This document shows positions 1-40,110 of a stretch of 40,110 nt of DNA, piece after piece. Both the position numbers and the translations under genes were made by a program. Positions within the stretch are counted from its first letter, which is position 1; every line of letters begins with the position of its first letter. Where the stretch lies: NCBI GenBank assembly GCA_001821765.1, contig MHOA01000011.1, positions 1 through 40,110 on the forward strand, given 5' to 3'. Under the pieces are notes generated by a model. The model was not told the DNA's origin, made no database searches, and saw only the letters and a program-made list of their open reading frames with translations. The DNA is from Candidatus Ryanbacteria bacterium RIFCSPLOWO2_12_FULL_44_26. Its GTDB lineage: Bacteria > Patescibacteriota > Minisyncoccia > Ryanbacterales > HO2-45-13.

Positions 1-636
1 CCTCCAGGAGATGATACCGGGGATGACACGGGGGATGATACGGGGGATGTTGCAGAGATCAGCAAAACACCGATTATTTCATCCCTAGACCCGACCACAG
101 GGCTGATCGGGGACAATGTGGAAATTGTCGGAGCAGGACTTGATGATATAGATAACACTGTTCAGTTCGGATCAGTAGCGATAAGCAATCTCCCCTCTGG
201 CGTGAATACGGATGGGCAAAATGTCATAGAATTTACGGTACCTGTCGGTGTAGCTCCGGCGGAGCATAGCGTTTCGGTTAGTAATATAAATGGAACAAGC
301 AACATCTTACCGTTTCAGGTTGTTGTGGCTCCCGTCGAGCCCGTTACTGCCCCGGAAATTCTGACCCTCACTCCACAAACAGGACCGAGTGGAACAGTGG
401 TAACGATTCAGGGAAAAGGGTTTCATAAAACGGAAAACACTGTTTATACCGGATTTGATATGCTCACCTTGCCGTCAAATGATGGTGAAACAATACAGTT
501 TACCGTTCAATATAACTTTTTCGGCGGAGAGGTGACGGATGAGTTTCGGCAAATTTTCCCCACAACACCGCTGTATATTCTTGTGGAAAATGAAAATGGG
601 CTAAGCAATGAAAAAATATTTGACTTAACCTATTGA
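1..636 (+). CDS. IPT/TIG-repeat surface protein, C-terminal part (5' end outside window)
   Basis: The reading frame is open from the first base and ends at TGA, so only the C-terminal 211 residues are present. They begin with a low-complexity Gly-Asp-Asp-Thr linker (three GDDT-like units). Two immunoglobulin-like IPT/TIG domains follow, the first starting at PIISSLDPTTG and the second at PEILTLTPQTGPSG; both show the family's 'P-x-[IV]-x-x-[IL]-x-P-x-x-G' opening and the later G-x-[GN]-[LF] turn. IPT domains are usually found in secreted or surface-bound proteins that bind other proteins or sugars. There is no membrane anchor or sorting signal at the C-terminus. The next gene starts 8 bases downstream and is probably cotranscribed. 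The ligand cannot be read from the sequence. Confidence 0.75.
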   Translation, partial: PPGDDTGDDTGDDTGDVAEISKTPIISSLDPTTGLIGDNVEIVGAGLDDIDNTVQFGSVAISNLPSGVNTDGQNVIEFTVPVGVAPAEHSVSVSNINGTSNILPFQVVVAPVEPVTAPEILTLTPQTGPSGTVVTIQGKGFHKTENTVYTGFDMLTLPSNDGETIQFTVQYNFFGGEVTDEFRQIFPTTPLYILVENENGLSNEKIFDLTY

Positions 637-644
637 TTAATATT

Positions 645-1010
645 ATGGGAAAGGTTATAACACTGGCGATTATTTCAGTAGTTGTCGTAGCGGCAATGAT
701 TGTTGGCTCGCTTATTTATAAGGTTGAACTTGCGTCAGCAACTCCCCCTCTTAAACCTCATTTTGGAGGGCGAGTTAACGATTTTCTTCTTTGCTGTAAC
801 GGCATTATGTACGCCATTGGCCCACCGCGCGGGGGGAGCTATCTTGCTGATCAAAACACGAAATTTTTTAAATACTGGCAATCACAAAGGAAAGGAGTGT
901 GGTTTTTGGGAATATATAACCCGGGCGGGGCATGTATCATTCCCCCGAGGTGTAGAAGAAGCACGCCGGTTAACGGCGTTATTATCCATGTCGGCACGTC
1001 ACTTTTCTAA
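645..1010 (+). CDS. small membrane-anchored or secreted protein, unknown function
   Basis: A 121-residue protein. Residues 4-25 are a strongly hydrophobic N-terminal helix (TLAIISVVVVAAMIVGSLIY), acting as signal anchor or uncleaved signal peptide. The rest is a small cysteine- and glycine-rich domain with FGGRV, a Cys-Cys pair, IGPPRGG, a YNPGGAC segment, another Cys, and a hydrophobic end (GVIIHVGTSLF). I chose the ATG 8 bases after the preceding stop; a TTG overlapping that stop would add four residues. I recall similar short 'GGRV...GPPxGG...PGG.C' proteins from other CPR genomes, but no function is known to me. Four cysteines suggest disulfides outside the membrane. Its position behind the IPT protein suggests a shared surface role (inference). 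Confidence 0.6.
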   Translation: MGKVITLAIISVVVVAAMIVGSLIYKVELASATPPLKPHFGGRVNDFLLCCNGIMYAIGPPRGGSYLADQNTKFFKYWQSQRKGVWFLGIYNPGGACIIPPRCRRSTPVNGVIIHVGTSLF

Positions 1011-1024
1011 AACATCTTAAAAAT

Positions 1025-1056
1025 AAACAAAAACACCCGTAAGGGTGTTTTTGTTT
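1025..1056 (+). terminator. Rho-independent terminator
   Basis: A perfect 14-bp inverted repeat (aaacaaaaacaccc / gggtgtttttgttt) with a 4-base GTAA loop lies 14 bases after the small protein gene. The A/T ends of the stem provide a T-run on either strand, so it can also end transcripts of the minus-strand gene that stops at 1091. Confidence 0.9.
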
Positions 1057-1090
1057 GCGGACTTCGTATGCGTGAGTTGGAGCCAGATTA

Positions 1091-1312
1091 TTATTTTTCT
1101 GCATCAGGTTCAATCTTTTCAATAGAGCAGCCGATGTACATTTGCTTTTCTGGATTTTTGCCAGTTTTCTCCTGATACATTTTATCAGCTTCAAGTATAT
1201 CCTTCGCAACACATTCAAATACAACTTCGCCTCCCGCGGAGTTATCACGGTAGATGTATTTCCTTAACTCCCCACTGTTTTCTATTTTTGATTCCGGTTT
1301 TTCTATAGACAT
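1091..1312 (-). CDS. small hypothetical protein, 73 residues
   Basis: Unrecognised soluble protein, rich in Glu and Lys, with three cysteines and no signal peptide or membrane segment. The middle reads as a short beta-rich core (RKYIYRDNSAGGEVVFECVA) followed by a helix (DILEADKMYQEKTGK) and a final strand (KQMYIGCSIEKIE). I chose the ATG giving MSIEKPESK; an upstream in-frame ATG would run towards the tRNA gene and add an unlikely Cys/Arg-rich leader. It lies 36 bases downstream of tRNA-Ala(CGC) on the same strand and may be read through from it. Its composition and predicted strand-helix-strand layout look like a genuine small protein, but no function can be given. Confidence 0.55.
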   Translation of the reverse strand: MSIEKPESKIENSGELRKYIYRDNSAGGEVVFECVAKDILEADKMYQEKTGKNPEKQMYIGCSIEKIEPDAEK

Positions 1313-1348
1313 ATGCAGATACAGACAACTTTTTCGGCAAATCTGAAA

Positions 1349-1422
1349 TGGTGGACCCAAGGAGAATCGAACTCCCGCTTGCGCAATGCGAATGCGCCGT
1401 TATGCCACTTAACTATGGGCCC
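1349..1422 (-). tRNA. tRNA-Ala (anticodon CGC), CCA encoded
   Basis: Cloverleaf read on the minus strand: acceptor GGGCCCA pairs with TGGGTCC and includes the G3:U70 wobble that marks alanine tRNAs. The D stem is GTTA/TAAC, the anticodon stem GCGCA/TGCGC with loop TTCGCAT, and the T arm GGGAG-TTCGATT-CTCCT. The discriminator is A and CCA is in the gene. Confidence 0.95.
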
Positions 1423-1593
1423 GCTGAAGAAATCGAGGGTTCTCGATCTGGGGCCGACCAGCTGATCGGACGAATACGGTGTATTATCACTATATTATGA
1501 GCTCTCTAAATCATTTTGCCTGAAGCGTTTCGGCAAAAGCGCTTTTACTGGAAAAACAAAACCTTTCTTCGGCTCAATTATACTGTAAAATCT

Positions 1594-2343
1594 TTAAATT
1601 TCAATAATACGCTGGCCTCTGCCAAGCGTTTCTTTTTTGGCAGCGACTTCTTCCGCAAATGCAATGTATGCAAGAACAAACGCCACAAGAAATATGAGTC
1701 TGAAAAGAATAATAAGCCAACTGCCGATGATTCCCGATACATCAACAAATCCAAACAGAAGGTATAGAGTTATGGAGAAGGGCGCGAAAAACGCAAACCA
1801 CGGTTTTTGTTTTTTGAAAACACTCAAAAAATTTTGTGCCGATTCCTTAAGGGTAATAAGAAACAATATCGCTATAAGTGTGATGGTTAAAATTAATGTA
1901 AATGTATTTGGTTCGTATTCGGTTGCATAAGGGGTGGCGGTTGTGAGTGTGCTTCCAAACCATATAAGCCCCGCTGTTCCTGCAAGAGCCCCAGCGATGT
2001 AAATGTATTGCGCGATTGTTGTAATGAGCCTGTTTTCAAACGCTTTGTTAAACAGGTAGGGCGCAAGAAAAATTCCGGAGATAAACACGAAGCTTTGTGT
2101 AATGGCGAAAAACAGCTCATCTATTTGCAGAAGGCCGATTGCCGAAGAGAACTGACGAACGGAAGAAGCAACCCAAGCCCATCCTATAAAAAACCAAAAG
2201 TAGCCGAGCTGGTTAAACTCCCTCGTGATGGTTTTTGAACGAAGCATGGTGAAACCTAAAAAGAGCGCAGTGAGCGAGAGCGCCAGAACCACAATGCCGT
2301 TTAAAAACCTCCCGGTAAAAAACTCTCCCAAGAAAAAATCCAT
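1594..2343 (-). CDS. multipass integral membrane protein, unknown function
   Basis: 249 residues with about seven hydrophobic segments, near residues 13-33, 46-66, 78-98, 108-130, 146-163, 182-203 and 207-229, and a short charged cytoplasmic tail (EEVAAKKETLGRGQR). The N-terminus reads MDFFLGEFF. Seven-helix layout and the aromatic/charged loops resemble small 7TM sensor-type membrane modules (7TMR or MASE-like), but no diagnostic motif is visible, so this is only topology. No fused output domain is present. An inverted repeat, GTACT...AGTAC, lies at 2367-2382 in the promoter region. It ends 74 bases after comEC on the same strand and may share its transcript. Confidence 0.65.
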   Translation of the reverse strand: MDFFLGEFFTGRFLNGIVVLALSLTALFLGFTMLRSKTITREFNQLGYFWFFIGWAWVASSVRQFSSAIGLLQIDELFFAITQSFVFISGIFLAPYLFNKAFENRLITTIAQYIYIAGALAGTAGLIWFGSTLTTATPYATEYEPNTFTLILTITLIAILFLITLKESAQNFLSVFKKQKPWFAFFAPFSITLYLLFGFVDVSGIIGSWLIILFRLIFLVAFVLAYIAFAEEVAAKKETLGRGQRIIEI

Positions 2344-2415
2344 AAAAGTTACAGGGTTTCTTGATGTACTCTATATAGTACTCTGTTTGCCGCTTTTTAT
2401 GAATGTGGTGATTGA

Positions 2416-3918
2416 TTACATGCGTTGAACTTGCCAATGAGCACGGCGCTGTTTTTGAAGCAACAAGACAATAAGGAGATAATAAGGGATAAACCAAAGC
2501 CAACTGACGTTCTGTATGCTGATACTTGAAAATGGAAGGCGGGCACCTGTGTCGATAACTGTAGTGATGTATAGGAGCAATACATAGAGCGGGAAGGAAA
2601 GCACGGTTCCAAGCATATTGCTTACAAGACCGAAAACCGTCCCCAGAAACCCTGCCAAAAGCACCATTCCAAGAAGCGGCACGACGAGAATATTCGTAAG
2701 AGGCGTAATGAGTGAGATGCTGCCGAAATTGTATAAGAGAATTGGCATAGTATACACTTGAGCGGAGAGCGTCATTGCTACCATACGCCGCAGCGTCTGC
2801 CATGGCAGAAGAGGCGAGGACCACATAAAGAACGATTCTGAAAGTTGTGCAATGCCCAACACTGCAAGAAATGAAAGTTGAAAGCCGACGTCTCGCGTGA
2901 GAAGAAATGGATTTACAAAAAGCATGACAGCTGCTGCAAAAAGAAGAAAACGGGTGGTGTTTGCCGGCCTTCCCATTTTTTCCGCAACCAAAAGCAACCC
3001 CGCCATAATACCGGCCCTTACTGCCGAAGGGGGAGCTCCGATCATGATGATATATAAAAGCAATATACATATCGCGGCATAAAATGCCTGACCCTTCCAG
3101 AGCCCCATTCCAATAAGTGCAAACATCAAAAGACCGGCCAGGATGGTGATGTGCATGCCTGAAATTGCAGTAATATGGCGCAGTCCCGTCTTGTTGAGCT
3201 GCTGCTTTAAATCGCCAGACATCTTTCCTTGATCTCCCAGCATCATTGCGGCAAGTATGTCGCTTTGCGGTGCGGGAAGTATCTTATAGAGCGATGTGCG
3301 CAGTTTGTTTTTTGCGGAAAGGATGTAGGACACGATAACATTTCCATTGTTTTCTGAAATGCGTGTTACTTCCGGAAATTTCATCACAGTAAAAATTCCG
3401 TCTTTCTGTAAGAAATTTTTATAATTAAAATCTGCAAACACGTCTGGTGTTTGCATGGCTCCTTTTACAAGCAGTTTATCTCCGTATTTATATTGAGGGA
3501 ATCTTGGAAGTTGAAGTAAAATCTTATGGTCTTCGTATTTCATAAGAAGCTGTGTGGTGCGTTCGCGGATTTCCGGCTCTCGCAACACAACGCCTGTTAC
3601 GGTAACGGTTTCTTCGGTGTCGCGAAGAGTGGAAAGCGCATCGGGTTTGTTTAAAACGTATTCCATGCGCACGATTCCTATAAGGGCAAAGAAACTCGCT
3701 ATAGCTATAAAACCGTACCATTTTTTATGCGATGCGATGTGGGCCGCGATTGTACATGCAACAATAAGCGACAACACCCAATACATAAGAGGGGACTGTG
3801 TAAATGAGCGCATTGCAACCCCGGCAATGTATGCAAGCAGCCACCAAATGGCGCCGTCAGTTCTCTCCATTTGGAGCATTGTACGTTTTATGGAGAACCA
3901 TTGCAATTTTTCACGCAC
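2416..3918 (-). CDS. comEC: ComEC/Rec2-type DNA uptake channel (competence domain only)
   Basis: Polytopic membrane protein of about 500 residues expected to move single-stranded DNA across the cytoplasmic membrane in natural transformation. N-terminal helices (residues 22-85) precede an OB-like soluble region (about 100-185, DUF4131-like). The competence domain follows, with the family hallmark GLRHITAISGMH (245-256) and a PPSAVRA motif (296-302). The metallo-beta-lactamase-like C-terminal domain of full-length ComEC is absent; many ComEC proteins have only this core. The longest frame starts at GTG, 6 bases after a TATTAT box on the minus strand; the internal ATGs at residues 14 and 17 are alternatives. 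The pilus locus at 17-28 kb could deliver DNA to this channel (inference). Confidence 0.9.
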   Translation of the reverse strand: MREKLQWFSIKRTMLQMERTDGAIWWLLAYIAGVAMRSFTQSPLMYWVLSLIVACTIAAHIASHKKWYGFIAIASFFALIGIVRMEYVLNKPDALSTLRDTEETVTVTGVVLREPEIRERTTQLLMKYEDHKILLQLPRFPQYKYGDKLLVKGAMQTPDVFADFNYKNFLQKDGIFTVMKFPEVTRISENNGNVIVSYILSAKNKLRTSLYKILPAPQSDILAAMMLGDQGKMSGDLKQQLNKTGLRHITAISGMHITILAGLLMFALIGMGLWKGQAFYAAICILLLYIIMIGAPPSAVRAGIMAGLLLVAEKMGRPANTTRFLLFAAAVMLFVNPFLLTRDVGFQLSFLAVLGIAQLSESFFMWSSPLLPWQTLRRMVAMTLSAQVYTMPILLYNFGSISLITPLTNILVVPLLGMVLLAGFLGTVFGLVSNMLGTVLSFPLYVLLLYITTVIDTGARLPFSSISIQNVSWLWFIPYYLLIVLLLQKQRRAHWQVQRM

Positions 3919-3929
3919 ATTGCTATAAT
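3901..3929 (+). promoter_or_regulatory. strong sigma-70-type promoter for acidic microprotein
   Basis: TTGCAA at 3901-3906 and a consensus TATAAT at 3924-3929 are separated by 17 bases. The predicted start is near 3936, giving a leader of about 50 bases. The same A/T block also carries a TATTAT box for comEC on the opposite strand, so two divergent promoters overlap. Confidence 0.7.
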
Positions 3930-3986
3930 AATTGTTATATTAGGTAGCCAAAGGTCAAGTTATTAATCCTAACTACCGAATGTTTC

Positions 3987-4133
3987 ATGACATATTTTGA
4001 TGTGATGAATTTTCAGGAAGAGGATCAGCCGATGGGCGATGGAGGTGAGGACAATACGCCTTCAGAAGAAAGCGATACAGGTGGAGATGATAAGCCGTCA
4101 GAGGAAGAAAAGGGCGGAACGGAGAATGAATAA
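3987..4133 (+). CDS. acidic microprotein, 48 residues
   Basis: A very short reading frame, starting MTYFDVMNFQEEDQ and continuing with Gly, Asp, Glu, Ser and Thr to a GGTENE end. About a third of residues are Asp or Glu and almost none is hydrophobic after residue 9, so it should be disordered and soluble. Support that it is a gene comes from the surroundings: a near-consensus promoter, a leader of about 50 bases and a strong terminator 15 bases after the stop. A second acidic microprotein, starting MTKAYFNEDEEDD, lies 270 bases away on the other strand and shares the 'MT-(x)-YF' opening and acidic character. Function unknown. Acidic tails of this sort can mimic nucleic acid or bind basic proteins or metal, but nothing here proves that. 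Confidence 0.6.
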   Translation: MTYFDVMNFQEEDQPMGDGGEDNTPSEESDTGGDDKPSEEEKGGTENE

Positions 4134-4148
4134 TTTATAAACCCAAGG

Positions 4149-4181
4149 ACAATCCCGGTGTAGACCGGGATTGTTTTTTTT
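4149..4181 (+). terminator. Rho-independent terminator of acidic microprotein gene
   Basis: Perfect 11-bp stem acaatcccggt / accgggattgt with a 4-base loop, followed directly by eight T residues. Confidence 0.95.
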
Positions 4182-4220
4182 ACAACGCCACTTCAGCATT
4201 CAATGTCGAAGTGGCGTTGT
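4182..4220. repeat. 13-bp inverted repeat (hairpin) just after a terminator
   Basis: acaacgccacttc at 4182-4194 and its exact complement at 4208-4220 enclose a 13-base loop. No T-run follows on either strand, so it is not an ordinary terminator. It may be a structured RNA 3' end, a protein site or a decayed mobile element end. Confidence 0.6.
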
Positions 4221-4349
4221 CATTATGCAATAAGGAGTCTCTTTGAATGTCTTTGATCTTAGCCAATCGTAGGTTGCAAAGCTCAACCCCCGTTTGTAAG
4301 GCCAATGACACATATGCGGCGTGTGTTTTGAATAAGTTGGAATGCAATA

Positions 4350-4384
4350 GAAAAAGTCCCGGCTGTTGCTGCCGGGACTTTTTC
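4350..4384 (-). terminator. terminator for the minus-strand acidic microprotein (bidirectional)
   Basis: Perfect 14-bp stem (gaaaaagtcccggc / gccgggactttttc) with a 7-base loop. The A/T ends supply a T-run on both strands. It lies 19 bases after the stop of the minus-strand microprotein gene. Confidence 0.9.
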
Positions 4385-4403
4385 TTAAAAGTGAGGAGCG
4401 GCG

Positions 4404-4505
4404 CTATTCGGCAGATTCCTCGTCCGTATCTGTGTCTGTATCATCGGAATCATCGTCGGAGTTTGTATCGTCCTCCTCGTCCTCATTAAAATAGGCTTTC
4501 GTCAT
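4404..4505 (-). CDS. acidic microprotein, 33 residues
   Basis: Reading frame MTKAYFNEDEEDD followed by Asp/Ser/Thr-rich repeats (DSDDTDTDTDEE) and ending ESAE. Over half of all residues are acidic and there is no hydrophobic core, so it is expected to be disordered. It has its own good promoter (AGTCAA/ATTGTA on the plus strand, i.e. TTGACT-16-TACAAT on the minus strand), a leader of about 50 bases, and a perfect terminator just after the stop, which is the main argument that it is expressed. It resembles the 48-residue protein encoded at 3987 in start sequence, composition and gene architecture. The Asp-Thr-Asp-Thr run resembles calcium- or metal-binding acidic tracts. Function unknown. Confidence 0.55.
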   Translation of the reverse strand: MTKAYFNEDEEDDTNSDDDSDDTDTDTDEESAE

Positions 4506-4559
4506 AGGTACGTTGAATTAATCTTTTAGTTCGACCCCCCCATTTGATGAGGTGAGAAA

Positions 4560-4587
4560 ATTGTACCTCTGATAAGTTGGCAGTCAA
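4560..4587 (-). promoter_or_regulatory. promoter of the 33-residue acidic microprotein
   Basis: On the minus strand TTGACT and TACAAT are separated by 16 bases, each one mismatch from the sigma-70 consensus. The distance to the start codon is about 54 bases. Confidence 0.65.
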
Positions 4588-4643
4588 GGTTTCGCTGTGG
4601 GGAAAAGTAACCTCTCTGCGGCCATAGAAAAAACAAGCCTTTC

Positions 4644-4886
4644 TCAATTTATGTAAGATAAAGCATCTTGGGCGGTTCCCATGCTCGTGGAGCGAGCACG
4701 TTTGTCGAACACCCGCCCCATTTGGACATAAAACTGCGCGATTGATATGCTTGCTTTTTCCTTATGCAGGACGTCTCGCCTGAAGCGCGGACGAGCCTCA
4801 TCAATTTTACTTTGTAAAATTTGCACTTTAAGGGAATAGGCCAGAAACTCTCTAAAGGCTCTGATGGATCCGTTATTATTTAACAT
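4644..4886 (-). CDS. hypothetical protein, 80 residues (uncertain)
   Basis: An open frame starting MLNNNGSIRAFREFLAY, basic and helical, without membrane segments or a recognised motif. It could be a real small DNA- or RNA-binding protein, since its composition (Arg, Lys, Ala, Ser, Ile) is protein-like, or chance. A TACAAT box overlaps the start codon region, which would be too close to serve it. The direct repeat AGCATCTTGGG occurs at 4662-4672, near its 3' end, and at 4890-4900, just upstream of its start. I would keep it only as a low-confidence candidate. Confidence 0.25.
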   Translation of the reverse strand: MLNNNGSIRAFREFLAYSLKVQILQSKIDEARPRFRRDVLHKEKASISIAQFYVQMGRVFDKRARSTSMGTAQDALSYIN

Positions 4887-5114
4887 TGTAGCATCTTGGG
4901 GATGATTTTACATACCCAAGAGATCTGCCAGACGCAGTTAGAAAGCAGAATATTGATATTTTGAAGGATACTGTCCGTCTGCGATAGAGCCCTGCTTAGA
5001 GTGCCCAACTTTTAGCGACCGTACCCATCCGCAAATGTTCACAATAGTCACGAAGTTCACACATTCATTTACGCGCCTTGAAAACATTATTCGTTGGTGT
5101 ACTATTGAAATACT
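4887..5114. other. intergenic stretch with a possible short coding remnant
   Basis: No convincing gene. On the plus strand, 4901-4987 reads in one frame as GDDFTYPRDLPDAVRKQN... and ends in a natural stop, with a stop just before it and no start codon. It looks protein-like and may be the tail of a lost gene. The last 40 bases carry the weak promoter of the subtilase gene. Confidence 0.3.
5078..5105 (+). promoter_or_regulatory. candidate promoter of the subtilase gene
   Basis: TTGAAA at 5078-5083 and TACTAT at 5100-5105 with a 16-base spacer. The start codon comes only 9 bases later, so the transcript would have almost no leader. Confidence 0.4.
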
Positions 5115-6980
5115 ATGAAAAACTTAGCAATTTTAGGGCTGGCGTTATTACTGGCACTACCAGTCGGTACATCTACATCTTTTGCGGCAGTTAAGCCACA
5201 AAATGACAATCTTAATCGTGTACTTATTGCTTTCGATAAGCCAGTTGGAACAGGCGAGCAGGCACTTATCCGTGCCTATGGCGGGAAAATTAAATACAGT
5301 TATTCAATCGTGAATGCGATTGCGGCTCAAGTCCCAGCGTCTGCATTGGATGGGTTATCACACAATCCTCATGTAACTTCGGTTGAAGCGGACGACACTG
5401 TGTACGCTGTTGATATTGAGCTTGATAACTCTTGGGGGGTGCGACACATTCAAACTGGTGATGTGCATGCGACTCCATATAGCAACAAAGGAGCTGGAGT
5501 GAAGATCGGCATTATCGATTCCGGTGTGAATTACTTTCACCCAGATTTGAACGACAACTTCGATCCTCTTAATCTTGGTTACGATTTCTATTACTACGAC
5601 TACGACCCGATGGATGTGTATGGACACGGTACTCATGTTGCGGGCACTGCATGTGCGGAAGATAATGACATAGGCAGCATAGACCCCAAACTTGGAGTTG
5701 TCGGAGTCGCACCGGAATGCAATCTCTATTCACTTCGGGTCTTAAATGAAGATGGCGCTGGTTACTGGAGCGATATCATTGCGGCAGTTGAGTGGTCTAC
5801 TGGCGCCACAATGCAAATTCAAAATGTTTTTACTAAAGAAATGCTCACAGTACAGGGGCTTAAACTGGATGTAATCAATCTTTCTCTCGGAAAAGATCGG
5901 GATCCGGGTAGTACCGTGAAACAAGCGTTTGATAATGCCGAAGCACAAGGTGTTGTCATAGTTGCCGCCGCTGGAAATTCCGGAAATGTTGGAGGTAAGG
6001 GCAACAATGTTATTTATCCTGCGAAATATGATTCGGTTATTGCGGTTGCGGCAACAGATTCAAACAACAATCGTGCGAGCTTTTCAAGCACGGGCGATAA
6101 GGTAGAGATTGCGGCACCCGGCGTGAATGTATACTCAACATGGAATGATAATGCAGGATATTACGACCCCCAACCTACCTGTACGGGTACTCCTCTTGAT
6201 ATAAACGGTGACGGACAACCGGATGGAGAATGCTACAAATACGGTTCGGGCACTTCAATGGCTTCTCCCCATGTCGCAGGGGTCGCGGCATTGATTATTG
6301 CGGCAGGATATTCTGATTATAACGGCGATGGGGCTGTCAATAATCGTGATGTTCGAGCGATTTTGGATGCTTCCGCGACTGACTTAGGATCAAGTGGTCG
6401 TGACCCACAATTCGGATACGGTTTAGTGAATGCTCTTTTTGCGGTTCAAACAGCAAGTGCGAACATTATTCCCACAGCAAATGCCGGCGCTGACCAAACA
6501 GTAGTCGATTCTGACGGAAATGGCACTGAAGATGTCATGTTAGACGGTTCAAGCTCTTCGGATTCCGATGGCTCAATCGTGTCGTACGAATGGCGTGAAG
6601 GAGCGACACTTCTTACTACAGGCGTGTCACCAACACTCTCATTCGCTCTGGGCAATCACACAGTGACTCTTACGGTGACGGATAATGATGGCGCGACAGC
6701 AAGCGATTCCGTTCAAATAAACGTAGCGGCAGAATCATCTGGTGTAACTCTTGCAGCTGTTGGTTACAAGATTAAGGGACTTATGAAAGCCGATCTCTCA
6801 TGGAGCGGTGCAACTTCTGGAAATGTTGATGTGTATAGAAACGGAAGTGTTATCACTACAACACCGAATGATGGGACTTACACTGACAACATCAATCAGA
6901 AGGGGGGTGGAACATTCACTTATAAAATCTGCGAAGCGGGAACAAGTGTTTGTTCAAATGAATCGATTGTAGCGTTCTAA
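5115..6980 (+). CDS. secreted subtilisin-like serine protease (S8) with PKD domain
   Basis: 621 residues. Residues 1-24 form a signal peptide with hydrophobic core LAILGLALLLALPVG and an AxA-like end. Residues 35-98 match an inhibitor-I9 propeptide that folds and blocks the protease. The S8 catalytic domain (about 105-445) has all active residues: Asp135 (IGIIDSG), His171 (YGHGTHVAGT), oxyanion Asn288 (AAAGNSG) and Ser381 (GTSMASPHVAG). Calcium-loop-like acidic turns occur at DINGDGQPDGE (362-372) and in DYNGDGAVNNRD (401-412). A PKD domain spans about 456-537, and an FnIII-like C-terminal domain follows (about 543-621). There is no anchor, so it is probably released or bound non-covalently to the surface. 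Likely substrates are host or environmental proteins (inference). It stands alone between its own promoter and terminator. Confidence 0.93.
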   Translation: MKNLAILGLALLLALPVGTSTSFAAVKPQNDNLNRVLIAFDKPVGTGEQALIRAYGGKIKYSYSIVNAIAAQVPASALDGLSHNPHVTSVEADDTVYAVDIELDNSWGVRHIQTGDVHATPYSNKGAGVKIGIIDSGVNYFHPDLNDNFDPLNLGYDFYYYDYDPMDVYGHGTHVAGTACAEDNDIGSIDPKLGVVGVAPECNLYSLRVLNEDGAGYWSDIIAAVEWSTGATMQIQNVFTKEMLTVQGLKLDVINLSLGKDRDPGSTVKQAFDNAEAQGVVIVAAAGNSGNVGGKGNNVIYPAKYDSVIAVAATDSNNNRASFSSTGDKVEIAAPGVNVYSTWNDNAGYYDPQPTCTGTPLDINGDGQPDGECYKYGSGTSMASPHVAGVAALIIAAGYSDYNGDGAVNNRDVRAILDASATDLGSSGRDPQFGYGLVNALFAVQTASANIIPTANAGADQTVVDSDGNGTEDVMLDGSSSSDSDGSIVSYEWREGATLLTTGVSPTLSFALGNHTVTLTVTDNDGATASDSVQINVAAESSGVTLAAVGYKIKGLMKADLSWSGATSGNVDVYRNGSVITTTPNDGTYTDNINQKGGGTFTYKICEAGTSVCSNESIVAF

Positions 6981-7294
6981 TCTTAACAATAGACGAGACA
7001 GCAATCTGGCGACGAAAGTCGTCAGTTTTGTTTTTGCGTGTGCGATGTTTCTGCGATGGCTTCACTCGTTTTTGAAGTCGGGAGTGACAGGTAAAGAGAT
7101 TGAGCACATCGTGCATTCTGGGCTTTTTATTAGAACCCCCGCCTAAATCTTAAAAAGCCGTTTTCTTTTCAGAAAAATTTATTTTCCCACACAAAATTCC
7201 AGTTCCCTGTATGGGCAACGAGACGATGTTAGAACCTGCAAATTTTCTGAAATAGAAACGGCGATTGATGCGCTGGAAAGCTAAAAGTCCACTA
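6981..7294. other. intergenic stretch after the subtilase gene
   Basis: Apart from the terminator at 7006-7035, I see no gene, no clear repeat and no promoter. Short frames here lack protein-like composition. Confidence 0.5.
7006..7035 (+). terminator. terminator of the subtilase gene
   Basis: Stem ctggcgac / gtcgtcag (one G-T pair) with a GAAA tetraloop, followed by TTTTGTTTTT. Confidence 0.85.
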
Positions 7295-7368
7295 TGGTGC
7301 GGGCAGGGAGAATCGAACTCCCATCTACTGCTTGGAAGGCAGTCATTCTACCACTTAACTATGCCCGC
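7295..7368 (-). tRNA. tRNA-Gly (anticodon TCC), CCA encoded
   Basis: Minus-strand cloverleaf with acceptor GCGGGCA/TGCCCGC, anticodon stem ACTGC/GCAGT and loop CTTCCAA, and T arm GGGAG-TTCGATT-CTCCC. The discriminator is A, followed by an encoded CCA. Confidence 0.95.
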
Positions 7369-7507
7369 ATACGCCGCCTTCGTCCCCCTCCCCGCTTCTG
7401 AAGCCGAGCCCATTTATAAAAGGACTGCCCGAAGTGTTCCAAAGCCGGTGGGGCGACAAACTCGTTTACAGAAGTGGGAAGGGGTTTACAGCGGCACGGA
7501 TATTGTA

Positions 7508-7795
7508 TCAAAGAATCCGAAATTCTGAAAATGTTCCCGTCGGCTCGCCCCACGTGTAGTCAATACTTTCAACTTTTGCGTGCCTTGGTCCTTCCCGCGC
7601 CCACTGAAGCAATTTTTCTAAATTATCTCGCTTGCCTTCCGCGACAATTTCAACAGAACCATTATCCATGTTCTTTGCACACCCCGAAAGTCCGAGCATT
7701 TCTGCCTGTGCTTTTGCTGAATGCCTGAACAACACTCCCTGCACCATTCCCGTGATGTTCATTGTTATTCGGCAGCGCTGTTTTTCTTTCGTCAT
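7508..7795 (-). CDS. acyP: acylphosphatase
   Basis: 95 residues, the usual size of this small cytoplasmic enzyme, which hydrolyses carboxyl-phosphate bonds such as those in acetyl phosphate and 1,3-bisphosphoglycerate. The signature GMVQGVLFR (16-24) contains the phosphate-binding loop and catalytic Arg24. The second essential residue, Asn42, lies in KNMDNGSVEI (41-50), the family's 'N..dG.Ve' motif. The conserved C-terminal strand is recognisable at SEFRIL. The gene stands alone between tRNA-Gly and the HU gene, with no obvious operon partner. Confidence 0.95.
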   Translation of the reverse strand: MTKEKQRCRITMNITGMVQGVLFRHSAKAQAEMLGLSGCAKNMDNGSVEIVAEGKRDNLEKLLQWAREGPRHAKVESIDYTWGEPTGTFSEFRIL

Positions 7796-7983
7796 AAAGT
7801 GTTAGACATCGGACGACATATGAAACGCTACCAAATATGTTGCATAAACGCCAGCGAAGCTGCGCACTTAGGATGTTTGTTCTGTTTTTGCGCAAAAGCC
7901 ACCGCAAAAAGCTCTCGCATAAAAGATAGCTCCCGCCTTTTTAAAGGCGATGAGCTATCCACAGGGGAGAATCGTGAAAGTTG

Positions 7984-8012
7984 TTGTCTTATAAAGATTT
8001 TGCTAGTATAAA
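7984..8012 (+). promoter_or_regulatory. promoter of the HU gene
   Basis: TTGTCT and TATAAA with a 17-base spacer. The predicted leader is about 53 bases long. It contains AAAGGTC ending 31 bases before the ATG, the same motif and distance as in the leader of the acidic microprotein at 3987. Confidence 0.6.
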
Positions 8013-8071
8013 TGCGTCTTTTATTAGTGCTAGCAAAGGTCGATCATTGGACCATTAAATTGATTTAGCAT

Positions 8072-8344
8072 ATGAACAAAGCGGATCTTGCCGAAGCAGT
8101 CTTTAACAAGTTGGGTGGCACCAAGCGAGCATCAGAAGATGCTGTTGACACTGTATTTAATACCATTACCGGTGCACTCTCAAGAGGCGATGAAGTCTCC
8201 GTTTCGGGATTTGGAACGTTTCTTGCCAGAAAGCGGGCGGCCCGAACTGCGCGGAATCCGAGAACAGGAGAGTCTGTTGAAGTTCCGGAGATGAGAGTTC
8301 CGAAATTCAGAGCGGGAAAGGGCTTGAAAGATGCGGTGAAATAA
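8072..8344 (+). CDS. hup: HU/IHF-family DNA-binding protein
   Basis: 90 residues, typical of HU. The protein starts MNKADLAEAVFNKLGGTKR, followed by a second helix (AVDTVFNTITGALSRGDEV) and the central strand SVSGFGTFLARKRAARTARN. The DNA-embracing arm has the family signature RTARNPRTGE with the minor-groove proline in NPRTG. The C-terminal end PKFRAGKGLKDAV is also classic. HU works as a homo- or heterodimer that bends DNA and compacts the nucleoid. It is monocistronic, with a clear promoter and a strong terminator, as expected for an abundant protein. Whether it forms HU or an IHF-like partner cannot be told here. Confidence 0.97.
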   Translation: MNKADLAEAVFNKLGGTKRASEDAVDTVFNTITGALSRGDEVSVSGFGTFLARKRAARTARNPRTGESVEVPEMRVPKFRAGKGLKDAVK

Positions 8345-8358
8345 GATTTTGTAACGCT

Positions 8359-8395
8359 AAAAGCCCGGCAGTCTTAGAAAGACTACCGGGCTTTT
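8359..8395 (+). terminator. terminator of the HU gene (bidirectional)
   Basis: Stem aaaagcccgg-c-agtct / agact-a-ccgggctttt with one mismatch and a 5-base loop. The A/T flanks allow use by the minus-strand RNase Y gene, which ends 46 bases away. Confidence 0.9.
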
Positions 8396-8440
8396 GGTTG
8401 CAGGGATTTTGAAATGGAGACGCAAGATGTTCAAGTCCTG

Positions 8441-9973
8441 TTATTTCGCATATTCAATTGCCCTGTTTTCCCGTATTACAACAACCTTGATTTCTCCCGG
8501 GTATCGAAGTTCCCGTTCAATGTTTTCTGCGATTGATCTGGCAAGTTTCTTCGCTGCCGCGTCTGTAATTTGGTCCGGCGTGACGAAGACACGCAATTCT
8601 CTCCCGGCTTGTATAGCGTAAGATTTTTGCACGCCCTCAAACGAATTCGCGATTCCCTCAAGGTCTTCTAAACGTTTTAAATAATTCTCCAGCGTGTCGC
8701 GGCGCGCTCCCGGACGGGAAGCGGAAATGGCATCGGCTGTTTGCACAATGACCGACTCAAGCGTTTCATAAGGATACTCCTCGTGGTGTGACTGCATCGC
8801 TTTTATAATTGCTTCGTCTTCCCCGAATTTTTGAAGGATCCGTCTCCCAATTTCCACATGCGTTCCTTGGACCTCATGGTCAACCGCCTTTCCGATGTCA
8901 TGAAGCAATGCTCCTTTTTTTGAAACCGCCACGTTTCCACCAAGCTCCGACGCCAGCATACCGGAAATATGCGCCATTTCCACCGAATGCTGCAAAACGT
9001 TTTGGCCATAACTGGTGCGGAAGTGCAGGCGGCCTAACAGTTGCAGCAGTCGCGGCTCAAGATCAAAAACCCCCACTTCATATGAGGCCGCTTCCGCAGC
9101 GTCTTTCATTGTTTTTTCTATGGTTCCTTTTGTTTTCTCAACAACTTCTTCAATGCGTGCCGGATGAATGCGGCCGTCTATGATGAGCTCCTCAAGGGCG
9201 TTTTTCGCAATTTGCCGCCTGACCGGATCAAAACTCGAAATCATTATAGATCCCGGTGTTTCATCGACGATGATTTCAACCCCTGCTGCGCGCTCAAGGC
9301 TTCTGATATTACGGCCCTCCTTGCCGATAATCTTTCCTTTGATGTCGTCCGAGGGTATGGAAACCGTTGTTGTTGTAACCTCTGCAGCTGTTGATGTGGC
9401 GAGACGCTGAATGACGGACGCAAGAATATCTTTTGCTTTTCTCTCGAATCGTTCTTCCCCCTGTATTTCCAGTTTGCGGATACGTTCAGCGAGATCCGAT
9501 TCTATTTCTTTTTCCACTCTTTCCACGAGTTCTTTTTTTGCGTCTTCTGCGCTGAGCCGTGAAACCTTTTCCAATTCCGTGAGCTGTTCTTTTTCCTTTT
9601 CTCTTAGTTTGTTTTCAAATTTTTTCAGTTTCTCGACATTTTCGTTGAGGGTTTTCTTCTCGTGCTCAAACTCCTCCGTCTTTTTGTCGAGATGTTCTTC
9701 CCTTCTGGAAAGACGTTCACTAGTTCTTTGAAATTCCAGTTCTTTATCCTTTGCCTCGTGTTTTGCTTCTTCAATTATTTCCGAGGCCTTCTCTTTTGAT
9801 TTTAAGATTACCTCCTGCGCCTGCGCTTTCGCATTAAGATGGAGTTTTTTGATTTCCAGCTCTAGAGAGCCTCTGCGCTGTTGTGTGATAAGTTGGCGGA
9901 TGATGTATCCCATTCCGATTCCAATGACCAAAAAGCCAACCCCCAACACAAGCGGTTGAGTGAGTATGTTCAT
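8441..9973 (-). CDS. rny: ribonuclease Y
   Basis: 510 residues, full length for the family. An N-terminal membrane anchor (about residues 7-27) is followed by a long, highly charged coiled coil (about 35-185). A KH RNA-binding domain has the signature IIGKEGRNIRSLE (215-227). The HD phosphohydrolase domain carries the metal ligands in ALLHDIGKAVDH (355-366, His358-Asp359). A C-terminal domain ends in EIKVVVIRENRAIEYAK, as in Bacillus RNase Y. This endonuclease starts mRNA decay at the membrane, cutting 5'-monophosphate RNAs. It is transcribed divergently from gpmI. Confidence 0.97.
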   Translation of the reverse strand: MNILTQPLVLGVGFLVIGIGMGYIIRQLITQQRRGSLELEIKKLHLNAKAQAQEVILKSKEKASEIIEEAKHEAKDKELEFQRTSERLSRREEHLDKKTEEFEHEKKTLNENVEKLKKFENKLREKEKEQLTELEKVSRLSAEDAKKELVERVEKEIESDLAERIRKLEIQGEERFERKAKDILASVIQRLATSTAAEVTTTTVSIPSDDIKGKIIGKEGRNIRSLERAAGVEIIVDETPGSIMISSFDPVRRQIAKNALEELIIDGRIHPARIEEVVEKTKGTIEKTMKDAAEAASYEVGVFDLEPRLLQLLGRLHFRTSYGQNVLQHSVEMAHISGMLASELGGNVAVSKKGALLHDIGKAVDHEVQGTHVEIGRRILQKFGEDEAIIKAMQSHHEEYPYETLESVIVQTADAISASRPGARRDTLENYLKRLEDLEGIANSFEGVQKSYAIQAGRELRVFVTPDQITDAAAKKLARSIAENIERELRYPGEIKVVVIRENRAIEYAK

Positions 9974-10275
9974 ATAAGACTATGGGCGCACTATGCATAA
10001 GTGAGGAAAATGTAAGTGTGATATGATACGCGCTTTTAGTTTTTTAATAATATTATAAGACCGAATGATGACATCATCATATAACGCCAACCTTTTATTG
10101 TCAATTTGCGTATGATTGACAATGCCATTGATGTATTGTGTGATAAACTGTAAAGAAAAAATATCTTCAGTTGCCCCACGGCATTGACAATACCGTTGCA
10201 AAAACGGCCAAATCGTGCGTGGCGCAGGTTTATGTAAATCAAAAAGTCCTTCATGTTCTGTGTTATACTGTCAGC
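9974..10275. promoter_or_regulatory. divergent rny/gpmI regulatory region with palindromes
   Basis: The 302-base gap holds no gene. It contains a 13-bp palindrome ATGATGACATCAT (10065-10077) next to a TATAAT box on the minus strand (10052-10057 region). ATTGTCAAT (10097-10105) is the inverse of ATTGACAAT (10115-10123), and a third copy of ATTGACAAT lies at 10183-10191. An extended -10 box, TGTTATACT (10261-10269), lies 6 bases before the gpmI start. The palindromes are candidate operators. Confidence 0.5.
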
Positions 10276-11862
10276 ATGATAAAGCGGCCCGTTATACTTG
10301 TTATACTGGATGGTTTCGGTATTCCGCCCGCCACCACTGCGTCCAGCAGTCCTTTTAAGGCGGCGAGTTGTCCCACGATTCATGAGATGGAAAAACATTA
10401 TCCGTTCACGACGCTTCAGGCATCAGGCATTGCCGTTGGGCTGCTCATGGGGCAGGCCGGCAACAGCGAGGTTGGCCATCTTACCATGGGAGCCGGTCGG
10501 ACGCTCTATCATCATCTTCCGCGCATCATAACGGCGATTGAGGACAGATCTTTTTTAAAAAATGAAGCGTTCTTAAGCTCCATATCACACGCCGAAGAAA
10601 GAAAAAGCACCCTGCACCTTATGGGTCTTTTCTCAAGCGGCTCGGTCCATGCCTATCGGGATCATTTTTACGCTCTTATTGAGCTTGTTGGGGGGAAAGA
10701 TATTCCGGTGAAACTGCATCTTTTCTCTGATGGCAAAGACTCCCCAACTCGTGAGTTCGCAGAAAACTTACAGGAGTTGAAGCAATATCTCAACGAAGAA
10801 GGATATAGCAACGTGGATATAGCTTCATTGATCGGAAGGTTTTATGCGATGGATCGCGATGCGCAGTGGGAACGGATTCACAAAGCCTATCAGTGTCTTA
10901 TTGGCGAACAGGCGCTTTCATTTTCGAATCCGATTAAGTATGTTGAGGATTCTTATCAAAAGGGAGTGGAAGATGAATTCATAGAACCGGCGTGGCGGAT
11001 GAATGAAAAAGGAGAACCGTCCGGAAGGATCTGTGAGCATGACGCTGTGATTATCTGGAATTTTCGTGAGGACAGTATGCGGGAAATTATTCGTGTACTG
11101 GCTGACGAAGCGTTTGACGGTTTTGCGCGCAAGATGGTAAACGATCTTTTTATTGTTACGATGACGGAATATGTGAAAGGTCTTCCTGTAAAAGTTGCAT
11201 TCCCGCCTCTTGATATCATTCGTCCTTTGGCGCAGGTTATTTCGGAGGCGGAGAAGACGCAGGTACACATTGCGGAAACCCAAAAATACGCGCACGTTAC
11301 GTATTTCTTTAACGGCGGTATTGAAGAAGCATTCAAAGGGGAAGATCGTGTGCTTGTTCCGTCGCTGAAAGTTGAACATTTTGACGAAAGCCCTCAAATG
11401 GCAGCCCCAGAGATAACGGAAATTGTGCTTGAAGAATTTTCCAAACACCATTTTACACTGGTGAATTTTGCCAACCCTGATATGGTGGGGCACACGGGCA
11501 ATTTTGAAGCAACCGTAAAGGCGGTAGAGGTTGTTGACGCGGCGCTTCGGAGGATTATGGACAAAGTATTAGAAGTGGGTGGGATTATGATGGTAACCGG
11601 GGATCATGGAAACGCGGAGGAGAAATATTACGGCCTTACCGGCAGAAAACGAACGAAGCATACTACGAACGTTGTGCCGTTTTTTATTGCGGGGGAAATA
11701 TTTAAAAGAGATGCGGCAAGAAGTCAGGAGGAGATTGAAGAAGAATATAAACATACGAAAGGCACGCTTGCCGACGTTGCTCCGACAGTGCTTGCGGCAA
11801 TGGAGATCAACCAGCCGGGAGAAATGTCGGGAGTGAATTTGGTGCCGAAGATTTTGCAGTAA
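10276..11862 (+). CDS. gpmI: cofactor-independent phosphoglycerate mutase (iPGM)
   Basis: 528 residues, in the alkaline-phosphatase superfamily. It interconverts 3- and 2-phosphoglycerate in glycolysis using two Mn ions and a phosphoserine. Visible signatures are the metal ligand Asp12 in ILDGFG, the nucleophile Ser64 in GQAGNSEVGHLTMGAGR, LFSDGKDSPTREF and GRFYAMDRDAQWER in the transferase domain, and NFANPDMVGHTGNF plus TGDHGNAEE in the phosphatase domain. The second G of the common 'GQMGNSEVGHLNIG' is kept, while M, N and I vary. I chose the ATG before KRPVILVILDGFG because it fits the family N-terminus and lies 6 bases after an extended -10 box; the longer open frame adds 35 unrelated residues. 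Confidence 0.97.
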   Translation: MIKRPVILVILDGFGIPPATTASSSPFKAASCPTIHEMEKHYPFTTLQASGIAVGLLMGQAGNSEVGHLTMGAGRTLYHHLPRIITAIEDRSFLKNEAFLSSISHAEERKSTLHLMGLFSSGSVHAYRDHFYALIELVGGKDIPVKLHLFSDGKDSPTREFAENLQELKQYLNEEGYSNVDIASLIGRFYAMDRDAQWERIHKAYQCLIGEQALSFSNPIKYVEDSYQKGVEDEFIEPAWRMNEKGEPSGRICEHDAVIIWNFREDSMREIIRVLADEAFDGFARKMVNDLFIVTMTEYVKGLPVKVAFPPLDIIRPLAQVISEAEKTQVHIAETQKYAHVTYFFNGGIEEAFKGEDRVLVPSLKVEHFDESPQMAAPEITEIVLEEFSKHHFTLVNFANPDMVGHTGNFEATVKAVEVVDAALRRIMDKVLEVGGIMMVTGDHGNAEEKYYGLTGRKRTKHTTNVVPFFIAGEIFKRDAARSQEEIEEEYKHTKGTLADVAPTVLAAMEINQPGEMSGVNLVPKILQ

Positions 11863-11870
11863 AGAGATGA

Positions 11871-11904
11871 AAAAGCCGGTACGCTGGTAGCGTACCGGCC
11901 TTTC
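11871..11904 (+). terminator. terminator of gpmI
   Basis: Perfect 10-bp stem gccggtacgc / gcgtaccggc with loop TGGTA, flanked by an A-run and CTTTC, just after the gpmI stop. Confidence 0.85.
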
Positions 11905-12006
11905 ATTGCCGCGGAAATTGCACTGCAATCCGAGGACCGTGAGGCCGGTGTCACACCAGACGATCAGAAATGCAATACGTCTTCTTCGCAGTGAAGAATT
12001 ATTTTT

Positions 12007-12591
12007 TTACTTTTTTCTCGTTTTCAGTATCTCATCAATGAGGCCGTATTTTTTAGCCTCCTCGGCGGTCATAAAAAAGTCCCTGTCAGTATCTTTTTCC
12101 ACTTTGCTTTCCGGCTGGCTTGTATGGTATGCGATGATTTTGTTTAGTCTCTGTTTTACTCTGAGTATTTGTCTTGCCGTAATGGCGATGTCGCTGGCTT
12201 GTCCTTCGGCCGCTCCCAACACCTGATGAATCATCACTTCTGAATTCGGCAGTATAAAACGCTTGCCCTTTTTGCCTGCGGCCAACAGAACCGCCCCCCC
12301 TGACGCCGCATATCCAACGCATATTGTTGCGACATCCGGTTTGACGTATTGCATCGTATCGTATATCGCGAGTGTTGCGCTCACCGATCCGCCCGGCGAA
12401 TTGATATAAAATGAAATATCTTTCTTGGAATCTTGCAGTTCAAGAAAAAGAAACTGCGCGATGATGGTGTTCGCGGTCGCGTCGTTAATCGGTCCCCCAA
12501 TGAAAATAACACGATCTTTCAGAAGACGCGAGTAAATATCATAGGCCCGTTCACCATATCCTGATTTTTCAATGACTGTTGGAATTAACAT
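12007..12591 (-). CDS. clpP: ClpP protease subunit
   Basis: 194 residues, the proteolytic subunit that forms a tetradecameric barrel capped by ClpX or ClpA. The catalytic triad is complete: Ser97 (GYAASGGAV), His122 (MIHQ) and Asp171 (DRDFFM), matching the mature E. coli ClpP numbering. INSPGGSV (63-70) and [11 protein letters not shown] are also conserved. The residue after the nucleophile is Gly where ClpP usually has Met (AASMG). The last gene of the minus-strand group, 67 bases after tig, it may also have its own promoter (TTTACA-17-TTTATT in that gap). No ATPase partner is encoded in the window. Confidence 0.97.
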
Positions 12592-12658
12592 GATATGCTT
12601 TGCCGAGATTAAAAAATAAAAGAGAACATTAACTGCTTGTAAACAGTATTCTTAGGGT

Positions 12659-13678
12659 TTAGTCGCTCTTTTCCAAGATCTGGAATGTTTTTTCATTCAT
12701 GATAATACCGTAAGCATACTCTCTCACATGGCCTTCGTCAATCTTTTCGCGCTGCGCAGGAGCATACTGTTCAAGTATGGCATTCGCTTGTCGCCGTACT
12801 TCTTCTTCGCTTGCCAGGATATGTTCTTCTTTCGCGATTGCCCTTAAGAGCAATCCGTATGTGACGCGGCGCTTTGCGTCTTCTTTATAATTATTTTTTA
12901 TATCTTGCTCTGATTTCTTTACCTTCTGTAGATAATCATCCCACTGCAGTTTCATCTGTGTTACGGTGTCGTTGAGTTCCTTAAGCATTTTATCCTGTTC
13001 CGTTGTAATAAGAACGTCGGGGATTTCCAGATTTGTTTTCTCTGCAATTTTCTCCAGTATCGCAACCCTGATCCGTTCTTTTTCTTTTAGTTTTTTATCA
13101 AGCAGGATATTTTCCCGCAGATGTTCCTTCAGCGCATCAATGGTGGAGAAATTTCCCATGCTTTTCGCGAAATCATCGTCCGGTTTCGGCGACGGCTGTT
13201 CTTTTTTTGCTTTGGATGTTACGAGCCACTTGAGCAGATCGTTTACTTCTTTTTCTTCCACCGTGATGGTTTTTCCGCTCTCCGCGACAACAACATCCTT
13301 TGCTATGCTTTTGTAATCGGGGAGGGAAACCTCCGGTATTATTGCAAATCTCGCCCGCCACACAAGCGGATTTCCGCGGGCAATTTTTATAATCTGAAAT
13401 TCTGGATGTCCGATCACCTCGAATTTTTTTTCTTTTAGTATATTGGGCCACTCGCTTGAGAGCGTGAGTTCCGCCGCGCGTTCCAGTAAAGCGCTTTCCC
13501 CAATCTGTCTTATCACCAAATCTTCCGGCGCGCGGCCTTTTCTGAATCCTTTGATTTCCGTTTCTTTGATAAACTGCGTTGTTGCCTGTTTTATGAAGCG
13601 GCTAAACGTTTCTTGAGGGGTTTCGGATTCAATTTCATAGTATGGACCGTCCAGTTTTTTTGTTTTTATATTGGACAT
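12659..13678 (-). CDS. tig: trigger factor without the PPIase domain
   Basis: 339 residues against about 430 in standard trigger factor. The N-terminal ribosome-binding domain is present with the signature GFRKGRAP (44-51). It is followed, after about residue 150, directly by the helical C-terminal chaperone domain (SIDALKEHLRE... to EKTFQILEKSD). The FKBP-like peptidyl-prolyl isomerase domain between them is missing. The protein should hold nascent chains at the ribosome exit but not isomerise prolines. Its start overlaps the hppA stop by one base (TAATG), so the two are translationally coupled. Isomerase-less trigger factors are known to be functional chaperones. Confidence 0.93.
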   Translation of the reverse strand: MSNIKTKKLDGPYYEIESETPQETFSRFIKQATTQFIKETEIKGFRKGRAPEDLVIRQIGESALLERAAELTLSSEWPNILKEKKFEVIGHPEFQIIKIARGNPLVWRARFAIIPEVSLPDYKSIAKDVVVAESGKTITVEEKEVNDLLKWLVTSKAKKEQPSPKPDDDFAKSMGNFSTIDALKEHLRENILLDKKLKEKERIRVAILEKIAEKTNLEIPDVLITTEQDKMLKELNDTVTQMKLQWDDYLQKVKKSEQDIKNNYKEDAKRRVTYGLLLRAIAKEEHILASEEEVRRQANAILEQYAPAQREKIDEGHVREYAYGIIMNEKTFQILEKSD

Positions 13679-15657
13679 TATTTAATAAAAGGAACAATGA
13701 GTAGCGCCACGATATTCATCACTTTAATCATCGGGTTAATTGCGGGTCCGGCGGTGTCTTTATACGGGTCGCCAACCGTATCCCCCGTTATGGCCGCTTG
13801 ATGAGCGGGGGAGTTCTTGCCGCCAAAGTTTCCTGCCTCAATGTATTTTTTTGCGTTGTCCCACGCTCCTCCTCCTGAGGTCATAGATATAGCCACAAAA
13901 ATGCCGGTTACAATACTGCCTATTAACAAGCCGCCCAGCGCGACTGGTCCGAGAACAAATCCCACAATGATGGGGGCGACAACCGGAATGAGCGCAGGAA
14001 AGAACATTTCTTTAAGTGCGCCTTTCGTTACGATGTCAACCGTTTTTCCGTAATCGGGCTTGGTGTGTCCTTCCATAATTCCTTTTATGTCTCTAAATTG
14101 TCTTCTTACTTCATTTACCACAAACCCCGCCACTTTCCCCACGGCCTGCATTGCCTTGGCGCCAAAGTAATAAGGCAAAAGTCCGCCGAGGAACAAACCA
14201 GCGATGACATTTGGGTCGTTCAGCTCAAACGTAAATGCGCTTCCAATTTCTTCAATATATGCGCTAAAAAGCACCAAAGCCGCAAGGCCGGCGGAGCCAA
14301 TGGCGTATCCTTTCGTGACAGCTTTTGTTGTATTTCCAACCGCATCTAACGGGTCTGTAACGCTTCGGACTTCTTGAGGGAGTTTCGCCATTTCAGCAAT
14401 GCCGCCCGCATTGTCGGTAATCGGGCCATAGGCATCTATGGTAATAATAATACCTGCGAGCGAGAGCATCGCCATTGAGGCGACGGCGATGCCATAGAGG
14501 CCGGCGAAATGAAAGGCGATGAGGATTCCAAGCGCTATGACAATAACCGGCAGCGCCGTTGCCTTCATGGACACGGCAAGCCCCGCAATGATATTTGTGC
14601 CGTGGCCTGACTGTGATGCAGTTGCGATGTCGCGAACGGGTTTGAATTTTTCTGATGTATAATATTCGGTGATGAACACCATCAATCCCGTAACGACCAA
14701 GCCGACTATTGAAGCAAGATAAATGCCTGTTGCGTTGGCGGTTTCGCCGAGCAGTGTGCGAGTAATGGGGTAAAAAGCGGCTGCGCTGAGGATGCCGGCA
14801 ACGAGAAGGCCCTTGTAGAGAGCGTTCATAATTTTTTTGTTTTTTCCAATCTTTATAAACCATGTGCTGACGATGGAGGCGACGAGGGCGGCGGCGCCGA
14901 GCACGAGCGGGTAGAGGATGACGTTTTCTGTTTTGCCCAGAGTAATGCTGCCCAACAACATCGTAGCTATCGCTGTTACGGCGTATGTTTCAAACAAGTC
15001 GGCAGCCATACCAGCACAATCGCCAACGTTATCCCCCACGTTATCAGCAATAACTGCTGGATTTCTTGGATCGTCTTCCGGAATACCCGCCTCAATTTTT
15101 CCCACCAGATCCGCACCGACATCAGCCGCTTTCGTATAAATTCCTCCGCCAATCCGGGCAAATACGGAAATTAAACTGCTGCCGAACCCAAGCGCAATAA
15201 GCGCTGAAATATCGCCGGTAAGCGCAAAAAATCCCGTTACCGCAAGCAATGCCAACCCCGCGACAAGCATTCCTGTAATAGCTCCGCCCTCAACAGCGAC
15301 TGAAAATGCTTCACTGAGGCCTTTATGAGCGGCAAAGGCAGTGCGCACGTTCGCTTTTACGGATATATTCATTCCGATATAGCCGGCAGCGGCTGAGAAG
15401 AATGCTCCAATAAGAAAACCAATTGCCGCCGTGGCGCCCAAAAACAGCAGCGTTATCAGAAAAAGCACCGAAGCGACCGCCGTGACTGTTGTTGATTGCC
15501 TTTGTAAGTATGCCTGCGCGCCTTCTTGAATGGCTGATGCAATGGACTGCATTTCACTCGTGCCCGCCGGAAGCGTTAAGATATGACGCCGAAGCCAAAA
15601 GCCATATATAATCGCGATGGCGGCGGCAAGCAATGGGTACAGAAAATTGATATTCAT
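13678..15657 (-). CDS. hppA: membrane-bound proton-pumping pyrophosphatase (K+-independent type)
   Basis: 659 residues, about 16 membrane helices. It hydrolyses pyrophosphate and pumps ions, saving the energy of biosynthetic PPi. The substrate-binding motifs are clear: [12 protein letters not shown] (176-187), [12 protein letters not shown] (205-216) and the C-terminal [14 protein letters not shown] (625-638). In [10 protein letters not shown] (441-450) the two positions that define cation need are Lys445 and Thr448, the pattern of K+-independent H+-PPases rather than the Ala/Gly of K+-dependent ones. I chose the ATG at [10 protein letters not shown] because the first helix follows directly; the longer frame adds an unrelated basic leader. 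It sits 25 bases after nusA and overlaps tig. Confidence 0.97.
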
Positions 15658-15682
15658 ATGTTGTTGTTTGATTATCTGCCGT

Positions 15683-16987
15683 TTATTCGGCTTCTGACTG
15701 ATTACTGTTCTGTTCGTTCGGCATAATCTCCTGATCATCTGTGGTCGTGTTGCCTGCAGTGTCTGTTGTTGTTATCTTCCCCTCCTCTGTTGCCGTTGCA
15801 ATAGATTCCCCTTCCCGTGACTGTACATCAATTTTCCATCCGGTAAGCTTAGCCGCAAGCCGCACGTTTTGTCCCCCTCTTCCTATGGCAAGCGAAAGTT
15901 GTGACTCATCGACAGTGACCACCGCTTCTTTTCTGTTTTCGTCAGCGTCAACGCTGAGCACTTTTGCCGGCGCCAGCGCGTTGGCAATAGATCGGGCCGG
16001 ATCGGAAGACCATTCTATAATATCGATTTTTTCTCCCCCCAGCTCCGATATGACTGTCCCAACGCGCACGCCCCGCTGTCCAACAAGAGAACCAACGGGA
16101 TCAACGCCGTCTTCGTGTGAGATCGCAGCAATCTTAGAGCGCGATCCCGGCTCGCGCGCGATACCTTTTATTTCCACTATTCCCTGGCCGATTTCGGGCA
16201 CTTCAATTTCAAACAACTTTATTACAAAATTGGGATGTGAGCGCGACAAGTAAATCCCCGGGCCGCGCGGGTTGTTTTCTGTAAAGAGGATGAGAGCCTT
16301 GATGCGCTCGCCGATGCGGTAACGCTCATGCGGCACTTGTTCTTCATATGGAAGGAGCGCTGTTGCACGCCCCAGGTCCAAAAAAACGTTCTTGCCCTCG
16401 ATGCGCTGCACTGTGCCCGATATAACTTCTCCTTCTTTTTCTTTAAATTCCGTCCATATAGCTTCGCGCTCTGCTTCCCGAATGCGCTGTATGATAACTT
16501 GCTTGGCCGTTTGTGCTGCAATGCGCCCATAATCTTTATGCACCTTGAGCGGGAATTCCAGCTCATCTCCGATCGCCGCATCCTTTTTCAGCTTTTTTGC
16601 TTCATCAATCATAATGTGGCGCTCGGGATTAAAGCGCACTTTTTTTATTTCTTCGGTTTCTGCTGTGGGCGGCTCCGGGACGCTTTCCTTGCTTTCAGCG
16701 TCTTTGCCTTTCTTTTGCGGTTTTGTTTCCTCTCTTTCTCCAAGAGGTTCTTCTTCGCTTTCCTCTTCTTTCAACATTGATTCATCGACAACGGTTTTTG
16801 CCTGTACAAAGGAAATTGCACCGGTTTCAATATTAAAGTTTGCACGGATAATTTGGCCGCGCTGACCGTAGTCTCTCTTATATGCCGCGGCAAGAGCCAT
16901 TTCAATTGTTTCTATAATTTTTTGCGGAGCTATGCCTTTTTCCTCCGCAAGCTCGTCCAGTGTAAGTTTTATTGTTTTAAGGTCCAT
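15683..16987 (-). CDS. nusA: transcription factor NusA
   Basis: 434 residues. The N-terminal RNA-polymerase-binding domain (1-180) is interrupted at about 70-117 by a Glu/Lys/Pro-rich insert. An S1 domain (about 186-236, [21 protein letters not shown]) is followed by two KH domains, with VGQRGVRV (302-309) and [12 protein letters not shown] (367-378). An acidic Thr-rich tail (about 391-434) replaces the repeat domains of proteobacterial NusA. NusA controls pausing, termination and antitermination. First gene of the minus-strand group nusA-hppA-tig-clpP. Finding nusA without its usual neighbours rimP and infB suggests a rearranged order in this lineage. Confidence 0.95.
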
Positions 16988-17183
16988 ATTGAGGAAAAGT
17001 TCAGTGGTTTATGTTTATGACCACTTATGTGTTTTGAAGTATTTAATAATAAAGCCCGTATTTTACACGGACTTGCAACGATAACCATGATGATCGTATA
17101 TATTCATAGTATCTGCTGTGTAATTATTGTCAATAGTATATATAATGGAAGGAGTATAACTGTCTTTGAATCGGAGCTTTTTT

Positions 17184-18143
17184 ATGGCGCATATTCCGGA
17201 TAGCTTAAATGTAGTCGCTCAATGTCGTCACTATCGGGTGGGCTTGTGGCTTTGTCCGCAGTTTCTTTTCATTATAATGGGTTTTGTCATTGTTGTTGCA
17301 ATGACGGTGACATTTATGGTGGCGAGTCGTTATTCCGGCGACCCGTTTGTCGCTGTCGGGAGCGTTGCGGCTGTTACGACCATTTTTTTTACAATCGGCC
17401 ATGTAGTTATTAATTCATTCGAGCGGCTTGCCGGCGCTTCTCGGGCGCAGGCCGAATTCATCAGTGTGATATCTCACCAGCTCCGCACCCCTCTTTCGGC
17501 AATGAAGTGGCAAATCAGCACAATGAAGGAGAAAATGGGAAAAGAACATACGAGTATCATTTCCATCCTGAACGAAGTGGAGAATGAAAATGAACGGGTC
17601 ATTAAACTAGTTAGTTCTCTCCTTGAGGTAAACCGTATTGAGGAGGGGCGTTCCTTCATCCGAAAAGAGAATGTTTCGCTTTGGGGGATGACCGAAAAGA
17701 TGCTTAGGGAATATAAGATATCTGCCGAATCAATGCATATTGATGTAACAGCGGAGCGGACTCCCGCAGATCCTTTTACGATAAGCGTTGATGAGCTGAA
17801 ACTGCGCTGGATGTTGGAAAATCTTATTGATAATGCCATTCGCTATAGTCACAAAGGCGGCAAGGTGCATATAAGGCTTTCAAAGAAAGATGGAAAAGTG
17901 CGCTGGGAGATTCAAGACGAGGGTGTCGGCATTCCAGAAGTTGACCAGAAAAAAATATTTCAGAAGTTTTTCCGATCTGACAATGCCTTTACGATGAAAA
18001 CGGAAGGGTCGGGTCTCGGGCTTTTTATCGTGAAATCATTTGCGGAAGTGATGGGCGGCAAAGTGGGTTTTGTTTCAAAAGAAGGAAAAGGAACGACGTT
18101 CTATCTTGTCTTCCCAGCGGCAGAATCCCAAAAAAGCAGGTAA
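17184..18143 (+). CDS. sensor histidine kinase with two membrane helices and no sensor domain
   Basis: 319 residues. Two helices (about 26-48 and 52-76) are separated by only a few residues, so there is almost no extracytoplasmic sensor region. The transmitter has the H-box ISHQLRTPLSAMKW with phosphoacceptor His98, N-box LENLIDNAIRYS, G1 box DEGVGIP, F-box FFRSD and G2 box GSGLGLFIVK. Signals are probably sensed in the membrane or by partners. I chose the ATG because GGAG lies 8 bases upstream; a TTG 18 bases earlier is the alternative. A TATAAT box lies at 17141-17146. It is followed after 40 bases by the response regulator gene, which makes them a pair. Confidence 0.95.
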   Translation: MAHIPDSLNVVAQCRHYRVGLWLCPQFLFIIMGFVIVVAMTVTFMVASRYSGDPFVAVGSVAAVTTIFFTIGHVVINSFERLAGASRAQAEFISVISHQLRTPLSAMKWQISTMKEKMGKEHTSIISILNEVENENERVIKLVSSLLEVNRIEEGRSFIRKENVSLWGMTEKMLREYKISAESMHIDVTAERTPADPFTISVDELKLRWMLENLIDNAIRYSHKGGKVHIRLSKKDGKVRWEIQDEGVGIPEVDQKKIFQKFFRSDNAFTMKTEGSGLGLFIVKSFAEVMGGKVGFVSKEGKGTTFYLVFPAAESQKSR

Positions 18144-18183
18144 TGCGCATTATTAATCATTAGTTAATGGTTTATATAGTTTT

Positions 18184-18549
18184 ATGGCGAAGATTCTTAT
18201 CGTTGAAGATGAATCGGTTCTGCAAAAAGCGCTCAATGACATGCTTGTTGAGAGCGGTTATCAAACGGTTCAGGCGATGGACGGCGATGAAGGGCTTGCG
18301 CTTGCTCTAAAAAGCGCCCCCGACTTGATATTGCTTGACCTTGTGCTTCCTAAAAAACACGGTCTTGAGGTGTTAAAGGAATTGAAAGAGAGCGAACAAA
18401 CCTCCTCGATTCCGGTAATCGTGCTTACCAATTTGGAAGGATCCGAGGATATTATGAAAGCGCTGGATCTGGGAGCAAAAGCGTATCTGGTAAAGGCGAA
18501 TTACAATGTCAGGGATGTGCTGGAAAAGATTCAAAATATTCTTCAATGA
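18184..18549 (+). CDS. single-domain response regulator (REC only)
   Basis: 121 residues, a complete receiver domain and nothing else. Phosphorylation site Asp52 (LILLDLVLP), acidic pair Glu8-Asp9-Glu10, switch Thr82 and Lys104 are all present. With no DNA-binding output it must act by protein contact, like CheY or PilG/PilH-type regulators of pili. Its stop overlaps the pilB start by four bases (ATGA), so the two proteins are made together. This favours direct control of the pilus motor over gene regulation (inference). The partner kinase is the gene upstream. Confidence 0.95.
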   Translation: MAKILIVEDESVLQKALNDMLVESGYQTVQAMDGDEGLALALKSAPDLILLDLVLPKKHGLEVLKELKESEQTSSIPVIVLTNLEGSEDIMKALDLGAKAYLVKANYNVRDVLEKIQNILQ

Positions 18550-20312
18550 AGACTACTGAACAGCAAATCAAGGATTTTCTGTTGGACACCAACCTTGTTA
18601 CAGAGGGTGAATTTGAACAGGCCTTAAAAAAAGCCAAGAAGTCCAAGAAAAAAATTGACGACGTGCTGGTTGAACAGGGTATTATTTCTCCGGAGGATAT
18701 AGGAAAACTCAACGCGTATATTTTAGGCATACCTTTTGTGGGCCTTGAGGACGAGAAAATTCAAGATGATATACTGCGCCTTGTTCCCGAGCCCATAGCC
18801 AGAAAACGAAACATCGTCGCTTACAAAAAACAAGACAGAAACCTTGAGGTCGCCATGTTGGATCCGTACGATCTGGAAACCATTGAGTTTATAAAAAAGA
18901 AGTCCGGTCTTAACGTTAAATCTCGTCTGACAAACAAAGCGTCAATACAGCATGTGCTCAAACAGTATCAAAAGAGCCTTCAGGCGGAGTTCGGGGAAAT
19001 TATTAAGAAAGAGTCGCAAACATTTACGGAAGAAGGCCTGTTTGCGGTGAAGAAAGAGAGAGGAATTGAAAAGAAGGAGGAAGACCTTAAAAAAATGGCC
19101 GAAGATCTTCCTATCATAAAGATTGTAAACACGCTTCTAAGGCACGCCATTTTACAGAAAGCATCCGACATCCACATCGAACCTCAAGAGAAAGAAGTGG
19201 TGGTGCGGTATCGGATTGACGGGATTCTTCATGACGCAATGGTTCTCCCGCTCCAGGTTGCCGCAGGGATTATCGCGCGCATTAAGGTGCTCTCAAATCT
19301 CCGGCTTGATGAACATCGTCTGCCGCAAGACGGCAGGTTCAGCATTGAGACGGAGAATTATAAAACTTCTTTTCGTGTGTCAACTTTCCCCGTTTATGAG
19401 GGGGAAAAAGCGGCGCTTCGGCTTTTGCCGGAAGAATCTCATGGTTATACGCTGGAAAAACTGGGATTCCATGGTCTATCGTTAGAGCGCGTGCACGAGA
19501 GTATTAGAAAAACAATTGGATTGGTTTTGGCTACAGGCCCCACGGGATCCGGGAAAACCACCACGCTTTATACGATATTGGACATTCTCAACACACCGGG
19601 AGTGAACATAGCGACCATTGAAGATCCGATAGAGTATCATATGCCGCGCATTAACCAGACACAGATCCGTCCGGATATAGGATTTTCGTTTGCCAACGGC
19701 CTTCGATCTCTGGTGCGTCAGGATCCGGACATAATTATGGTGGGGGAGATTCGGGACAATGAAACGGCCTCTCTCGCTATCAACGCGGCGCTTACCGGAC
19801 ATTTGGTGTTTTCCACTCTCCACACGAATTCTGCAGCAGGGGCGCTGCCGCGGCTGATTGACATGCAGGTGGAGCCGTTTCTTCTGGTTTCAACCGTTAA
19901 TTGTGTGATTGCCCAACGGCTTGTCCGGAAGTTGTGTGATCCGAAAGAAAAATATTTTTTAAAAAAAAGTGAATTGGAACAGCTTTCAAAAGAAGTAGAC
20001 TTAAACCGGGTGCTCGAAACCCTAAAAGAGGAAAAAGTCGTGCCGACGGGCGCCACCCTATCGTCCATCCCGTTTTATAGACCAAAGCCTTCTGCCAACT
20101 GCCCTGACGGCTACAGCGACCGCATCGCCATACACGAAGTATTGATCATGAGCCAGACGCTGAAGGAATTGGTTATGAAAAACGCGTCCATTGATGTAAT
20201 CAACGCACAAGCAATGAAAGAGAATATGCGAACAATGCTGGAGGACGGCATTTTTCTTGCCGCTCGGGGAATTACTTCTATAGAAGAAGTGCTCAGGGTA
20301 ACGAGAGAATAA
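18546..20312 (+). CDS. pilB: type IV pilus extension ATPase PilB (GspE family)
   Basis: 588 residues. An N-terminal MshEN/GspE-N domain (about 1-150, with VEQGIISPEDIGKL) is followed by the hexameric ATPase core: N2 domain around KASDIHIEPQ (196-205), Walker A GPTGSGKT (331-338), Asp box, Walker B with IIMVGEIRD, and His box ALTGHLVFSTLHTN. The zinc-binding tetracysteine region is degenerate, with single Cys464 and Cys519 instead of two CxxC pairs. It powers pilin assembly at the inner face of the membrane together with PilC and PilM-N-O. Confidence 0.97.
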   Translation: MKTTEQQIKDFLLDTNLVTEGEFEQALKKAKKSKKKIDDVLVEQGIISPEDIGKLNAYILGIPFVGLEDEKIQDDILRLVPEPIARKRNIVAYKKQDRNLEVAMLDPYDLETIEFIKKKSGLNVKSRLTNKASIQHVLKQYQKSLQAEFGEIIKKESQTFTEEGLFAVKKERGIEKKEEDLKKMAEDLPIIKIVNTLLRHAILQKASDIHIEPQEKEVVVRYRIDGILHDAMVLPLQVAAGIIARIKVLSNLRLDEHRLPQDGRFSIETENYKTSFRVSTFPVYEGEKAALRLLPEESHGYTLEKLGFHGLSLERVHESIRKTIGLVLATGPTGSGKTTTLYTILDILNTPGVNIATIEDPIEYHMPRINQTQIRPDIGFSFANGLRSLVRQDPDIIMVGEIRDNETASLAINAALTGHLVFSTLHTNSAAGALPRLIDMQVEPFLLVSTVNCVIAQRLVRKLCDPKEKYFLKKSELEQLSKEVDLNRVLETLKEEKVVPTGATLSSIPFYRPKPSANCPDGYSDRIAIHEVLIMSQTLKELVMKNASIDVINAQAMKENMRTMLEDGIFLAARGITSIEEVLRVTRE

Positions 20313-20411
20313 AATATTCGCGGATCTGAAGCATAAAGCGATATAAATCAAATAGTTGGCATTATGAAGCATATTTCCACGATTTGATATTCGGATTTCA
20401 AGTTTTAAAAA

Positions 20412-21653
20412 ATGCTTTTTAGCTACAGGGCAAAAAATTTTAAGGGGGAGGAGATTAGCGGCGAACTCGATGCGGACAGCGAGCGCAGTCTCGCCACAAG
20501 GCTTGGCAAAGACGGCTATGTGCTTTTGGAGGTTAAGGCGGTGAGCGGCGGGAGGAAGGGCAAAGCGGACATCAAACAGTTTCTCCTCGGAGGGTTATCC
20601 TCCGTTTTGCTTTTTCGGAGAGTGAAGCTGGTTGATAAAATGGCTTTCTCGCGCAACCTTGCGGTGATGATTAAAGCGGGGCTTCCCATCGCGAGGGCGC
20701 TGGAGGCGCTTAGCCGTGAGGCAGCGAATGCGTATTTTCGAATGGTGATTGAATCTGTTGTTGATCAGGTAAGAAAAGGCAAAACCTTAAAAGAGAGTTT
20801 CGGCGCGCACGGCAAGGTTTTTTCTCCTCTCTATGTGGCGATGGTGGAAGCGGGCGAAAAATCCGGAAAGCTTGATGAATCGCTCAACATTCTTGCTTTG
20901 CAGATGCGCTCTGATCATGAAATTATAAAACGCGTAAGAGGGGCCATGATCTATCCGGCAATTGTTCTTGCGGTGATGGTGATTATCGGTATTGCCATGC
21001 TTGTGTATGTTGTGCCCGTTCTTGTCGGAACATTTGATGAGCTTGGTGTTGAGCTGCCTCGCACGACGAAAACTATTATCACCATAAGCAGTTTTATCCT
21101 TGCACATTGGGTCAAACTGCTTTTTGCGCTCCCGGTGTTGCTGTTTTTAGCGGTGACATTGATTAAAACGCGTCGGGGGAAAAAAACAATTGATCTGATC
21201 ACGGTCAATCTGCCGATTGTCGGTTCTATTAACCACCAGTTTAACACAGCGCGCACCGCAAGGATGCTTGGGTCGCTTCTTGCTTCCGGTGTTGCCGTCT
21301 CTGACGCTTTGGAGATCACATCCAGAGTTCTTCAAAATCACTATTATTCGGATATTCTGCTTGAAGCGAGGGAAAGCATCCAGAAAGGGGCCACTATGTC
21401 GTCGGTGTTTTCAAAACATCCGCGCCTTTTTTCGTCGCTTTTAAACGAGATGGTTTCTGTCGGCGAGGAAACGGGCGAGATGACGTCTTTGCTTGAGGAA
21501 GTGGCGGTGTTTTATGAAGGCGAGGTTGATGCGTCAACCAAAGACCTTTCCAAAGTTATTGAGCCTTTGCTTATGGTGGTTATAGGGGCAACGGTCGGCT
21601 TTTTTGCCGTTTCAATGATCCAGCCGCTGTATTCGGTGCTCGGCACCCTTTAA
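20412..21653 (+). CDS. pilC: type IV pilus inner-membrane platform protein PilC (GspF family)
   Basis: 413 residues. The N-terminal region (1-60, FSYRAKNFKGEEISGELDA) is typical of the family. Two repeated GspF domains follow (about 75-200 and 275-405), each with an entry such as FSRNLAVMIKAGLPIARALE and the signature EAGEKSGKLDESL (about 150) or VGEETGEMTSLLEEV (about 353). Three membrane helices are expected, near 175-200, 222-243 and 385-408. The protein anchors PilB and guides pilins into the fibre. A 99-base gap after pilB contains no clear terminator, and the genes are probably cotranscribed. Confidence 0.97.
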   Translation: MLFSYRAKNFKGEEISGELDADSERSLATRLGKDGYVLLEVKAVSGGRKGKADIKQFLLGGLSSVLLFRRVKLVDKMAFSRNLAVMIKAGLPIARALEALSREAANAYFRMVIESVVDQVRKGKTLKESFGAHGKVFSPLYVAMVEAGEKSGKLDESLNILALQMRSDHEIIKRVRGAMIYPAIVLAVMVIIGIAMLVYVVPVLVGTFDELGVELPRTTKTIITISSFILAHWVKLLFALPVLLFLAVTLIKTRRGKKTIDLITVNLPIVGSINHQFNTARTARMLGSLLASGVAVSDALEITSRVLQNHYYSDILLEARESIQKGATMSSVFSKHPRLFSSLLNEMVSVGEETGEMTSLLEEVAVFYEGEVDASTKDLSKVIEPLLMVVIGATVGFFAVSMIQPLYSVLGTL

Positions 21654-21665
21654 GCCCCCTGGCCT

Positions 21666-22208
21666 ATGTTGTATATGATCATGGAAGGAGAAAAACCGCC
21701 CAAAGTTCAAAACCGCAATCCCGTATATTCGGAAGGGTTTACCCTTGTTGAGTTTTTATTGGCCCTCGCAATTACCATTATACTTATTTCGTTGATATTT
21801 GTTGCGTTCTCGCGTTTTTTTGGAGAGCGCCAGCTGGACAGAAGCACGCAAGAAGTTATTGAACTGATAAATGAAGCGCGGAGTCTCACGCTCTCTTCGC
21901 GGGAGTATAGCGGAGGTCCGGCGCAGTATTATTTGAGGTTGGCTATCGATCCTTTAAACATAATATACATACTTACGTCTCCCGGCGATGCTATAGTGAA
22001 AACCTTGCGGTTGGACTCTTCGGTGAAAATTACTAATGTGACAGCTCCTCCGGTTTGGTTTTTTTATGATATTAAGTTTGAACGCATCACAGGCGAAATA
22101 GTCGTGAGTTCGCCGCTTCCCCCATATACCATAACGTTGCAGTCAACAAGGTCCGGCGCGCAGCGGGTAATCAGGATTTTAAAGACCGGCGTGGTGGAAG
22201 CGCAATAA
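21666..22208 (+). CDS. type IV prepilin-like protein (GspH/FimT position)
   Basis: 180 residues. A prepilin leader ends at Gly24, followed by FTLVEFLLALAITIILISLI with the conserved Glu at +5 (Glu29). The hydrophobic helix is followed by a helical stalk (ERQLDRSTQEVIELINEARSLTLSS) and a small beta domain. This fits the GspH/FimT class of minor pilins. It would be processed by a PilD peptidase encoded elsewhere. Three possible ATGs lie close together (residues 1, 4 and 6). It starts 12 bases after pilC. Confidence 0.9.
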   Translation: MLYMIMEGEKPPKVQNRNPVYSEGFTLVEFLLALAITIILISLIFVAFSRFFGERQLDRSTQEVIELINEARSLTLSSREYSGGPAQYYLRLAIDPLNIIYILTSPGDAIVKTLRLDSSVKITNVTAPPVWFFYDIKFERITGEIVVSSPLPPYTITLQSTRSGAQRVIRILKTGVVEAQ

Positions 22209-22249
22209 GGGTTTTTTAACGAATAACGAATGACGGATAACAAACAACG

Positions 22250-22789
22250 ATGACCAACGGCGGCACGAAAAAAAAACAAAGGACACATCATCCGCGAATT
22301 CATAAAGGCATCGCCCTTATGGAAATTGTCGTTTTTGCTTCTCTTTTGGCGATTGTATTTATCGCGCTTTTTAATGTCGGGGTGATTGCATTGAGCGCCG
22401 TTTCGGAATCGCATAAAAAAACCCAAGCCGCCTTTCTTTTAGAAGAAGGGGTTGAAGCGGTGAAATTTTTACGCGATGGCAGTTGGTCAAATATGCCGAC
22501 TTTCTTCATCGCCACAGATAAATGCCTTACCTTTAACGGTAGTACTTATGTTTTGAGTGTTCCTGCTCCCAATTGTGCTAAAATAGATGGCACCTTTGAG
22601 CGCGTCGTACACTTTTGGTGGGTGTACAGGGATGAAAATAATGATCTTGCTCCGCTTGGTTCCGGGTCGCTTGATTCAGGAACACTATTGGTGATTGTTG
22701 AAGTAAAGTGGGAAGGAAGGCAAGGAACAAAAACTGAAAGCGTGCAATTTTACGTTACCAACCTTTTTGGCGTAGGACTGGGAAGCTAA
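22250..22789 (+). CDS. type IV prepilin-like protein (GspI/PilV position)
   Basis: 179 residues. A basic leader with KKKQRTHHPRIHKG ends at Gly20, followed by IALMEIVVFASLLAIVFIAL with Glu25 at +5, a prepilin peptidase site. The stalk contains AAFLLEEGVEAVKFLRDGSW, a segment conserved in PilV/GspI-like minor pilins (the 'A..l..eg.ea.r..r' pattern). The C-terminal part is beta-rich with two cysteines (C88 and C108 region) that may form a disulfide. It is the second of four minor pilin genes and probably helps to start the pilus tip. Confidence 0.88.
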   Translation: MTNGGTKKKQRTHHPRIHKGIALMEIVVFASLLAIVFIALFNVGVIALSAVSESHKKTQAAFLLEEGVEAVKFLRDGSWSNMPTFFIATDKCLTFNGSTYVLSVPAPNCAKIDGTFERVVHFWWVYRDENNDLAPLGSGSLDSGTLLVIVEVKWEGRQGTKTESVQFYVTNLFGVGLGS

Positions 22790-22791
22790 AT

Positions 22792-23424
22792 ATGTTTCTT
22801 TGGAGGAAAAATTTATATAAAGGCGGACGTTCTTTTTTGGTGCGGACTCGGCACGGTGCGGGCTATACGCTCGTAGAGATAGTTATATACGCCGCGATTC
22901 TTGCCGTTATCTCGGCGCTCGTGGTAACGAGCATTCTTCGCATCGGAGGAGCGTTTGCAAAAGCAAAAGCGCTTCGGGAGTTAAACGTCGCCGCGAACGT
23001 TGCTATGGAGCGGACGTTAAGAGAAATCCGGCTTGCTTATTTTGCTTCTAACATTCTTTTTCCATATCAATTATTATTGAATACATACGCAGATCCCCAA
23101 TCTCAAACACTCACCAGTGCGATTATTTTCAAACCGCTTGGAGTTTCATCAGAAGAATTAATGATATTGAAACCAAGTTCCGGAAGTCAGGTTTCTTTAT
23201 TGCCGGATGATGTGAAATTAAATAACGGCGCAAGCACGCTCAAATTTACTGTGGATATAAAAGCCGATCCAACGAAACCCGCATGTAATAATTTTACTGT
23301 TGAAAATTGTACCCCCCAAGGAGTTCGCGTGGAGATGGAGTTGGCTACTACGGTTGGGAGAGAAAAGGTGACGGCAAAGTATTATGGTTTTGCCGTTATG
23401 AGAGGAAGTTATCCGCAGGATTAA
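22792..23424 (+). CDS. type IV prepilin-like protein (GspJ/PilW position)
   Basis: 210 residues. The leader ends at Gly24 (RHGAG), followed by YTLVEIVIYAAILAVISALV with Glu29 at +5. The stalk ALRELNVAANVAMERTLREI resembles PilW/GspJ proteins ('a....m.r..r.a'). The C-terminal domain includes PACNNFTVENCTPQGVRVEMEL with a likely disulfide pair and an 'I-V-...-V' strand pattern. It begins 2 bases after the previous gene and ends 1 base before the next, so the four pilins are tightly coupled. Confidence 0.88.
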   Translation: MFLWRKNLYKGGRSFLVRTRHGAGYTLVEIVIYAAILAVISALVVTSILRIGGAFAKAKALRELNVAANVAMERTLREIRLAYFASNILFPYQLLLNTYADPQSQTLTSAIIFKPLGVSSEELMILKPSSGSQVSLLPDDVKLNNGASTLKFTVDIKADPTKPACNNFTVENCTPQGVRVEMELATTVGREKVTAKYYGFAVMRGSYPQD

Positions 23425-23425
23425 T

Positions 23426-25648
23426 ATGTTTGGTTTGATGTTGAAAGCTCGGTTTCGTATGTTTGCCCATCGACAACGCTCGGGACAAGCCCTTCGATAT
23501 AATTCAGGGCAGGCGGCGCTGACGCTGGTCATTTTCTTTCTTGTCGTAATGCTTGCGGTTATTTTTGGATTTTCGCGCGTTGCGCTTACTGAAGCGGCAA
23601 TGGTGAGAGAACTTGTCAATTCAAAGAAAAGCTATGCGGCTGCGGAATCGGGCGTTGAAGATATGCTATACCGTATGAAAAATCCGAGCATGGTTGTTGA
23701 TGATGTTGAAGCGCTTAGCGTCGGCGGCGTTGGAGTAACAACGACAAGAACCGACACGGGAGGCGGGAGTTTTGAACTCAATTCCGTCGCCAATGCTGAT
23801 CGCGCAATTAGAAAAGCAAAAGTAACAGTTAGCGAGATCATCGGCGCTTCTTTTTACTACGGCATGCAGGTTGGATATTTGGGTTTGGAGATGTCCAATT
23901 CGGCCGCGGTGAAAGGAAACGTATTTTCCAACGGTTCTATCAATAGAACAGGCGTAAGTGGACAGCCGAGAATCACCGGAGGCGTTTTCGTGGCGGACGG
24001 AATTGCCGGCACTGCTGATGCGAAGGCGAAGTTTCCGCTTCCCCAGTGTTTAAACCTTATAAACGACGACGGCGTTGGAGGGACCGATGCTTCAGACGCC
24101 GATTGCTACAATCCGTCCTATAATCCCTTTGGGAAAGACGAAGGCAGTGCGGCCGCCGGTTTGGTGCCTCACGAAGTTCATAAACAGAGGGATATACTTT
24201 GGAGAAAATTTCTCGCGCAGTCGTTTGTGTCGTCTGTTACGGCGGAGCCGTTTGAGATAAAGCTTTTAGGAAGGAAATGCGGAAACCCCACCAGCGGCGG
24301 AAACATCAAAATCTTTTCGTATGGCGACGGCGAGTTTCTTAATACCGGTATTGTTATTGCGAATGCCTCCTTTGATGAGAACGACTTCAATCTTGCGAAC
24401 TGCGCGGATGCTAATGACGGCTGGAGGGTTATATCTAAAAATTTTACCACCACCGGGCCCATCAACGCTGATACGCCTTATTGGCTGGTGATCAGCTCTT
24501 CTTATTATGACTCGGGAAAATATTATGAATGGGCGGGCGGTGATGGTGGAGACGCCGGAGCAGGCGATAATTACATACAATATGTGGGAGCTACGCCGTA
24601 CGGCAAGATCAGATACACGCAGGATGTTGACTGGAGATTGTTTGATAATGAGGGATATTTCCAACCGCAAGACCCCGGGGACGACATCTTCTTTGAGCTT
24701 TTTATGGGAGAGGAAAGCGCTTCCACGAAAATACAGGATATTATCATCGGAGAAGATTGCGCTGACGGCCTTGACAATGACGGAGACGGGCTTATTGATT
24801 TGGCCGACACAGCAGGGTGCGCGAGCGCGACTGATTTAGATGAAACGGACGGCAGTGCCCCGAATGCATGCCCGGATGAAGCGCATGCCCATAAAATTAT
24901 TAATGTAAACTTATATGCCAACGCGTATGTGGATCCGGGCGGCAGAACCGGAGGATCGCTTGATCCAAAATGCACGGAAAATCCCTATACAACCGTCCTT
25001 CCCGCCGACCCGCCCATCACTGACGCGCAGGAGCAAGCATGGGTGGACGAGGCGACAGCCGGCGGCAATTGCCAGAATTTAAGTTGGTGCAGTCCCTATC
25101 TTGACGTGAATGGAAATTTTATTCTTTCGGGGACCGTTCCAACGGACCCGGTGGTATTTCAGGGCCCTGTGAAAATAAGCGGCGACTTTACGGTGCAGAA
25201 CCAGCGAAAGCTCACGATAGGAGGGGCTGTTTATGTGACAGGGGCCATTCTTATACAGGATTATGCGGAAATTCGGGTGGACGAATCGTTCGGAGAAAAA
25301 AGCGGGGTTATCATATCGGATGGAACAGTGGAAGTTCTCAACCGGAGCGGTCTTTTTGGAACGTCCGATCCAAAAAGTTATTTGGTGGTCTTATCGCGCC
25401 ATCCGTCTCTTGGAGAGGGCGAACCGGCTGCGGTTGAGATCCATGACAGAGCCGAAGGAGCGGTTTTTTATGCCGCGCACGGAGCGGTAGAAATTACAAA
25501 CACAGTAAAACTGCATGCGGTGTACGGCCACAAAGTCATCATAAAAGACAATTCTTTGATTGAATACGAAGAAGGCCTGAAGAATTTGCTGTTTAGCGAA
25601 GGCCCGACCGGAAGTTACGGCATTGATGACTGGCGGGAAGCTCCCTAA
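23426..25648 (+). CDS. large PilX/GspK-like pilus tip protein
   Basis: 740 residues, far larger than usual minor pilins. Residues 27-50 (SGQAALTLVIFFLVVML) look like a prepilin site lacking the +5 Glu, as in GspK and PilX, and YAAAESGVEDMLYR (70-83) is the PilX/GspK helix motif. A large middle region carries a cysteine-framed acidic loop CADGLDNDGDGLIDLAD (445-461), resembling calcium-binding repeats. Near the C-terminus, ISGDFTV, LTIGGAVYVTGAILI and GVIISDGTVEV read as a right-handed beta-helix like bactofilins or polymer-forming proteins. As the fourth minor pilin gene it would cap the fibre and contact surfaces. Its leader carries an in-frame copy of a dispersed repeat. Confidence 0.75.
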   Translation: MFGLMLKARFRMFAHRQRSGQALRYNSGQAALTLVIFFLVVMLAVIFGFSRVALTEAAMVRELVNSKKSYAAAESGVEDMLYRMKNPSMVVDDVEALSVGGVGVTTTRTDTGGGSFELNSVANADRAIRKAKVTVSEIIGASFYYGMQVGYLGLEMSNSAAVKGNVFSNGSINRTGVSGQPRITGGVFVADGIAGTADAKAKFPLPQCLNLINDDGVGGTDASDADCYNPSYNPFGKDEGSAAAGLVPHEVHKQRDILWRKFLAQSFVSSVTAEPFEIKLLGRKCGNPTSGGNIKIFSYGDGEFLNTGIVIANASFDENDFNLANCADANDGWRVISKNFTTTGPINADTPYWLVISSSYYDSGKYYEWAGGDGGDAGAGDNYIQYVGATPYGKIRYTQDVDWRLFDNEGYFQPQDPGDDIFFELFMGEESASTKIQDIIIGEDCADGLDNDGDGLIDLADTAGCASATDLDETDGSAPNACPDEAHAHKIINVNLYANAYVDPGGRTGGSLDPKCTENPYTTVLPADPPITDAQEQAWVDEATAGGNCQNLSWCSPYLDVNGNFILSGTVPTDPVVFQGPVKISGDFTVQNQRKLTIGGAVYVTGAILIQDYAEIRVDESFGEKSGVIISDGTVEVLNRSGLFGTSDPKSYLVVLSRHPSLGEGEPAAVEIHDRAEGAVFYAAHGAVEITNTVKLHAVYGHKVIIKDNSLIEYEEGLKNLLFSEGPTGSYGIDDWREAP
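23489..23510. repeat. dispersed short repeat copy inside the PilX/GspK-like gene
   Basis: GCCCTTCGATATAATTCAGGGC matches, on the opposite strand, the family NCCTGARY..ATCGAAGGN also found at 32251, 33222 and 33461 in this window. It sits in frame in the prepilin leader of the 740-residue gene. Confidence 0.6.
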
Positions 25649-25665
25649 CGCCTTACAATAAACGT

Positions 25666-26745
25666 ATGAGAATTGTGCCGCGTCTTCCTAAAAGTTTGCG
25701 TCTTCCCGTTGTGGGTTTGGACATTTCCGATCGGACGTTTAAGTTTGTGAAGTTTAGAAAGGAAAAGAAAAGATTCAGCATTGATTTTTACGGCCAAGGA
25801 TCAATTCCCGACGGCGTTGTGGTTTCGGGCGAGATTAAGGATGTGGAAAAACTCTCGTATGTGCTGGCCCAGACGCTGCAGTCGCATCTTAAAAAAGGCC
25901 CCCTGCCTGTTGCCTATTCGCTTCCCGAAGAGAGGGGGTTTGTGCGGCTCGTTGAGCTTCCGAGCGTAGAGGAGGAAGAAATAAAAAGCGTTGTAAGACT
26001 CCAGCTTGAGGAAAACTTCCCTCTCTCGCCCGAGAATACCGTGTTTGATTATGAGATTTTGAGAATGGCAGGAGGGCAAAAGCATATGGATCTCGTCATT
26101 TCTGCCTTTCCGCGGGAGATTGTTGAATCGTATATGGTATCTCTCCAGGGCGCCGGTCTTAAACCCGTTATTGCCGAGACGGAGTCCCAAGCCCTTGCGC
26201 GCGCCGTGGTGCCCTCTTATGAACGAGGGTCTGTGATGATTGTGGATATCGGGTATACACGCACCAGTTTTTTCATTGCGCATCGGGGTATTGTGCGTTT
26301 TACCTCAACGGTAAATTTTTCCGGTCAGGAACTTATCCGTTCAATCATGATGGCATTGGGCGTTGATGAGAAAAAGGCGGTGAGGTTGAAAAATGAGTTT
26401 TCGTTCTTTCGGGAGGATCAGCGAAAAATCTATGAAGCGATTACGCCGTCTATCGATGGGCTAAAAGATGAGTTGAAAAAAAGACTTTTATTTTGGGAAA
26501 CGCATGAAACGGAGGCCCCTGGTCACCGGAACATAACGGTTGTAGAAAGGATATATTTGACCGGAGGCGAGTCGCACATGGTCGGTCTTCCGGAATATTT
26601 GGCATCGGTTCTGAATGTTTCTGTTGAGCGCGCCCAGCCGTGGGAAGGCATTTTCGATCTCGAAACATACATCCCTCCCATCTCTGCGCACGACGCGCTT
26701 TTGTATGCAACCGCTTTTGGGCTCGCGTTAAGGCACGAATTATAG
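25666..26745 (+). CDS. pilM: type IV pilus assembly protein PilM
   Basis: 359 residues with an actin/FtsA-like fold. Visible are the phosphate-1 strand VGLDISDRTFKFVKF (16-30), SLPEERGFVRLVELP (85-99), the phosphate-2 segment VDIGYTRTSFF (193-203) and the C-terminal LTGGESHMVGLPEYL. PilM sits in the cytoplasm and binds the PilN N-terminus, which links the motor to the alignment complex. TACAAT lies 6 bases before the start codon, so an extra internal promoter is possible. The gene is 17 bases after the minor pilins and 2 bases before pilN. Confidence 0.95.
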   Translation: MRIVPRLPKSLRLPVVGLDISDRTFKFVKFRKEKKRFSIDFYGQGSIPDGVVVSGEIKDVEKLSYVLAQTLQSHLKKGPLPVAYSLPEERGFVRLVELPSVEEEEIKSVVRLQLEENFPLSPENTVFDYEILRMAGGQKHMDLVISAFPREIVESYMVSLQGAGLKPVIAETESQALARAVVPSYERGSVMIVDIGYTRTSFFIAHRGIVRFTSTVNFSGQELIRSIMMALGVDEKKAVRLKNEFSFFREDQRKIYEAITPSIDGLKDELKKRLLFWETHETEAPGHRNITVVERIYLTGGESHMVGLPEYLASVLNVSVERAQPWEGIFDLETYIPPISAHDALLYATAFGLALRHEL

Positions 26746-26747
26746 GT

Positions 26748-27284
26748 ATGGCGATGAACCTTTTACCGGATTCCTACAAAAAGACGCTCTTTTTTGAGCG
26801 CGCCAGGAGATTTACGCGGTTTGCCGGTTCGTTGCTTACGCTGGTTGTTATTACAGGCGTTGTGCTTTTGCTTCCGTCTTATTTCTTTCTTTATTTTCAG
26901 GAAGCAGAACTTGCGCGCGCTGTTGCCGCTGTTGAAAGGGGCGAGCGGTTAGTTGAAATAAAGGAGTTGAAAAACCGTCTGGCCCGGTCTAATGAATTAA
27001 TGGAGCGTTTGGATCGGTTTCAAAAAAAACAGATCCCGATTGTTGCAATTTTTGAAGATATTATTAATCGGACTCCTCCCGGAATTGTTTACACCAGCAT
27101 CAATTACAGTAAAAGCCAAAATTTGATTGCCATTAACGGGAAAGCGCCAAGGCCCGTTGATATTATAGCGTTAGATGCGGCTTTGGAAAAAAGCGAGTTT
27201 GTACAAAGCTCGGTGTATCCTTTAACCAGCTTGCTTGGGGACAGAGATATTGCCTTTACGCTTAATATTACCGTGCAGTATTAA
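26748..27284 (+). CDS. pilN: type IV pilus assembly protein PilN
   Basis: 178 residues. The N-terminus MAMNLLPDSYKK is the PilN motif (NLLP) that docks into PilM. One membrane helix (about 24-47) is followed by a coiled coil (about 50-85) and a periplasmic-type ferredoxin-like domain (about 90-178). I chose the ATG after the pilM stop; the longer open frame lies inside pilM and is not PilN-like. PilN pairs with PilO to form the alignment complex. Confidence 0.9.
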   Translation: MAMNLLPDSYKKTLFFERARRFTRFAGSLLTLVVITGVVLLLPSYFFLYFQEAELARAVAAVERGERLVEIKELKNRLARSNELMERLDRFQKKQIPIVAIFEDIINRTPPGIVYTSINYSKSQNLIAINGKAPRPVDIIALDAALEKSEFVQSSVYPLTSLLGDRDIAFTLNITVQY

Positions 27285-27287
27285 ATT

Positions 27288-27818
27288 ATGAACCCCGCAA
27301 AAAGAACGTTCCTTTTTACGCTTGGCGGTGTCGTTGCATTTAATGTCGGACTCATCGGTATGGGGATTTGGTTATTTGTCGGTGAGATTAACTCGCGCTA
27401 TAGTTCCATAAGGACATTACAGATGAAGTTTGACGCTTTTGAACAACAACAGCAGTCGGCTGGTTCTATAGAAAAGGCGCTTGAGCAAGTTGAGCCGGAA
27501 GCCGAAAAAATTGAAAAAGCGTTTTTTGCGTATTCTGAGGATTCTTTTTTCGCTCTCACCGAACTCTTAAGGGAAATGGCCAGCCAAAGCAATCTGGTGA
27601 TCAATTTGCGTTCGGTTGATATTCCCCTACAGCCTGCAGCAGGCGTTCCATTGACGTTTACGGTTTCTCTTACGGGAAAGTTTGAGAATGTTATGCGATT
27701 TATCATGCTTGTAAAAAACGCCCCGATATTCATGGAGCACGGAGATATCGGCTTCAGCGCATCAGGCAGCGAAGGCGTTGTTTCAGCGACGTTGACCTTA
27801 GTTGTGGGAAGTTTATGA
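27288..27818 (+). CDS. pilO: type IV pilus assembly protein PilO-like
   Basis: 176 residues. One N-terminal membrane helix (about 9-31), then a coiled coil (about 35-75, LQMKFDAFEQQQQ and QVEPEAEKIEKAFF), then a small alpha/beta domain typical of PilO (LLREMASQSNLVINL, TFTVSLTGKFENVMRFI). The conserved fold element 'F..l..f...le' is recognisable at FENVMRFIMLVKNAP. It is expected to dimerise with PilN. Its stop overlaps the next start by four bases. Confidence 0.85.
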   Translation: MNPAKRTFLFTLGGVVAFNVGLIGMGIWLFVGEINSRYSSIRTLQMKFDAFEQQQQSAGSIEKALEQVEPEAEKIEKAFFAYSEDSFFALTELLREMASQSNLVINLRSVDIPLQPAAGVPLTFTVSLTGKFENVMRFIMLVKNAPIFMEHGDIGFSASGSEGVVSATLTLVVGSL

Positions 27819-28135
27819 AATTGAATTGGGGTTTAAGGGGCTTGATCAGGAAAATTCGCGTTTCGCTGTCGCGTTTTTCGTTCCAAGTCGTGTGGAGTGT
27901 ATTTTTCTTTGTGTTGATTTTTTTGGCAGCGCTTGTCTTGCTCTTTGATGTGTATGTGTTTATGGTCTACGGAAGCGGCTGGCAAAAAGAACTTCCGCAA
28001 GCAAGAGGGCATGCAACGGAGCCAAGCGAGAAGCTGTTGGAGTCGGTGAGATTGTATCTAAGAGAGCGCGAAGTATTGTACGAGGAGCTTCGGGAAAACA
28101 CGCCCGCCATAAAAAATCCGTTTTTCTCCCAATAG
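27815..28135 (+). CDS. small single-pass membrane protein of the pilus operon
   Basis: 106 residues. A basic cytoplasmic N-terminus (GLRGLIRKIRVSLSRF) precedes one long hydrophobic helix (about 24-50, VVWSVFFFVLIFLAALVLLF). A short hydrophilic tail follows with EKLLESVRLYLREREVLYEEL, probably helical, ending FFSQ. The position after pilO is that of pilP in other bacteria, but there is no lipoprotein cysteine and no PilP beta domain. It is coupled to pilO by an ATGA overlap, so a role in the pilus alignment complex is likely (inference). Confidence 0.75.
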   Translation: MKLNWGLRGLIRKIRVSLSRFSFQVVWSVFFFVLIFLAALVLLFDVYVFMVYGSGWQKELPQARGHATEPSEKLLESVRLYLREREVLYEELRENTPAIKNPFFSQ

Positions 28136-28245
28136 AGAAACCACATCCGTTGAATTGGTTCCTGTTGCTGGTATTTCACTTGCATGGGAAGTTTTTTTGC
28201 TCTATGGTAGCATATCCAAGTGTTATCTTTTTGTTTCTTTTACAT

Positions 28246-28317
28246 CCCCTCGTAGTTCAATGGATAGAACGGGAGCCTTCTAAGCTCTAAATGGGGGTTC
28301 GATTCCCTCCGAGGGGA
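28246..28317 (+). tRNA. tRNA-Arg (anticodon TCT), CCA not encoded
   Basis: Acceptor CCCCTCG/CGAGGGG, D arm GTTC/GAAC, anticodon stem GAGC/GCTC with loop CTTCTAA, T arm GGGGG-TTCGATT-CCCTC. The discriminator A is followed by TAG, so CCA must be added enzymatically. Confidence 0.94.
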
Positions 28318-28415
28318 TAGTGGTGTAGCCACACATCTCCCCAACCGATATGCCCCGAAGGGCGTTACTGTAAAGTAAGGTAAAGAATGAGCATTGTTGC
28401 TTTATAATATAAAAT

Positions 28416-28928
28416 ATGACATTAGCGACACATATCGTTGTAGCCGGAGCGGTGGCTTCCCCGTTCCTGCCCAACCCGCTTGTTGGTTTTCTTGCCGGGT
28501 TTTTGAGCCATTACGTGGTTGATGCAATCCCCCACTGGGATTGGCCTTTAAAATCGATACGGATAAATCTGCAAGGAAGAAAATACAAGACAAACTTTTC
28601 TTCAGGGACGATTATTTTTGATACAATGATGATGTTATCTGACATGGCGCTTGGTTTTTTGGCTTTGTTTCTTGTTCTGCAGGTGAATTTCAGTATTAAT
28701 GCCGCCGTTGCGTTGTTTGCGGCTGCTGTTGGAGGCGTGCTCCCGGACGGCATGGAATTTTTTTATCATGCATTCCGAAAAGAGCCGTTTGTGACCCACC
28801 ATCGGTTCCATAGCTGGGCTCACACAAGAAGGATTATACCTCACCGAGAAACACTGAAAGGAATTTTTATGCAATTGCCTGTTGTGGCGATTCCTCTTGG
28901 TTTTTTGATGTTCATCTTCTTTCGGTAA
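28416..28928 (+). CDS. membrane-bound metal-dependent hydrolase-like protein
   Basis: 170 residues with several hydrophobic segments and conserved His/Asp clusters: THIVVAGAVASPFLP (5-19), SHYVVDAIPHWDW (31-43), GGVLPDGMEF (about 107-116) and THHRFHSWAHTRR (about 127-139). This matches YdjM/LexA-regulated or phospholipase-C-like membrane hydrolases, a family with poorly known substrates. A TATAAT box ends 7 bases before the ATG, so the transcript may be leaderless. The gene stands between tRNA-Arg and the convergent nth gene. Confidence 0.65.
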   Translation: MTLATHIVVAGAVASPFLPNPLVGFLAGFLSHYVVDAIPHWDWPLKSIRINLQGRKYKTNFSSGTIIFDTMMMLSDMALGFLALFLVLQVNFSINAAVALFAAAVGGVLPDGMEFFYHAFRKEPFVTHHRFHSWAHTRRIIPHRETLKGIFMQLPVVAIPLGFLMFIFFR

Positions 28929-28938
28929 TGTTCTCGTA

Positions 28939-29625
28939 TTACATGAGCGATGATGGGCAGAGCTTTTTGAGCGGGCATTTGACGCACTTCCTGTTTTTTG
29001 CGGTACAGACGTTTCGTCCGTGATCAATGAGGCGGTAGCTAAGCATTCCCCATTCTTTTTTTGGAAACAACTTCATCAGATCATGCTCAATTTTTTTCGG
29101 ATTGTCGGTATTTGAAAAACCGAGTCGTTGTGCGATTCTCCCGACATGCGTGTCCACGGGGATTCCTTCCACAATCCCGTATGCGTTGATAAGAACGACG
29201 TTTGCTGTTTTTCTTGCCACACCAGGAAGTTTCAGCATTTCTTCCATTGTTTTTGGCAGTTTCCCTCCAAAGCGTTTTTCCAATATCCGGGTCGTGCGGA
29301 CAATGTTTTTCGCCTTTGAGTGATAAAAACCCGTCGGCCGTATGAAGCCCTCAAGGGTTTTCATTTTTATTCGTGCGTAATCTTTGGCGGTTTTATACTT
29401 GTTGAAAAAAGCGGCTGTTACCTCGTTTACTTTCTTGTCAGTGCATTGCGCGGACAGCATCACTGATACAAGTAACTGCACAGGCGTTGCATACCGAAGG
29501 GTGATTTTGCTTGTTGGGTAGTATTTTTTTAAAATACTATGCGCTGTCCCTGCTCTCTTTTTCTTGTTCTGTTCGGATTCTGTGTTTATCCAATGTTTTG
29601 TGTATTGTCTGTATGTAGCGGGCAT
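28939..29625 (-). CDS. nth: endonuclease III (DNA glycosylase/AP lyase)
   Basis: 228 residues. It removes oxidised pyrimidines and nicks abasic sites in base excision repair. The helix-hairpin-helix LPGVARKTANVVL (133-145) carries catalytic Lys139, and VDTHVGR contains catalytic Asp158. The 4Fe-4S cluster ligands occur as C-x6-C-x2-C-x5-C (CTAKNRKCVKCPLKKLC). The first 22 residues are an extra basic N-terminus, so the true start may be a little further in. It is divergent from glutaredoxin with only 16 bases between the starts, and the two share one promoter region. Confidence 0.96.
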   Translation of the reverse strand: MPATYRQYTKHWINTESEQNKKKRAGTAHSILKKYYPTSKITLRYATPVQLLVSVMLSAQCTDKKVNEVTAAFFNKYKTAKDYARIKMKTLEGFIRPTGFYHSKAKNIVRTTRILEKRFGGKLPKTMEEMLKLPGVARKTANVVLINAYGIVEGIPVDTHVGRIAQRLGFSNTDNPKKIEHDLMKLFPKKEWGMLSYRLIDHGRNVCTAKNRKCVKCPLKKLCPSSLM

Positions 29626-29641
29626 GATACCATTAGTCTAT

Positions 29642-29881
29642 ATGAAACAGGTGACCATTTATACAACCCCAACGTGCGTTTACTGTAAAATGACCAAAGA
29701 CTTTTTTCAAAAAAACAACGTGCAATATACAGAGCACAATGTTGCAGCAGACGCCGCAAAACGGGATGAGATGATTGATAAATCCAGCCAGATGGGAGTC
29801 CCTGTGATAGATATAGATGGAGAAATCATCATCGGCTTTGACCAAAAAAAACTATCACAACTTCTGGACATTAAAAGCTAG
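29642..29881 (+). CDS. glutaredoxin-like thiol oxidoreductase (NrdH/Grx family)
   Basis: 79 residues, thioredoxin fold. Strand MKQVTIYTTP is followed by the redox motif CVYC and helix KMTKDFFQKNN. The cis-proline motif is GVPVID, and the C-terminal GFDQKKLSQLL matches the family's 'GfD...l..ll'. It may reduce ribonucleotide reductase or other disulfides. The ATG is chosen to match this N-terminus; the longer frame adds an unrelated Cys-rich stretch that overlaps nth. Confidence 0.93.
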   Translation: MKQVTIYTTPTCVYCKMTKDFFQKNNVQYTEHNVAADAAKRDEMIDKSSQMGVPVIDIDGEIIIGFDQKKLSQLLDIKS

Positions 29882-29987
29882 CCGCCCGTTTTAGCCCTGC
29901 TTAGAAGGATATTCCGCGACTTATAGTTTCTAAGTCATACATTGACTGTCGCCGGTGTGTGAACCAATGTGTATAAGAGGAGGCGTT

Positions 29988-31019
29988 TTATCCCCACTCT
30001 TCAATAGTGAGTGATTTCTTTTCTCTTTTTTCGCCGCGCAGCAATATAAGCGTTACTTTCTCGCCGGGGGAAACGCTTTCTAAAATATCTTCCAAGGTTC
30101 GTCTCTCGGTGATATGCTCGCCGTTACAGATGAGAATAATATCGCTCTCCTTGATGCCGGCTTTTTCTGCCGCGCTTCCCGGTACGACCGCGTGGTCGCC
30201 GGGAATATTTTCTCTTACGATCATTGCTCCATAGTTTTCGGAAAAATTGAATTTTTTCTGAAGTTGCTGATTAAGAATAATATACCGTACTCCAAGGAAC
30301 GGGCGGCGGATGCGGCCATACGTTTGGATGTCTTTTACGTCCCGTATTGCTTTTGCGATAGGAATTGCAAAGCCGATATTCTGCGCGCCATACACCACTG
30401 CGGCGTTTATCCCAACAACATTACTGTCCAGATTCAATAAAGGCCCTCCGGAATTTCCGACGTTTATTGCGGCATCTGTTTGAATCAATCCCCTCAGCCG
30501 TTCCTGGTGTCCGGAAAGATCTGTGATTGCTGTTACAAATCTGGAAAGACCAGAGACAACGCCAGTGGACACAGTGCTCTCATACTCTCCAAGCGCGTTT
30601 CCTATGGCTATGACGGTTTGTCCGAGGCGAAGCGGTTTTGGGGGCTTCAGTTTTATAAAGGGAAGTTTTTTGTCCGTTTCAATTTTAAGGATGGCAATAT
30701 CAAAAATAGGATCTCTCCCGAGCACCGTTGCTTTACGTCTTTGACCTTTTTGATCAAAAACGGTGTAGTCTGCTTTTTCATCCATAACAACGTGTTTGTT
30801 GGTGAGGACAAGACCGTTATCAGAAACAAAAAATCCGGACCCGCCTCCTATTTTTACCTTTCCATCTTCATCTCTCGGAAGCGCAAGCTCCGGCACGCAG
30901 ATGTGTTTTGACGTTAACACGTGTTCGGCAAAATCCGCTTCTTTAGTGATGATCACCGACACAATGGCAGGAAGCACCTTGTGAACGGCGTCTATGACTT
31001 TTCTCTCATGAGTATCCAT
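29988..31019 (-). CDS. HtrA/DegP-type serine protease with one PDZ domain, no signal peptide
   Basis: 343 residues. The S1C catalytic domain has His76 (TNKHVV), Asp107 (FDIAILK) and Ser190 (GNSGGPLLN). GGGSGFFVSDNGLVLTNKH is the standard HtrA motif. A single PDZ domain covers about 240-340, with RPFLGVRY and AEKAGIKESDIILICNGE. The N-terminus MDTHERKVIDAVHKVLP is hydrophilic, and there is no signal peptide or membrane helix, unlike most HtrA proteins, so it is predicted to be cytoplasmic or exported by another route. No earlier in-frame start codon with a hydrophobic stretch is visible. It is divergent from the gene at 31145. Confidence 0.92.
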   Translation of the reverse strand: MDTHERKVIDAVHKVLPAIVSVIITKEADFAEHVLTSKHICVPELALPRDEDGKVKIGGGSGFFVSDNGLVLTNKHVVMDEKADYTVFDQKGQRRKATVLGRDPIFDIAILKIETDKKLPFIKLKPPKPLRLGQTVIAIGNALGEYESTVSTGVVSGLSRFVTAITDLSGHQERLRGLIQTDAAINVGNSGGPLLNLDSNVVGINAAVVYGAQNIGFAIPIAKAIRDVKDIQTYGRIRRPFLGVRYIILNQQLQKKFNFSENYGAMIVRENIPGDHAVVPGSAAEKAGIKESDIILICNGEHITERRTLEDILESVSPGEKVTLILLRGEKREKKSLTIEEWG

Positions 31020-31144
31020 ATATTGGACAGTGTATCATAATCTGTTTTGGTGAGATATGTGAGTGGTGGTTTGGCATCCACGGCAGTTGGGCGTTTCGTT
31101 TAAGGCCGTGATATGATAATGGTGTTACTGTTTTAAATAAATAT

Positions 31145-31969
31145 ATGGTCTTTCCCGAAATGTTTCCAATTGAGGAACACCCCAAAAGGAAACGCATCGT
31201 TTCTCCATCCGGCGTTGTTATAAGGCGAAAAAAAGCCGCGCCACAGGAAAAGAAAAAGGAGCCGCTTTTAAAGGAGCTTGAACGCGCGGAACAGATGTTC
31301 ATCGCGTTATATGGTGATCTAAGAAGAGCAATAAGAAAAGAACGTTACAGCGGGGAAATGTTTGAACGGAATGTGCTTGGCGCTCCGGATGCAGACCCTG
31401 TAATAAAGGAGGGTATAACCCGTGGGGCGCTCAAGGAGAAAAAGACTCCGGAAGGGAAATCGCTTTATATCATCAAGTACGGAAACGAAGAAGCAGTTTT
31501 TGACATGGTCAAGAAACATCAAGGAACAAACAACCCGCAAGCCCCCAAGAAGCTCTTTCCCCGGGCGCTCAAACGCATGCTCTCGGATAAGCTGGGATAT
31601 GCTGGCGCAGAAGAAAGCAGGAAGGTTCAATATTATTCAAGCATCGGGACGCCGCTTGATCACTCGTTAGGGATAGATTGTTTTTTTGAAATTATTGACA
31701 AAGACCAAAACAGGGTTACCGTAACGCTGGACACTTCTTTAAGAGAAGAAAAAGGAGAAGGGGTCAAATCTGATGTCTATCTTTCAGAAGATGATATCTG
31801 GTCTTTACATGAAGAATTGCTGGTAAGGGCGATTGAAAAAAAAGAAAAAAATGATAATTTAAACGAGAGGGAATCACTTGCTGTAAATATCTTCGAGCTT
31901 CAGGTTGAAGCTGTTTCGGAAAAAATGCTCCAAAGCATGGAGCACAAAAAGAGAAGCCAGTTTTTTTAA
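31145..31969 (+). CDS. conserved-looking soluble protein, unknown function
   Basis: 274 residues, no signal peptide or membrane segment, very rich in Lys and Glu. A basic N-terminus (HPKRKRIVSPSGVVIRRKKAAP) leads into helices. The central part holds a mixed alpha/beta region: SSIGTPLDHSLGIDCFFEIIDKD (about 164-186) followed by VTVTLDTSL. The two Asp residues after a Gly, with a Thr-Leu-Asp strand, resemble nuclease-like folds such as PD-(D/E)xK, but the lysine of that motif is not visible. I could not assign a family. It is divergent from the HtrA gene. Confidence 0.55.
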   Translation: MVFPEMFPIEEHPKRKRIVSPSGVVIRRKKAAPQEKKKEPLLKELERAEQMFIALYGDLRRAIRKERYSGEMFERNVLGAPDADPVIKEGITRGALKEKKTPEGKSLYIIKYGNEEAVFDMVKKHQGTNNPQAPKKLFPRALKRMLSDKLGYAGAEESRKVQYYSSIGTPLDHSLGIDCFFEIIDKDQNRVTVTLDTSLREEKGEGVKSDVYLSEDDIWSLHEELLVRAIEKKEKNDNLNERESLAVNIFELQVEAVSEKMLQSMEHKKRSQFF

Positions 31970-32048
31970 AGATTGGAAAATATAAAACGGTGTGATACAG
32001 TAATAAAAAATTTCACTGCAAACTTCCTATTTTAACTTGTCCATGCCA

Positions 32049-32074
32049 CACTCCTATAGTTCAATGGACAGCAA
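32049..32074 (+). pseudogene. 5' fragment of a tRNA-Arg-like gene
   Basis: ACTCCTATAGTTCAATGGACAG matches the acceptor/D-arm half of the tRNA-Arg(CCT) that starts 84 bases downstream (CATAGTTCAATGGATAG). The D stem no longer closes and no anticodon arm follows; the sequence runs into a strong hairpin instead. It is a broken partial copy. Confidence 0.6.
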
Positions 32075-32104
32075 CCCCGCACTAAAACAAAGTTTAGTGC
32101 GGGG
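32075..32104. repeat. 12-bp perfect hairpin attached to a tRNA fragment
   Basis: CCCCGCACTAAA (32075-32086) and TTTAGTGCGGGG (32093-32104) enclose a 6-base loop. A further half copy, ACCCCGCACC, lies at 32121-32130. No T-run follows, so ordinary termination is doubtful. Confidence 0.6.
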
Positions 32105-32132
32105 CAAGCAATGGACTTTTACCCCGCACCTT

Positions 32133-32207
32133 GCCCCCATAGTTCAATGGATAGAACAAGGGACTCCTAAGCCCTAGATTCAGGTTCGATTCCTGGTGGG
32201 GGCACCA
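32133..32207 (+). tRNA. tRNA-Arg (anticodon CCT), CCA encoded
   Basis: Acceptor GCCCCCA/TGGGGGC, D arm GTTC/GAAC, anticodon stem AGGG/CCCT around loop CTCCTAA, T arm with TTCGATT loop, discriminator A, then CCA. Confidence 0.93.
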
Positions 32208-32250
32208 CGTAGGAAAAGTCAAAGAGTTTTGGTTCGCCTCGCGGAGTTTA

Positions 32251-32270
32251 TCCTGAGCAAAATCGAAGGA
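32251..32270. repeat. dispersed short repeat copy
   Basis: TCCTGAGCAAAATCGAAGGA, a member of the same imperfect palindromic family as the copies at 23489, 33222 and 33461. Confidence 0.6.
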
Positions 32271-32348
32271 CTCGGCGACTAATTCGTATTCAATTTTGGG
32301 GGTAAAAACGAATTCACGATTTCGCATTTTGGGGGAAGAAAAATTTTT

Positions 32349-33158
32349 ATGAAAATTGATACAATCTACGACAAGGGTGTCAGTCAAGTTAACGAGGACG
32401 CCTTGTTGATAACAGAGCAAGTATTTGGGGTATTTGACGGAGCTTCTGGTTTGGAGCCATATAAAAATGAACAGGGACAAACCGGCGCCGCTATTGCTTC
32501 TTCTATCGCACGCGAGGTATTTTTTTCTGGTACAAAATCTCTCGTGGAACTCGCACATGATGCAAACGATGCAATCGGAAACGCGATGAGCGAGAAAAAA
32601 ATTGATACCTCTAGAAAAACTGCTTTGTGGGCTACTACTGGCGCCGTTATCAAACTCAACGATGGAAATTTCGATTGGTTGCAAATTGGCGACAGCCTCA
32701 TATTGACAATATTCCATGATCGCTCTTTTCGATTGCTTATAGACGACTATGACCATGATTTGGGAAGCATGATCATGTGGCAAGAATTGGCAAATCGAAA
32801 GACGGAAAATATCAGAAGCATGCTTAACGAGCAGCTTCTTAAAGTACGAAATGGAATGAATGTAAACTACGGCACTCTGGACGGAGAAAAAGAAATGGAG
32901 AAGTTTCTGAAACACGGAAACGTCGCGTTGAATGGAATAGCGCATGTTGTTCTTTTTACTGATGGTTTGTTCATACCAAAAGAAAATCCGCGACAGCCAG
33001 ACGACTTTAAGACTTTCGTTGATCTCTTTTTGGAAGGAGGGCTTAAACGGGTACAAAACTATGTACGGGAACAAGAATCCTCCGATCCTAAATGTTGGAA
33101 GTATCCTCGTTTCAAACAACATGATGATATTGCAGCAGTTGCATTGTCTTTTAATTAA
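32349..33158 (+). CDS. PP2C-like protein phosphatase
   Basis: 269 residues. PPM/PP2C motifs are in order: NEDALLITEQVFGVFDGASG (15-34) with metal ligand Asp30, a Thr/Gly strand ATTGAVIKL and GDS (114-116), FTDGLF (203-208) with Asp205, and the final HDDIAAVALSF (258-268) with Asp259/Asp260. The protein should be a cytoplasmic metal-dependent Ser/Thr phosphatase. The usual MGG/GHG segment after Asp30 is 'GASG'. No protein kinase is encoded nearby. It has no operon partner and is flanked on both sides by copies of the dispersed repeat, which suggests a transferred or shuffled gene. Confidence 0.8.
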   Translation: MKIDTIYDKGVSQVNEDALLITEQVFGVFDGASGLEPYKNEQGQTGAAIASSIAREVFFSGTKSLVELAHDANDAIGNAMSEKKIDTSRKTALWATTGAVIKLNDGNFDWLQIGDSLILTIFHDRSFRLLIDDYDHDLGSMIMWQELANRKTENIRSMLNEQLLKVRNGMNVNYGTLDGEKEMEKFLKHGNVALNGIAHVVLFTDGLFIPKENPRQPDDFKTFVDLFLEGGLKRVQNYVREQESSDPKCWKYPRFKQHDDIAAVALSFN

Positions 33159-33170
33159 ATGCCGCCACTT

Positions 33171-33235
33171 CGATAAACTCAGTGCAAGCAAAGAAAAACT
33201 TGTGGTTCGGCAGACTTGCCATCCTGAGTTTATCG
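33171..33235. repeat. inverted pair of dispersed repeats (long hairpin)
   Basis: CGATAAACTCAG (33171-33182) is the exact complement of CTGAGTTTATCG (33224-33235). An inner GCAAG/CTTGC extends the stem. The two arms are copies of the family seen at 32251 and 33461 (copy TCCTGAGTTTATCGGAGGA at 33222-33240). Confidence 0.65.
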
Positions 33236-33331
33236 GAGGAAAATTGTCAGCGGTGCGGTTCCGCCGCCTTTCCGAATTTTCGCGGGGGGATTTTTTCGGA
33301 AAAATGCGTTCGGACTAATTCAAGAATACTG

Positions 33332-33376
33332 CACAAAACACAAAACTCGCAATAATTGCGAGTTTTGTGTTTTGTG
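33332..33376 (+). terminator. long bidirectional terminator hairpin
   Basis: A perfect 21-bp stem with a 3-base TAA loop. The arms are A/T rich at the base (cacaaaacacaaaactcgc... with its complement), so a T-run is available on either strand. Confidence 0.85.
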
Positions 33377-33584
33377 TATCTTTACAATAAGGCGCGAACC
33401 TATTTTCTGAAAAATTCCTGACCGCTCGGGTGCGGCGGAAGGAGGAGGTTGGGGGGAGGATCCTTCGGCAAGCTCAGGACAAGTTTTCGCTGCGCCCTCA
33501 CTTTGATGTTCGTAGTTTCTCGTGGTGTTACTTATATTCTACTTTACTTATAGTATACAAACCGATATTATAATATCAACAGTT
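33377..33584. other. intergenic region with repeat copy and XRE promoter
   Basis: No gene seen. It contains the repeat copy TCCTTCGGCAAGCTCAGGA (33461-33479) and a TATAAT box (33569-33574) 10 bases before the XRE start. No convincing -35 is seen. Confidence 0.5.
33461..33479. repeat. dispersed short repeat copy
   Basis: TCCTTCGGCAAGCTCAGGA, whose complement TCCTGAGCTTGCCGAAGGA matches the family consensus TCCTGAG...CGAAGGA. Confidence 0.6.
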
Positions 33585-33788
33585 ATGAATGGTTTATATA
33601 AACAACTTGGCAAAAAAGTTAAAGAAGCAAGGACTAAAATAGGATTTACTCAAGAAGAACTGGCCAAAAAAGCAGGCCTACATCGAACATATATCGCAGG
33701 CATTGAAACTGGTCGCAGAAACATTTCTGTAAAAAATCTTGAGAAAATAGCCAAGGCATTGGATGTCAAAACAAATTATTTATTGTAA
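33585..33788 (+). CDS. XRE-family helix-turn-helix regulator
   Basis: 67 residues, essentially one HTH_3 domain: LGKKVKEARTKIGFTQEELA, KKAGLHRTYIAGIETGRRN and ISVKNLEKIAKALDV. The recognition helix is HRTYIAGIETGRR. I chose the ATG of MNGLYKQLG because it follows a TATAAT box; the longer frame adds an unlikely hydrophobic leader. It starts just 2 bases before the ABC exporter gene and probably regulates it or senses its substrate (inference). Confidence 0.9.
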   Translation: MNGLYKQLGKKVKEARTKIGFTQEELAKKAGLHRTYIAGIETGRRNISVKNLEKIAKALDVKTNYLL

Positions 33789-33790
33789 AT

Positions 33791-35614
33791 ATGGATAAAG
33801 AAAAACAAGACCAAAAATTATCACTTTCCGTATTTCGAGAAATGTTGGGAAACAGCGTACGACTGAGTGCAATGATATGGAAAGAAAACAAAGGTAGCGT
33901 AATCGCGCTCGGCCTTGTTTTTCTAATTGTTTCTGCGGCCCCATTTTTGCAATCGGGGTCGCGAGGATTACTCATAAATGAATTAGTAAAAATTGCAGGA
34001 AGTGGTGGAGTTAGTAATTCTCTTTTTATCCTTGTCGGAGTATTAATCCTCGCGACCCTCATTCCATCAATTCTCTTTACAATTCAAAATTATCTTTCAA
34101 AACTATTTTACTTCTTTTTGGAAGAGAAATTTGACACTCTCGTTATCCAAAAGAAGGGAGAAATTGATGTTGCTATCCACGAAGACCCCAAACATAAAGA
34201 TTTATTTAATAGAGTAACTGAAGAAGGAACATGGCGCGTCCGTAATTTTGTTGACAGAGAGTTTTTTATTTTTCAAAACGTGATCGAGGTTACTATCGCT
34301 TCAATAATTTTGATTTTCTCCCAGTGGTGGGTATTTCTTGTAATTCTCATCGGGACACTGCCCGAATTAATTGTAGAAGCTCGATATGGTCGCATGGTTT
34401 GGGGTATTCATTCAGGACGCGCCGAAACCAAAAGAAAATACTGGGAACTTCATGGTCATTTCAATGCCTTATCTTCTCTTGTTGAACTGAAACTGTTCCA
34501 AAACACGCAATACTTTTTATCTGCCATTAGAGAACTGTTTCGTAGTTTTCAGTTAGAGGAAAAGAAGAACGAAAGGAAAAAACTAACCCACCAGTTAATC
34601 GTGCTCTGTTTCTCACAGATAGTTATAGCTTTTGCGATAATTTATTTTACCTTGCAGGTGGTGAAAGGAAACTTACTTATCGGTACTTTGACTTTTATTT
34701 TGGCCTCCATTGGAGATTTGAGGCAATCTCTGTCCGGCTTATTTTCTAACCTTGGCAGACAATATCAGGATAGTCTTTTTGTTACCGATATTTTCAAAAT
34801 GCTGGATATGAAGTTGGTAGTGAAGAAGCTCGAAAAAGGCATTATCCTTGAACAAAATAAAACGCCAGAGATTATCTTTGAAAATGTTACCTTTTCATAT
34901 CCGGGCACAAAAAAGAAAGTCCTCAAAAATTTTTCCTTGAAAATTGCCCCCGGAGAAAAAATTGCTCTTGTTGGTATAAACGGCGCAGGAAAAACAACTT
35001 TTGTGAAGCTGCTCTGTCGTTTTTATGATCCTGACGGAGGAAGAATCTTAATCGGCGGCCATGATCTGAAAGATATTGATTTGGAGGGTTGGTATAATCA
35101 GTTGGGGGCAATTTTTCAAGATTATGCTCGTTATCATTTCGTTGTGAAAGAGGCTATTGCAGTAGGTAGAAGCGGTAACGCTTCATCGCTCGAAAAAGTG
35201 AAAGAAGCTGCCAAAGCGAGTGAAGCTGATACGTTCATTGAGGAGTGGGAAAAGAAATATGAATCAATGCTCGGAAAAGAATTTACCGAAGGAATAGAGC
35301 CGTCAATTGGACAATGGCAAAAGCTCGCTTTGGCTCGTACATTTTATCGCGATCCGAAAGTGCTGATTTTGGATGAACCAACATCTTCAATTGACGCAGA
35401 GGCAGAAGCAAAAATTTTTGAGAAGCTTGAGTTGTTGCCGAAAGACCGGACGGTTATTCTTATCTCGCATCGTTTTTCAACAGTGAGGCAAGCAGACAAC
35501 ATTGGGGTTATTGAAGATGGAGAGTTGAAAGAATCCGGGACACATGAAGATTTGCTAAGGTTAAACGGAACATACGCAAATCTTTTCAATCTTCAAGCAA
35601 AAGGGTATAAATAG
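33791..35614 (+). CDS. ABC exporter, fused membrane and ATPase domains
   Basis: 607 residues, a type IV (MsbA/HlyB-like) half-transporter that works as a dimer. A membrane domain with about six helices spans about 30-320. The ATPase has Walker A GINGAGKTT (395-403), Q-loop in FQDYARYH, signature PSIGQWQKLALAR (504-516) and Walker B LILDEPTSS with Asp528-Glu529. The signature deviates from LSGGQ to PSIGQ. His of the H-loop is in SHRFST. It has no peptidase or other extra domain, so the substrate is open (lipid, peptide or drug). The gene looks A/T-richer than the pilus region, consistent with acquisition together with the XRE gene. Confidence 0.93.
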   Translation: MDKEKQDQKLSLSVFREMLGNSVRLSAMIWKENKGSVIALGLVFLIVSAAPFLQSGSRGLLINELVKIAGSGGVSNSLFILVGVLILATLIPSILFTIQNYLSKLFYFFLEEKFDTLVIQKKGEIDVAIHEDPKHKDLFNRVTEEGTWRVRNFVDREFFIFQNVIEVTIASIILIFSQWWVFLVILIGTLPELIVEARYGRMVWGIHSGRAETKRKYWELHGHFNALSSLVELKLFQNTQYFLSAIRELFRSFQLEEKKNERKKLTHQLIVLCFSQIVIAFAIIYFTLQVVKGNLLIGTLTFILASIGDLRQSLSGLFSNLGRQYQDSLFVTDIFKMLDMKLVVKKLEKGIILEQNKTPEIIFENVTFSYPGTKKKVLKNFSLKIAPGEKIALVGINGAGKTTFVKLLCRFYDPDGGRILIGGHDLKDIDLEGWYNQLGAIFQDYARYHFVVKEAIAVGRSGNASSLEKVKEAAKASEADTFIEEWEKKYESMLGKEFTEGIEPSIGQWQKLALARTFYRDPKVLILDEPTSSIDAEAEAKIFEKLELLPKDRTVILISHRFSTVRQADNIGVIEDGELKESGTHEDLLRLNGTYANLFNLQAKGYK

Positions 35615-35795
35615 GGAAACTACGCATATCAAAGCGGTAGCATAAAGTCCACAAAGAATGTACTGCCAATTGTACCAGTGTTTTTTCAAAAATTTGAATC
35701 ATTGACCGAAGCAAGAAAAATGGAGTATAAGATAAAAAGAATGAACAGCCGAAAAATAGTCGCAAGAATAATTTCGGATGGTTATATTAGATTGC
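35615..35795 (+). pseudogene. remnant of a GIY-YIG endonuclease (C-terminal part)
   Basis: In the same frame as the ABC gene, right after its stop, the sequence reads SIKSTKNVLPIVPVFFQ and then KFESLTEARKMEYKIKR, MNSRKIVARIISDGYI. This matches the second half of small GIY-YIG proteins (KST...P...F.S..EAR..E..IK). The N-terminal GIY-YIG motif and a start codon are absent, and the frame runs into tRNA-Ala. It is a truncated relic. Confidence 0.6.
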
Positions 35796-35872
35796 GGGCC
35801 CGTAGCTCAATTGGCTAGAGCGCCACAATGGCATTGTGGAGGTTGTCGGTTCAATCCCGATCGGGTCCACCA
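35796..35872 (+). tRNA. tRNA-Ala (anticodon GGC), CCA encoded
   Basis: Acceptor GGGCCCG/CGGGTCC with the alanine G3:U70 pair, D arm GCTC/GAGC, anticodon stem CCACA/TGTGG with loop ATGGCAT, T arm with TTCAATC loop, discriminator A and CCA. Confidence 0.95.
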
Positions 35873-36010
35873 AACAGAATTTGAAGAAAATTTTTTGATA
35901 TAAGTTTTTCACTTGTTCGGTTAGCGCTTCCTCGTTATTCTTATAAGAAAGAGGTGCAAGGTCGACCTTCTTTGAAGAAAATTAATAATATAACCAAAAC
36001 TTATAATCTT

Positions 36011-36346
36011 ATGACTGTAAATTGGAAAATATGGGCGCCGCTCGGCATTATAGCAGTAGCGATTCTTGTCATGGTCGGTTTTTATCAGTCCGGAATAAAA
36101 CCCTTTCAAGCGCCAACTGCTGAAGAAGAAATGCAACCGCTGGTTGCCGTAGAAAAGCAACAAGAACAACCGATTGTGGTAAAACCTGCCACTGGCAATG
36201 TTGATGACGCGGTGAACGCAATCCTTGTCGGCATTTCTGACGACGAAGCGTTCTTTGCCGATGCGGTAAAAGACGCCGAATTGATTGCCGCCGACAGTCA
36301 GGCGATTAGTGATTTTGGTCAATCATACAATGAAAATGAATTCTAA
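36011..36346 (+). CDS. small single-pass membrane protein, unknown function
   Basis: 111 residues. A short basic/aromatic N-terminus MTVNWKIW precedes one helix (about 9-26, APLGIIAVAILVMVGFY). A long Glu/Gln/Pro-rich outer part follows (TAEEEMQPLVAVEKQQEQP) and an acidic, partly helical end with SDDEAFFADAVKDAELIAADSQAISDF. It is probably anchored with its C-terminus outside. A TATAAT box lies at 36002-36007, just before the ATG. Its 3' end overlaps the next gene by 17 bases, so the two are likely expressed together. Confidence 0.65.
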   Translation: MTVNWKIWAPLGIIAVAILVMVGFYQSGIKPFQAPTAEEEMQPLVAVEKQQEQPIVVKPATGNVDDAVNAILVGISDDEAFFADAVKDAELIAADSQAISDFGQSYNENEF

Positions 36347-37076
36347 GAAATTATTTACCGGTATTCTCGGAATGGCGATGACAACAAATCTTCTCTTGCC
36401 TATTGCCTCGTTTGCCCAAGAAACTCCGGCTGCAAATAGATTCTGCTCAAGGATCGATCAAATTTTTTCTCCGATTGACCAACGAATTGCTGATCGGGAA
36501 GCAATATTGCAGGCAAAGCGCCAAGAGCGATCGGATAATCTTACAGAGCGAAGGAGCGAACGGGAGGAACGTCGATCGGAAAATCGAACTCTGCGGGACA
36601 CAAATCGCGAGGAGCACTACGCTAAATTAGAAGCGCGGGCAACCACTGACGCGCAAAAGCAGGCAGTCGCTGCTTTTAAAGCGGCAGTTGAATCGGCGGT
36701 AAGCGCGCGAAAAAGCGCTGTTGACGCGGCCATAAGTGCGTTTAAGCAGAGCGTGGATCAAGCGATTGCATCGCGAAAGTCAGCAGTTGACGCGGCAATA
36801 AGCGCGTTCAAAAACTCAAGGGCTGCCGCAGTTGAAAAAGCCAAGGCCGACTGTGCGGCAGGCGTTGATTCAAAAACGGTTCGCGAGACATTCCGAGCGA
36901 ATATGAAAGCGGCACAAGATAAATTCAAAAGCGACCGGCAGGCGATTGAAAAGTTAAAAGATTCGCTTGAACCGATTCGTGCCGCAAAAAAAGCAGAGGT
37001 GGAAAAAGCAATTGCTGATTTCAAAGCCGCAATGGAAAAAGCGCGCGCTGATCTGAAAGCCGCGTTCCAGCAATAA
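36330..37076 (+). CDS. secreted helical protein with 11-residue (hendecad) repeats
   Basis: 248 residues. A signal peptide (about 1-29, with LFTGILGMAMTTNLLLPIASFAQ) is followed by a charged helical region and then regular 11-residue repeats: KAAVESAVSAR (117-127), KSAVDAAISAF, KQSVDQAIASR, KSAVDAAISAF and KNSRAAAVEKA (161-171). The same period returns at 221-242. Hendecads form long right-handed coiled coils or membrane-surface helices. Two cysteines (Cys39 and Cys175) could form a disulfide. The start ATG 6 bases later would drop two residues. Followed by a perfect terminator. Function unknown; a role on the cell surface beside the membrane protein upstream is likely. Confidence 0.75.
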   Translation: MKMNSKKLFTGILGMAMTTNLLLPIASFAQETPAANRFCSRIDQIFSPIDQRIADREAILQAKRQERSDNLTERRSEREERRSENRTLRDTNREEHYAKLEARATTDAQKQAVAAFKAAVESAVSARKSAVDAAISAFKQSVDQAIASRKSAVDAAISAFKNSRAAAVEKAKADCAAGVDSKTVRETFRANMKAAQDKFKSDRQAIEKLKDSLEPIRAAKKAEVEKAIADFKAAMEKARADLKAAFQQ

Positions 37077-37104
37077 TGAAAAGAAGGATATCACGAAAGA
37101 AATT

Positions 37105-37140
37105 AACTAAAATCCGGCTTACGCCGGATTTTAGTTTATT
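37105..37140 (+). terminator. terminator of the hendecad protein operon
   Basis: Perfect 14-bp stem aactaaaatccggc / gccggattttagtt with TTAC loop, followed by TATT. Confidence 0.9.
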
Positions 37141-37524
37141 GTCGTTGTTCTGAAAATTTGGTAAGATAATATTTAATTAAGGTAGCACACCCCGCCTTGC
37201 GAAGCGGGAAAAGTTGCGGCAGCGAAGAAAGAAACGGCGAAAGCGATGACGGTCAAAAATTCCTTCCCCCAGCCCCATTCTTTTTGTCAGCCCGAGCGCT
37301 CAGTTTTTGTTTTACCAAGCTTCGTTCGGCAATCAGTCGGGATTTTGTTTAAAATGAGTTATGACTTTTTCCAACAAACACCATTTACTAAATTAGATTC
37401 TTTGTTCACACGTCAACTAAGTTTAGAGAAAGTATTTTGCGTTGGTTTGACGTCGGCGTGCGCTTTCTGGCGGCAACATGTGCCGCTCTTTTATCGATTC
37501 AGATGAATCAAGTATAATAGGAAT
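37141..37524. other. intergenic region with no supported gene
   Basis: Short open frames here have no protein-like composition or motif. A hairpin-like CCCGC...GCGGG lies at 37193-37208. A TATAAT box at 37513-37518 ends 6 bases before the next gene. Nothing else is clear. Confidence 0.5.
37513..37518 (+). promoter_or_regulatory. -10 box giving a probably leaderless transcript
   Basis: A consensus TATAAT with only 6 bases before the ATG at 37525. No good -35 is seen at 16-18 bases. Confidence 0.5.
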
Positions 37525-39213
37525 ATGCTTTTTGGGCGTTCGGGGTTTCCATGGAACAGATCAGTTGGTTTATATATCACTGATGAAGTCGTTGAAGTTG
37601 CTGAAGTGGTCAGCGTTTTTGGCAGAAAACGGGTTACAAGCCTTGGTGAGAAGCAGTTGCAGGAGGGCATTGTTCAAAATGGCAGAATCAAAAACGAAGC
37701 GGCGCTCACGGAAGCGTTAAGAGAAGCTTTTTCGAACGCCCGTCCGCATCCGATACATGTAAAGAGCATTATTTTTGGTTTGCCGGAAAGTCAGGTGTAT
37801 ATTCATACGTTCAGCGCCTATCCGCATGCTTTAAATGAAAGGAGAGAATTGGTTTTAGAACAGATACGCAAGCAAATCTCGGCACCGGAAGATTCATTAC
37901 TTTTTACATATAGGACTATTCCCCGATATAGAGGCGGCTCAAAGCGGGCAAACAAAAAGGATGTTGAGATTATCGTTGCCGCTACCACAAGAGATGTTAT
38001 TTCAGAGTGGAAGGGGTTTTTTAACAAACTGCATATTAATGTGGAGATATTTGATATTGAGCCGCTTGCTACTTTCAGAGGGCTTTTTATCAAACCCCCC
38101 GCCTCCCCGGTGTGTATTATTGATGTTCGAGATGATAAAACGATCATTTCCGTTTTTGATCGTTCAGGAATCCGTTATATCTCTGCCGTTGCCGCAACGA
38201 GCGATGCGCTTTCTAAAATGGTAGAACACGTTCTGCCGGAAACGGCGAAAGAGGATGGATCATTGGAAGCATTGAGTTCTTTAAAAAGTGAGCACATAAA
38301 AGTAGCTTCACTGCCGCATAAAACCGTTGAGCTTTTACTTAAGGAAGTTGAGGCGGCGCGTTCGTACATAAACGACACGACAGGTAACGATATATCCGAA
38401 GTAATTTTTGTTGGTGATGCGGAGAAGTTTAAAGTCTTGTTAAAACGCTTTCGCGTTCGTTTGGAGCTCTGGGTTCGTGTTGGAAAGCCGGCGCTGCCTA
38501 TGAAGATCGCTGAAGATGGTGAAGGTTCTGTGACTCCGGAAGAAGATGAGGAGATACCGCCGAACCGGCGTCCTTCCGGAGCTGTGCAATACATAGAGAC
38601 GATCGGCCTTGCGTTTAGAAAATGGGAAGGCGGAGATCTGGGGTTTTATTTGCCGTCTGAAAAGCAGAAGCCTTCTTATAACCTAAGCGCTCTTAAAGAA
38701 CAGCGTCGAGTGCATCGCCCGACTTTTAAGGAATGGGTGGAAGGAAAAAAAGAAAGTAAAAAAGCCGCTGATGCGCTTGTTATTCACCATATAGAAATTA
38801 CAAAGCCGCTTTCTTTTAGAAAAAAAATATGGATCGGCGGAATTGCCTCGACGCTTGTTGTGATTGTGGCGATAACGCTTTGGAGTTTCGGAGGCGGTTT
38901 TGTTTTTAAACGGGATGTTCAGCGGGAAACAACCCCCAACAGCAAGCTTTCTGATATTGTTGTTCCAAGCGATGGAGCAACCGATGTCCCGCTGAAAAAT
39001 GTTCCTTCCGGACCTGCAATATTGGTTAAAGAAACAGAGACCGGCTGGCTGAATGTGAGGGAGGAGCCAAGCATCTCAAGCAGGATACTCAAGAAGATTT
39101 TGCCGGGGGAAACCTATCCGCTCATAGAAAAAGGAGAGAAATGGCATAAAATTAAACTCCCCGATGGCAGGGAAGGGTGGGTATATAATTATTACGTGCA
39201 GGAGATTGAGTAA
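37525..39213 (+). CDS. PilM-like protein fused to a membrane helix and an SH3b domain
   Basis: 562 residues in three parts. Residues 1-360 resemble PilM: SVGLYITDEVVEVAEV (13-28), IIFGLPESQVYIHTF (82-96), FDIEPLATFRGLF (176-188), CIIDVRDDKTIISVFD (197-212) and VIFVGDAEKF (293-302). Nucleotide-binding glycines are poor. Residues 435-458 are one membrane helix (IWIGGIASTLVVIVAITLW). Residues 498-562 are a bacterial SH3 domain: GWLNVREEPSISSRIL, GEKWHKIKLPDGREGWVYNYYV. The PilM part should be cytoplasmic and the SH3b part outside, touching cell wall or other surface. It may couple a pilus-like machine to the envelope (inference). The genuine pilM is at 25666. The gene is followed by an inverted repeat and is monocistronic. 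Confidence 0.8.
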   Translation: MLFGRSGFPWNRSVGLYITDEVVEVAEVVSVFGRKRVTSLGEKQLQEGIVQNGRIKNEAALTEALREAFSNARPHPIHVKSIIFGLPESQVYIHTFSAYPHALNERRELVLEQIRKQISAPEDSLLFTYRTIPRYRGGSKRANKKDVEIIVAATTRDVISEWKGFFNKLHINVEIFDIEPLATFRGLFIKPPASPVCIIDVRDDKTIISVFDRSGIRYISAVAATSDALSKMVEHVLPETAKEDGSLEALSSLKSEHIKVASLPHKTVELLLKEVEAARSYINDTTGNDISEVIFVGDAEKFKVLLKRFRVRLELWVRVGKPALPMKIAEDGEGSVTPEEDEEIPPNRRPSGAVQYIETIGLAFRKWEGGDLGFYLPSEKQKPSYNLSALKEQRRVHRPTFKEWVEGKKESKKAADALVIHHIEITKPLSFRKKIWIGGIASTLVVIVAITLWSFGGGFVFKRDVQRETTPNSKLSDIVVPSDGATDVPLKNVPSGPAILVKETETGWLNVREEPSISSRILKKILPGETYPLIEKGEKWHKIKLPDGREGWVYNYYVQEIE

Positions 39214-39252
39214 TCCGCGTTTTTTATGAAACCCTTCTGAACATAAAAGCAG

Positions 39253-39297
39253 TATTGCGTTTCGTGACATTTTTGTTGAATGACACGCTGCGCAATA
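39253..39297. terminator. convergent-gene hairpin, possible terminator
   Basis: TATTGCG (39253-39259) pairs with CGCAATA (39291-39297), and after a 3-base mismatch CGTGACAT pairs with ATGACACG with one mismatch, leaving a 9-base loop. It lies between two convergent genes but has no long T-run, so its terminator role is uncertain. Confidence 0.45.
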
Positions 39298-39846
39298 TTA
39301 TTTCATTGCCCTTAGAAGGAACATGGACGGGATATTAAACGGTATAAATCGCACGGAAACACGCGGAAAACATTTTTCAAGATAGCGTTTCATAAGGGGA
39401 GAGTATTGATACACCAGAAAAGAACCGCCTGCTCGCAGTACCGAGTGCGTTGCAGTTACTATTTCGGCGCGCGTTTGTTTATCAAGCATTGTAAAGGGTA
39501 TTCCGGAGATGACGTAATCAATTTGCTGTAAGTCATATTTTTGCGCGATGTGCTGAATGTTGCGCGCATCGTTTTGTTCGATGATAAGTCTCGCATCTTT
39601 TATTGTGTTAAGGTGCTTTATAAATGTTTCGTTTGTTTCTATTGCGATAAACTTGCTATGTTCGGTCATTTTTTTTAATATCGGCCGTGTAAAAACGCCG
39701 CTTCCCGGCCCATACTCAACTATCGTGCAATCGTTGGAAAAATCAATTTGTTCCAGCGCTTTTTTTACTACATAAAGAGACGTTGGCGCAACCGCACCAA
39801 CATATTTGTCTTTTACAAATGTTTTTATAAAGACAATTTTCTTCAC
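39298..39846 (-). CDS. class I SAM-dependent methyltransferase (PmtA/KsgA-like)
   Basis: 182 residues. SAM motif I is VEYGPGSGVFT (43-53), followed by the acidic end of strand 2 (FIAIETNETF), QNDARNI and the substrate-strand motif YVISGIPFTML. This arrangement is seen in KsgA-like and in phospholipid N-methyltransferases (PmtA), where 'GLPF' is typical. The N-terminus YVGAVAPTSLYVVKKAL, with 'GA..PTS', also points to the PmtA type (bacterial 'G...PSS'). It lacks the RNA-binding C-terminal part of KsgA, so a small-molecule or lipid substrate is more likely. Transcribed alone, convergent with the SH3b fusion. Confidence 0.8.
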   Translation of the reverse strand: MKKIVFIKTFVKDKYVGAVAPTSLYVVKKALEQIDFSNDCTIVEYGPGSGVFTRPILKKMTEHSKFIAIETNETFIKHLNTIKDARLIIEQNDARNIQHIAQKYDLQQIDYVISGIPFTMLDKQTRAEIVTATHSVLRAGGSFLVYQYSPLMKRYLEKCFPRVSVRFIPFNIPSMFLLRAMK

Positions 39847-39906
39847 CTGCTTCCCACTTTAAATTCTTTACCGATTTATATATTATAAGGGCACTTGCCG
39901 CTTGAT

Positions 39907-39996
39907 GGAAGCGTGGCAGAGTGGACGAATGCGCCGCACTCGAAATGCGGTAGGTCCGAAAGGGCCTCGGGGGTTCGAATCCTCCCGCTTCCGCCA
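39907..39996 (+). tRNA. tRNA-Ser (anticodon CGA), CCA encoded
   Basis: Acceptor GGAAGCG/CGCTTCC, anticodon stem CCGCA/TGCGG with loop CTCGAAA, a long variable arm (AGGTCCGAAAGGGCCT) typical of class II tRNAs, T arm with TTCGAAT loop, discriminator G and CCA. Confidence 0.95.
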
Positions 39997-40110
39997 GTTA
40001 GGAAATGAAGTCATTGGCTCGCCCGTCTTCGACCCTGAGGGTCTCAGACCCGAATGGGCTACGCGGGCTCGCCAGCCGTTTTTCGGGGAAATTTCAAGCC
40101 GTTTTGAATT
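39997..40110. other. window end after tRNA-Ser, no gene seen
   Basis: No open frame. It contains a small palindrome GGGTCTCAGACCC at 40039-40051. CTTCGACCCTGAGG nearby resembles part of the dispersed repeat but is too different to call. Confidence 0.4.

Follow-up and report, generated by a model that had tools for sequence, protein, structure and literature searches.

GspL, a type II secretion protein, has been described as PilM and PilN naturally fused into one protein, which binds the assembly ATPase (PMC6325625, PMC4471445). In Thermus, the N-terminus of PilN binds PilM (PMC6325625). Pili matter for host contact in Patescibacteria (PMC12206443). Genome size and gene content suggest that the bacteria considered here are of this group. 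The locus described here specifies a PilM-like domain, a membrane helix and an SH3b domain in one open reading frame. It is located in a 40,110 nt stretch of DNA, termed the window, which is a complete contig of an 890-kb genome. The open reading frame, termed the window gene, is at positions 37525–39213 of the + strand, and the PilM-derived family that contains it is given the name PilM* in this paper. The preferred reading, to which we assign a somewhat better than even chance, is that the window protein is a diverged stand-alone PilM*, i.e. a PilM::PilN fusion resembling GspL in which SH3b has taken the place of the outer domain, and that it is probably a scaffold.

The window gene and its parts

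The window gene is a single gene of 562 aa with an open frame and full-length homologues in other genomes. Its codon-usage score is 0.179 per codon, which resembles that of the genes around it, and all five alternative frames have negative scores. A spurious open reading frame was considered and rejected.

The PilM_2 (actin-like) domain encompasses aa positions 15–331 (nt 37567–38517, + strand; Pfam PF11104, E 1e-9) and scores 38.3 bits, where 27 would suffice to pass the cut-off. The TIGR01175 (PilM) model gives 36.4 bits, far below its cut-off of 133. The protein has only one hydrophobic segment, a transmembrane helix predicted from hydropathy at positions 435–453 (nt 38827–38883, + strand; Kyte-Doolittle mean 2.18), and in this it is unlike soluble PilM. 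The original prediction of a single helix thus stands, however its extent, given as 435–458, is reduced. The C-terminal SH3b domain, previously placed at positions 498–562, is found at 509–559 (nt 39049–39201, + strand; SH3_3, PF08239, E 1.7e-11) and scores 44.5 bits, likewise above a cut-off of 27. The three-part architecture is therefore real, as the open frame, the Pfam domains, the helix and the codon usage all indicate.

A profile made from six family members was compared with the PDB and matches experimental structures of PilM along the full extent of that protein (3jc8, 3.7e-33; 5eou, 5.9e-32; 2ych, 5e-19). Its C-terminal part matches bacterial SH3b structures. An AlphaFold2 model of the whole protein has a mean pLDDT of 37.7, from an alignment of two sequences, i.e. 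the window protein and the PilM of the window. Because of this low value, the actin-like fold of the PilM domain is supported by the homology and profile matches and not by the model. The SH3b part modelled alone reaches a pLDDT of 60 and gives weak structure matches, with bacterial SH3b domains first and none below E 0.001.

Surroundings, paralogues and relatives

The window gene is solitary. A pattern scan detects a terminator-like hairpin with a 14-pair stem at positions 37105–37136, which divides it from the upstream gene, a convergent methyltransferase gene is next, and neither pilN nor pilO follows. An operon with the upstream gene was considered and is rejected, as the hairpin lies between the two. 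The window gene is thus outside any pilus operon and, since it is solo, its link to a pilus machine is by family only. The upstream gene (36330–37076) has a signal-peptide-like start and encodes a long helical protein rich in Lys, Ala and Glu that belongs to no family. The hexamer TATAAT at positions 37513–37518, which is absent from the output of the consensus scan, is separated from the ATG at 37525 by 6 bases; should it be the promoter, the transcript would be leaderless.

Four PilM homologues, and not just the two first pointed out, are present in the genome: the window gene, a paralogue on contig C1, the pilM at 25666 and one on contig C3. The gene at 25666–26745 (+ strand) is an ordinary pilM, as had been stated (PF11104, 2.1e-38; TIGR01175, 137.5 bits against 133). 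It is followed by a pilN-like gene at 26748–27284 (Pfam, NCBIfam) and by a gene in the pilO position at 27288–27818 with a weak GspM match. The operon of the C3 pilM likewise has a PilN-like gene, and its pilO position is also occupied by a gene. The window gene had been described as a second paralogue of the gene at 25666. The two are homologous, however among the four PilMs the C1 copy is the nearest and the 25666 gene is distant. The pilus operon of the window also includes a 740-aa protein (23426–25648) that matches PilX_N weakly and contains double-disulfide repeats of acidic character.

The C1 paralogue is 669 aa long and 38% identical to the window protein in the PilM part, and it too has a helix and an SH3b domain. 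Its operon encodes PilB, a histidine kinase, a response regulator, PilC, pseudopilins, a PilX-like protein, PilM* and a pilin, the pilin gene directly following the PilM* gene. There is no PilN match in this operon, the PilN matches of the genome being confined to the other two pilus operons, and no PilO is seen in it either. One of the C1 pseudopilins (L006:3587-6583, G000 contig C1) has 998 aa and a YCF48-like beta-propeller (PF14870), and is possibly a tip adhesin; large proteins of 600 to 1700 aa are at the same spot in most related PilM* operons. Two PilB-type ATPases are found without surrounding pilus genes (G000:C6:38540-40213 and G000:C1:225228-226403).

Searches of the order, class and phylum covered more than 700 distinct genomes. 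The original prediction had suggested looking in CPR genomes for the same fusion and its gene neighbours, and the PilM-helix-SH3b arrangement is indeed found, with Pfam confirmation, in at least seven genomes: the present one (twice), G006, G181, G094, G013, G516 and G628. This is a lower bound, as scoring was restricted to a small number of candidates from each genome. Those of G006, G516 and G628 are in pilus-like operons, that of G181 adjoins pseudopilins on a short contig, and the copies of G094 and G013 are solo. These two solo SH3b relatives suggest that there may be a role outside of the operon. Profile scans of viral contigs with two alignments showed no relatives of the window protein, and a genome-contig scan with the window protein alone gave one match, of the SH3 part only, in a Clostridia contig.

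PilM* is mostly found in a second type IV pilus-like operon with the order PilB, kinase, regulator, PilC, pseudopilins, PilM*, pilin. The gene after PilM* encodes an N-methylated pilin in all five loci tested with Pfam besides C1, and neither pilN nor pilO was seen in the operons of most PilM* relatives. An anchor that does without PilN, as originally envisaged, is therefore supported at the level of the family, by the C1 paralogue and most relatives.

The C-termini of PilM* proteins at the same operon position vary and consist of no addition, a helix only, a PilN domain, SH3b or unnamed domains. Several PilM* proteins (L006:8858-9418, L129:6401-6883 and L131:7245-7700) share an outer domain that is roughly 150 aa long, includes a common WLxY stretch and has no Pfam match. 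Others (L028, L029 and L030, from G008, G007 and G009) are without the helix and have a Trp-rich end (GWWHLFTK and similar), perhaps a membrane-touching tail. Two proteins, of 1643 aa (L068:7971-12902, G203) and 785 aa (L069:271-2628, G040), display a long coiled-coil-like charged region before PilM, the motif INLLPEE and a final membrane helix.

Origin, nucleotide site and proposed mechanism

In the phylum, soluble PilMs are followed by a separate PilN that starts with MINLLP or similar; the Thermus PilN start, MVIRLNLLPKN, read from a primer in PMC6325625, is of the same motif type. Three PilM* proteins end in such a PilN-start motif (GINLLKNIK, GINLLANL and IEINLLPKN), with the pilin next. 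In 11 relatives, among them the fusions to SH3b in G013 and G628, an INLLP-type motif is located shortly past GLALR, the close of the PilM domain, and the core group mostly has DPxLxL or similar at this place. True PilM-PilN fusions also occur in the phylum, and their loci show one weak PilO match (E 0.018). The simplest account of these sequences is that PilM* would be a PilM::PilN fusion in which the outer half of PilN has been lost or exchanged. The window protein has DLGFYLP at this place when aligned after GLALR (aa positions 371–377; nt 38635–38655, + strand), presumably the homologous segment, but too changed to prove the fusion by itself.

A tree separates PilM* from ordinary PilM with moderate support (85/78) and recovers the PilM* core with good support (96/99). 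The window protein and the C1 copy are sisters (97/66), on branches of 1.27 and 0.88, respectively. This fits an old duplication of the C1 gene that may have been followed by divergence.

The phosphate-1 motif of the window protein (aa positions 14–25, VGLYITDEVVEV; nt 37564–37599, + strand) is degenerate. In alignments Tyr replaces the first Asp, and Glu24 is at the position of Lys26 of Thermus PilM, the ATP-binding residue. Further changes are DVRDD for DIGA and GDAE for GGSS. Glu occupies the Lys26 column in 17 of 22 helix-bearing fusions versus 6 of 64 soluble homologues (Fisher p 4e-9, a value that ignores relatedness and in which a few genes are entered twice). The K26A mutation in Thermus PilM abolishes ATP binding, while contact with the ATPase and its stimulation are retained (PMC6325625), thus a dead nucleotide site is compatible with a platform role. 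The loss of nucleotide-binding residues suggests that the window protein is probably a scaffold.

In the proposed mechanism, the PilM domain would be cytoplasmic and face the assembly ATPase. A PilN-type docking segment and the membrane helix would come next in the same chain, with SH3b in place of the outer ferredoxin-like domain of PilN. The single chain would act in the manner of GspL and link a type IV pilus-like machine, on its motor side, to the membrane. The outer SH3b end of the chain would probably grip the cell wall or an outside partner, replacing PilN/PilO. SH3b domains do not all bind peptidoglycan or the wall. The window copy, as an old duplicate of the C1 operon copy, would most likely be a nucleotide-independent scaffold serving either the C1 machine or a different pilus machine in the same cell. 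For the family, a more general proposal can be given a little less than an even chance: a pilus-like machine free of PilN/PilO, built on a GspL-like PilM* in which the docking peptide of the lost PilN has become an internal latch on the PilM domain. Its exchangeable outer module (SH3b, an unnamed domain or none) would couple the motor to the membrane and wall.

The window protein could instead be a regulator or decoy that tunes pilus assembly and does not belong to the platform itself, its degenerate PilM domain competing for the ATPase or for PilN with either the C1 paralogue or the ordinary PilMs. A solo gene which appears from its flanks to be separately transcribed, a long branch and the degenerate nucleotide site would all agree with this. 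However, the solo copies of G094 and G013 keep the PilM motifs intact, and neither of these genomes yielded a further PilM-TM-SH3, thus there is no sister protein to inhibit. Inhibition of this type is considered unlikely, at about one chance in seven in our judgment.

Rather less credible is a decaying, functionless duplicate of the C1 gene. The window protein has the longer branch of the pair and has lost conserved residues, yet its frame is intact and gene-like in codon usage throughout, the helix is kept, and its SH3b domain outscores that of the C1 copy. An anchor to membrane and wall for some other actin-like process, e.g. FtsA-like cell division, unrelated to pili, is improbable. The six-member profile also matches FtsA (1e-10) and MreB (8e-8) and solo copies exist, but its best PDB matches are all PilM and the relatives are in pilus operons. 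No division gene was seen beside any copy, and nothing indicates cell division, so that the division-like machine of the original prediction is set aside. Least probable of all is SH3b as a generic tail gained by chance and without part in the function, since, although PilM* outer modules are highly variable and may even be absent, the genome has two SH3_3 domains in all, each of them on a PilM* protein (the window protein and the C1 paralogue), and the same domain pair recurs in seven genomes.

Comparison with known systems

The preferred scaffold reading is of interest in that the boundary between PilM and PilN would be seen in the process of being joined, with the outer half of PilN exchanged for other modules. 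The family offers a natural test of what the outer domains of PilN and PilO are needed for and of whether the PilM nucleotide matters in motor coupling. The existence of a further pilus-like machine in bacteria with small genomes is suggested as well.

The cytoplasmic part of BfpC, an assembly protein of type IVb pili, is PilM-like, a likeness taken from its description (PMC4471445). The Pseudomonas aeruginosa PilM:PilN chimera 5eou is, by name and length, a PilM chain with a piece of PilN, and would be an artificial counterpart of those PilM* proteins whose last residues are INLL; it differs in being engineered, it has no membrane helix or SH3b, and its PilN part was not seen in the alignments. 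With type IVa PilM and PilN, the window protein shares the PilM_2 domain, and the placement of the PilN-type motif and helix is retained in PilM* relatives. In contrast to that pair, PilM*-SH3b is one chain, with no PilN outer domain, no PilO nearby and Glu in place of the ATP-binding Lys.

The likeness in topology is to GspL/EpsL/XpsL, which combine a PilM-like cytoplasmic domain, a single helix and an outer domain in the same polypeptide, as the window protein would. The outer domain of the window protein is however SH3b and not PilN-like or ferredoxin-like, and its sequence is closer to PilM; no GspL family model is among its Pfam and NCBIfam matches up to E 1. The view that the arrangement is new in kind was overstated, because GspL has the same topology (PMC6325625, PMC4471445) and PilM-PilN fusions are present in the phylum. 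Among open-licence texts, no paper was found that deals with PilM fused to SH3 or with a "natural fusion" of PilM, nor on an exchange of the PilN outer domain for SH3b in operons lacking PilN and PilO. The window protein and its relatives thus represent a rare variant of a known topology, in which the apparently new element is SH3b at the place of the outer domain of PilN, in operons without PilN/PilO.
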